Below are positions 1-44,622 of a stretch of DNA of 44,622 bases, in pieces. The DNA comes from Lachnospiraceae bacterium. Its GTDB lineage: Bacteria > Bacillota > Clostridia > Lachnospirales > Lachnospiraceae. Under the pieces are notes generated by a model. It worked only from the letters and a program-made list of their open reading frames with translations, was not told where the DNA came from and did no database searches. Made by a program: the position numbers and the translations under genes. The stretch covers positions 1 through 44,622 of the forward strand of contig JAEELW010000057.1 of the NCBI GenBank assembly GCA_016282915.1. The letters run 5' to 3'. Every line of letters starts with the position of its first letter. Within the stretch, counting starts at the first letter, position 1.

Positions 1-435
1 GATATCGTTCAGGTTGCTGCGCAGCCCGTCCACATTCTGGGTGAAGCTTTCCTTGAATGCCTGGAATTCCCGGCTGGCTTTCAGCTTTTCAAAGTGGGAA
101 GGTTCCTCGAACTCCGACACGGTCACCGTGGGCTTTTCCTCTGCGAGTTCGATGCCGGTAAGGGCGCTCAGTAGCGAATCCGTGTCAGTGCCCATGATCG
201 TGGTATCAAGTCCGCCTGCGCCGCTCAGATCCACATCGTCTTCGGGGATCTCTTCCACCTCGTAATCCACAGGGTCCTCGATACGGATATCGTAGATCTC
301 GTAGGCTTCCAGTCTTCCGATCGAGCGCTCGGTAAGAACGGTTCCCTTCGGAAAGACCAGCTGGTTCGAGGCCGAGATGACATCCGTGGCCACCACCATC
401 CCCGCACGCAATACATCTGTCCTGACATGTTTCAT
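1..435 (-). CDS. N-terminal part of a probable HD-GYP/HD-domain signalling protein (runs off left edge)
   Basis: The first 145 codons of a minus-strand gene are present and the rest lies beyond position 1. ATG at 433-435 is preceded by GAGAGGA about 8 bases upstream. The N-terminus (MKHVRTDVLRAGMVVATDV, then a VFPKGTVLTERSIGRLEAY-type stretch and an acidic linker) looks like the small lead-in domain found before HD-GYP or HDIG phosphohydrolase domains in Clostridia. That family usually hydrolyses cyclic di-GMP or a similar signal. The catalytic HD motif itself is not in the window, so the assignment comes from the lead-in domain only. The gene follows the M23 peptidase gene by 42 bp and is probably co-transcribed with it and with the coiled-coil gene upstream. 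No cysteine or membrane segment is visible in this part. Confidence 0.6.
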   Translation of the reverse strand, partial: MKHVRTDVLRAGMVVATDVISASNQLVFPKGTVLTERSIGRLEAYEIYDIRIEDPVDYEVEEIPEDDVDLSGAGGLDTTIMGTDTDSLLSALTGIELAEEKPTVTVSEFEEPSHFEKLKASREFQAFKESFTQNVDGLRSNLNDI

Positions 436-477
436 AGGCTTATCCTCTCGCTATATTCTATAGTCTCAGATAAGAAA

Positions 478-2055
478 CTAAAAACTCACATAATTCCTCG
501 GATCCTGTGCAACGCCGTTGATGCGGATCTCGAAATGCAGATGCGGTCCCGTACTGTTTCCGGTAGAGCCGGAAAGCGCCAGTGTCTGTCCCTGGTTCAC
601 ATACTGTCCGACGGAAACCAGTACGCGGCTTAAGTGTGCATAGCGGGTCTCCCAGCCGTCCGGATGCCGGATCGTGACCAGATAGCCGTAACCGCCGGCC
701 CAGCCCGCATGTGTGACCGTTCCCGCCGAGGCCGCCCAGATGGTCGTTCCGGTAGGTGTTGCGATATCCAGGCCCTGATGATTGGTGGAACCGATACCGC
801 CCGGCGAGCCTCTGCGTCCGAAGCCGGAGGAGATACGTCCGCCGGCCAGCGGCTTGATGTAGGTCGGCGGCACCTTGGTGCCCTTCTCCACCAGTTTGGC
901 CACAGCCTCCATCCCCACTTCCTCGTAGAGGACCTCGCTGCTCTCCACGTCCGTATTCTTCCGCGTGATCATGCTCACGGTCTCGTGATAGCCCGCGGAA
1001 GGCTGCCGGATCGTCTCGGCTTTGCTGGTGTACCAGTCGTCGTTGTAAATGTATTCGGTAGGCAGGTCGAAGACCTCATCCTTACGCGTGGTCTCGGTCC
1101 AGATCACGGAGAGCTCCGGTTCGGGCACCGTGATGACCAGCTCCTGTCCCACGCGTATGATGGAATTTTCACTTTCCAACGTATCGTTCAACGCGATGAT
1201 GCGGTCCAGGGGCAGCCCCACCTTCAGCGAAATGCCCGAAAGCGTATCGCCGCTCTGTACCTCATAGATCTGCTGCAGCTCCTGCAGTTCCGTCAGCCGG
1301 CTTCTGGCCGCCTCAAAATCAATGATATCCTCAGTCGGAAGATAGGCCTCCACGATCTCGATGGTCTCGGAAAAATGCATCTCCTTGATGCCGTAATCGT
1401 AGGAATCAAAACCGGTGGTGGCTTTGGAGAAATCCCAGTCATTTTCATCCGTCAGCGTTGCCGCACCGCCGAAGTCCAGAAGAGAGGACTCTTCTTCCTC
1501 CTCCTTTTTCCCCTGCACCACGGGAACAAGGACATTCAGTTCCCGGCTGCGGTCATTGACCAGCTCAACCTGAAAATCCCCGGATTCATCATAAACGGAA
1601 ATGGTCTCCTGAAAGATGTCGCGTACTTCTTCCGCCGAATTGACGTTGACCATGGTCTCGCCGACTTTGATGGAATAGGCTTTGGAGTATTCGGGCGTCG
1701 CATGGGCAGCGATCTGCTCCTTCATGCGTTCCTTGATATCGCTGCTCTCGTTGATCTCGCCGACCAGCAGCTCTTCCCCTTCGTATGTGAGCTCCGGCAT
1801 GGGGACAAAACTCATGCTGCCGCGTTCCTGCGCCAGCTCCCGGCGCGCTTCCCGGTACAGACTGCCCATCTGCTTCAGGTCCCCGATGACCCCCATCTCC
1901 ACGCCGTCCAGAAAGACCGTAAAGCGGTTCTCACCTTCTTCATGCCACCATTCGATCACGGGCATCAGGAAAATAAAAACAGCTGCGCATACGATGGCGG
2001 TACGTAGCACGGTCACCGTGCGCAGCTTTCTGTATTTTGATACTCTCTTGTGCAT
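478..2055 (-). CDS. Membrane-anchored LysM/G5/M23 peptidoglycan endopeptidase
   Basis: This 525-residue protein should sit in the membrane with its enzyme outside and cut cross-bridges or stem peptides in peptidoglycan. Residues about 17-36 form one hydrophobic anchor after a basic N-terminus. Residues about 40-260 match nothing I recognise. A LysM domain starts near residue 264 (YEVQSGDTLSGISLKVG), a G5-like segment follows at about 313-390, and an M23 (LytM/lysostaphin type) domain fills the C-terminus. The zinc ligands are visible: H426 and D430 in NHQGLDIA, and H507 in the HLHFEI motif, with H505 as the usual second catalytic histidine. All key residues are present, so it should be active rather than an EnvC-like activator. 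It lies 17 bp after the tail-anchored coiled-coil gene and 42 bp before the signalling gene. The order suggests a wall-remodelling or cell-shape operon, which is inference. Confidence 0.9.
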   Translation of the reverse strand: MHKRVSKYRKLRTVTVLRTAIVCAAVFIFLMPVIEWWHEEGENRFTVFLDGVEMGVIGDLKQMGSLYREARRELAQERGSMSFVPMPELTYEGEELLVGEINESSDIKERMKEQIAAHATPEYSKAYSIKVGETMVNVNSAEEVRDIFQETISVYDESGDFQVELVNDRSRELNVLVPVVQGKKEEEEESSLLDFGGAATLTDENDWDFSKATTGFDSYDYGIKEMHFSETIEIVEAYLPTEDIIDFEAARSRLTELQELQQIYEVQSGDTLSGISLKVGLPLDRIIALNDTLESENSIIRVGQELVITVPEPELSVIWTETTRKDEVFDLPTEYIYNDDWYTSKAETIRQPSAGYHETVSMITRKNTDVESSEVLYEEVGMEAVAKLVEKGTKVPPTYIKPLAGGRISSGFGRRGSPGGIGSTNHQGLDIATPTGTTIWAASAGTVTHAGWAGGYGYLVTIRHPDGWETRYAHLSRVLVSVGQYVNQGQTLALSGSTGNSTGPHLHFEIRINGVAQDPRNYVSF

Positions 2056-2072
2056 TTCTCTGCTGCTGTTCC

Positions 2073-4502
2073 TTACCAGGGGAAGATATGGAAGATATTC
2101 AGCACCGTAAGCGCCAGCAGCACCAGGGTAAAGATCAGGTCAATGATCACCAGCGCCTTGATCTTCCCTACCCGTGCTCCCACGGACTGGCTTACGCCTT
2201 CCACACTCTCCTTCTGTTTATCGTTCTTCTCGTTGATGACGGCCTGCACGTTCCGGTATACCTTTACGCTTTCCTTGTGCATAAAGTCTTCGACCGCCTT
2301 GAAACGTTCTTCCAGCGCCTGCTTCGTCTGCTCGTCTTTCTCGGCCTCGATTCTGGCCTTCTCCTCCTCGTCTGCCTTTGAAGGCATGTTCGCGTTGATC
2401 CGCTGCATGAACTGGACGATCTCTTTATTGTCCTGCTTCAGGCCATAGATCCCGCTGTCCACCGCAGCCTTCACCGTACTCTTGCTCTCGTCCGTACTCG
2501 TCTTCAGACTGCGGATATTCGTCGCGATCTCGGTCTGGCGGGAGATCAGGCTGGCCACGGACTGCTTCAGCTCCTCATTCACGGGTGCCGCTACGGGCTG
2601 TGCCGTACGCATCTCGGTGATCTCGGTCTTGGCCGCCTGCAGCACATTGTAGATCTCCTGCAATGCGTTCTTGCTCTCTTCCTGTCCGCCCAGAAGGCTT
2701 CCGATCCCTTCCGTCGTCTTGCCGGAAGCTTCCTGCAATGCACTGATGCTCTCGCTCACACTTCCGTTATCCTCTTTCAGCGCGCTGAGACGCTCCTGCG
2801 TAGCTCCGTTTTCCTCCTGCAGACGGTTCAGCGCCGCCACCAGTCCGGAAGTGAGTTCATCCGATTCCGGCTTTTCCTTAAGGCTTTCAACGGCTGCCTT
2901 CAGTTCGGAAACCGCCTCCAGCACACCCGCTTTCAGCTCCTCCTGATCGTCCTTCGTTCCAACGCGGCCGACAGCTTCCTTCAGCTCGTTCAGCGATTCC
3001 GTCACTCCTGCGGAAAGCTCTGCCTGATCGTCCTTTGTCCCGACTCGGCCGACGGCTTCCTTCAGTTCTTTCAGTGCTTCCGTTACTCCCGCGGAAAGCT
3101 CTGCCTGATCGTCCTTTGTCCCGACCCGGCCGACGGCTTCCTTCAGCTCGTTCAGTGCTTCCGTCACTCCTGCGGAAAGCTCTGCCTGATCGTCCTTTGT
3201 CCCGACCCGGCCGACGGCTTCCTTCAGCTCGTTCAGTTTATCCGTTACTTCCAGGGCAAATATTTCCTGGTCGTCCTTCGATGCTGCGCGGGCGACGGCT
3301 TCCTTCAGCTCATCCAGCGCTACCGTCATTCCCGCAGAAAGCTCTGCCTGTCCACCCTTTGCTTCCACACGCGCGAGCGCTTCTTTCAGCTCGGCCAGCT
3401 TTTCGTTCAGCTCCGAAGCAAACTCATCCTGATCAGCTTTCGTTCCGATACGGCCGACACTTTCCTTCAGCTCGTACAGTTTTTCCGACACATCCGAGGC
3501 AAGCTCGTCCTGCCCCGCATTCTCACCTATGCCGCTTACGGCAGATTTCAGCTCATTTAAGGAATCCTGGGTCTGCGCATTGGTCGTTGTGAGCGCGGAC
3601 AGGATCTCCTGCGTCAGACCGTCGATCTTGGACTGCTGCTTCAGTTCTTCCACCAGCGAACTGATCTGCTCACTGGTATTGCGCAGTTCATCCATCAGCT
3701 CCGGAGAGACCTCGGCCACGGGAGCTTCCCTCGTCACGCCCTCTTCCAGGCTCTGTCCCAGCCCCTGCACCCTGCTCAGGATCGTTGCAAGGCTTTCCTC
3801 CGCATTGGTGCCGTTCTGGCTGATCTCAAAGAGACGGTCGTTCAGGCTGTCCCCCTGTTCCCGGAGGACATCGGTCTGCTCGCGCAGACTGTCAAACTGC
3901 TCATGCAGCGCATTATTCTGTTCGCGCAGCTCTTCATTCTGCTCACGCAGGCTCTCGTTCTGTGCCTGCAGCAGTGTATTCTGCTCACGTATCCCTTCAA
4001 TGGCCTCTTTCAGGCCGTTCACACCGTCTTTCAGTTCTTCCACGCTGTTGCGCATGGTATCGGCCGAGCTCTGCACGGCTACCGCGGAATTGCGTACATC
4101 CTCGGTAGACTGACGCATCTCGTCCGTGGGCTGGCGGAGTATGTTCTGCATGGTCTCCGTCATGACATGCAGCATGCTCTCATCCATATTGCTGACGGCC
4201 TCTTCCATTGCACGGGTGACCGCATCCGTCATCTCTCTGGATACTTCCACCGTATTGGCACCGTCACGGGCCTCGATCTGAAGGGTGCGCACTTTTTCGA
4301 TGCTCTCGTCTACAAGTGCGTACATCTTCTCTGTCAATTCGGTATTCTTGTAGTTCAGCTTGCGCATCTCCTGCAGCACGGCCTCATAAGCCTCCACCTG
4401 CTCCTGCAGATTCTGCATCTGTGCGCTTTCGGCCTGCGAATTGGCGCGGATCATGTCCTGTGCGTTATACTTCTCCGCAAGTTTATCCATAAAATTATCC
4501 AT
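2073..4502 (-). CDS. Tail-anchored coiled-coil protein with nine 27-residue repeats
   Basis: I do not recognise a named family for this 809-residue protein. It has no signal peptide. Residues about 1-170 are helical and charged. A strongly heptad-like stretch at about 170-225 repeats LREQNEELREQN-type units. Residues 317-559 are nine tandem 27-residue units, most beginning ELKEAVGRVGTKDDQ and ending near SAGVTEALN. More predicted coiled coil follows, and a single hydrophobic segment at about 784-806 lies at the very C-terminus. It is therefore predicted to be anchored by its tail with a long cytoplasmic rod. ATG at 4502 has a clear AGGAGG ribosome site and a good promoter upstream. The gene is followed 17 bp later by the M23 peptidase, so a scaffold role for envelope work is plausible but unproven. 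Phage tape-measure or chemoreceptor-like proteins were considered; no supporting neighbours or domains are visible. Confidence 0.85.
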   Translation of the reverse strand: MDNFMDKLAEKYNAQDMIRANSQAESAQMQNLQEQVEAYEAVLQEMRKLNYKNTELTEKMYALVDESIEKVRTLQIEARDGANTVEVSREMTDAVTRAMEEAVSNMDESMLHVMTETMQNILRQPTDEMRQSTEDVRNSAVAVQSSADTMRNSVEELKDGVNGLKEAIEGIREQNTLLQAQNESLREQNEELREQNNALHEQFDSLREQTDVLREQGDSLNDRLFEISQNGTNAEESLATILSRVQGLGQSLEEGVTREAPVAEVSPELMDELRNTSEQISSLVEELKQQSKIDGLTQEILSALTTTNAQTQDSLNELKSAVSGIGENAGQDELASDVSEKLYELKESVGRIGTKADQDEFASELNEKLAELKEALARVEAKGGQAELSAGMTVALDELKEAVARAASKDDQEIFALEVTDKLNELKEAVGRVGTKDDQAELSAGVTEALNELKEAVGRVGTKDDQAELSAGVTEALKELKEAVGRVGTKDDQAELSAGVTESLNELKEAVGRVGTKDDQEELKAGVLEAVSELKAAVESLKEKPESDELTSGLVAALNRLQEENGATQERLSALKEDNGSVSESISALQEASGKTTEGIGSLLGGQEESKNALQEIYNVLQAAKTEITEMRTAQPVAAPVNEELKQSVASLISRQTEIATNIRSLKTSTDESKSTVKAAVDSGIYGLKQDNKEIVQFMQRINANMPSKADEEEKARIEAEKDEQTKQALEERFKAVEDFMHKESVKVYRNVQAVINEKNDKQKESVEGVSQSVGARVGKIKALVIIDLIFTLVLLALTVLNIFHIFPW
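2826..3554 (-). repeat. Nine in-frame 81-bp tandem repeats inside the coiled-coil gene
   Basis: Nine consecutive 81-bp units encode residues 317-559. Four consecutive units (about 2907-3230) are almost identical in protein and very close in DNA, while the outer units have drifted. This pattern suggests recent copy-number change in the middle of the array by recombination or slippage. Period and frame are conserved throughout, so the array is protein-coding and not a CRISPR or satellite. Confidence 0.9.
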
Positions 4503-4558
4503 TGCTTCCTCCTGAATACCTGTTTCCGCCCGGCGGATCTGGTTTACATACTTTTATC

Positions 4559-4587
4559 ATTCTACCAAAACAGAGCTTATTTTACAA
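4559..4587 (-). promoter_or_regulatory. Sigma-A-type promoter of the coiled-coil/M23 operon
   Basis: Read on the minus strand, TTGTAA is separated by 17 bp from TAGAAT, about 57 bp before the ATG at 4502. The surrounding 4503-4740 stretch is AT-rich. No other gene is supported in the 382-bp gap 4503-4884. The gap also holds, at 4745-4790 on the minus strand, two AGGAGG-like ribosome sites without a convincing reading frame, and a terminator at 4800-4850. Confidence 0.6.
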
Positions 4588-4799
4588 TGCAAAAATGCGC
4601 AAATCTTTGCTTCTTTCCGCACTTCTTTACATGAAATTTACCGCGTGTTCATATTCTATTCATATTTACGGGATAGAATGTACGTAGAGTTAAAAACTAC
4701 ATCGCATATACAGCGATCTTTGAAAAAGCAATTTTCCGGTTTATGTGTCCGGGTACCTCCTACAAGCCCGGGCACACCTCCTTTCTAGTTTTGCAATAT

Positions 4800-4850
4800 A
4801 CGAAAAAACCCCGTACCGCGTTCTCCTCAACCGGGCCGGGGTTTTTTCGT
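4800..4850 (-). terminator. Intrinsic terminator after sufU (symmetrical, probably bidirectional)
   Basis: A perfect 14-bp inverted repeat (ACGAAAAAACCCCG at 4800-4813 and its complement at 4837-4850) flanks a 23-base loop. Each arm carries a run of six A or T, so it works as an A-tract/stem/T-tract terminator on either strand. It lies 35 bp beyond the sufU stop codon. Confidence 0.85.
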
Positions 4851-4884
4851 ACTTCTCCGCAAAAAACACCTGAGGCGGAAGCTT

Positions 4885-5316
4885 CTATTCCGCTTCCGTC
4901 AGCATCTCCTTTAAGGTACGCCAGGCCAGCGTAGCGCATTTTACACGGGCCGGCATATGGGCGATCCCTTCCAGCGCCGCCGATTCCTCCAGCATTTCCA
5001 GCTGCTCTTCCGTGGCATTACCGCGGATCATGTCCATGAATGCATCCGCAAGTTCCAGGGCTTCCTCACGGCTTTTTCCGATCACCAGCTCCAGCATCAT
5101 GTCCGTCGCCGCCTGCGAGATGGCACAGCCGCTGCCGTCGAAAGCCCCGTCCGTAAGGATGCCGTTGTCATCAAAAACAAGGGACAGCTTTATATCATCG
5201 CCGCAGCTGGGATTCACGCCGTCTCTGGTACAGCTGGCCCTCGGCAGCATCCCCCGGTGATCCGGATGCAGATTATGTTCGTTTACGATCTCACGATACA
5301 GTTCCTTAAGCTCCAA
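4885..5316 (-). CDS. sufU: SufU, zinc-dependent sulfur-transfer / Fe-S assembly protein
   Basis: SufU takes sulfur from the cysteine desulfurase SufS and passes it to the SufBCD scaffold in Gram-positive bacteria. The 143-residue protein has the family's ligand set: C38 in the CGDD motif with D40, C64 in GSGCAIS, and C127 in the VKCATLAW motif. The gap between the first two cysteines is longer than in IscU, which is the mark of SufU. It overlaps the 3' end of sufS by 11 bp and is therefore translationally coupled to it. It is the last gene of its transcription unit and is followed by a strong terminator. The unusual point is that sufS-sufU are separated from sufCBD by four envelope genes. Confidence 0.93.
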   Translation of the reverse strand: MELKELYREIVNEHNLHPDHRGMLPRASCTRDGVNPSCGDDIKLSLVFDDNGILTDGAFDGSGCAISQAATDMMLELVIGKSREEALELADAFMDMIRGNATEEQLEMLEESAALEGIAHMPARVKCATLAWRTLKEMLTEAE

Positions 5317-6547
5317 AGCCGAGCCACCCCCTTACTTTTCCGACGGCCTCCACAAAACGCCGCGCTTCCTCTTCGGTGTTGTAAAAAGCGACGCTGGCCC
5401 TGGCCGTGGCACGGAATTCCATCCCGTATCTTTCCTGCAGGTATTCCATCAAAGGCTGTGCACAGTGATGGCCCGCGCGGATCGCGATCCCTTCCTCGTC
5501 CAGCACCGAAGCCACATCATGCGGATGACAGCCCGCGATATTGAAGGTGACGATGCCGTGATGATCCTCCGCTTCCGGAGCCCCGTAAACCTGCACCTCC
5601 GGGATCGCACGAAGCCCTTCCAGTATGATGCGCACCACTTTTGCCTCCTGCTCTTCGATGGCCTCATATCCGAGCGCTTCCACATAATCCAGCGCTGCTG
5701 CCAGTCCCACCGCATCCGCGGCGTTGACGGTCCCCGCTTCAAAGCGGTGCGGCAGCTCCGCATAAGTGGCGGAATCGCGTTTTACATATTCGATCATCTC
5801 TCCGCCACGCAGAAACGGCGGCATTTTCTCCAGGAGCTCCCTCTTTGCATAAAGCACGCCGATCCCCATGGGACCCGGGAGCTTGTGTCCCGAAAAGGCA
5901 TAAAAATCACAGTTGATCTCCTGCACGTCCGTATGCATATGGGGCAGCCCCTGTGCCCCGTCCACCAGAAGCACCGCACCGGCTTCATGCGCCAGCCCCG
6001 CCGCTTCCCGTATGGGCAGAGCCGTTCCCAGCACATTGGATACCTGGGCGAGCGCCACGATGCGCGTCCGCTCTCCGATGGCTTCCTTCAGCATTTCTTC
6101 TGTGATGCGCCCGTCGTCATCCGGCTCCAGAAAGCGCAGCTTCGCGCCCTTCGCCTGTGCGGCCATCTGCCAGGGAAGCAGATTGGAATGATGCTCCGAC
6201 ACCGAAAGGACGATCTCGTCCCCTTCCTTCAGCGTGGATAAGGCATAGCTGTATGCCACCAGGTTGATGGCCTCGGTGGTATTGCGCACAAAGATGATCT
6301 CGGCGTCCTCGCGGGCGTTCAGCCAGCGCGCCACACGATGCCTGGCGTTCTCATAAGCGTCCGTCGCCTGCACGCTCCAGGCATAAAGCCCCCGCAGAGG
6401 ATTGGCATTATGCGTGGTATAAAAATCCTCAATGGCATCCAGGACCTGCCGCGGCCGCTGACAGGTTGCCGCATTGTCAAAATAGATCACCTCTCCCGAT
6501 GCGAGGATCGGGAAATCCTTTCGTATCAAAGAAAGATCTTTTTTCAT
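5306..6547 (-). CDS. sufS: SufS cysteine desulfurase (PLP enzyme, group II)
   Basis: SufS converts cysteine to alanine and carries the removed sulfur as a persulfide that is handed to SufU. The lysine that binds pyridoxal phosphate is K222 in SGHKLPGP. The persulfide cysteine is C362 in RAGHHCAQP, the short-loop form typical of group II (SufS) enzymes. I chose ATG at 6547 because GGAGAG lies 8 bases upstream. A GTG three codons earlier (6556) overlaps the stop of the M15 peptidase gene by 4 bp but has the same ribosome site almost on top of it. Either start gives a full-length enzyme of about 413-416 residues. The close junction shows it is expressed together with the upstream envelope genes. 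Confidence 0.95.
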   Translation of the reverse strand: MKKDLSLIRKDFPILASGEVIYFDNAATCQRPRQVLDAIEDFYTTHNANPLRGLYAWSVQATDAYENARHRVARWLNAREDAEIIFVRNTTEAINLVAYSYALSTLKEGDEIVLSVSEHHSNLLPWQMAAQAKGAKLRFLEPDDDGRITEEMLKEAIGERTRIVALAQVSNVLGTALPIREAAGLAHEAGAVLLVDGAQGLPHMHTDVQEINCDFYAFSGHKLPGPMGIGVLYAKRELLEKMPPFLRGGEMIEYVKRDSATYAELPHRFEAGTVNAADAVGLAAALDYVEALGYEAIEEQEAKVVRIILEGLRAIPEVQVYGAPEAEDHHGIVTFNIAGCHPHDVASVLDEEGIAIRAGHHCAQPLMEYLQERYGMEFRATARASVAFYNTEEEARRFVEAVGKVRGWLGFGA

Positions 6548-6552
6548 AACTC

Positions 6553-8805
6553 TCACTCTCCGATCAGGAATCCGGCACTGTCAAAATGCCGTTCATTGCC
6601 GCCGGCGCCGATGCTCGTATCCCTCAGATAGGAACCGTCCGCCCTGCGGTAGCGCAGCCCGCGGTCCGTGATCTTCCAGCCTTCCACGGATACGCCGTTC
6701 TGTACCGAAGCGGGCTTCAGCGCCGCATACACCTCATCATCCTGGAAATGCCACCACTCGCTGGAGAGTCCGGCAAACCCCACGGAAAACATATATTCCT
6801 TCAGCATATTCGCAAGCTCGTTATTGGCCGACTGCGCCGAATGATAGCTCAGATCGTGCATCGCCGTCTGCATCTTCAGCTCTTCGCCGGTATCGGCGCG
6901 CTCCAGCGTCAGATCCAGTGCCACGCCGTAATTGTGTCTGGAGCCGGACTGCGCAAGAAATGCGTTCAGTCCGTAGCCGCCTTTGGTCATCAGCTCGCGG
7001 TAGGTAAAATCCGCCACCATCTCAGGATCGTATTCGGTACCGTCCGGGAAATAGTAATGCGTGCCTCCCTCTTCATCCACAAGCGTAAACGGCTGTCCGG
7101 GCTCGTGTCCTTCTTCCGGTTCTACCGGCTCCCTCTCTTCCATCGCTTCCATCTCTTCGGTCATATAGCGGGGAGTCCTTTCGGCCAGGAAGGTCTCCAG
7201 ATGCACTCTTTCAAAAGGATCGGCCGGAGCAAAGTTGTCCAGCTGCGCTTCGGTCATATCGTAGATGGCCCGCGTCGTCACGTAGGGCCGGAAGGAATCG
7301 TAGATCTTGATGCGGTAGCCGTCCTGCAGCGTCTTCTGCGCCGCCTCGCCCAGACGCTTCGCCACGGGATAGAGCAGGGGTACCAGAAAGCTTCCGTCGG
7401 AAAGCAGGACATTTTCATAGCCCACGCATACCGTACCGGAAATGCCGCGCAGTCCGTAGTCATGTGCCAGATAGATCGACGAATAGCTGTTCGTGATATC
7501 GTAATCGCACAGATCCCCCAGGTATTCCGGCAGGTTGATCATGCATTCGTCACTGCCGATATAGGCTTCGCCGTATTCCGAGTAGACCTTGAAGCTGTCT
7601 CCTTCCTCTTCCATGACACACATGGCCGTGCCCGCCGGGATCGTACACAGGACATTCTTTCCGGCCGCATCGGTGGTGAGCTTCGTCTCCTTTGTCGACC
7701 ATACCGTCGCATGGAGCGGCGTGATCCCCGTATGTACGCGGAGCTCCGCCTGTACCGACGCCATATTGCCGTAGCTTAAGGAAACCACGCGGAAGCTGTG
7801 ATAACGGCTGGCTCCGAGGCGCTCTGTCTCGTATACACGCTCATCCCCGGGCTCGTATTCCGCCAGGGTCTCCCATACATTCGTTTCCTCATCCAGCTTC
7901 TGCACGCGGTAACCGCGGCCGGCCGTTTCGCTCCAGCGTATGCGGTAACGGTTTTCTTCCAGGGCCTCCTGTTCCAGCACCAGATCCGTAGTGAGCAGGT
8001 CATTGCGCCGCAGCGTCACCGTATCATTCAGATCCTCCCAGATCCTCAGATGATCCTCCACACGCTCCGCCCGCAGCAGGAAACTGATCTCTTCATCCTC
8101 TCCGGGGACCGGAAAATCCTGATCGTCGCCGAAACGCACCACCATCTCGCCATAGCCGCGTTCCCGCTCATAAAGCGTGGCGTATTCCATCTGCGACACT
8201 TCTTCGAGCATACTGTCGGGCTTCATCAGATAGAGATGATAGACATCGTCCGCCCCGCCGCTGCAGCAGACGGTAAGCGTCCGCTTTTCCGGATCCACAC
8301 GCCATTCCGGCGTATATCGCTCCGGCACACGGAAGGCCGAAGTCAGCTGCAGTGGCAGACCGTCCACCGTACGTACGGACAGGCCGAGCATCTTATAAGC
8401 CCTGCGCGGCGTGATCCTCAGTGTCAGCGGCGTCTGCTCCGGCAGATCCGCCGGCAGCATGCACTCCGCTGTTTCCGTTTCCTCATCATAGACCGCCTGC
8501 CCTTCCGCATCCTTTCCGGAGAAAAGCTCCACACGGTAGGAAGTGGCCGTTTCCGACGCATTCCAGAACGCATGCCAGCCCGCGTTCTCCCTGCGCAGGG
8601 AGACCATGGTATCGGAAGGCAGCTGCGGTGTGATACCGCCGGCGATCCCGGAGGTAAACAGAAAAAGAACCATGAGCAGCAGTACCGAAAGCACCGCCGT
8701 CACGATCATCAGCACCCGGTTGCGCATCCGCAGGCTCTTCCTGACGGACCGTGCAGGCTTCGGGTGATTATTTAACTCTGACTGTTGTCTGTCTTCGATC
8801 TTCAT
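6553..8805 (-). CDS. Membrane-anchored M15 (VanX/VanY-type) D-Ala peptidase with SH3-like and fibronectin-like regions
   Basis: This 750-residue protein has a basic N-terminus and one membrane anchor at about 30-52. Residues about 60-350 look like two or three beta-sandwich (fibronectin-like) modules, with VYHLYLM- and YRVQKLD-type strands. An SH3-like region occupies about 365-435. The C-terminal half is a zinc peptidase of family M15, which trims D-alanine from peptidoglycan precursors or stem peptides. Its ligands are visible: H624 and D631 in SRHNYGVALD, E683 and H686 in SEWWHF. The last 40 residues (WKITDRGLRYRRADGSYLRD) resemble a wall-binding repeat. ATG at 8805 overlaps the acyltransferase stop in an ATGA and has AGGAAAG upstream. 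VanX or VanY activity cannot be told apart here, and no vanHA or regulator genes are near, so it is not evidence of vancomycin resistance. Confidence 0.85.
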   Translation of the reverse strand: MKIEDRQQSELNNHPKPARSVRKSLRMRNRVLMIVTAVLSVLLLMVLFLFTSGIAGGITPQLPSDTMVSLRRENAGWHAFWNASETATSYRVELFSGKDAEGQAVYDEETETAECMLPADLPEQTPLTLRITPRRAYKMLGLSVRTVDGLPLQLTSAFRVPERYTPEWRVDPEKRTLTVCCSGGADDVYHLYLMKPDSMLEEVSQMEYATLYERERGYGEMVVRFGDDQDFPVPGEDEEISFLLRAERVEDHLRIWEDLNDTVTLRRNDLLTTDLVLEQEALEENRYRIRWSETAGRGYRVQKLDEETNVWETLAEYEPGDERVYETERLGASRYHSFRVVSLSYGNMASVQAELRVHTGITPLHATVWSTKETKLTTDAAGKNVLCTIPAGTAMCVMEEEGDSFKVYSEYGEAYIGSDECMINLPEYLGDLCDYDITNSYSSIYLAHDYGLRGISGTVCVGYENVLLSDGSFLVPLLYPVAKRLGEAAQKTLQDGYRIKIYDSFRPYVTTRAIYDMTEAQLDNFAPADPFERVHLETFLAERTPRYMTEEMEAMEEREPVEPEEGHEPGQPFTLVDEEGGTHYYFPDGTEYDPEMVADFTYRELMTKGGYGLNAFLAQSGSRHNYGVALDLTLERADTGEELKMQTAMHDLSYHSAQSANNELANMLKEYMFSVGFAGLSSEWWHFQDDEVYAALKPASVQNGVSVEGWKITDRGLRYRRADGSYLRDTSIGAGGNERHFDSAGFLIGE

Positions 8806-9854
8806 AGCACTTTCCTGACTGCGGGGATGCGGCGGAGCAGGGCCGTAAGCAGGCCCGATACCACCGTGACCGCAAGGATCAGCAGCACAAAGCTGTATGC
8901 TCCCTTATCATAGGGATCAAATTTCATATAACGCAGCACGAGCCGCAGCGGGATCATATGGATCAGATAGATCCCGAAGGTCGTGCTGTCCGCAAAACGC
9001 AGCATACGGTGCTCGCCCTCATCTCTCTCCCCCTCCGTTTTCCAGAGGAACGCAAAGATCCCCACCGACTGCAGCACTACGCCCGGCGAGGCATAGGAAG
9101 AAAGCATTTCCTTAAATGCCGTATTTCCGGTTCGCCACCAGGCCAGCAGGAAGAGGAAGATGATGACCGTCCCCGCCATGAACAGGATCGATGCGAGCAT
9201 GCGCGAGACGGCAAGCTTACCGGAAGCGATCCCGTAGCCCATAAAGAAATACAGGGTATAAACGATCGAAAGCTGGATATGGAACTCCACATGGATACCG
9301 GCCAGCTCCAGCATCGGCATCAGCGAAAGGAAGATGAAGCAGACCAGCGTAAGGTAGCGGAACATCCTGCCGTCGCAGCCTGCCGCCACCATACGGTAAG
9401 CCGGGAGCAGAAGGTAAAGTCCCAGCAGCATATACAGATACCACATATGCGACCAGCTGCTGCCGGTCACGAGACGCTTCAGCGCATCCGCAAAAACGGA
9501 GAGCCCGAACTGCTCGCCGTCCATGATCATGTCAAAAATGCGGAAGATAAAGACAAAGACCGCCAGCGCCAGAAAGATGCGCAGCACATACGAACGAAAG
9601 ATCCTGCCGAGACTCAGCTCACGGGCGGGATCCAGGAGCAGTGCACCGGAAACCATGACAAAAACAGGTACGGCCCACATCAGGCCATACACAAGCATCA
9701 GAGACACCCGGCCTTCCTGCAGACTGATCCTGTCCCGGTATATGATCTCGGCGGAGCTCATGGTATGCAGTACCACGATGGCTATGCTTCCCAGTATCCT
9801 GAGCCGGGACGCCCCGCTGTTCCATCGACGCTTCTCACCAGACAAGGCCGTCAT
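8802..9854 (-). CDS. Acyltransferase 3 family membrane O-acyltransferase
   Basis: This 350-residue polytopic protein has about ten hydrophobic segments. It opens with the family signature RLRILGSIAIVVLH, where the arginine and the terminal histidine of the first helix are conserved. The family transfers acyl groups, often acetyl, to cell-surface sugars. Substrate cannot be read from sequence. Next to a transglutaminase-like and an M15 peptidase gene, a cell-wall or surface-polymer substrate is likely (inference). The start is uncertain: AGGAG touches the ATG at 9854 with no spacer, while a TTG at 9845 would have a normal 9-base spacing. The 5' end overlaps the preceding small gene by 20 bp at 9854. 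The 3' end overlaps the peptidase gene by 4 bp. Confidence 0.85.
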   Translation of the reverse strand: MTALSGEKRRWNSGASRLRILGSIAIVVLHTMSSAEIIYRDRISLQEGRVSLMLVYGLMWAVPVFVMVSGALLLDPARELSLGRIFRSYVLRIFLALAVFVFIFRIFDMIMDGEQFGLSVFADALKRLVTGSSWSHMWYLYMLLGLYLLLPAYRMVAAGCDGRMFRYLTLVCFIFLSLMPMLELAGIHVEFHIQLSIVYTLYFFMGYGIASGKLAVSRMLASILFMAGTVIIFLFLLAWWRTGNTAFKEMLSSYASPGVVLQSVGIFAFLWKTEGERDEGEHRMLRFADSTTFGIYLIHMIPLRLVLRYMKFDPYDKGAYSFVLLILAVTVVSGLLTALLRRIPAVRKVL

Positions 9855-10125
9855 CTCCTATACATCCGCCGTTCTCTTCCTGCAGAAGTTCCCTGGGGAT
9901 GGGCGTGGGCGTGATCGTAGGCGCCGCCTGTACTACGGCCTCCTCTTCCTCCACCGTTTCCACATCCTCTGCTTCCTTATGCTCTGCAGGCACGGGCGTA
10001 GCCGTGGGCGGTACATAGACCCAGCCCTTCCCTTCCGTCTCTGCATCCGCCGAAAGCACGCCTCCCAGGATCTGCAGCGTAACGGCAAGCACGATCACTA
10101 CGATAACACCGCTATACTTCTTCAT
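9835..10125 (-). CDS. Small secreted or membrane-anchored Pro/Thr/Glu-rich protein
   Basis: This 96-residue protein has a short basic start (MKKYSG), a hydrophobic stretch at about 6-25 ending near a possible signal-peptidase site, and then a spacer rich in proline, threonine and glutamate (TATPVP, APTITPTPIP). No enzyme motif is visible and I do not recognise a family. It starts 2 bp after the transglutaminase stop codon and overlaps the acyltransferase gene, so it belongs to the same transcript. A linker-like extracellular protein or lipid-free surface spacer is the most that can be said. Confidence 0.7.
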   Translation of the reverse strand: MKKYSGVIVVIVLAVTLQILGGVLSADAETEGKGWVYVPPTATPVPAEHKEAEDVETVEEEEAVVQAAPTITPTPIPRELLQEENGGCIGDDGLVW

Positions 10126-10127
10126 CC

Positions 10128-10790
10128 TCAGTCCACCATCGGCGCATAATCGGTATAACGCCAGGTACCGCCGGTACCGTAAAAGAACATCCAGCCGTTG
10201 TTCCCGGTCGCATGCGCAAACTCGGGATCAAAGACATAGGTCACGCCGTTGATATCGATCTCCACCCAGGAATGCGGGGTAAGCCCTCCGCGCGCAGCCG
10301 GCACCTGCCCGTAGATCTGCCGCGTCGGATAACCCAGAAGCCTGGCCATCTCGTAAAAGGTGGCCGCATAAACAAAGCAGTTCCCGCAATGATTGCGGAA
10401 ACCGAAATCGGCAAACCAGCGGCTGCCCGGAGACCCGTCCTCGGGCATGTCCGGCTTGCCGTGTCCGTAATAGGAAAGCCCCACGGACCAGTTATAGCCC
10501 GAGCGCAGATCCCAGCCCACCTGATCCAGCACCTCCGCTGCTGCCGGGTACACTTCCCGGGCTACGGGATCCAGTTCATCCGGGATATACGCAGCGGGCT
10601 TTGTCTGCTGAACATTTGCGGTCTGCCTGCGGGGCTGTACGCTGCGCGGATTCGGGCTGGCCGAGTATCCTTCGTCATCGGGACTTAAGGTCACGGACTC
10701 ATCCGCACAGCCCGGTGCAGCCTGTACGCGCTGCGTTCCGAAAACGCCGCAAACAAACAATACTGCCACAAGGGCAGATATCCTTTTCAT
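10128..10790 (-). CDS. Secreted transglutaminase-like cysteine protein
   Basis: The 220-residue protein starts at ATG 10790, with GGAGGT 5 bases upstream and a Sec signal peptide (MKRISALVAVLFVCGVFG, cleavage near VQAAPG). An in-frame extension to 11102 has no ribosome site and is made of the GC-rich repeat, so I excluded it. The C-terminal half is a transglutaminase/protease-like fold with a complete Cys-His-Asp triad: C138 in NCFVYAATFYEMARLLGYP, H173 in HSWVEI, and D188 in FDPEF. A second cysteine (C135) lies three residues before. Such proteins in Firmicutes act as peptidases or cross-linkers at the cell surface; the reaction cannot be decided here. It is the first gene of a unit that runs through the small protein, acyltransferase, M15 peptidase, sufS and sufU. 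Confidence 0.85.
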   Translation of the reverse strand: MKRISALVAVLFVCGVFGTQRVQAAPGCADESVTLSPDDEGYSASPNPRSVQPRRQTANVQQTKPAAYIPDELDPVAREVYPAAAEVLDQVGWDLRSGYNWSVGLSYYGHGKPDMPEDGSPGSRWFADFGFRNHCGNCFVYAATFYEMARLLGYPTRQIYGQVPAARGGLTPHSWVEIDINGVTYVFDPEFAHATGNNGWMFFYGTGGTWRYTDYAPMVD

Positions 10791-10845
10791 GAATACCTCC
10801 GATTTTCCGCGCTCACTGCGTGGAGATTTAATTAACATAACTCGT

Positions 10846-10874
10846 ATTCTAGCAGAAAGAGAAAAATCACGCAA
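10846..10874 (-). promoter_or_regulatory. Promoter for the envelope-gene/sufSU transcription unit
   Basis: On the minus strand TTGCGT and TAGAAT are 17 bp apart, about 56 bp before the ATG at 10790. The neighbouring sequence 10830-10930 is AT-rich, in contrast to the GC-rich element beyond it. The promoter lies inside the 359-bp gap 10791-11149, which otherwise holds only that element. It implies that sufS and sufU can be transcribed independently of sufCBD. Confidence 0.6.
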
Positions 10875-10930
10875 GAGTGCAATAATTGCGAGAAAATGTG
10901 CAAAAATCTTTGCTGTAAAACTTCTATTCT

Positions 10931-11128
10931 GCAGGAAAGGACGGCACGCTTGCCGGATGCCTCCGCACATAAGCTCGCGCGTCGCGTCCTGAAACCGACT
11001 CGCCTTCGGCAACTCGCTTGCTCGCGCCGATCGTGCGCGAGCTTCGCTCAAACAGTACCTCAGGCGAGATTGGCCGCTCGCGCTTGCTAAGTGCTGCGGC
11101 AATGCTGCGCGCTCCGTACCTTTCCTGC
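10931..11128. repeat. About 200-bp GC-rich intergenic element bounded by inverted repeats
   Basis: The ends carry GCAGGAAAGGACGGC (10931-10945) and CCGTACCTTTCCTGC (11114-11128), an inverted pair with ten identical bases followed by one extra base. Further imperfect complementarity continues inward for about 40 bp on each side. The interior is full of CTCGCGC, GAGCTTCGCTC and CGCTTGCTCGCG words. No start codon with a ribosome site leads into it and its codon use is unlike the neighbours, so it is not coding. It could be a MITE-like or REP-like element or a structured RNA. It sits exactly between sufD and the inserted envelope genes. Confidence 0.6.
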
Positions 11129-11149
11129 ATCCTGCAGTCTTACATAATC

Positions 11150-12289
11150 TCAGTAATCTTCCACACCAAAATATGTATCGAGATACCGCTCCACGGCTGC
11201 AGTCAGATCCGCGTCCGGGATGCGCCGGCTCACCTGTCCGATCCTCGAACGGATCATCATCTCTTCGGCCGTTTTACGCGTGATACCGCGGCTCTGCATA
11301 TAATAGAGCATCTCCGGAGAAAGCTTCCCCACGGTGACCGCATGCCGGCCGCTCATATCCTCTTCCTCACCGAGGATCATCGGTATGGCCTTGTTGACGA
11401 CATCGTCTCCCATGGCCAGGATGTCCTCTTCCTCATCCCCGAAAGCGCCGGTACAGCCCTTGCGGAAATCCAGCGTCTCCCTGGCGTTCTTTTCGGATCT
11501 TTCCTCCATCACGCCGTGGAAGCGCATGGTCCCCTTCGTGTCCTTCCCGCGGAAGCAGTCGACATAATTATAATCCACAAAACTTCCGGAAGGCGCCAGA
11601 TAAGCCATGCCGGAATCGACCTCCGAGCCTTCGCCCCACTGGTCAAAATAAGCTCCGGCGTATAGTCTTCTGCTGCCGAGCTGCATGCTCGTGTATTCCA
11701 GCTTTGCGTCTTTTTCAAGCCGCGCTCCCAGATCATCCGCAAAAACAAAAGCCTCCGGCAGCATCTGCAGGCGGATCAGCTTAAGCGACGCGCCTTCTTC
11801 GACCCAGGCTCTTGCCACGCTGCCCGCAAAGCCGCTTCCCGGCTCCCCCGTATAGTATTCGATCACGGTCGCTTCGCTTCCGGGCTTCAGATGGAAGACC
11901 GCGGAATCCATACGCGCATCCCCGTCCGCATAGCGGTAATCGAAACACAGGCTGATGCCGCGGCCATCGATCTCATACAGCCGCATTCCGGCCCCGCATT
12001 CTTTAAGGAGCGCATCCACGCCGCCGCCCATTCCGGTAGGAAATTCCTGGTCCGCCGCACAGGCATACTTGCAGGCGACCACGGCTTCTTTTTCATATCT
12101 CAGGCCGTGCTGTGCATACCATGCCTCCGCATCCTCAAGCATGGAAAAGCGCACCGTCTCCGGCAGTTCCGATTCTGCCGGTCCCACGCCGGCAGCAAGG
12201 CCTTCCGGCCATATAAGCTCCGCCGCATTGATCTTCTGTTTATTCCAGGTAAGCACCGGCAGGGGATTTACTTTCAGCATCCTGTCCAT
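11150..12289 (-). CDS. sufD: SufD, Fe-S cluster scaffold subunit
   Basis: SufD pairs with SufB and the ATPase SufC to form the SufBCD scaffold where Fe-S clusters are built. The 379-residue protein has the right-handed beta-helix core and ends with the family segment KLSPEMLYYMQSRGI followed by KTAEEMMIR. ATG at 12289 overlaps the sufB stop codon by one base (TGATG), so translation is coupled. It ends 22 bp before the GC-rich intergenic element rather than running straight into sufS, as the usual Firmicutes order would have it. Assignment to SufD rather than a second SufB rests on the shorter length and on position after sufB. Confidence 0.93.
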   Translation of the reverse strand: MDRMLKVNPLPVLTWNKQKINAAELIWPEGLAAGVGPAESELPETVRFSMLEDAEAWYAQHGLRYEKEAVVACKYACAADQEFPTGMGGGVDALLKECGAGMRLYEIDGRGISLCFDYRYADGDARMDSAVFHLKPGSEATVIEYYTGEPGSGFAGSVARAWVEEGASLKLIRLQMLPEAFVFADDLGARLEKDAKLEYTSMQLGSRRLYAGAYFDQWGEGSEVDSGMAYLAPSGSFVDYNYVDCFRGKDTKGTMRFHGVMEERSEKNARETLDFRKGCTGAFGDEEEDILAMGDDVVNKAIPMILGEEEDMSGRHAVTVGKLSPEMLYYMQSRGITRKTAEEMMIRSRIGQVSRRIPDADLTAAVERYLDTYFGVEDY

Positions 12290-13740
12290 CAGCCTGTCTC
12301 CATTTCCATTTTAATCAGATTGTTCATTTCCGCCGCATATTCCAGAGGCAGCTCCTTGCTGACCGGATTGGCAAAGCCGCTCACGATCATGGCCCTGGCC
12401 TCGGTCTCGCTGATCCCGCGGCTCATCAGGTAGAACACCGCCTCGTCGCTGATCCTTCCGATCTTTGCCTCATGTCCCACATCCGCCTGGTCGGTACGGA
12501 TATCCATAGCCGGCACCGTGTCGGAACGCGATTCCGAATCCAGCATCAGGGAACCGCAGTTGATGGACGCCTTCGATCCTTTCGCGTTCTTCCTGATCTC
12601 CACGAGGCTGCGGTAGGTACTGATGCCGCCGCTCTTGCAGATGGAACGCGTATCGATGAAGGAAGTGGTGTTCTTCCCAAGGTGGATCATCTTGGCGCCG
12701 GTATCGAGATTCTGTCCCTGCCCGGCAAAGGTGACGCCCGTAAACTCCGCGTGCGAACCGTCTCCCTTCAGCACCGAAGTGGGATACAGATAGGATACGT
12801 GCGAACCGAAGGAACCGGAGATCCACTCGATCGTCCCGCCCTCCTCGCAGATCGCGCGCTTGGTATTCAGGTTATACATATTCTTGGACCAGTTCTCGAT
12901 GGTCGAATAGCGCAGATGCGCATTCTTTCCGACGAAGAGCTCCACACAGCCCGCATGCAGGTTGGCCACATTGTATTTCGGCGCGGAACAGCCCTCGATG
13001 AAATGCACATCCGCTCCCTCATCCACGATGATCAGCGTGTGCTCGAACTGCCCGGCTCCCGGCGCGTTCAGCCGGAAATAAGACTGCAGCGGGATCTCGA
13101 CCTTGCTGCCCGGAGGCGCATAGACAAAGCTTCCGCCGCTCCAGACGGCACCGTGGAGTGCCGCAAATTTATGATCGTTTACGGGGACCAGCTTCATGAA
13201 GTGCTCCCGTATCATCTCCGCATATTCACCCTTCAGGGCGCTCTCCAGGTCGGTATAGACCACGCCCTGGGCTTCCACGTCCTTACGGACGTTGTGATAG
13301 ACCAGTTCGGAATCGTACTGCGCTCCCACGCCGGCCAGCGCCGCCCGCTCGGCCTGGGGGATCCCCAGTTTTTCAAAAGCCGTCCTGATCTCTTCGGGAA
13401 CATCCTCCCAGCTGGTCTTCATCCCGCTCTTGGGCTTTACATAGGTCACGATATGATCCATATCCAGACCGTCGATGGGCGGCCCCCAGTCCGGGATCTC
13501 GAGACTTTTGTAGACCTTCAGCGCATTCAGCCGGAATTCCAGCATCCATTCCGGATCTTCCTTCTCGCGGCTGATCTGCCGGATGACCTCTTCCGTCAGG
13601 CCTTCATCCACATGATAGAAATCTTCGTCCCTTTCCTCCTCGCGGAAATCGTAAAATTCACGTTCCCCGGGAGAGATGAGTCCGTCCTTCTTTTTATCTT
13701 CCGAAATATCTATGGGCTTGTCCTTGTATTTCTCCGACAT
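12289..13740 (-). CDS. sufB: SufB, Fe-S cluster scaffold subunit
   Basis: SufB is the cluster-building subunit of the SufBCD complex. At 483 residues it matches the family's usual length. It contains the conserved GVVYTDLESAL region, the SGGSFVYAPPG segment, and the C-terminal KASINCGSLMLD motif whose cysteine is the proposed sulfur acceptor. It ends with GRISDEAVFYLMSRGI, shared with SufD. GAGGGAT precedes the ATG. It starts 3 bp after sufC and overlaps sufD by one base. Confidence 0.96.
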   Translation of the reverse strand: MSEKYKDKPIDISEDKKKDGLISPGEREFYDFREEERDEDFYHVDEGLTEEVIRQISREKEDPEWMLEFRLNALKVYKSLEIPDWGPPIDGLDMDHIVTYVKPKSGMKTSWEDVPEEIRTAFEKLGIPQAERAALAGVGAQYDSELVYHNVRKDVEAQGVVYTDLESALKGEYAEMIREHFMKLVPVNDHKFAALHGAVWSGGSFVYAPPGSKVEIPLQSYFRLNAPGAGQFEHTLIIVDEGADVHFIEGCSAPKYNVANLHAGCVELFVGKNAHLRYSTIENWSKNMYNLNTKRAICEEGGTIEWISGSFGSHVSYLYPTSVLKGDGSHAEFTGVTFAGQGQNLDTGAKMIHLGKNTTSFIDTRSICKSGGISTYRSLVEIRKNAKGSKASINCGSLMLDSESRSDTVPAMDIRTDQADVGHEAKIGRISDEAVFYLMSRGISETEARAMIVSGFANPVSKELPLEYAAEMNNLIKMEMETG

Positions 13741-13743
13741 TCT

Positions 13744-14490
13744 TTATCCCTCTGTAACGTACTGTGCATAGCCGCCGCGGTTGATCTCTTCCACCAGGCT
13801 CCCGTCCCCGTCCTTTACGATGCGTCCGTTCACGAGGATATGCGTCGCATCCACCTTCAGCGCATCCAGGATACGCGTGGAATGCGTGATGATCAGCAGT
13901 GCCCCGCCGTTCTGCAGGTAATGGTCGATGCCTTTGGAGACCGTGCGCACCGCATCCACATCCAGGCCGGAATCGGTCTCGTCAAGGATGGCCAGCTTCG
14001 GCTCCAGCATCAGGAGCTGGAAGATCTCGGCCTTTTTCTTTTCACCGCCGGAAAAGCCGACGTTTAAGTCCCTCTCCACATAGGACGGATCCATATCCAG
14101 GAGCTTGCAGATCTCTTCGATCTTTTTGCGAAAAGCAAAGATCTTTACGGCCTTCCCCGTGCGCTCCCTCACGGCTCCCCTGAGAAATGCCTCCATGGAC
14201 AGCCCCGGCACCTCCAGAGGATTCTGGAAGGACAGGAAAAGCCCCCGCCGCGAACGCTCGTCCGCGGAAAGCGAGACGATATCCTCTCCGTCAAAGAATA
14301 TGCTGCCGCTCAAAGCCTTATATGCGGGATTTCCCATGATCACGTTGCCGAGCGTCGATTTGCCCGCCCCGTTGGGTCCCATCAGAACATGCGTCTCTCC
14401 CGGCGCGACCGCCAGATCGATCCCGTGGAGGATCTCCTCCCCTTCGATCCCCGCATGCAGATCCTTTATCTTCAGTATCTTTTCATCCAT
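13744..14490 (-). CDS. sufC: SufC, ABC-type ATPase of the Fe-S scaffold
   Basis: SufC is the soluble ATPase that drives conformational change in SufBCD. The 248-residue form starts at ATG 14490 (MDEKILKIKDLHAGI), with AAGGAAA about 7 bases upstream. A longer in-frame ATG at 14532 has no ribosome site and would overlap the promoter leader. The motifs are complete: Walker A GPNGAGKST, ABC signature FSGGEKKKAE, Walker B LAILDETDSGLD and the H-loop histidine in ITHST. It is the first gene of the sufCBD unit. Confidence 0.95.
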   Translation of the reverse strand: MDEKILKIKDLHAGIEGEEILHGIDLAVAPGETHVLMGPNGAGKSTLGNVIMGNPAYKALSGSIFFDGEDIVSLSADERSRRGLFLSFQNPLEVPGLSMEAFLRGAVRERTGKAVKIFAFRKKIEEICKLLDMDPSYVERDLNVGFSGGEKKKAEIFQLLMLEPKLAILDETDSGLDVDAVRTVSKGIDHYLQNGGALLIITHSTRILDALKVDATHILVNGRIVKDGDGSLVEEINRGGYAQYVTEG

Positions 14491-14546
14491 AATCTTTTCC
14501 TTTCCCCCGTCTCTTCCGGAAGACGGTTTCATGTGACTAACAGCTG

Positions 14547-14575
14547 ATTATATCCGAAGATCCCATGTAAGTCAA
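14547..14575 (-). promoter_or_regulatory. Strong promoter of sufCBD
   Basis: On the minus strand TTGACT is 17 bp from a perfect TATAAT, 57 bp before the sufC ATG at 14490. This is the best sigma-A match in the window. An imperfect palindrome, GGACTAGGTC (14573-14582 region), touches the -35 box and could be an operator, but I cannot link it to a regulator. Confidence 0.8.
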
Positions 14576-14598
14576 GACCTAGTCCGTCGATAGATTTT

Positions 14599-16172
14599 TC
14601 ATTCCTCCGAAGGCTCCGGCTCCGCGAGAAATGACACCATCTGAAGCTCGTCCCCCACCTCCAGATAGATCACCTTCTCCTCGTTATCGTAGGCATGCAG
14701 CACCACGCGGTCCCCCAGGAGTACGAGCTCGGTGGCGTACCAGTAGCCCGCTTCCCGCAGCGTGCGGCTTTCCGCGGTCCCGCTCTTCACATCCACGCGC
14801 ACGAGCCTTTCCCCGTCCTCCGCCGTAAAGTAGCAGTAAGACCCGGTAAACAGGACATTGTAGGTATCTCCTTTTTTCCCTTCATATTCATCCGCAACGA
14901 TGCGCTCTTCGCCCGTCCATACGTTCATCGCCCGCAGGGATATGCTCTCACGGTCGTAATCGTAGACCACGTAATAGAGATATTCCTCACTGTAGCGCAC
15001 CATATCGCACTCACGCGCGTAGGCATCCCCGCTGCGTATATAACCCAGATCCTCGCCGCTCTCCGCGTCCAGCAGTTCCCAGCTGTCCCCGTCGTAAAGG
15101 TATACCCGCCCGCCGTCCACTTCATAACCGTAGACCACGCCTTCCCAGAGCGTACGGCGCACGCCGCCCGGCACCAGACGGACCAGGCGCTGGTAATCCG
15201 TGTAATAGATCACGCCGTCCGACACACAGAAATCCTGTACATTATCCTGCACCAGCAGTGAGGACGTGCGGTTTACGGGATCCATACGGTAGAGTTCGCT
15301 CTGCCCTCCCGGCGTGTTGAGCACATAGAGCAGATCCTTTCCGAAGGCACCGAACACGCCCACGGTACTTCCGGCCGGCGGCTCATAGAGGAGCTCTTCG
15401 CTCCCGCTTCCGTCCAGCGGGCGGATATAGAGCGCATTATGGCTGCCGTCGCCGCGCTTGATCACCATATTCCCGCCCAGCTGTATGACATTCCACTGTT
15501 CACGCGTATTGGCCGATGCGGAAAAATCCACCTCCTCGCGGCAGAATACCGTGGGATCTCCGGCCGCCCCCCAGGGTCTGGCTTCGGCGTATTCCTCCAG
15601 CCGGAAATGGTCGTCCAGCACGGCCTGCACGGGAACCGTCACACGTTTTGCCTGCTTGGCCTCTCCCCAGCCCGAATCGTAGATGCAGCCTTCCTTATCG
15701 TTGATCGCGGCATAAATGGTATAACTGCCGCCCTGGTGGAGATTGCCGAAATAGAGCTCCTGGTCCACTCTTATCTCCGCTTTGAAATACCGGGGTGCCG
15801 AAACGGCATCCAGCACCAGTTCCCCGCCGGTACCGGGCAGTTCCGTCGCATCCAGCTCGCGTATGCCCGCCGCCCCGCGGATATAGTTTTCCGTCTTTTT
15901 GCCTATGAAATAAAAAGCGCCGTCCGCCGTAAAATACCAGACGCCGTCCGCCGATTCCCAGCCGCTGCCGGAAAGACGGCTCTTTTCCTCTGCTTTTTTT
16001 TCTTCGATCTCTTCCTGTATGGCACTCTGCACCGCGTCATCGTAACGGCCGCGCAGCGGAAGCTCTCCGCCCCGGAACCATTTAAAACAAAGGCTGCCCA
16101 GCAGCAGCACATCCGCTGCCGCCGCCAGCCCCAGCGCCATCACCCATATGAAAACCCGTTCTTTTCCGGAAC

Positions 16173-16176
<4 letters not shown>
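14599..16176 (-). CDS. Membrane-anchored beta-propeller-like protein (DUF5050-type)
   Basis: This 525-residue protein has a single membrane anchor at about 8-30 and a large predicted extracellular part. Residues about 245-510 contain repeated short strands of the type LYRMDPVNRTSSLL, VIYYTDYQRLVRL, VYLYDGDSWELL and CYFTAEDGERLVRVD. These are typical of DUF5050/PQQ-like propellers used for sensing or binding. No enzyme motif is visible. The start is a TTG at 16176 that overlaps the mfd stop (TTGA) and has GGAGG 7 bases upstream, so the unusual start codon is well supported. Coupling to mfd is conserved-looking but its meaning is unknown. It ends 24 bp before the sufC promoter with no clear terminator. 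Confidence 0.75.
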
Positions 16177-19711
<3,535 letters not shown>

Positions 19712-19715
<4 letters not shown>

Positions 19716-20296
19716 TCCTTTACTCCCGCGCTTTTGGCATTATATACATTCATCGCAGCTTCCACGCCGCGGCTTATGATCATTTCCACGGCGTCTGCCG
19801 CCCGTACGAAGGCGTCCGCCAGCAGTACCTGCTCCTCCGCAGAGGGCCTGCCCAGCACATAATCCGCCAGATCCCAGCCCTTCGGCTTTTCCCCGATACC
19901 GACCCGTATGCGCATGAACTGCTCACCGCCCAGCATCTTTATGATGCTCTTCATGCCGTTGTGTCCGCCTGCGCTCCCGCCGGGCCGGACACGGATCTGC
20001 CCCGGTGCCAGGCTGATGTCGTCATAGATCACGATCAGCTCCGAAAAGGGATCCACTTTAAAATATTCGCACATCGAGCACACACTCTCGCCGCTCAGGT
20101 TCATATAGGTCAGCGGCTCGGCAAGGATCACACGCTCGCTGCCGATCCGCCCTTTTCCGTACAGTGTCTTCATCCTCTGTTCGGAGGCATTGATATCATG
20201 GCGCTTTGCCAGCTCCGTGATCACGCTGTAGCCCATATTGTGTCTGGTACCGGTATATTCTTTTCCGGGATTTCCCAGTCCCGCGATCAGGTACAT
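19712..20296 (-). CDS. pth: Peptidyl-tRNA hydrolase
   Basis: Pth frees tRNA from prematurely released peptidyl-tRNA. I place the start at ATG 20296 (MYLIAGLGNPGKEYTGTRHN). GAGGA lies 7 bases upstream, and the six codons before it, from an ATG at 20314, contain that ribosome site. The active-site residues are present: N9, H19 in the TRHNMG motif, N in TYMNLSG, and D in VIYDDISL. At 194 residues it has normal length. It overlaps mfd by 4 bp, a frequent pairing in Firmicutes. A 10-bp perfect inverted repeat lies just upstream (20328-20358). Confidence 0.95.
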
Positions 20297-20327
20297 TTCT
20301 TCTTCCTCTTTCATCCGGCAGTTCCGC

Positions 20328-20358
20328 TACGGAAACGCCGCAAGCTGCCGTTTCCGTA
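20328..20358 (-). promoter_or_regulatory. Hairpin in the pth leader
   Basis: TACGGAAACG (20328-20337) and its exact complement (20349-20358) enclose an 11-base loop, 32 bp before the preferred pth start. No T-run follows on the minus strand, so it is not a normal terminator. A translational or RNA-stability element is possible. Confidence 0.4.
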
Positions 20359-20380
20359 TCTGCCGTAAATACGCAACAAA

Positions 20381-20401
20381 GTGCCCGCATAAGGCGGGCA
20401 C
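20381..20401 (-). terminator. Probable terminator after the DUF349 gene
   Basis: GTGCCCGC and GCGGGCAC form a perfect 8-bp stem with a 5-base loop. On the minus strand it is followed by TTTGTTG, a weak T-tract, 70 bp beyond the stop of the gene ending at 20471. Some read-through into pth is likely, since no good promoter is visible for pth. Confidence 0.55.
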
Positions 20402-20470
20402 TCCTCTGTTTTCAAACTTTTTTGCTGCCGCCTCAGCGGCACTGTGAACGCAGCGCTTTCCGCGGAAGGA

Positions 20471-22078
20471 TCACTCTGTCGGCTCTGCGGCCTTTTCCTC
20501 CGCAGCAGCTTCTTCTGCGGGTGCTTCTCCTGCCTCAGTGGCTTCTTCTGCAAGTGCTTCCGCTGCTGCTCCGGCTGCTTCCTCTGCAGGTGCTGCTGCT
20601 GCTCCGGCGGCTTCTTCTGCAGGTGCTTCCGCTGCTGCTCCGGCGGCTTCTTCTGCAGGCGCTGCTGTCGCAGGCGCTTCCGCTGCATCTCCGGTCTTCT
20701 TCAGACCGGCCTCCATGCGCTCGATCTCTTCTTCCAGCGAACGGATCTGTTCTTCATTCTCACTGATCCAGCCGCTTATCTGCTCACGTTTTTCTTCATT
20801 CTGCGTGGTCTGCACACGCTCGCGCAGCTTTTCGAGATTCAGGCTCAGGTTTTCGATCCGCTTGCGTCTGCGGGCGATCGCCTCCCTGGTATTTTCCATC
20901 CACTGCTGATGGCGGCCGGCATCGTTCTGCCGCTTGCCCTGCCAGTACGCATCCTGTGCTTCACGCAGCTGCTTCCAGAGTGTCTCCTCATCCCTGCGGC
21001 CTGCGGAACCGATCTTTTTCCAGTCCTCGTTGATGGCACGCATACGGTCTGCCACGGTCTGGCTGTAATCTTTGGTCTCCGCATATTTCTGCGCTTCCGC
21101 GATCAGTTCGCGCTTGGCATTGCGCCGCGCACGGTTCTCCGCGTCACGTTCTTTCCTGGCGGCGTTACGGCGCTCATAAAACTCGTTACGGATCCTGCGG
21201 AATTCCTCCCAGAGACGGTCATCCTCTTTCCGTCCGGCGCTTCCTGCCTCTTTCCAGCGGGCAAGCAATTCTTCCAGACGCTGGTGGGTGGCTTCCCAGT
21301 CCGAGGATCCCGCCGCCTCGGCAGCTTCTTTGATCAGCTGCTCTTTGCGCGCGATCCGCTCCTTCATCTCTTCCTCAAAATGAAGATGCTTGCGGTCGTA
21401 GAAACTGTGCTGTGCTGCGGAAAACTCTTCCCAGAGGCTGTCGCTCTGTTCCCCGGAACGGCCGGTGTGTTTCCACTGCTCCATCAGCTCGCGCATCTGT
21501 TCGGTCGCGGCGTTCCAGTCCTCCACTTCCTGCAGGGACTGCGCCTTGCTGATCAGCTCGCGCTTCTTTTCCACGCTTTCCTTTTCCGCGGCATAGCGCT
21601 CTTCATTCTTTTTGTTCCGGCTTACGAGACTGCCGTGCTGTCCCTTCAGCTCACGCTCACGGGGCGTGTTCCGGTCCGGAAGCTTTTCAAAGCGCTCCAG
21701 TACCGCCTCCGCCGCCTTCGTATCGTAATTGGCCGGCTGCATCAGCTCACGGGCTTCGTCAAGGATCGCTTTCTTTTCCCTGATCTCCTCTTCCAGCGCC
21801 TTCAGCGGATCTTCGCATTCCCGGTCTCCGTATTCCACGGCACCGCCTTCCGAGGCCGGATGCTGCCAGAGCAGCATGCGGTATGTGCCCTCCGTTTCGA
21901 TGGCCATATAAAGGCCATGTCCGTCTTCCGCATCCTTTTTCGGTACACAGGGATTGCCCTCCCCGTCCTTTGCGCCGTAGAGAACTTCTACGATACGTGC
22001 GCCCGATACATAATGTACCCTTTCATGGATCTGTGCATTCGGATCGTCAAACTCCGGTATCCCGTTATAAGTGCTCAT
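20471..22078 (-). CDS. DUF349-repeat coiled-coil protein with Ala/Glu/Pro-rich tail
   Basis: The 535-residue protein has an N-terminal globular part (about 1-100) of unknown fold. Three DUF349 repeats follow at about 165-390, each carrying the pattern W-x-G-x-x-G-x-x-D-x-LW-x-x-F, as in WKEAGSAGRKEDDRLWEEF and WKKIGSAGRRDEETLWKQL. A coiled coil occupies about 400-470, and the tail from about 475 on is built of PAEEAAGAAAEA-type repeats. DUF349 proteins in Bacteria have been linked to RNA or ribosome-associated roles, but no activity is certain. There is no signal peptide and no membrane segment, so it is cytoplasmic. GGAGAG lies 5 bases before the ATG. The tail DNA (about 20510-20690) is a degenerate tandem repeat that is likely to vary in length between strains. 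Confidence 0.8.
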   Translation of the reverse strand: MSTYNGIPEFDDPNAQIHERVHYVSGARIVEVLYGAKDGEGNPCVPKKDAEDGHGLYMAIETEGTYRMLLWQHPASEGGAVEYGDRECEDPLKALEEEIREKKAILDEARELMQPANYDTKAAEAVLERFEKLPDRNTPRERELKGQHGSLVSRNKKNEERYAAEKESVEKKRELISKAQSLQEVEDWNAATEQMRELMEQWKHTGRSGEQSDSLWEEFSAAQHSFYDRKHLHFEEEMKERIARKEQLIKEAAEAAGSSDWEATHQRLEELLARWKEAGSAGRKEDDRLWEEFRRIRNEFYERRNAARKERDAENRARRNAKRELIAEAQKYAETKDYSQTVADRMRAINEDWKKIGSAGRRDEETLWKQLREAQDAYWQGKRQNDAGRHQQWMENTREAIARRRKRIENLSLNLEKLRERVQTTQNEEKREQISGWISENEEQIRSLEEEIERMEAGLKKTGDAAEAPATAAPAEEAAGAAAEAPAEEAAGAAAAPAEEAAGAAAEALAEEATEAGEAPAEEAAAEEKAAEPTE

Positions 22079-22180
22079 ATTTACTCTCCATCCTGCCGCA
22101 AGATGCGGCTCTCCCCCTGTGCTCTTACGTTCTGTCCGCAGCCTTTCCGATCCGTTTGCGGAGATCGACGATATCTTTCA

Positions 22181-22210
22181 AAAGACCCGCCGGTTAAGGC
22201 GGGGCTTTTG
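22181..22210 (-). terminator. Intrinsic terminator after spoVG
   Basis: On the minus strand AAAAGCCCCGCC, a 6-base loop and GGCGGGTCTTTT form a stem with one mismatch and a T-tract, ending 33 bp beyond the spoVG stop at 22214. The A-tract on the other arm is symmetrical. Confidence 0.8.
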
Positions 22211-22213
22211 AGA

Positions 22214-22471
22214 TTACTGCGGCATCTCGTCATATGCCTTCAGGATCCTCTGCTGCAGTTCATCGCGTGTTGCCGAGTTTATCGGATGGGCGATGTCCTT
22301 GTAGGTCCCATCCTGAGCCTTCCGACTCGGCATAGCGATAAACAGACCGTGATCGCCCTCGATAACCTTGATGTCGTGTATCACAAAGCAGTCTTCGATC
22401 GTGACGGAAACAACAGCCTTCAGCTTGCCCTCCTTGTCCACTTTACGGACACGTACGTCTGTGATGGTCAT
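22214..22471 (-). CDS. spoVG: SpoVG, small RNA/DNA-binding regulator
   Basis: The 85-residue protein is a nearly canonical Spo[22 protein letters not shown], then HDIKVIEG, then [10 protein letters not shown], then DIAHPINS. SpoVG affects sporulation in Bacillus and binds nucleic acids and mRNAs in several Firmicutes. It is found in non-sporulating species too, so its presence does not prove that this organism forms spores. AAAGGAG precedes the ATG by about 9 bases. It is a single-gene unit with its own terminator. A short inverted repeat, GATAGG-AAAAA-CCTATC, lies at 22492-22508 in its leader. The 225-bp gap up to the glgD stop holds no gene I can support. Confidence 0.96.
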
Positions 22472-22696
22472 GCTGTCAACTCCTTTCCTTCAGATAGGTT
22501 TTTCCTATCCTAATTGAATTACAACTGCTACCGTACCGTCATGTTGTCAATTCGTCGAAGAAGTCTATGATACTATGTATTCAGTTGCGTGTGAGACTGT
22601 CCAGATGCTGTCATGACTACGGTTTGTCGCTGCAGCGGTCGAGGTATTACTTCTCTTTCTGAACAGGAGCTACCTTCTCAGGCGAGAACGTGATCC

Positions 22697-23821
22697 TCAG
22701 ATCACATATCTCTCATTTTTTTCGACAACGATCTTGATCCCATCCTCTCCTTTGTGTGATGAATTGGCTCGTATCGTCCCTCGGGCCTCTACAATGCAGT
22801 TTTCGATGTAAGTGTTGTCGCCAATGTACACATCATTAAGGATGATGCTGTTCTTGATCGTACAGTTGTTCCCCACAAATACCTTCTTGAAAATGACGGA
22901 ATTCTCCACTGTGCCGTTGATGATGCTGCCGCTCGCGACCAGGCTGTTCCTCACACTAACCCCCACATTATACTTGGCCGGAGGCAGATCATCGATCTTG
23001 GAGTAGATATCCGGATACTGCTTGAAGAAAAACTTCCGTATCTCGGGATTCAGGAAATCCATGTTCGTATCATAGTAATCCTGGATCGTGGAGATGTTCT
23101 TCCAGTAATCCGTCATCTTGTATGCGTAGATCCGCTTGATGTCCTTGTAGCGGATCAGTATATCATTTACAAAGTCGTACCGGTTTTCCTGCGCCGCCTT
23201 TTCGATCATCTCTACCAGCTGGCGCCGGCGGATGATATAGATCCCGCAGGAGATGGTTTTTGAGTTCGCCTTTACGGGTTTTTCCTCAAATTCGGTGATG
23301 CGGCCGTCCATGTCAGTCTTCACACAACCGAAACGTTCCACATTTACCTTGTCACCAACTTCCTTACATACTACCGTAATGTCCGCCTTTTTGTCAATAT
23401 GATATTCCAGTACCTTATTGTAGTCCATTTTATATACACAATCACCGCTTGCGATGACCACATAAGGCTCATGGCTGTCCTTGATGAAATCCAGATTCTG
23501 TGCGATGGAATCGGCGGTTCCGCGGTACCAGTCGGAATTTTCGATGGTACGTGTGGGCGTGAACACATACATGCCGCCCTGCTTACGTCCGAAATCCCAC
23601 CATTTGGAGGAACTCAGGTGCTCGTTCAGGCTTCTTGCATTGTCCTGCGTCAGCACTGCCACCTTCTGGATATGGCTGTTTGTCATATTGCTCAGGGCAA
23701 AATCGATGCTGCGGTAACTCCCCGCGACCGGCATGGCGGCTACTGCCCTGCGGCTCGCCAGTTCTCCCATCTTGCTGTGTTTCATTCCGCCGCCTGCCAG
23801 GATGATTCCCATAGCTCTCAT
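22697..23821 (-). CDS. glgD: GlgD, regulatory-type subunit of glucose-1-phosphate adenylyltransferase
   Basis: GlgD pairs with GlgC to make ADP-glucose for glycogen. In this 374-residue copy the nucleotide-binding loop LAGGGMKHSKMGEL is degraded compared with the [11 protein letters not shown] loop in GlgC. This fits the known GlgD role as a non-catalytic or modulating partner. The C-terminal left-handed beta-helix (NCTIKNSIILNDVYIGDNTYIENC) is intact. The ATG follows the glgC stop by one base, with GGAGG about 9 bases upstream, so it is translationally coupled. Confidence 0.95.
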   Translation of the reverse strand: MRAMGIILAGGGMKHSKMGELASRRAVAAMPVAGSYRSIDFALSNMTNSHIQKVAVLTQDNARSLNEHLSSSKWWDFGRKQGGMYVFTPTRTIENSDWYRGTADSIAQNLDFIKDSHEPYVVIASGDCVYKMDYNKVLEYHIDKKADITVVCKEVGDKVNVERFGCVKTDMDGRITEFEEKPVKANSKTISCGIYIIRRRQLVEMIEKAAQENRYDFVNDILIRYKDIKRIYAYKMTDYWKNISTIQDYYDTNMDFLNPEIRKFFFKQYPDIYSKIDDLPPAKYNVGVSVRNSLVASGSIINGTVENSVIFKKVFVGNNCTIKNSIILNDVYIGDNTYIENCIVEARGTIRANSSHKGEDGIKIVVEKNERYVI

Positions 23822-23822
23822 A

Positions 23823-25091
23823 TCAGTTGCCCTCCTTTATCAGAGATTTTCCGCTGGCCAGCGTCTTTTCCGGATAATCGGAAGGCTCGGTCTTGCCGAA
23901 GATTACGGTATTCTTACCGACCGTCACACCCGCGGGCACTACGGTGTGCTCGCCGATGCATACCAGACCGTGATTATAGATCCGGGGATCCGTCTCGTTT
24001 TCCGCTTCCTCGCCCACGCCGGTCTTTACCCCGTCCTTCAGCACGGTGTTCTCCGCGATGATGGTCTTGTAGATCTCGCAGTTCTCACCGATCACCGTAT
24101 CGTTCATGATGATGGAATCTCGGATCACGGTACCCTTGCCGATCTCGACATTGCAGCCGATGATGGAGGAATAGACCTCGCCGTATACCGTCGCCCCTTC
24201 ACCGATCAGGCTGCGCTCCACCACGCCCTCATTGGCGATATACTGGGGAGTGAGCGTATCGGACTTGGTGTAGATCTTCCAGTATTCTTCATACAGATTG
24301 AATTCCGGAACGATGTCGATCAGCTCCATATTGGCTTCCCAGTAGGAATGCAGGGTTCCCACATCCTTCCAGTAGCCGTTGTATTCATAAGCATAGATCG
24401 GCGACTGGTTCTGGTGCACGTAAGGGATGACGTGTTTTCCGAAATCCAGGGCGGGCTGGTCGGCCTTTGCGATCAGCGCATCCTTCAGCGTCTTCCAGTT
24501 GAAGATATAGATCCCCATGGAAGCCAGGTTGCTGCGGGGCTTCTCCGGTTTCTCTTCAAAATCCACGATCCTGCGGTTTTCATCCGTGATCACGATACCG
24601 AAGCGCTTTGCCTCCTCCAGCGGCACGGGCATCACGGCCAGCGTGACCTCTGCCCCGTTGCTCTTGTGGAAGTCCAGCATCACTTCGTAATCCATCTTGT
24701 AGATGTGATCTCCGGAAAGGATCAGCACGTAATCCGGATTGAAGCTCTCCATGTAATCCAGATTCTGGTAGATGGCATTGGCCGTACCGGTATACCACTC
24801 GCTGTTTGTGCTCTTTTCATAGGGAGGCAGTACCGTCACGCCGCCCACATTACGATCCAGATCCCAGGGAATACCGATACCGATATGCGTATTCAGCCGG
24901 AGAGGCTGGTATTGCGTCAGCACACCCACGGTATCTACGCCGGAATCAATGCAGTTGCTCAGCGGAAAATCGATGATACGATACTTCCCGCCGAAGGACA
25001 CTGCAGGTTTCGCCACCTTTCTGGTCAGAACTCCCAGCCTGCTCCCCTGGCCACCGGCCAGCAGCATGGCTATCATTTCTTTCTTTACCAT
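23823..25091 (-). CDS. glgC: GlgC, catalytic glucose-1-phosphate adenylyltransferase
   Basis: GlgC makes ADP-glucose from ATP and glucose-1-phosphate, the committed step of bacterial glycogen synthesis. The 422-residue protein has the pyrophosphorylase loop [13 protein letters not shown], the catalytic-site motif SGDHIYKMD, the FEEKP sugar-binding region and a C-terminal beta-helix. GAGGTG lies 5-6 bases before the ATG. It is the first gene of a two-gene unit with glgD, behind the promoter at 25204-25232. No glycogen synthase or branching enzyme is in the window. Confidence 0.96.
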
Positions 25092-25203
25092 GTGATCACC
25101 TCGTAGCTTTCAGTATTTTTGTAACCCCCGGCACCCTATGGTTTCTGCCGTGTGAAGATCTGCGGGGTTTTCGTAAACCATTTCCCCCGAAAATCTATTG
25201 TGT

Positions 25204-25232
25204 ATTATATCACAGAGAAATCGGAAAGTGAA
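25204..25232 (-). promoter_or_regulatory. Promoter of glgC-glgD
   Basis: On the minus strand TTCACT is 17 bp from a perfect TATAAT, about 113 bp before the glgC start. The 373-bp gap 25092-25464 separates this unit from the divergent murC. It carries this promoter, the murC promoter and a structured murC leader, and no further gene. Confidence 0.7.
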
Positions 25233-25346
25233 CGATTATTTTTAGGCATTTTCACAAAAACTCTCCTGCCGTCGCCCACAAATATGCACAAGAGTGTATC
25301 CCAATGATTAACATAATTTAGCTATTTTTATTCTCTGCTCATATAG

Positions 25347-25352
25347 TATAAT
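25347..25352 (+). promoter_or_regulatory. -10 box of the murC promoter
   Basis: A perfect TATAAT on the plus strand lies in an AT-rich stretch (25300-25355). No good -35 box is found 16-18 bp upstream (closest ATTTTT), so an activator or an extended upstream element may be needed. Transcription would start near 25359 and leave a leader of about 105 bases before the ATG at 25465. Confidence 0.5.
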
Positions 25353-25370
25353 AAGAAAGGTTTCGGCACG

Positions 25371-25435
25371 GCCCGGGTAACGGTCCGCCGGCCGCAGCCA
25401 TTGATACGGGAATTTCCCGGGCTTTTCACGCCCGG
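25371..25435 (+). promoter_or_regulatory. Leader region with competing hairpins before murC
   Basis: CCCGGGC at 25416-25422 can pair with GCCCGGG at 25371-25377. Its CCGGGC core (25417-25422) can instead pair with GCCCGG at 25430-25435. A third helix, CGGGAA/TTCCCG at 25407-25419, overlaps both. These foldings exclude each other. No T-run follows, so any control would act on translation or RNA stability. Confidence 0.35.
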
Positions 25436-25464
25436 CCGGAATAAGGACGGAGGACAAGAGACAA

Positions 25465-26841
25465 ATGTACGAGATCGATTTTCACAAGCCCGTGCGGGTT
25501 CACTTCTGCGGTATTGGCGGCGTCAGCATGAGCGCGCTTGCGGAACTTCTTCAGTCGGAAGGTTTCCGTGTGAGCGGTTCGGATATGAACGAATCGCAGA
25601 TGACCCGGCAGCTTGAAGAAAACGGGATCACGATCCATATCGGCCAGAGAGCGGAAAACATCAGCGACGACATTGAACTGGTGGTATATACCGCCGCCAT
25701 CGCCGACGACAACCCCGAACTTTCGGAAGCACGCCGCCGCGGACTCCCCGTGATCAGCCGTGCACAGCTTCTGGGACAGCTGATGAAGAACTACCGCAGT
25801 CCGCTGGCCATCGCCGGTACCCACGGAAAGACCACCACGACCTCCATGATCTCCGAGGTGCTGATGGCAGCCGGGACCGATCCCACGATCCATGTGGGCG
25901 GCATCCTCCCGAGCATCGGCGGCAATCTCCGCATCGGCGGCCGGGAGTACTTTGTGTCGGAAGCCTGTGAATATACCGACAGCTTCCTGCAGTTCTTCCC
26001 CCGCATCTCCGTCGTCCTGAACATCGAAGAGGATCATCTGGATTATTTTGCCGACATCCATGCGATACGCAGCTCCTTCCGGAAATTCATGGAACTGCTG
26101 CCGGAAGACGGCCTGCTCATCATAAACGGCGATATCGCCGGTCTTGACGAACTGACCGGCGGCCTGCGCTGCCGCGTCGTCACCTTCGGCACCGGCGCCT
26201 CTTCCGATTATTCCCCCGCGGACATCTCTTTCGATGAATGCGGCCGCGGACAGTACCGGCTGGTGCACGGCGGGGAGGACTGCGTGGTGAAGCTCGGCGT
26301 GGTGGGCATGCACAACATCCTGAATTCCCTGGCAACACTGGCGGTCACGGATGCACTGGGCATCAGCCGCGATACCGCGCTGGAGGCCCTGAGCACTTTT
26401 CACGGGGCCGCAAGACGTTTTGAATTAAAAGGAAAGCTGGGCGGCATCACGATCATGGACGACTACGCCCATCACCCTACCGAGATCCGCACCACCCTCA
26501 CGGCCGCGCTGAAATATCCTCATAAAAAGCTCCGCTGCGTATTCCAGCCCCATACCTATACCCGGACCAAAGCGTTTCTTTCCGATTTTGCCGACGCCCT
26601 GTCCCTGGCGGATGAGGTGATCCTGGCCGACATCTATGCGGCCCGCGAAAAGAACACCATCGGGATCTCCTCCCGTGACCTGGAAGCGCTCATGAAGGAA
26701 AAAGGCTGTAATGTCTGCTATTTTCCGTATTTTGACGATATCGAGAACCATCTCCTGACACATGCGGAGGACGGCGATCTGATCCTCACCATGGGTGCGG
26801 GCGACATATACAAAGTCGGGGAAAAGCTGCTCGGGACCTGA
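25465..26841 (+). CDS. murC: MurC, UDP-N-acetylmuramate-L-alanine ligase
   Basis: MurC adds L-alanine to UDP-MurNAc, the first step of stem-peptide synthesis in the cytoplasm. The 458-residue protein begins with the Rossmann-like RVHFCGIGGVSMSALAELL motif. It has the ATP-binding loop GTHGKTTTT (G118-K122 and on), the YAHHPTE motif of the central domain, and the VFQPHTYTRT segment typical of MurC. GGAGG lies 11 bases before the ATG. It stands alone, unlike genomes where it lies within the dcw cluster. Its stop codon lies inside a small hairpin (26832-26846). Confidence 0.97.
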   Translation: MYEIDFHKPVRVHFCGIGGVSMSALAELLQSEGFRVSGSDMNESQMTRQLEENGITIHIGQRAENISDDIELVVYTAAIADDNPELSEARRRGLPVISRAQLLGQLMKNYRSPLAIAGTHGKTTTTSMISEVLMAAGTDPTIHVGGILPSIGGNLRIGGREYFVSEACEYTDSFLQFFPRISVVLNIEEDHLDYFADIHAIRSSFRKFMELLPEDGLLIINGDIAGLDELTGGLRCRVVTFGTGASSDYSPADISFDECGRGQYRLVHGGEDCVVKLGVVGMHNILNSLATLAVTDALGISRDTALEALSTFHGAARRFELKGKLGGITIMDDYAHHPTEIRTTLTAALKYPHKKLRCVFQPHTYTRTKAFLSDFADALSLADEVILADIYAAREKNTIGISSRDLEALMKEKGCNVCYFPYFDDIENHLLTHAEDGDLILTMGAGDIYKVGEKLLGT

Positions 26842-26846
26842 TCCCG
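26832..26846 (+). terminator. Weak terminator-like hairpin overlapping the murC stop
   Basis: CGGGA and TCCCG enclose CCTGA, which includes the stop codon. GAAAAAATTTTT follows. The stem is short and the T-run is 6 bases away, so termination may be partial. A second weak stem (CCGC-TTTG-GCGG, then TGTTTTTC) lies near 26885-26904. Confidence 0.35.
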
Positions 26847-26869
26847 GAAAAAATTTTTACACTTCTTTT

Positions 26870-26976
26870 TGTGCATATCTTTTCCGCTTTGGCGGCTGTT
26901 TTTCACCCTCCCGCCCCCACTTATCCACAGCATTCACAATCGCGCAAAGCCGCATTGTATAAGGACTTGTGGACAG
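26870..26976. promoter_or_regulatory. Cluster of DnaA-box-like sequences
   Basis: A perfect consensus DnaA box, TTATCCACA, lies at 26921-26929 on the plus strand. Near matches are TGTGCATAT (26870-26878, minus orientation, 8 of 9), GCATTCACA (26930-26938, plus, 7 of 9) and TGTGGACAG (26968-26976, minus, 7 of 9). All four fall within 107 bp just before the promoter of the dnaD-like gene. Binding is inferred from the consensus only. Confidence 0.5.
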
Positions 26977-26983
26977 CGCTCTA

Positions 26984-27011
26984 TTGATTTTCCGCCTTCA
27001 GGTGCTATACT
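26984..27011 (+). promoter_or_regulatory. Promoter of the dnaD-like/dnaI-like operon
   Basis: TTGATT and TATACT are 16 bp apart on the plus strand, 49 bp before the ATG at 27060. The nearest DnaA-like box ends 8 bp upstream of the -35 box, so bound DnaA could affect RNA polymerase. Confidence 0.6.
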
Positions 27012-27059
27012 TCTCTATGCAATCCCGGAGAAAAAATAAAGAAGGATCGGAAGCCTAGA

Positions 27060-28241
27060 ATGGACGCTATCACACTCAGCATGGATGACAGCAATATGAC
27101 GCTGCTTTCCAACTCTTTTATTGACTTTTACATGAAGGATGCGAACGACGCGCAGATCAAGCTCTATCTTTATCTGCTGCGTTCGGTATCCCGCAAGCGC
27201 ACTACGGATCTTTCCCAGCTTGCCGACGTGCTGAACTATTCCGAAAAGGATATCCTGCGCGCGCTGAAATACTGGGAGAGAAAAGGCGTACTCTCTCTCC
27301 GCTACGACCGCGGCAGAAAAGCCGCCGGAGACGAGTATTATACGGAATCCCTTCTGGGGATACAGCTGGAGCATCTGGGCGACAGACGCCGGAGCACGGC
27401 CGTCCGCAGCTACACCCATGAAGAGCCCGCAGCGGAGGAAAGCACTCCTCTCCGCAGCGGGAGCAGCGAAGCCGGCAGAAGCCGCCTCCCCGAAACGGAC
27501 AGCGCGTCAGAGACCGCCGCACCCGTTCCGGATGCGGAGACCGCCAAGCAGGGTTACAGTCTGGATGACCTGCGCAGCTTCAAGAATTCACCGGAGACCT
27601 CCTGGATCCTTACCGCTGCCCAGCAGTATCTCGGCAAGCCCTTAAGCCCGACCCAGATCCGCAGCCTTCTGTATTTTTATGATGCGCTGTCCCTTTCCGG
27701 CGAGCTGATCGATTACCTTCTGCAGTATTGTGTCGAAAAGAACCAGACGGACTTCCGTTATATCGAAGCGACCGCGGCAGGCTGGGCCGAGCGCGGCATC
27801 CGGACCGTTGAGCAGGCCCGCCATCAGGACGGTGTTCCCGATAAGGAAGTACGGCATATCATGGATCTCCTCGGGCGCAGCGGCAGCCCCGCTCCCCAGG
27901 AAAGACGTTTCATCAACCGCTGGCTCAGCATTTATGCTTTTCCGATGGATATCATCGAAGAGGCCTGCGGACGAGCCGTCCTCGCGGTGGAAGCCAACCG
28001 TTTCCCCTATGTGGAGACCATACTGAAGCAGTGGCACGACCGCGGCGTACACAGCATGGAGGATGTACGTTCCGCCGACGAAGCTTTCCGGAACGGCCGT
28101 GAGCAGGAACGCGCGCGCAGCACCGACACCGGCCGGCCCAAACGGGCTGCTGCTCCCAAAGACAGCAGTTCCTCCTGGAATATCGAGCAGCAGGACTACG
28201 ATTTCAGCGAACTCGAGAAAAAACTGGTGGATAATATCTGA
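27060..28241 (+). CDS. DnaD-domain replication initiation protein
   Basis: DnaD/DnaB-type proteins of Firmicutes help load the replicative helicase at origins and stalled forks. The 393-residue protein has an N-terminal winged-helix region (about 15-105, LNYSEKDILRALKYWERKGV). A low-complexity linker follows (about 115-165). Two DnaD C-terminal domains occupy about 165-250 and 260-340. Each ends with the diagnostic YxxxIxxxW-type motif (RYIEATAAGW and PYVETILKQW). The double domain makes it DnaB-like in layout, but I do not assign a symbol. It is followed 3 bp later by the DnaI-like loader gene, which supports a shared role. Confidence 0.9.
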   Translation: MDAITLSMDDSNMTLLSNSFIDFYMKDANDAQIKLYLYLLRSVSRKRTTDLSQLADVLNYSEKDILRALKYWERKGVLSLRYDRGRKAAGDEYYTESLLGIQLEHLGDRRRSTAVRSYTHEEPAAEESTPLRSGSSEAGRSRLPETDSASETAAPVPDAETAKQGYSLDDLRSFKNSPETSWILTAAQQYLGKPLSPTQIRSLLYFYDALSLSGELIDYLLQYCVEKNQTDFRYIEATAAGWAERGIRTVEQARHQDGVPDKEVRHIMDLLGRSGSPAPQERRFINRWLSIYAFPMDIIEEACGRAVLAVEANRFPYVETILKQWHDRGVHSMEDVRSADEAFRNGREQERARSTDTGRPKRAAAPKDSSSSWNIEQQDYDFSELEKKLVDNI

Positions 28242-28244
28242 TCT

Positions 28245-29234
28245 ATGGCACTGACGAACGAGGAATACGAAAAGATACGAAGGATCTACGAGGAACGGCG
28301 GCGCCGGGATGACTATGAACTTGTGGCAAGGAAGGAAGAAGTCGCCCGGCGGATCCCGAAATACCGTGAGCTGGAGGAAAAGATCGCCGACCTTTCCATG
28401 GAGTGCAGCCGCGCACTGATCTGCTCCGACAGCGCTGAGGAGCGCCGCAGGCTGATGGACAATCTCCATGCGGAGGTACTCACACTGCGCCTGGAGAAGA
28501 AACGGCTGCTGGAGGAGAACGGTTATCCCCGCGATCATCTGGACGGCGTATGGCAGTGCCCCAAATGCCGGGACACCGGTTTCATCGACGGGGAGAAATG
28601 CAGCTGCTTCAGACAGCTCGAGATCGATTCCCTTTACGATGCCTCCCGTATCCGGCTGATCCTGGAACAGAACAATTTTTCACTTCTTTCCTATGATTAC
28701 TATAAGGGAGAAGATCTGCGCTTTTTCCAGGAAGCGGTGAGGAACTGCCGCGAATTCATCGACAATTTCCGTGAGGACTACCGCAATCTCCTGCTCTACG
28801 GCACCGTCGGTACCGGTAAATCCTTCCTTTCGGGCTGCGTGGCAAAAGAACTGCTGGACAAAGGCCATTCCATCATTTATTTCAGCGCACAGCAGCTGTT
28901 CCAGTCCATATCGGCGCTTTATTACGATCATGACAAATCGGAGCTCAACAGTCTGTATGAACGGATCTACGGTTCCGACCTGCTCATCATCGACGACCTC
29001 GGAACCGAAATGGTGAACGAATTCACCCGCACCCAGCTGTTTACGGTACTGAACGAAAGAGCACTGCGGCGCAATCCCGTCATCATCTCCACGAATCTGG
29101 ATCTTGAAAATATACGGCGCATCTATTCCGACCGGCTTTTTTCCCGCCTGGCCGACAATTGCCGGATCTGCCGGCTCAGCGGCAAGGATATCCGGCTGCA
29201 GAAGAAGCTGGAAGCAGAATACCTTAAGCCGTAA
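28245..29234 (+). CDS. DnaC/DnaI-type helicase-loader ATPase
   Basis: This AAA+ protein is expected to load the replicative helicase onto single-stranded DNA. In the 329 residues there is an N-terminal helical part (about 1-95), a four-cysteine zinc-finger-like cluster (C105, C108, C119, C121), and the ATPase core. The core has Walker A GTVGTGKS (186-193), Walker B LLIIDDLGTE and a sensor segment with VIISTNLDLE. The finger-plus-ATPase layout matches Clostridial DnaI-like proteins. No ribosome site precedes the ATG, which lies 3 bp after the dnaD-like stop, so translation is probably coupled. It runs into prs after 65 bp. Confidence 0.92.
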   Translation: MALTNEEYEKIRRIYEERRRRDDYELVARKEEVARRIPKYRELEEKIADLSMECSRALICSDSAEERRRLMDNLHAEVLTLRLEKKRLLEENGYPRDHLDGVWQCPKCRDTGFIDGEKCSCFRQLEIDSLYDASRIRLILEQNNFSLLSYDYYKGEDLRFFQEAVRNCREFIDNFREDYRNLLLYGTVGTGKSFLSGCVAKELLDKGHSIIYFSAQQLFQSISALYYDHDKSELNSLYERIYGSDLLIIDDLGTEMVNEFTRTQLFTVLNERALRRNPVIISTNLDLENIRRIYSDRLFSRLADNCRICRLSGKDIRLQKKLEAEYLKP

Positions 29235-29259
29235 TTTGTAATATCATAATGCACAGTTG

Positions 29260-29275
29260 AGAGGCTTTTGCCTCT
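29260..29275 (+). promoter_or_regulatory. Hairpin in the prs leader with potential to mask the ribosome site
   Basis: AGAGGC and GCCTCT form a 6-bp stem with a TTTT loop 24 bp before the prs ATG. The CCTCT arm could instead pair with AGAGG of the prs ribosome site (29286-29290). The two pairings exclude each other. Confidence 0.35.
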
Positions 29276-29299
29276 GTTAAGAAAGAGAGGAAAACTTAA

Positions 29300-30496
29300 A
29301 TGAGCACACAAAAAGACGAGCTTCGCAACCTGGATACGATCCCCGTGGGATCTCTGGGCATGATCGCCCTGGACGGCTGCCGTTATCTGGGCGAAAAGAT
29401 CGACCACTATCTCGTGAAGTGGCGTACCGAACGTGAGATGGAGCATGCCGACAATCTTGCATTTACCGGCTACAAAAGAGACAGCTACCTCGTTAAGGCC
29501 GATGTCCCCCGTTTCGGTTCCGGCGAAGGCAAAGCCATCATACGCGAATCGGTCCGCGGCCACGACCTTTACATCCTCGTCGATGTGTGTAATTACAGCC
29601 TGACCTATTCGCACTTCGGTGCTGTCAATCACATGTCCCCGGATGACCACTATCAGGATCTGAAACGTGTGATCGCCGCACTGGGCGGAAAGGCGAGACG
29701 CATCACCGTGATCATGCCCTTCCTTTATGAAAGCCGCCAGCACAAACGCAGCGCCCGCGAGTCCCTGGACTGCGCCATTGCACTGCAGGAACTGGTGAGC
29801 ATGGGGGTGGAAAACATCATCACCTTTGATGCGCACGATCCCCGTGTACAGAATGCGATCCCCTTAAGCGGCTTCGAGACCGTGCAGCCGGCTTACCAGT
29901 TCACGAAAGCTCTCTGCAAGAATATAAAGGATCTGCAGATCGATGCCGGGCATATGATGGTCATCAGCCCGGATGAAGGCGCCATGAGCCGTGCGATCTA
30001 CATGGCCAACGTCCTCGGACTCGATGTAGGTATGTTCTACAAACGCCGCGACTATTCGCGCATCGAGAACGGCCGTAATCCCATCGTCGCTCACGAGTTC
30101 CTGGGTACGGATGTGGAAGGCAAGGACATGATCATCGTCGACGACATGATCGCTTCGGGTGACAGCATGATCGAAGTGGCGCGTGAACTGAAAAAGCGCA
30201 AAGCCAACCGCATCTTCTGCTTTACCACCTTCGGTCTCTTTACCAGCGGACTGGAGCGCTTCGACAACGCCGTTAAGGAAGGTCTGATCACCAGGGTGCT
30301 CTCCACCAATCTGGTCTATCAGTCACCGGAGCTTCTGGAGCGCGACTGGTACATCAGCTGCGACATGAGCAAATATATCGCCTACCTCATCGACACCCTG
30401 AACCACGACACTTCCATCAGCGACCTTCTGAATCCTTCCGAGCGTATCCAGACGCTGATCGCGAAATACAAAAAAGAACAGGAAGAAAATAAATAA
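29300..30496 (+). CDS. prs: Long-form ribose-phosphate pyrophosphokinase (PRPP synthetase)
   Basis: Prs makes PRPP from ribose-5-phosphate and ATP for nucleotide, histidine and tryptophan synthesis. The 398-residue protein is about 80 residues longer than usual. The PRPP-binding loop IIVDDMIASGDSM is intact (about 275-290). However, the usual flexible-loop sequence is replaced by FLYESRQHKRSARESLDCA, and the DLHA-Q motif by FDAHDPRVQNAIPL. This divergent long form is common in Lachnospiraceae and is probably a real Prs, though a second canonical copy elsewhere cannot be excluded. GAGAGG lies 9 bases before the ATG. It ends the plus-strand unit. Confidence 0.87.
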   Translation: MSTQKDELRNLDTIPVGSLGMIALDGCRYLGEKIDHYLVKWRTEREMEHADNLAFTGYKRDSYLVKADVPRFGSGEGKAIIRESVRGHDLYILVDVCNYSLTYSHFGAVNHMSPDDHYQDLKRVIAALGGKARRITVIMPFLYESRQHKRSARESLDCAIALQELVSMGVENIITFDAHDPRVQNAIPLSGFETVQPAYQFTKALCKNIKDLQIDAGHMMVISPDEGAMSRAIYMANVLGLDVGMFYKRRDYSRIENGRNPIVAHEFLGTDVEGKDMIIVDDMIASGDSMIEVARELKKRKANRIFCFTTFGLFTSGLERFDNAVKEGLITRVLSTNLVYQSPELLERDWYISCDMSKYIAYLIDTLNHDTSISDLLNPSERIQTLIAKYKKEQEENK

Positions 30497-30500
30497 CGTA

Positions 30501-30531
30501 AAACCGGGGGTTTGTCCCCCCGGTTTTTTTA
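30501..30531 (+). terminator. Strong intrinsic terminator after prs
   Basis: AAACCGGGGG, a short loop and CCCCCCGGTTTTTTT form a GC-rich stem with a 7-base T-run, 5 bp after the prs stop. It may also stop transcripts coming from the opposite gene that ends at 30550. Confidence 0.92.
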
Positions 30532-30549
30532 TTCCTTCCTGTCCCTCGT

Positions 30550-31479
30550 TCAGCTCCAGAGTTTCTCGGGATATACGCCCTGATCCTTCAGCTTCTGAAT
30601 GGACTCCATCACGAAAGGCTTATCTTCCTTATAAGTAACGCCGAACCATTTATCCGCGGAAGAAAGCACCTTCACGGAGGCCTCTTTGGCCTGTACCATG
30701 CGGCCCACCTCGATGGGGATGAAGCATTCGCTCTTCAGCGGGTTCTTCTCCATCTCCTCGCGGAAAAAGCGTTCCACAGCCGCATCCAGCTTTTCAAAGA
30801 TCTCCGGCTGGAAGCCCCACATGTTCATGGATACCAGCGTATCCGGCGAGATCTCCGTCCAGCTTGCGCCGTCATCCTGCGTATAGCGGGCGCCCTCCGC
30901 CGTTTTTTCGATCTTTGTCAGCTCTTCGATATGGGTAAGATAACCCTCCTCATTCATACGGCAGCAGCCGCGTGCCACGCTCCCGTGCTCAGTAAGGGTA
31001 TTTTTGAGCTGGTAGCCCACCATGCAGAATGGCAGCAGCCCGGGCGCCGCCGCTTCCGGCTTTGCCAGGAAATCCACAAGCGTACGGTAGGCGCTCACAC
31101 CATAATAATCATCGGAATTGATCACCGCAAAAGGCTCCTTCACCACGTCCTTGCAGCAGAGGATCGCATGCGCGGTGCCCCAGGGCTTTACGCGTCCTTC
31201 GGGGATCTTCACCCAGGAAGGGATACGGTCCTGCTCCTGGAAAACATATTCCACCTCGGTCTTCGCAGCCACGGCATCGCCGATGAGCTCGCGAAAGTCC
31301 TTTTCGTTTTCTTTCTTGATGATGAACACGACCTTGCCGAAGCCGGCTTTCAATGCGTCGTATATGGAAAAATCAATGATCTTGTGCCCCTGACCGTCGA
31401 TGGGATCGATCTGTTTGAGTCCGCCGTAGCGGCTTCCCATCCCTGCAGCAAGTAATACCAGTGTCGGTTTTTTGTCCAT
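30550..31479 (-). CDS. Sugar-phosphate nucleotidyltransferase family protein
   Basis: The 309-residue protein begins with the NTP-transferase loop LVLLAAGMGSRYGGLKQ and has an INSDDYYG metal-site motif, so it should bind NTP and a sugar phosphate. It lacks the C-terminal beta-helix of GlgC or RmlA-long forms. This subfamily is common in Firmicutes and Bacteroidetes, but its natural product is uncertain. The start at ATG 31479 has AGGGGGAC upstream. It is separated from the SGNH gene by 191 bp holding a hairpin repeat, and faces prs across the terminator at 30501-30531. Confidence 0.82.
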   Translation of the reverse strand: MDKKPTLVLLAAGMGSRYGGLKQIDPIDGQGHKIIDFSIYDALKAGFGKVVFIIKKENEKDFRELIGDAVAAKTEVEYVFQEQDRIPSWVKIPEGRVKPWGTAHAILCCKDVVKEPFAVINSDDYYGVSAYRTLVDFLAKPEAAAPGLLPFCMVGYQLKNTLTEHGSVARGCCRMNEEGYLTHIEELTKIEKTAEGARYTQDDGASWTEISPDTLVSMNMWGFQPEIFEKLDAAVERFFREEMEKNPLKSECFIPIEVGRMVQAKEASVKVLSSADKWFGVTYKEDKPFVMESIQKLKDQGVYPEKLWS

Positions 31480-31574
31480 CCTGTCGTCCCCCTTTTATAT
31501 AGTAATAATATTTTATCTATTTGATGCTTACAGCTTGCTTCGTGCTTCGCACTCCCGCATCTCCGCTCCGCTTC

Positions 31575-31619
31575 GGTCGGTGCCAGCCGTGTGCCACCGG
31601 CACACGGCACCTTACGACC
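31575..31619. repeat. Large intergenic cruciform-like inverted repeat
   Basis: Core stem CCGTGTGCC/GGCACACGG (31587-31595 and 31599-31607) with a 3-base loop is extended by GGTCGGTG (31575-31582) and CAC plus CGACC after two symmetrical 4-base bulges. No T-run follows on either strand. The flanking 31535-31575 is made of CTTCGTGCTTCGC-type words similar in style to the element at 10931-11128. A repeat-family member is likely. Confidence 0.6.
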
Positions 31620-31670
31620 ATTCGCAGGCATGATCGTCTCATGGATTTTTGACCCTTCTGCATCATAATA

Positions 31671-32768
31671 TCAGAACCCTTCGTTCAATTCAACCGTATG
31701 TGAGAGTAAATATTCCTTCCACAGCGGATACATATTTGCCGTGGGATGAATACCGTCCCAGGAATTCTCTGCCGGAAGGCAGCCGTTCTCATCATCAAAG
31801 GCTTCATTGATATCGATAAAGATCACCTTTTCCTCTTCCGCCATCTGCCGGAGAGCCACATTGCGCTCGTCGATCCTTCCGTTATCAAAGACCGGATTTC
31901 CGGCGCTCACCGCTGCGGACACATGGGTCACCGCATGGATGTAAATGACGGCATTCGGCTGCAGCTCGCGGATCTCGGCCAGCACCTTACGATAGGCATC
32001 CGTGAAATACTGCGTATCCCCTCCCACCTCATTGATACCGGTGAGGATATAGACTTTGCCGTACTGCTCCCGCATCAGGCCTTCCCGCACGCTGGCGACC
32101 GAAGTATCCGTCTCGGGTGCAGTATTCATCATCCAGAAAATGTTCATGGAGGTCTTCGCAAGAAAATGTCCGTTGCTGATCCCCGCAAAATATGCCACGC
32201 CCACCATGCGCGAATCCCCGATGAAAACAGCATCGTCAAAATAGGATTCATCCGCTGTCACGAAGGGCGGCGGCCAGGAGGCTTCGTTTTCCGAGACGCT
32301 CTCCGCCTCGCTCTGTGAGAGCGCTTCGTTTTGCGAGACCGCTTCATTCTGTGAGACCGCCCCGTTTGTCCCTTCCGTTTCTCCCTCTTTCTCCGTTACG
32401 GCTTCGGCTGCGGAATTATCCGAAGCGCTCGCTTCTTCCTCTTCCGTCTCCGCCTCCGCAGGTGACGGCGCCGCAGGGTCTTCTTCCCTGTCCGCCCCTT
32501 CCGTTCCCACAGCCGGCACGGTCTCTCCTTCGGCATACGCTTCCGGCGGCGGCAGGATCATCCCCTCCGCATATCTCATTTCATCCGACTCGTCCGCATT
32601 CCAGGGGAAAACACCTTCCCGCAGGGACATCAGCCCCAGTGCCACGTAACGGCCTTCCTTTGCCTCTGCCATGGGCTCACGGTAGCCGTTTGCCTTCAGA
32701 TAAAAGCCGTAAGCTCCCAGGATCAGGCTGATCACGATGATAAGGATAAAGGTTAGGTTCTTCTTCAT
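31671..32768 (-). CDS. Membrane-anchored SGNH/GDSL hydrolase with repetitive linker
   Basis: This 365-residue protein has an N-terminal anchor (about 5-25). An acidic linker at about 70-165 includes several SQNEA-type units. The SGNH domain carries S186 in the GDSRMVGV motif, N in LTGINEVGG, and D338/H341 in DGIHPTANM. Such hydrolases work with MBOAT transferases in O-acylation of extracellular polymers, as AlgX/AlgJ and DltD-like partners do. The MBOAT gene lies directly upstream, 15 bp away, which supports this pairing. The SQNEA/SENEA linker is typical of Lachnospiraceae surface proteins. Substrate is unknown. Confidence 0.87.
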   Translation of the reverse strand: MKKNLTFILIIVISLILGAYGFYLKANGYREPMAEAKEGRYVALGLMSLREGVFPWNADESDEMRYAEGMILPPPEAYAEGETVPAVGTEGADREEDPAAPSPAEAETEEEEASASDNSAAEAVTEKEGETEGTNGAVSQNEAVSQNEALSQSEAESVSENEASWPPPFVTADESYFDDAVFIGDSRMVGVAYFAGISNGHFLAKTSMNIFWMMNTAPETDTSVASVREGLMREQYGKVYILTGINEVGGDTQYFTDAYRKVLAEIRELQPNAVIYIHAVTHVSAAVSAGNPVFDNGRIDERNVALRQMAEEEKVIFIDINEAFDDENGCLPAENSWDGIHPTANMYPLWKEYLLSHTVELNEGF

Positions 32769-32783
32769 ATACGATACAGCTCC

Positions 32784-34241
32784 TCAAAAACGATAATACA
32801 GAAACGGATTATCCAGTCCCTGTGCCAGGAAATAGATCGAGCCGAAAAAGATCAGCAGATACAGTATGGTTCCCGGCACCCCGCGCATCACTTTCGACAG
32901 CAGCCGCTTGACCGGCGGTATGCAGAGCAGGATCGCGCAGATGAAACACAAAAGATAGGTCTGCCCGTAACGCAGCCAGTCCCCCCTGCTGACATTGGAA
33001 TTGTAATCCGCCGGAAGGAAGGGGAACAGACGGGTAAAATAGATCCCGAGACGTTTCAGGTCCGAAAGGGCAAATACCGTCCATGAAAGCGGGATCACCA
33101 GCAGCATATACGGAACGGACAGGACCGGCAGCTTCTTCAGGCACTTTCCCAGAAAGATCTTTTCCACCATCAGCAGTACGAAAAAAAGCATCCCCCAGAT
33201 CAGGAAATTCCAGTCGGCGCCGTGCCACAGTCCGGTAAAAAGCCACACAAGAAAGATATTGCGCAGGGTCCGCAGCAGCCCTTTCCTGCTCCCTCCCAGC
33301 GGGATGTAAAGGTACTCCTTGAACCAGCGTCCCAGGGTGATGTGCCAGCGGCGCCAGAATTCCGTCGCGGAACGGCTCACATAGGGATCGCGGAAATTAT
33401 CCGGCAGACGGAAGCCGAGCATGCGTCCCAGCCCCACGGCCATCAGCGAATATCCGTAAAAATCGAAATAGATCTGGAAGGAATACGCCCAGGAGCCCAT
33501 CCAGGCCAGTGGCGTGGAGATGCTCTCATAGCCCAGGCGTTCCAGTTCGGTCCATAAAAGGCCGATGCGGTTGGCGATCAGCACCTTGGCTCCGAGTCCG
33601 AGGATGAAGGTCTTTACCCCGCGGTCAAAATCCTCCGCCTTCACCCGCCGCTCATGCAGCTGTTCCCTCACTTCGGGATAGACCACGATGGGGCCCGCAA
33701 TGAGCTGCGGGAACATGGAGATATAGGTACCCATGCAGAGGATGTTGCGCTCGGGCGCATATTTCCGGTAATAAACATCCACCACATAGGAAAGCATCTG
33801 AAACGTATAGAAGCTGATCCCGACCGGATTGACCAGGCTTACCTCCGGAAGATACGGCAGCTCCACTCCCGCCCACTGTCCCAGGGCAAAGAGCAGCTGA
33901 TTGATAATGTGCGAAAAAAAGAAAGCATATTTGAACAGGAAGAGCATGCACAGATCAAAGGCGACCACGATCCGGAACCAGCGTTTCCGTCTGCGTTTCC
34001 CGACAAGGCTCAGATTCTTTTCTCCGGCGATCCTGTAGCTGAAATAGTAATTGATCAGGATCGAGGCCAGCATCAGGAAGACATAATAGGGTTCGCCGGA
34101 GGCGTAAAAAAAGAGACTGCCGCCGAAGAGCACGGCGTTTGCAGCCGTCACATTCCAGCGTTTTCCCATGGGAACCAGGAAGTATAAAAGCAGGAAAACG
34201 GGAACAAAAAAATATATGAACTCCAGGCTTGAAAAAACCAT
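32784..34241 (-). CDS. MBOAT-family membrane O-acyltransferase
   Basis: The 485-residue polytopic protein resembles AlgI/DltB/PatA and moves acyl groups across the membrane to an outside acceptor. It opens with the typical MVFSSLEFIYFFVPVFLLLY, contains MFPQLIAGPIV, and has the invariant active-site histidine H340 in TGLWHGADWNF. Another conserved region is FWRRWHITLGRWF, including the second histidine. It is the first gene of a two-gene unit with the SGNH hydrolase. The AGGAG site is rather far (12 bases) from the ATG. No dltA/dltC or alginate genes are present, so teichoic-acid D-alanylation or alginate acetylation is not suggested. Confidence 0.92.
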   Translation of the reverse strand: MVFSSLEFIYFFVPVFLLLYFLVPMGKRWNVTAANAVLFGGSLFFYASGEPYYVFLMLASILINYYFSYRIAGEKNLSLVGKRRRKRWFRIVVAFDLCMLFLFKYAFFFSHIINQLLFALGQWAGVELPYLPEVSLVNPVGISFYTFQMLSYVVDVYYRKYAPERNILCMGTYISMFPQLIAGPIVVYPEVREQLHERRVKAEDFDRGVKTFILGLGAKVLIANRIGLLWTELERLGYESISTPLAWMGSWAYSFQIYFDFYGYSLMAVGLGRMLGFRLPDNFRDPYVSRSATEFWRRWHITLGRWFKEYLYIPLGGSRKGLLRTLRNIFLVWLFTGLWHGADWNFLIWGMLFFVLLMVEKIFLGKCLKKLPVLSVPYMLLVIPLSWTVFALSDLKRLGIYFTRLFPFLPADYNSNVSRGDWLRYGQTYLLCFICAILLCIPPVKRLLSKVMRGVPGTILYLLIFFGSIYFLAQGLDNPFLYYRF

Positions 34242-34259
34242 AAAAGTCTGCGCTCCTAC

Positions 34260-34289
34260 TTGACGTAGTATTCAATACTATGTTATATT
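34260..34289 (+). promoter_or_regulatory. Promoter of the degV-like gene
   Basis: TTGACG is 18 bp from TATATT on the plus strand. The whole 15-bp palindrome at 34266-34280 lies in the spacer, an ideal site for a repressor. Confidence 0.6.
34266..34280. promoter_or_regulatory. Palindromic operator candidate TAGTATTCAATACTA
   Basis: This is a perfect 7-bp inverted repeat around a single C. It lies in the spacer of the plus-strand promoter and covers the -10 box (TAGTAT) of the minus-strand promoter. One dimeric regulator bound here could control both the MBOAT/SGNH pair and the degV-like gene. The regulator is not identified. Confidence 0.5.
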
Positions 34290-34303
34290 ATTTCCATAAT
34301 CAA
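34275..34303 (-). promoter_or_regulatory. Divergent promoter of the MBOAT/SGNH unit
   Basis: On the minus strand TTGATT is 17 bp from TAGTAT, 34 bp before the MBOAT ATG. It overlaps the opposite promoter almost completely, so the two are likely to compete. Confidence 0.45.
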
Positions 34304-34424
34304 ATGTCAGACAGACGGCCGGGTGACATAAGCCGGCGCCAGTCAATATCTTATAACGAATAAAAGGAAAAAGCTACAGAAAATGAATAAGATCAGAAAA
34401 ATTTTACCTTATGGAGCAAGAGCA

Positions 34425-35333
34425 ATGAGTTACGAGATCGTTACCGATTCTTCCAGCAACCTGACACAGGATCTTCTGGAGGCCTACAGGATCCGTATGA
34501 TCAGCTATATCAGCACGATCAACGGAAAAGAGTTCAGCTGCTTTTCTCCGGAGCGCGATGAAGCGGCTGCCGGAAAGAAGTTTTACAATGCCATGCGTTC
34601 GGGTGCGGACGTACAGACCACACTCATCAACGTGAGCCGCTTCACGGACTTTTTCGAGCCCATGCTGAAAGCCGGCCGGGACATCCTTTTCATCTGCATG
34701 TCCGGCGGACTCACGGGTACGGTACAGGCCGCCCGCATCGCCGCGGAGGATCTGATGGAAAAATATCCCGGGCGCCGCGTCGTCTGTGTCGATTCCCTTT
34801 CCGCCTCCCTGGGCGAGGGGCTTCTGGTCATGAAGCTTTCGAGATTGCGTGCCGCAGGTGCCACGCTGGACGAGGCTGCTGCCTGGTATGAGAAACACAG
34901 ACTCCGCATGAACCACATCTTCACGGTGGGCAACCTGGTCTACCTGAAGAAGGGAGGGCGCATCTCCGCTGCCGAGGCGCTGATCGGCAATCTCCTTTCC
35001 ATCAAGCCCATTTTAAAGGCCAATGACGATGGCTGCATCGTTGTACACGACAAAGTCCGCAGCCGCCGCCGTGCCCTGGACTATCTTGTGGAGATGACCA
35101 AAGAACGTATCGTCAATCCCGCAGGCCAGATCATCGGGATCGCCCACTGCGACGCATCCATGGAGGCCGACTATATCGCCAACCGTTTCCGCAAAGAACT
35201 GCCGGTACAGGATGTGATCGTCCGCTACTACGATCTGTGCACGGGTTCCCATGTAGGCCCCGGCACCATCGCCATCTTCTTCATGGGACAGGATCGCATG
35301 AGTAACGGACAGGTCCTGAACAAAGCGATCTGA
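34425..35333 (+). CDS. DegV-family fatty-acid-binding protein
   Basis: DegV (FakB-like) proteins bind fatty acids and present them to the FakA kinase in Gram-positive bacteria. The 302-residue form starts at ATG 34425 (MSYEIVTDSSSNLT), with GGAG 8 bases upstream. An ATG 14 codons earlier (34383) has only a distant AAGGA. Typical segments are visible: the DSSSNL motif, CMSGGLTGTVQAA, LKKGGRISAAEALIGNLLSIKPIL, and the G-S-H-V-G-P-G-T segment near the C-terminus. No fakA gene is in the window. The neighbouring divergent acyltransferase pair makes a lipid or acyl connection tempting, but this is inference. Confidence 0.92.
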   Translation: MSYEIVTDSSSNLTQDLLEAYRIRMISYISTINGKEFSCFSPERDEAAAGKKFYNAMRSGADVQTTLINVSRFTDFFEPMLKAGRDILFICMSGGLTGTVQAARIAAEDLMEKYPGRRVVCVDSLSASLGEGLLVMKLSRLRAAGATLDEAAAWYEKHRLRMNHIFTVGNLVYLKKGGRISAAEALIGNLLSIKPILKANDDGCIVVHDKVRSRRRALDYLVEMTKERIVNPAGQIIGIAHCDASMEADYIANRFRKELPVQDVIVRYYDLCTGSHVGPGTIAIFFMGQDRMSNGQVLNKAI

Positions 35334-35370
35334 CACGCCGGAATACAGAAGGGGAAGCTTCATATCATAC

Positions 35371-35408
35371 AAAAGAACGGGTACCGCCTCGGCGATGCCC
35401 GTTCTTTT
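35371..35408. terminator. Bidirectional terminator between degV-like and PolC-like fragment genes
   Basis: AAAAGAACGGG and CCCGTTCTTTT are perfect 11-bp complements around a 16-base loop. Each strand has a T-run after its stem. It serves the two converging genes. Confidence 0.85.
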
Positions 35409-35440
35409 CTCCCTATCAGCAAACTTTTCCCGAAAACTTC

Positions 35441-36022
35441 CTACTTATTCTCCTGACGCTCGATCACCAGGGCGTTCGCCTTGACGATATGCTTCAGTAC
35501 CTCCCTGATCATCTCTTCCCTGCGGGGCAGATGATCGCAGCTCAGCAATGCCTCGCTGAATTCCTCCGGCACATCGTAGAGCTCAAGGAAATCCCTCAGC
35601 TCGCGCCAGTCCGGATTACTGCTCTGTTCTTCGAAGAATTCGGTGATCTCCAGCGCTTCCTTATCGGAAAAGCCTTCCTCCAGCAGAAGCTCATAGATAT
35701 CCTCGATCACAAGCAGCGGATAACGTTTGAACCAGCGTGCCCGGTATACCTCGACATCCAGATCGTAATCCGCATGAAGCATGGTCACCACATCACACAT
35801 CTGCCAGAAATTCCTGGGTCTCAGATCCTCCATCAGCTCGCGGGCCCGTTCATCCGTCTGCACGGCCGCAAGATCTTCCCAGGAAAGCCTGCGAAAATCT
35901 CTGGGATCCACTCCCTCTTCACTGAGCAATTGATTGATCCAGGTAGAATTGATGCATAATGCACAATATCCTGATTGAAAACAAAGATCACGGATAATGA
36001 AACGATATCCCCTGTTTCTCAC
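35441..36022 (-). CDS. Uncharacterised protein resembling the helical C-terminal (HHH) region of PolC
   Basis: I do not recognise a named family. From about residue 75 on, the order of features follows the region of PolC DNA polymerase after its palm. There is an LRPRNFW segment like PolC KPTTF, then a hydrophobic helix with TMLHA (PolC has GLSHG). Next comes VIEDIYELLLEEGFSDKEALEITEFF (positions 35640-35720; PolC has a DDIMVYLI-x-GL-x-AFKIME pattern), then a YDVPEEF segment like VPEWYI. The catalytic palm and exonuclease are absent, so it cannot polymerise DNA. Start choice: GTG 36022 has GGAG 6 bases upstream; an in-frame TTG at 36106 adds 28 codons with atypical codon use and no ribosome site. 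The N-terminal part has four cysteines in the longer form. It is a single gene on the minus strand with codon use more AT-rich at its 5' end. Confidence 0.65.
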   Translation of the reverse strand: MRNRGYRFIIRDLCFQSGYCALCINSTWINQLLSEEGVDPRDFRRLSWEDLAAVQTDERARELMEDLRPRNFWQMCDVVTMLHADYDLDVEVYRARWFKRYPLLVIEDIYELLLEEGFSDKEALEITEFFEEQSSNPDWRELRDFLELYDVPEEFSEALLSCDHLPRREEMIREVLKHIVKANALVIERQENK

Positions 36023-36117
36023 AAAAATCTCCAATCCCCTCTGCACATGCCCCGTCGGGCACGGTCCCACACATTTACCATATATTGTGGAAACTGAATT
36101 TATCAATCACGAAATTT

Positions 36118-36123
36118 ATTATA
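36118..36123 (-). promoter_or_regulatory. -10 box upstream of the PolC-like fragment gene
   Basis: A perfect TATAAT on the minus strand lies about 95 bp before the GTG start at 36022, next to long A/T runs (36130-36190) that could act as an UP element. No good -35 box is found. The interval 36023-36329 holds this, the AT-rich tract and the galE terminator, with no other gene visible. Confidence 0.4.
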
Positions 36124-36214
36124 CACGTTTTTCAAAAAAATGGTAGTCTTTTTTTCTATATTTTGTGGTTTTTTTTATTTTTTCCACATCTTATGGATTT
36201 TAGTGATAAATAAA

Positions 36215-36245
36215 GGGCTGCGCGGCCTTCCGGCTCCCGCAGCCC
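36215..36245 (-). terminator. Terminator after galE
   Basis: On the minus strand GGGCTGCG and CGCAGCCC form an 8-bp stem with a 15-base inner loop that can also pair partly (GCCGGAAGGCC). TTTATTTATC follows. It lies 85 bp after the galE stop. Confidence 0.7.
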
Positions 36246-36329
36246 CTGTATTTACAACATCTTGTAGGCGTTAGATTATGTCAACCCTTGCAAAAGCATG
36301 TTTTCAGCAGCTTTCGGGCCGTTTTTTTC

Positions 36330-37346
36330 TCACTCCCTGTAACCGTTCGGATTGTTCTTCTGCCAGCGCCAGCTGTCCTCGCACATCTCGCGTATGCCCT
36401 TTTCCGCCTTCCAGCCCATTTCGCGCTCCGCCTTCGAAGGATCGCAGTAATTCTCCGCGATATCGCCGGGCCGCCGCTCGCAGATCTCGTAAGGGATCTT
36501 GATCCCGGAAGCTTCCTCGAAATTCTTTACGATCTCCAGCACGCTGTAGCCGGTGCCGGTACCGAGGTTGTAGACCGCAAGCCCGCATTTTTCTTTTATA
36601 CGGTCGAGCGCCTTCACATGCCCCTTCGCCAGATCCACCACATGGATATAATCCCGCACTCCCGTTCCGTCCGGCGTCGGATAATCGTTGCCGAAAACGC
36701 GCAGCTTTTCAAGCTTTCCGACCGCCACCTGCGTGATATAAGGCAGGAGATTTAACGGGATGCCGTTGGGATCCTCGCCGATGAGCCCGCTCGGATGCGC
36801 CCCGATCGGATTGAAATAACGCAGCAGAACGACATTCCACTCCGGATCCGCATGCTGGATATCCGTAAGGATCGTCTCCTGCATGGCCTTTGTGGAACCG
36901 TAGGGATTCGTGCATTTCTTCACCGGATCGTCCTCTTTTACGGGCACGTGGTCCGGATCGCCGTATACCGTGGACGATGATGAAAAGATCAGGTTCTTCA
37001 CGCCGTGGCTGCGCATCACATCCAGGAGCACCAGGGTGCCGGAGATATTGTTCTCATAATATTCCCAGGGCTTTGCCACCGATTCCCCCACGGCCTTCAG
37101 GCCCGCAAAATGAATGCAGCTCTCGATCTTTTCTTTTTTAAAGAGCTCCGTAAGCCCCGCGCGGTCCCGGATGTCCAGCTTATAAAACTTCACGCTCTTT
37201 CCCGTGATCTGCTCCACACGTTTTAAGGACTTTTCCGTGGAATTCGAAAGATTATCGATAACGACCACATCGTAGCCTGCTTCCTGCAGCTCTACGACCG
37301 TATGACTGCCGATAAAACCGCTTCCTCCCGTTACCAGTACTGCCAT
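36330..37346 (-). CDS. galE: GalE, UDP-glucose 4-epimerase
   Basis: GalE interconverts UDP-glucose and UDP-galactose, feeding galactose use and surface-sugar synthesis. The 338-residue protein has the NAD-binding [11 protein letters not shown] motif at the N-terminus, the S/T-Y-K catalytic set with Y149 and K153 in the NPYGSTKAM segment, and the [11 protein letters not shown] motif. AGGAGG lies 7 bases before the ATG. It is the last gene of a run that includes DUF6472, trmL, the channel gene and the MutS-like gene. The 94-bp gap before it contains a small hairpin, so it may also have separate control. Confidence 0.96.
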
Positions 37347-37440
37347 GATCCTTCCTCCTTATCATTGGTTTATACGTGCTCTCTCCCGGAGAGCAGACAG
37401 CTCTTTTTCTGTTACGGATCAGCCTCCGTATCTTTATGGC

Positions 37441-37620
37441 TCAGATCTGATGCTTCACGATCTGGTACTCATCTCCCGCCCGGAAGAAGGGGCACTGCTT
37501 TTCCCTTCCCGCCATCATCCGGTACATATCATCCTCGTCGATGCCGTCTTCCTTCACGCAGGAATACTCATCCAGTTCCTCATCATATTCGAAATACATA
37601 CACAGTTCGCAGCTGTTCAT
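37441..37620 (-). CDS. DUF6472-type cysteine-rich micro-protein
   Basis: A 59-residue reading frame starts at ATG 37620 (MNSCELCMYFEYDEELDEYS) with AGGAG 5 bases upstream, and is easily missed because of its length. Four cysteines lie at C4, C7, C21 and C43, in a CxxC ... C ... CPFF arrangement that could bind zinc. It ends with FRAGDEYQIVKHQI. This matches the acidic DUF6472 family of Clostridia. Function is unknown. It sits 42 bp after trmL and 94 bp before galE, inside the same operon. Confidence 0.85.
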   Translation of the reverse strand: MNSCELCMYFEYDEELDEYSCVKEDGIDEDDMYRMMAGREKQCPFFRAGDEYQIVKHQI

Positions 37621-37662
37621 GTCCGCTCCTTTTCCTTTTCCGTCCGCTTTTATCCCTTTCCT

Positions 37663-38178
37663 TCAGCCGCTCCCCGGAACAGCTTCTCCTCCCGGAAACT
37701 CCTTCGCAAAACGCCCGCTGCGCTCCATCCCCGGAAAATCCAGCTGACGCAGCGCCTCGTAGAGCACGATGTTCACCGAGTTTGCAAGGTTCAGCGAACG
37801 TGTCCCCGGAAGCATCGGGATACGTATGCAGAATTCTTCATTCTCCTTCAGGATCTCTTCGGGGATGCCTCCGCTTTCTTTTCCGAACATGATGAAATCG
37901 TCCGGCGCGAAATCCGCTTCGGTATATACCCGCCGTGCTTTTGTACTGGCCATCCAGATCCTGGCCCCGGGGTGCGCGGAAAGGAATTCCGCGTAATTGA
38001 TATACCGCCGGTAGTCTACCCGCTCCCAGTAATCCATGCCGGAACGCTTCACGGCGTATTCCGAGAGCTTAAAGCCCAGCGGTTCGATCAGATGCAGCTT
38101 TGTTCCGGTCGCCGCGCAGGTCCGGCCGATATTGCCCGTATTGGACGGGATCTCCGGCTGGTGGAGTACGATGTTCAT
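37663..38178 (-). CDS. trmL: TrmL, tRNA (cytidine/uridine-34 2'-O)-methyltransferase
   Basis: TrmL methylates the wobble ribose of leucine tRNAs using S-adenosylmethionine. The 171-residue SPOUT protein has motif 1 EIPSNTGNIGRTCAATG, motif 2 IMFGKESGGIPEEIL and the C-terminal knot motif IPMLPGTRSLNLANSVNIVL, all intact. The ATG overlaps the end of the channel gene by 4 bp with GAGGGAG upstream. Its place beside a translation-associated GTPase-nuclease may reflect a shared translation theme. Confidence 0.95.
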   Translation of the reverse strand: MNIVLHQPEIPSNTGNIGRTCAATGTKLHLIEPLGFKLSEYAVKRSGMDYWERVDYRRYINYAEFLSAHPGARIWMASTKARRVYTEADFAPDDFIMFGKESGGIPEEILKENEEFCIRIPMLPGTRSLNLANSVNIVLYEALRQLDFPGMERSGRFAKEFPGGEAVPGSG

Positions 38179-39407
38179 CTTTTCTCCCTCTTCCCGCTTC
38201 CGGAATGTGCTTCTTCCTTTGGCGAAGCCAGACGGTTATAGAGCATCACCACATCCCCCTTCTGCAGCCGCAGATCGCCGTTCGGGATCAGCGAACGCCC
38301 CCTTCTGCGGACCATCACGATAAAGCTGCGCCGCGAGATATCGAGATCCCTGATCTTCTGCCCGCACCACTCGTGCTGCTCCTTCAGGATCAGTTCCTTA
38401 AGATTGACGTTCGGCCCCTCTTCCTGTCCTGCCACACAGAAGACCAGCACGTCCCCTTCCATGAGCTCCTCTTCGCCGCGGGGGACCAGCACCTGCCCTT
38501 TCCGCTCGATCGCAGCCACAAAAAAGCTGCGCGGCAGCTTCAGCGCGGCGATCTTTGCGCCCACGCCGTTATCGCCCTTTTCCAGCTTCACCCGGATGAA
38601 GTGCACATCCGACTCCGCCGCCTGCTCTGTCATACGCCGCAGTTTTTCATACTGCTCGACGAAACCTGCGGAAATGATACCGGTGGGGATCGCCACCAGA
38701 CCGACGCCCAGCATCGTGAGCACCATTCCTACGATCTTGCCTGCCACCGAGATCGGGTAAATGTCTCCGTAACCCACGGTCAGCAGCGCCGCCGCCGACC
38801 ACCAGAGCCCCGAAAGAGCGTTGTCGAATACGTTCGGCTGCAGGGAATGCTCGAGACTGTACATGCACAGGCTGGAAGCCAGCATGAGCATGATGATGAT
38901 AAAGACCGAGGAAAGCAGGAGCCTTGCTTTATTTTTGATGACCGCAGCGATCACATTGAGCGAATCAAAGTATGCGTTCACGCGGAAAATACGGAAGATC
39001 CGCATCACGCGGAAGATACGGAAAGCCGCCACGCCGCTGGGAAAGAAAAACGGCAGGTAGTACGGTAGACAGGACAGGATATCGACGATGCCGTTAAACG
39101 AAAAGATATATTTCAACAGCGCCGCCGGTTCACTCAGTTCCGGCCACAGACAGCCGGCCGTCCAGAAGCGCAGGAGCAGGTCAAAGGCAAAGAACGCCAC
39201 GGTCACGGCCTCGATGGTCAGGAGCACATCCCCGCAGCTGTCCATCGCTCCCTGAAAGGTCATCATTACACCGACCGTCAGATTGATCACGATCACGGCA
39301 AAATTCAGGATATCATAGGCACGGCCGATGAAATCCTCATTGTAGCCGACCTCTATGATATCCGAAACCCTTTTCCGGATGCTGCTTTTGGCCTTCGCTT
39401 TCCCCAC
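38175..39407 (-). CDS. Voltage-gated K+ channel with two TrkA-C-like cytoplasmic domains
   Basis: The 410-residue protein has six membrane segments. An S4 voltage sensor carries regularly spaced arginines (FRIFRVMRIFRIFRVN, about 127-142), and the K+ selectivity filter TVGYGD is at residues 210-215. Two RCK/TrkA-C-like modules follow at about 260-330 and 335-395 (FFVAAIERKGQVLVPRGEEEL and SFIVMVRRRGRSLIPNGDLRL). It should pass K+ and be gated by voltage and a ligand. The start codon is GTG at 39407, with GAGGAT 9 bases upstream, 3 bp after the MutS-like stop. Presence of both modules without a Rossmann RCK_N domain is a little unusual. Confidence 0.9.
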   Translation of the reverse strand: MGKAKAKSSIRKRVSDIIEVGYNEDFIGRAYDILNFAVIVINLTVGVMMTFQGAMDSCGDVLLTIEAVTVAFFAFDLLLRFWTAGCLWPELSEPAALLKYIFSFNGIVDILSCLPYYLPFFFPSGVAAFRIFRVMRIFRIFRVNAYFDSLNVIAAVIKNKARLLLSSVFIIIMLMLASSLCMYSLEHSLQPNVFDNALSGLWWSAAALLTVGYGDIYPISVAGKIVGMVLTMLGVGLVAIPTGIISAGFVEQYEKLRRMTEQAAESDVHFIRVKLEKGDNGVGAKIAALKLPRSFFVAAIERKGQVLVPRGEEELMEGDVLVFCVAGQEEGPNVNLKELILKEQHEWCGQKIRDLDISRRSFIVMVRRRGRSLIPNGDLRLQKGDVVMLYNRLASPKEEAHSGSGKREKR

Positions 39408-39410
39408 TTC

Positions 39411-41141
39411 CTACTGATCCTCTCCCGTCAGCATCGCATAAGTCACACCGTATTTGATCGCGATATCTTCCGCATAGGAGCGCCCTTCCGGCGCCGCCAG
39501 CCGGAGCTTGAAGGACCGTTCACCGTCCCGGGTCTCCGCCACCAGCGAGGCGGCTTTTGCACCGTCCGACTCCGCATTGATCTCGCCGATCTCCATTGCA
39601 AGCTTGTGCATATGCGTATTGTAGATCGTCCGCATGCCGCGCTTCAGGATCGCCTTCACGGCGTCGCGCGCGATATAATATCCCTCCTCAAAAGAGGTCG
39701 TTGAAAATGTCTCGTTCAAAAGCAGCAGGCTCTTTCCGCTGCCCGCCCCGTAGATCTCCTTGAAACGGCTGCACTCTTCACCGAGCCGCCCCAGATCCAT
39801 GGTACTGTCTTCATCTGCCGGGTAATGGGTATAGATGCAGTCTGCCGGCTGAAAAGCAAAAGACTCTCCGGGCACGCAGATCCCTCCCTGCCCCAGCACA
39901 AAGAGCTGTCCCACCGCCTGCGTGATCGTTGTCTTTCCGCCACGGTTCGCTCCCGTCAGGATGTAACAGGTATGCTCCTTATCAAAGACCAGATCGTTGG
40001 GAACGATCGCGGAAGGCTCCAGCTCGCCGGCCACCGCAAGCTTCAGGTTGTATACGCCTTTCGCCCGCATGCGCAGATCCCCGGACTCTTCCGGGACCTC
40101 CGGCGTACAGAATGTATAGCCGCGCTCCTTCAGTTTCTCCATGAACTCCGCCCAGCGGATGTAATACATGAATTCCGGGATGAGCCCCACGATACTGCCG
40201 ATGCTGAAATTCACATATTTGCTCAGCCCCTGCTCCAGCCTTCTGGTGATCAGGCTCAGCATGCTGCTGATCTCACGGTCAAAGAAATGCGTCACATAAC
40301 GCGAGCTGTCCTTCTCCGGCGTGGCCGCAAGCGTCCTTCCTATGAGCGGGAGCATCAGCGGATTCCGCTCTGCCGCGAAAACAGCGCCGATCCTTCCGAG
40401 TTCCCCGGTAAAATCCGCGGAACTGTTCGTGACCGGGTGAAAGCGCATACTCCCGTTCCACTTGTTTCCGTCCCGTATCCCTTCTTTTGTCGCCAGCGCT
40501 TCGGAGAAATTATTCAGAATGCCCGAGCTCTTGAATTCCTTATTGTTCACCGAGATCAGGCCGATACTGTCCACTTCGAAATTCCGGTTCAGATTGACGC
40601 CGATGGTCACGCTGCGAAGGTTCTTGACATCCGCCTTCAGCGCCCCGATATCCATTTTGAGCTCTTCAAAAAGAGACTCTTCATGCACTTCCTGGACATA
40701 AGCGCGCAGCGCCTTCAATCCGTCCGAATGCACATCGGCATCGTCCAGGCAGTCACGGATCTGCTCCACACTTTTGATGTAATCATCCAGCTCGCTCAGA
40801 CGGTGCAGAAGTTCCCACAGCCCCACGCGCATATCATGGTCTTTTTTGAAACTCCCGTAATCGTTCAGAAACTGCACATGATCCAGCAGTTCCATCATGC
40901 GCGAACGCATCTTCGGCTGGGCCACGATATCACGGAACACGCCGGCACGATACCTTGCGGTCTCCGGATCCGCGGTCATCGTCTTCATGATCGAGGCGAT
41001 CACGGTACGCTCATTCACCTTCCCGGTGAGCTTTTCGCATATCGTATCCATTCCCAGATCGTGCCAGGCAGTATCCGAAATGACCCTGCTCTCCTGCAGC
41101 TCGCCTTCCGGAAAGAGGATACTGATCATTTTCTTCGCCAT
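39411..41141 (-). CDS. MutS-like ATPase lacking mismatch-recognition domain
   Basis: The 576-residue protein has only the lever/core (domain III-like, about 60-380) and ATPase (domain V) parts of MutS. The mismatch-binding domain I, the connector and the MutS2 Smr nuclease are absent. Walker A is GANRGGKTT (397-405). The Walker B motif reads LLLLNETFSTTS, with asparagine (N476) where MutS proteins have aspartate and the glutamate (E477) retained. Such short MutS-like proteins are widespread in Firmicutes with unknown roles. It is not expected to do standard mismatch repair. ATG has GGAGG 4 bases upstream, and the gene has its own promoter inside the end of the preceding gene. Confidence 0.85.
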   Translation of the reverse strand: MAKKMISILFPEGELQESRVISDTAWHDLGMDTICEKLTGKVNERTVIASIMKTMTADPETARYRAGVFRDIVAQPKMRSRMMELLDHVQFLNDYGSFKKDHDMRVGLWELLHRLSELDDYIKSVEQIRDCLDDADVHSDGLKALRAYVQEVHEESLFEELKMDIGALKADVKNLRSVTIGVNLNRNFEVDSIGLISVNNKEFKSSGILNNFSEALATKEGIRDGNKWNGSMRFHPVTNSSADFTGELGRIGAVFAAERNPLMLPLIGRTLAATPEKDSSRYVTHFFDREISSMLSLITRRLEQGLSKYVNFSIGSIVGLIPEFMYYIRWAEFMEKLKERGYTFCTPEVPEESGDLRMRAKGVYNLKLAVAGELEPSAIVPNDLVFDKEHTCYILTGANRGGKTTITQAVGQLFVLGQGGICVPGESFAFQPADCIYTHYPADEDSTMDLGRLGEECSRFKEIYGAGSGKSLLLLNETFSTTSFEEGYYIARDAVKAILKRGMRTIYNTHMHKLAMEIGEINAESDGAKAASLVAETRDGERSFKLRLAAPEGRSYAEDIAIKYGVTYAMLTGEDQ

Positions 41142-41164
41142 AACGCCTCCGAATCCGATACCAC

Positions 41165-41184
41165 GGTATTGTTAACATAATACC
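41165..41184. promoter_or_regulatory. Operator-like palindrome over the MutS-like gene's -10 box
   Basis: GGTATT (41165-41170) and AATACC (41179-41184) flank a GTTAAC-containing centre. The right arm overlaps the -10 box TATTAT of the promoter at 41177-41205, so a bound dimer would block it. No regulator gene is nearby. Confidence 0.4.
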
Positions 41185-41205
41185 ATTTCTGCCTGTCAGG
41201 GTCAA
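41177..41205 (-). promoter_or_regulatory. Promoter of the MutS-like/channel/trmL/DUF6472/galE run
   Basis: On the minus strand TTGACC is 17 bp from TATTAT, 36 bp before the ATG at 41141. It overlaps the last codons of the GTPase-NYN gene. Confidence 0.7.
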
Positions 41206-43874
41206 ATGCGTTTTGCCCCCCGCCCGTATGCGCTGAGCAGCTTCTCTCTTTCTTCCGAGACCCGCTGCTCCAGTTCCCTGGCGGACATGCGCCGGCAGCT
41301 GTTCCCCCAGGCCACGGTCTGCTCCAGACGGTCCGAGGTGGCCACGGTAATGTCAAACTTCTTTCCGTTTTCCGCCGCAAAGCGCTCGATGTACTGGTCC
41401 GCAGTCTGCCCTTCCCCGGTATAGACCAGCTGCAGGTTCGGAAGCGACTGCTTCGAACTGCTGCGTCCTTTGATCCGGTAGGCGTCAAACACGAGCAGCA
41501 CTTCAAAATCCTGCGTCCCCTGGAAATCCGACAGGATATCGATCAGCTTATCCCTGGCGCTGTCCATGTTTTCCGCAGCAAGTTCCTTCAGCTCCTTCCA
41601 GGCAAAGACCATGTTGTAGCCGTCCACGACCAGGTACTGTTTTTTCCTCTCCTGCGGCGAAAAGCGGTAAGCGGCGTAGGCTTCGTCAAAATCATATTCC
41701 TTCGGAACGCCCCGTCCGTTCTTCCACACGCCCAGGCCCTTCCGCTTTTCATGCTCGGCCTGCACATTGGAATCGCTGTTGGAATAAAACGTCCGGTTCA
41801 GGATCGCATCCACTTCATCCGTACCGATCGCCTTCATTTCCCCGCCGCCGGCCTGCTGCTGCCTGGCGCGAAAGACCTGCGCATCGCTTTCCTTCCGTTC
41901 ATTTTTGTCCGAAAAAGCGTGGTACGCGCTCTCCAGATGCATATAGTCCCACACTTCGTTCCACGGGACCACAAAGCCCGCCCCATGGGCGCAGAAGACG
42001 GAATCCGGAGTGTTCCTGAGATCCGCTTCCGGCAGATAGGCCGTTTTTTCGATCACCTCTTCCGCATTGTGACAGGGTCCGTAGGACGACAGCTCCAGAG
42101 AGATCTGCCCCATGCCGCCGGTATAGGCTGCCAGATCCTTTGCATAATTCTGTATGCAGCTGACCGGCGCCGTGCCCGTGAGCATCGCCCTCTCCCCGAG
42201 GATCTCCGGTGCTTCCACTTTTCCATGCATGTTCTCCACATCGGTCATGGCCCGTCCCACATTTTCCACCGGCAGTTCGATGCGGAAGAAATAATACGGT
42301 TCCAGAAGGATGCTCTCTGCCTGCATGAGACCCTGGCGCACCGCCCGGTAAGTCGCCTGCCGGAAATCACCGCCCTCCGTATGCTTCGGATGCGCGCGCC
42401 CCGTAAGGATGCGGATCTTCATATCCGTGAGCGGACTCCCCGTGAGTACGCCCCTGTGCGTCTTTTCCCGCAGGTGTGTGAGGATCAGCCGCTGCCAGTT
42501 CCGCTCCAGTATATCCTCGCTGCAGAGCGAATCAAAACTCAGGCCGCTGCCATTCTCATCCGGCTCAAGGAGCAGATGGACTTCCGCATAATGCCGGAGC
42601 GGTTCGAAATGTCCGACGCCCTCCACCGGCGCCGCAATGGTTTCCTTATAAACGACCGTACCTTCACCGAAGCGTACCGCGATACCGAAACGGTCCTTCA
42701 ATGTCCGCTTCAGCACCTCCAGCTGCACTTCTCCCATCACACGGAGGCGTATCCCCGCGCGCCCGCGGCCGCTTCGTGCAGCCCCCGGATCTTCGTCTTC
42801 GGAAAAAACACGAAGCTGCGGATCCTCTTCTTCGAGGACCCGCAGCTTTGCGAGCAATACCGTATCATCTGTTCCGTCTTCCGCATATACGCGGTAACTG
42901 AGCACCGGCTCCAAAAGGACGGGGTTGCTTCCCTTCAGGGCACCGAGCCCCATACCCGCGCTGCTTAAGTTCAGCCCGGTAACGGCGCAGATCCTGCCGG
43001 CCTTCAGTTCCGTTACTGTCTCATATTTTTCCCCGGAATAGATGCGGATCTGATTGACCTTTTCTTCCCCGATCACGTCGCGGCTGCGCAATACGCCGCC
43101 CAGGATCTTTAGATGCGTCAGGCGGTTTCCCGCGGCGTCGCGGCTGATCTTGAAGACCCTGGCCGCAAATTCCCCGCCGTACTGCGGCTCCGTCGAAAAC
43201 TCCGTCAGAGCCCGCAAAAGGAGTTCGATCCCTTCCATCTTCAGCGCCGAGCCGAAGAATACGGGAAAGAGTCTGCGCCGCTCCACAAGCCCGGCAATGC
43301 AGGCACTGTCAATGCGCGCTTCTCCTCCCAGATAAGCTTCCATCAGGCTCTCATCGCAGAGCGCGACCGCTTCCTCATCTTCTTCCGACAGCCCCGAAAA
43401 AGCCCTCGAAAGATCCAGGCAGTTTGCGTGGAGGCGCTTCTGAAGTTCCGCAAGCACCTTTTCTCCATCCGCTCCCGGCTGGTCCATCTTGTTCACAAAG
43501 ATCATCACCGGGATCCCATACTGCTGCAGCAGGGACCAGAGGGTCAGCGTATGTCCTTTCACGCCGTCGGCCGCGCTCACGAGAAGGATGCACAGATCCA
43601 GTACCTGCAGCACGCTTTCCGCCTCTGCCGAAAAATCCACGTGTCCCGGCGTATCCAGAAGGGTGATCCCGATATCTCCGTAACTGAGCTCCGCCTGCTT
43701 GGAATAGATCGTGATACCACGCTCGCGCTCCTGCACATCCGTATCCAGAAAACTGTCCCGGGTATCGACCCGCCCCGCTTTCCGCAAAACCCCTGCCTTA
43801 TACAGCAATGCTTCGGTCAGCGTTGTTTTCCCGGCATCCACATGCGCGAGTATGCCCAGATTGATATGTTTCAC
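41202..43874 (-). CDS. TetM-like translational GTPase fused to a NYN/Rae1-type ribonuclease domain
   Basis: The 890-residue protein starts at GTG 43874 (MKHINLGILAHVDAGKTT), with GGGAG 5 bases upstream; an ATG four codons earlier has no good site. Residues about 1-650 follow the EF-G/TetM order: G1 AHVDAGKTT, G2 region with RERGITI, G3 DTPGHVDF, G4 NKMD, then domains II-V. Residues about 745-870 form a NYN (YacP/Rae1) domain with acidic residues D751 (VVDGYNM), D797 (VFDAYR), D826 (TADQYIER) and D848 (TSDRLEQ). They are joined by a charged linker (about 650-740). TetM-type proteins bind the ribosomal A site. Bacillus Rae1 cuts mRNA there. A combined ribosome-quality-control role is inferred. 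Tetracycline protection cannot be excluded, but divergence and chromosomal housekeeping context argue against it. Confidence 0.88.
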   Translation of the reverse strand: MKHINLGILAHVDAGKTTLTEALLYKAGVLRKAGRVDTRDSFLDTDVQERERGITIYSKQAELSYGDIGITLLDTPGHVDFSAEAESVLQVLDLCILLVSAADGVKGHTLTLWSLLQQYGIPVMIFVNKMDQPGADGEKVLAELQKRLHANCLDLSRAFSGLSEEDEEAVALCDESLMEAYLGGEARIDSACIAGLVERRRLFPVFFGSALKMEGIELLLRALTEFSTEPQYGGEFAARVFKISRDAAGNRLTHLKILGGVLRSRDVIGEEKVNQIRIYSGEKYETVTELKAGRICAVTGLNLSSAGMGLGALKGSNPVLLEPVLSYRVYAEDGTDDTVLLAKLRVLEEEDPQLRVFSEDEDPGAARSGRGRAGIRLRVMGEVQLEVLKRTLKDRFGIAVRFGEGTVVYKETIAAPVEGVGHFEPLRHYAEVHLLLEPDENGSGLSFDSLCSEDILERNWQRLILTHLREKTHRGVLTGSPLTDMKIRILTGRAHPKHTEGGDFRQATYRAVRQGLMQAESILLEPYYFFRIELPVENVGRAMTDVENMHGKVEAPEILGERAMLTGTAPVSCIQNYAKDLAAYTGGMGQISLELSSYGPCHNAEEVIEKTAYLPEADLRNTPDSVFCAHGAGFVVPWNEVWDYMHLESAYHAFSDKNERKESDAQVFRARQQQAGGGEMKAIGTDEVDAILNRTFYSNSDSNVQAEHEKRKGLGVWKNGRGVPKEYDFDEAYAAYRFSPQERKKQYLVVDGYNMVFAWKELKELAAENMDSARDKLIDILSDFQGTQDFEVLLVFDAYRIKGRSSSKQSLPNLQLVYTGEGQTADQYIERFAAENGKKFDITVATSDRLEQTVAWGNSCRRMSARELEQRVSEEREKLLSAYGRGAKRI

Positions 43875-43962
43875 CGTTTCTCCCATTCACGATCCCCGCC
43901 GGAACGATGCTCCGTCCCTGATACGATCCTGCCACCGTACGCCCGGCCTCTCCATGTGACAG

Positions 43963-43991
43963 ATGATAAACCTTCCGTATGGGCCAGTCAA
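43963..43991 (-). promoter_or_regulatory. Promoter of the GTPase-NYN gene
   Basis: On the minus strand TTGACT is 17 bp from TATCAT, leaving a leader of about 80 bases before the GTG at 43874. No TetM-type leader peptide or T-rich attenuator is visible in it. Confidence 0.65.
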
Positions 43992-44027
43992 GCCGCGGAA
44001 AGCCTCCGGCTGCCGGTGCTTCCCTTT

Positions 44028-44534
44028 CTACGGCTCCGTGATCCGTCCTTCCGCAGCCAGCTGCTCAAGCAGCGCCGTGCAGCCCTCGATCACGTCCCGG
44101 TAAGTTTCATCAAAACGTCCGGTATACCAGGGATCGGCGATGCTCCTTCCGGGCCGGCCGGTATAGTCCAGCAGCAGCCGGATCTTTCCTTCGGTATCCG
44201 GGCCGGTGATCCGCATCGTATTCCTGATGTTTGCGCTGTCCGCGCAAAGGATCAGATCATAGTGCGCGTAATCGGCGCGGGTCACCTGCCTCGCCCGCTT
44301 ATTGCTGAAGTTTGTGTAAGCGGTCTTTCCGATGCCGTGTTCCCGGAGCACCTTCTGCGCCGGCGGGTAAACAGGATTGCCCACGCCGGCCCAGATCTCC
44401 TCCGTGCTTGTCGCCGCCGACGCGATCTCAAACTGATCCTTTATCCCCCGTTTCTCCACCATATCCTTCAACACAAATTCCGAGATCGGCGAACGGCAGA
44501 TATTGCCGTGGCAGATGAATAATACTTTTATCAT
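44028..44534 (-). CDS. Low-molecular-weight protein tyrosine phosphatase
   Basis: The 168-residue protein starts with the active-site loop CHGNICRS (C8 nucleophile, R14) and ends its catalytic part with the acid motif ADPWYTG (D134). Such enzymes remove phosphate from tyrosine kinases that control polysaccharide export, or from arginine on proteins (YwlE type). The residue after the loop's first G and the overall sequence do not settle tyrosine versus arginine specificity. AGGAG lies 12 bases before the ATG, which is rather far. It precedes the GTPase gene with its own promoter between, so the two are not tightly linked. Confidence 0.93.
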   Translation of the reverse strand: MIKVLFICHGNICRSPISEFVLKDMVEKRGIKDQFEIASAATSTEEIWAGVGNPVYPPAQKVLREHGIGKTAYTNFSNKRARQVTRADYAHYDLILCADSANIRNTMRITGPDTEGKIRLLLDYTGRPGRSIADPWYTGRFDETYRDVIEGCTALLEQLAAEGRITEP

Positions 44535-44558
44535 AATGTTTTTCTGCTCCTGACTTGC

Positions 44559-44622
44559 TTATTTTTTTAGAGTTTTCAGACCTGTTTTTAAGGTGCAAAC
44601 GAGGTGCAAGTTCATGTGTGCC
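44559..44622 (-). other. Possible 3' end of a gene entering from the right edge
   Basis: One minus-strand frame is open from the window edge to a TAA at 44559-44561 (ending VCTLKTGLKTLKK). The same bases contain a direct repeat TTGCACC/TTTGCACC spaced 10 bp. Only 20 codons are visible, too few to decide whether this is coding. Confidence 0.2.

Follow-up and report, generated by a model that had tools for sequence, protein, structure and literature searches.

Rae1 (YacP) of Bacillus subtilis is reported as an mRNA endonuclease that cuts in the ribosomal A site (PMC6613710 and PMC12320835, as far as their text is available). According to the former, the R166P allele of Rae1 is a loss-of-function suppressor and its gene is co-transcribed with yacO, a homologue of rlmB. 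The accessible parts of both papers do not state how Rae1 reaches or chooses ribosomes, and a ribosomal GTPase that is naturally fused to such a nuclease suggests itself as the recruiter. With regard to ribosomal GTPases, Tet proteins bind a site that overlaps with that of EF-G and of the drug in the A site, and Pro-509 of TetM is positioned against C1054 within the drug site (PMC8161019, available text). Both parts have already been seen in one protein, i.e., the accessible text of Atkinson 2015 (PMC4342817) lists Tet proteins of ten Clostridiales species that acquired a YacP-like NYN domain and suggests a resistance mechanism by RNase activity, the test of which is named there as future work. 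Beyond that paper, no description or test of the fusion was found in the open-licence literature.

Here, we studied such a fusion in a window of 44,622 nt, i.e., the whole stretch of DNA that was analysed; the named near relatives of the window genome are Lachnospiraceae. The protein fits the available description from Atkinson 2015 (Tet/EF-G-like GTPase plus YacP-like NYN, Clostridiales), although the match is by description and not by sequence. The fusion is real and conserved, and its architecture was already published. Our view of it differs from the accessible part of Atkinson 2015, where the proteins are filed as Tet with a proposed resistance mechanism, whereas we find a separate GTPase subfamily that is fused in 66/80 genomes of the family and replaces the separate yacP. 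It also offers a single testable protein for Rae1 recruitment.

The fusion gene is one uninterrupted reading frame of 894 aa on the minus strand (41202..43886) that shows no internal stops. An in-frame GTG at 43874, four codons after the ATG and with GGGAG just upstream, is a plausible alternative start. All six Pfam domains of the protein (GTP_EFTU, EF-G_D2, EFG_III, EFG_IV, EFG_C, NYN_YacP) score above their gathering values. The G domain (GTP_EFTU, residues 6-230, 43197..43871) carries the motifs G1 AHVDAGKTT, G2 RGITI, G3 DTPGHV and G4 VNKMD. It is followed by EF-G domains II (EF-G_D2, residues 240-311, 42954..43169, with 27.1 bits versus a cut-off of 27), III (EFG_III, residues 326-407, 42666..42911), IV (EFG_IV, residues 409-523, 42318..42662) and V (EFG_C, residues 527-607, 42066..42308). 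That is, the GTPase motifs are intact and EF-G domains I-V are complete, as in ribosomal translational GTPases of the EF-G/Tet superfamily. The tip loop of domain IV, GRAHPKHTEGGDFR (residues 496-509, 42360..42401), contains H499, K501 and H502, which are invariant in 19/19 rows of the subfamily alignment. The alignment further reveals a subfamily-specific C-terminal tail with conserved Cys/His residues (CHN ... SVFCAHG ... MH, residues 605-651, 41934..42074), and stand-alone GTPases of the subfamily stop at this tail or within about 12 codons of it. A linker (residues 656-748, 41643..41921), which is 65-152 aa long in 16 related fusions, leads to the Rae1-type NYN_YacP nuclease domain (residues 752-884, 41235..41633), identified by Pfam and by its match to B. 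subtilis YacP structures. Its four acidic residues are D755 (codon 41622..41624), D801 (41484..41486), D830 (41397..41399) and D852 (41331..41333), corresponding to D751/D797/D826/D848 when counting from the GTG; all features lie on the minus strand.

The earlier note had described a single frame with EF-G/TetM-type GTPase motifs, a linker and an NYN domain with four acidic residues, which is confirmed by the reading frame, Pfam and the alignments. It had also named a frameshift or assembly join between the halves, or absence of the fusion in relatives, as grounds for giving up this view; neither occurred. Both domains are held in one frame in 16/17 aligned relatives, the remaining one being a GTPase-only copy. 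Beside that, dN/dS is 0.06-0.12 for the GTPase and 0.03-0.19 for the NYN part (nine pairs each with computable dS out of 11 fused pairs), while dN is highest in the linker in 11/11 pairs. Both halves are under purifying selection, which together with the in-frame relatives rules out a frameshift or an assembly join.

We compared the GTPase part with the curated models of its best-known relatives. NCBIfam tet_protect (NF012153) is the best NCBIfam model for the window GTPase, yet the score of 391.4 bits does not reach the cut-off of 775, and ten further members of the subfamily, both fused and alone, score 385.7-449.6 bits, i.e., 11/11 tested members are below it. Among six Tet-like controls from the same searches, four pass (853-1001) and two fail (606, 561). 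The EF-G model TIGR00484 yields 296.6 bits versus a cut-off of 659.4. Among solved structures, TetO and TetM are closest in sequence, and the identity to Tet proteins is about 30%. With Tet(M)/Tet(O) the fusion shares EF-G domain layout, G motifs and length of the GTPase part; it differs from them by the extra Cys/His tail, the added NYN domain and the tip loop, where their YYSPVSTPADFR is replaced by AHxKHTEGGDFR. Here, the invariant lysine K501 (19/19 rows, of which one, L041, begins inside its gene) aligns with TetM Pro-509, and the likewise invariant tip histidine (19/19) aligns with a TetM Tyr near Pro-509 as well as with the tip histidine of EF-G. The two Tet-like proteins below the NF012153 cut-off also carry a histidine at the Tyr position.

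In trees of 78 and 83 sequences, which omit 6/56 fused class loci because no GTPase end motif was found in them, EF-G, Tet and the fusion-GTPase subfamily separate. The six Tet-like rows form one clade (support 95), the fusion subfamily another (SH-aLRT 99), and EF-G stands apart (100). EF-G resembles the fusion GTPase in fold (the AlphaFold2 model falls on EF-G in Foldseek, best match E 4.1e-55) and tip histidine but differs by clade and by the missed EF-G cut-off. Bacteroides EF-G2 (PDB 8dmf) is another EF-G paralogue with an auxiliary translation role and a Foldseek fold match, though with 20% identity in that match and with no nuclease named in the available text of PMC6989115. Judged by these sequence tests, the fusion GTPase belongs to a sister subfamily and not to the Tet proteins. 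Relative to the accessible part of Atkinson 2015, three points on the GTPase are new: its score below the curated Tet cut-off, the absence of the TetM tip residues and its place in a sister subfamily of its own. The label TetM-like from the earlier note is fair as a description given the identity of about 30% and the best solved matches, but does not hold in the sense of a Tet-type drug-displacing GTPase, since cut-off and tip residues differ. Most of the genera sampled in the window's family have the gene, and some database records name subfamily members TetM/TetW/TetO/TetS family. Resistance-gene counts could be inflated because such records label the fusion as tetracycline resistance despite the failed cut-off.

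The nuclease part scores 147.4 bits with PF05991 (NYN_YacP, cut-off 24.6) and matches the B. subtilis YacP chains 5mq8 and 5mq9 with E 2.8e-24 over chain residues 3-130. The four acidic residues as well as E834 are retained in 93/93 fused and 20/20 separate NYNs, where the 93/93 for D755 is biased because the fused set was partly selected by a motif that contains it; the other three acidic residues were not selected for. In contrast to B. subtilis Rae1, which is a separate protein, the window NYN is attached to a GTPase and shorter at its C-terminus. The profile match ends at position 135 of 166, so the domain falls short of a full-length NYN, and with 144 aa from the motif start it is about 22 residues below the shortest of the 20 separate NYNs (minimum 166). 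The missing end would include the position of Rae1 R166. Among the fusions, only the minority has so short a domain: 76/93 fused NYNs exceed 150 aa and 17/93 have at most 150 aa.

Next to its sequence, the distribution of the fusion is informative. For the family survey, the subfamily GTPase profile and PF05991 were both run on 80 genomes (G000-G078 and G335; 80 of 397). We found 66 fused genomes, one fusion split by a frame change (G042), eight genomes with a separate NYN and five with neither, where fused and separate calls, here and in the class survey, were judged by frame length and place and not by reading each protein. Four of the eight genomes with separate NYN also hold a separate GTPase of the same subfamily. 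G004, a 100% complete genome from the window's own genus, has neither GTPase nor NYN. In the wider family set, which was not used for fused counts, 352/397 genomes have an NYN. The earlier note had proposed looking for a separate yacP/rae1 gene in the window genome; the genome search found none, i.e., the fusion is its sole NYN_YacP match. Likewise, no second full-length NYN was found in any of the 66 fused family genomes. Additional pieces are present in G039 (139 aa at a contig edge, 5% contamination) and G076 (56 aa, below cut-off).

The class survey of 156 genomes gave 56 fused genomes in 20 family groups (frames of at least 734 aa), 47 with a separate NYN (168-216 aa), one ambiguous case (351 aa) and 52 without NYN. 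The 104/156 genomes with NYN have one each, except for an extra sub-cut-off match of 21.3 bits in G513. A subfamily GTPase occurs in 4/47 class genomes with separate NYN, once as a partial match, and stands alone in 3 of the 20 NYN-less genomes searched (of 52 such genomes). Bar one contig-edge fragment, fused and separate nuclease are mutually exclusive, which is new here. The earlier view of an uncommon architecture fails within family and class given these fused counts (66/80; 56 in 20 family groups), and the architecture has been in print since 2015. In a phylum survey of 199 genomes, the GTPase was found at E 1e-150 or better in 13, of which 12 have it in frames of at least 857 aa; the fusion is a minority in this sample.

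The site after rlmB was compared as well. The separate yacP adjoins rlmB in G455 and G024, while G059 has it on a different contig from rlmB, so this place is not universal. Among fusion genomes, G127 and G102 show a sigma-factor gene behind rlmB and lack an intervening yacP; the gene behind rlmB is of CNNM/CBS/CorC type in the window genome (G000) and in G335, where yacP is likewise missing from this site. Thus, yacP is absent after rlmB in four fusion genomes and kept there in 2/3 genomes with separate yacP, which is also new here.

With regard to the history of the fusion, 12 stand-alone GTPases form a clade (support 99) beside a clade of 54 fused rows (SH-aLRT 95). Three NYN-less GTPases are nested in the fused clade, namely that of a Lachnospiraceae MAG (L035) and the pair of Bifidobacterium simiarum and an L. 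salivarius plasmid. Keeping the fused rows apart from these nested rows is rejected in the GTPase tree (p-AU 3.8e-6), which argues that the nuclease was acquired before the NYN-less branches split off, with two or more losses afterwards. In the NYN tree, which took in all 20 separate NYNs, a single fused clade is not rejected (p-AU 0.908); the free tree needed two changes, and likelihood was higher for the tree that kept the fused rows together. Both trees fit a single fusion event after which the nuclease disappeared two or more times, a further new result. The L035 gene ends two codons beyond the conserved Met-His, near where stand-alone members end. Genome searches gave no NYN match in the genomes of L035 and Bifidobacterium simiarum. 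For L. salivarius only plasmids were considered, and these carry the GTPase alone.

The AlphaFold2 model (18 sequences, mean pLDDT 77.0, pTM 0.55) consists of two better-modelled parts joined by the low-confidence linker (about residues 656-748, i.e., some 93 residues, mostly with pLDDT below 50); residues 38-62 of the G domain are of low confidence as well. A pTM of 0.55 leaves the relative placement of GTPase and NYN unfixed.

Given these observations, the function is most likely that of a housekeeping ribosome-directed nuclease rather than drug resistance. More specifically, we give a probability of roughly 50% to the reading that the fusion is the organism's Rae1, i.e., an mRNA endonuclease with a housekeeping role that is brought to ribosomes by the translational GTPase attached to it. 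A role in ribosome surveillance with A-site cutting is plausible by homology to Rae1. On a paused ribosome, the GTP-bound protein would occupy the factor site and place domain IV in the A site, which would then be cleared by GTP hydrolysis and release, perhaps accompanied by a translocation-like shift. The tethered nuclease, present at high local concentration, could then cut the mRNA in the A site, and the truncated message would be left to ribosome rescue. Because domain IV and nuclease cannot fill the A site together, the two would have to act one after the other, and the tether of about 93 residues could allow the nuclease to get there once the GTPase leaves. The fusion would raise nuclease access to slow ribosomes but is not required, as either half is also found on its own elsewhere. 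For the Rae1 reading we count the sole NYN_YacP in the genome, the one-NYN exclusivity, the rlmB site, the kept acidic residues, the low NYN dN/dS, the NYN tree being compatible with a single fused clade, the EF-G-type tip histidine and the A-site cleavage of mRNA reported for Rae1. Against it we count that the halves separate freely, that G004 has neither half, that yacP of G059 is off rlmB, the short window NYN and the unfixed placement of the halves.

A stronger version is possible but tentative: a GTP-driven A-site cutting machine, in which the GTPase would open the A site of paused ribosomes (translocation-like or by a back-step, with its EF-G-type tip) and pass the codon to the tethered nuclease, with GTP hydrolysis gating cleavage. 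It would then be the main Rae1 form in a large family, mislabelled as tetracycline resistance in some records. The strongest results against such tight coupling are that either half is free elsewhere and that the window NYN has a short C-terminus. Its opposite, a fusion without coupling, is somewhat unlikely in our view. Here, the GTPase would do its own auxiliary EF-G-like step while the NYN acts as an ordinary Rae1, both sharing transcript and protein. This is in accordance with the GTPase being retained alone after NYN loss in L035 and the Bifidobacterium/L. salivarius branch, with Rae1 occurring without subfamily GTPase in 43/47 class genomes with separate NYN, and with a linker that changes fastest in 11/11 pairs and has low model confidence. 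However, 66/80 family genomes keep the fusion, with one split fusion in 80, as do genomes from 20 family groups of the class, and the separate gene is replaced one for one.

Two further readings we regard as improbable. The nuclease might act on rRNA or tRNA instead of mRNA, i.e., in ribosome maturation or quality control with the GTPase as ribosome anchor, which was proposed earlier for NYN domains (cited in the available text of PMC4342817) and agrees with the position of the separate yacP next to rlmB, an rRNA methylase gene, in G455 and G024; the reported A-site cleavage of mRNA by B. subtilis Rae1 (available text of PMC6613710 and PMC12320835) speaks against it. The suggestion from Atkinson 2015 that a Tet-type ribosomal protection protein with added RNase serves as an antibiotic-resistance factor has equally little to commend it, even though TetO and TetM are the closest solved relatives, tet_protect is the best NCBIfam model and some records use Tet family names. 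It is at odds with 386-450 bits versus the cut-off of 775 in 11/11 members (4/6 Tet-like controls pass, two do not), with the invariant lysine (19/19) at the Pro-509 drug-site position, with the separate clade of the Tet-like rows, with the wide chromosomal spread, and with Tet-level matches (387-410 bits, 643-644 aa) present beside the fusion in 8/80 family genomes.

The surroundings of the locus were also compared. Upstream of the fusion gene, a promoter-like site TTGACT-17-TATCAT (43963..43991, minus strand) matches 10 of 12 consensus positions, which is weak evidence as the 3-kb stretch holding it has 3 such matches versus 1.0 expected; the gene's own promoter, as the earlier note had it, amounts to this one match. 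A terminator-like hairpin within the gene (42848-42813) was dropped as a candidate, since the five near relatives examined do not show this stem and T-run. PADLOC gave no match; among PHROGs, the GTPase part matches number 6880. The fusion is also present on two phage-labelled contigs, one of them marked UNVERIFIED. In the IMG/VR scan there was no fusion, but there were two GTPase-only matches, each starting at base 1 of its contig, and a single distant one to the GTPase (27% identity). On these grounds, a phage origin of the gene was set aside, and the fusion-bearing phage-labelled contigs are taken as host DNA, which is not proven. The trmL-like gene (37663-38178), called a neighbour in the earlier note, is the third gene downstream of the fusion and with 172.5 bits below the NCBIfam cut-off of 190.6. 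Neither trmL nor a MutS-like gene occurs in any of 18 related loci (16 fused, 2 GTPase-only) within the flanks examined, i.e., up to 5 kb on each side and less in several. A translation-themed operon was rejected given how few neighbours the 18 loci share with the window within these flanks, namely the phosphatase gene in 2/18 (L034, L035) and the channel gene in 1/18 (L035).

The GTPase can also be found without its nuclease. In the related locus L035 (1079-3034), the GTPase stops near its natural C-terminus and both the nuclease and the MutS-like gene are gone, with flanking phosphatase and channel genes that are the same as in the window. In the window itself, this MutS-like gene encodes a MutS domain V ATPase of 576 aa (39411-41141, minus strand) and starts 60 bp downstream of the fusion gene. 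The protein shows a weak likeness to KamC and MutS2 and scores below the NCBIfam cut-offs shown, and its gene was not seen in any of the 18 related loci within the flanking DNA available.

With regard to distribution, the genome search returned neither a GTPase nor a NYN_YacP match for G004, which belongs to the same genus as the window and whose genome is 100% complete. The full fusion is present in MT835514.1 (L236), a record marked UNVERIFIED, as well as in MT835563.1; both are labelled Bacteriophage sp. and are likely host DNA.

Within the GTPase coding region, we observe a GC-rich, terminator-like hairpin of 15 pairs with a T-run (42813-42848, minus strand), which was not found in the 5 near relatives examined. 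The GTPase furthermore carries a C-terminal Cys/His tail (C605, H606, C632, H634, H650; 41934-42074) for which the alignment holds no counterpart in the 6 Tet-like and 8 EF-G rows. This tail may contact either a metal or rRNA. 

The NYN-less GTPase copy on an L. salivarius plasmid (L215 4532-6923) has a gene with the annotation rpsN (S14) as its direct neighbour, and the gene for a 'putative metal homeostasis protein' is not far away. Given the conserved Cys/His residues of the GTPase tail, one could conceive of a link to zinc.
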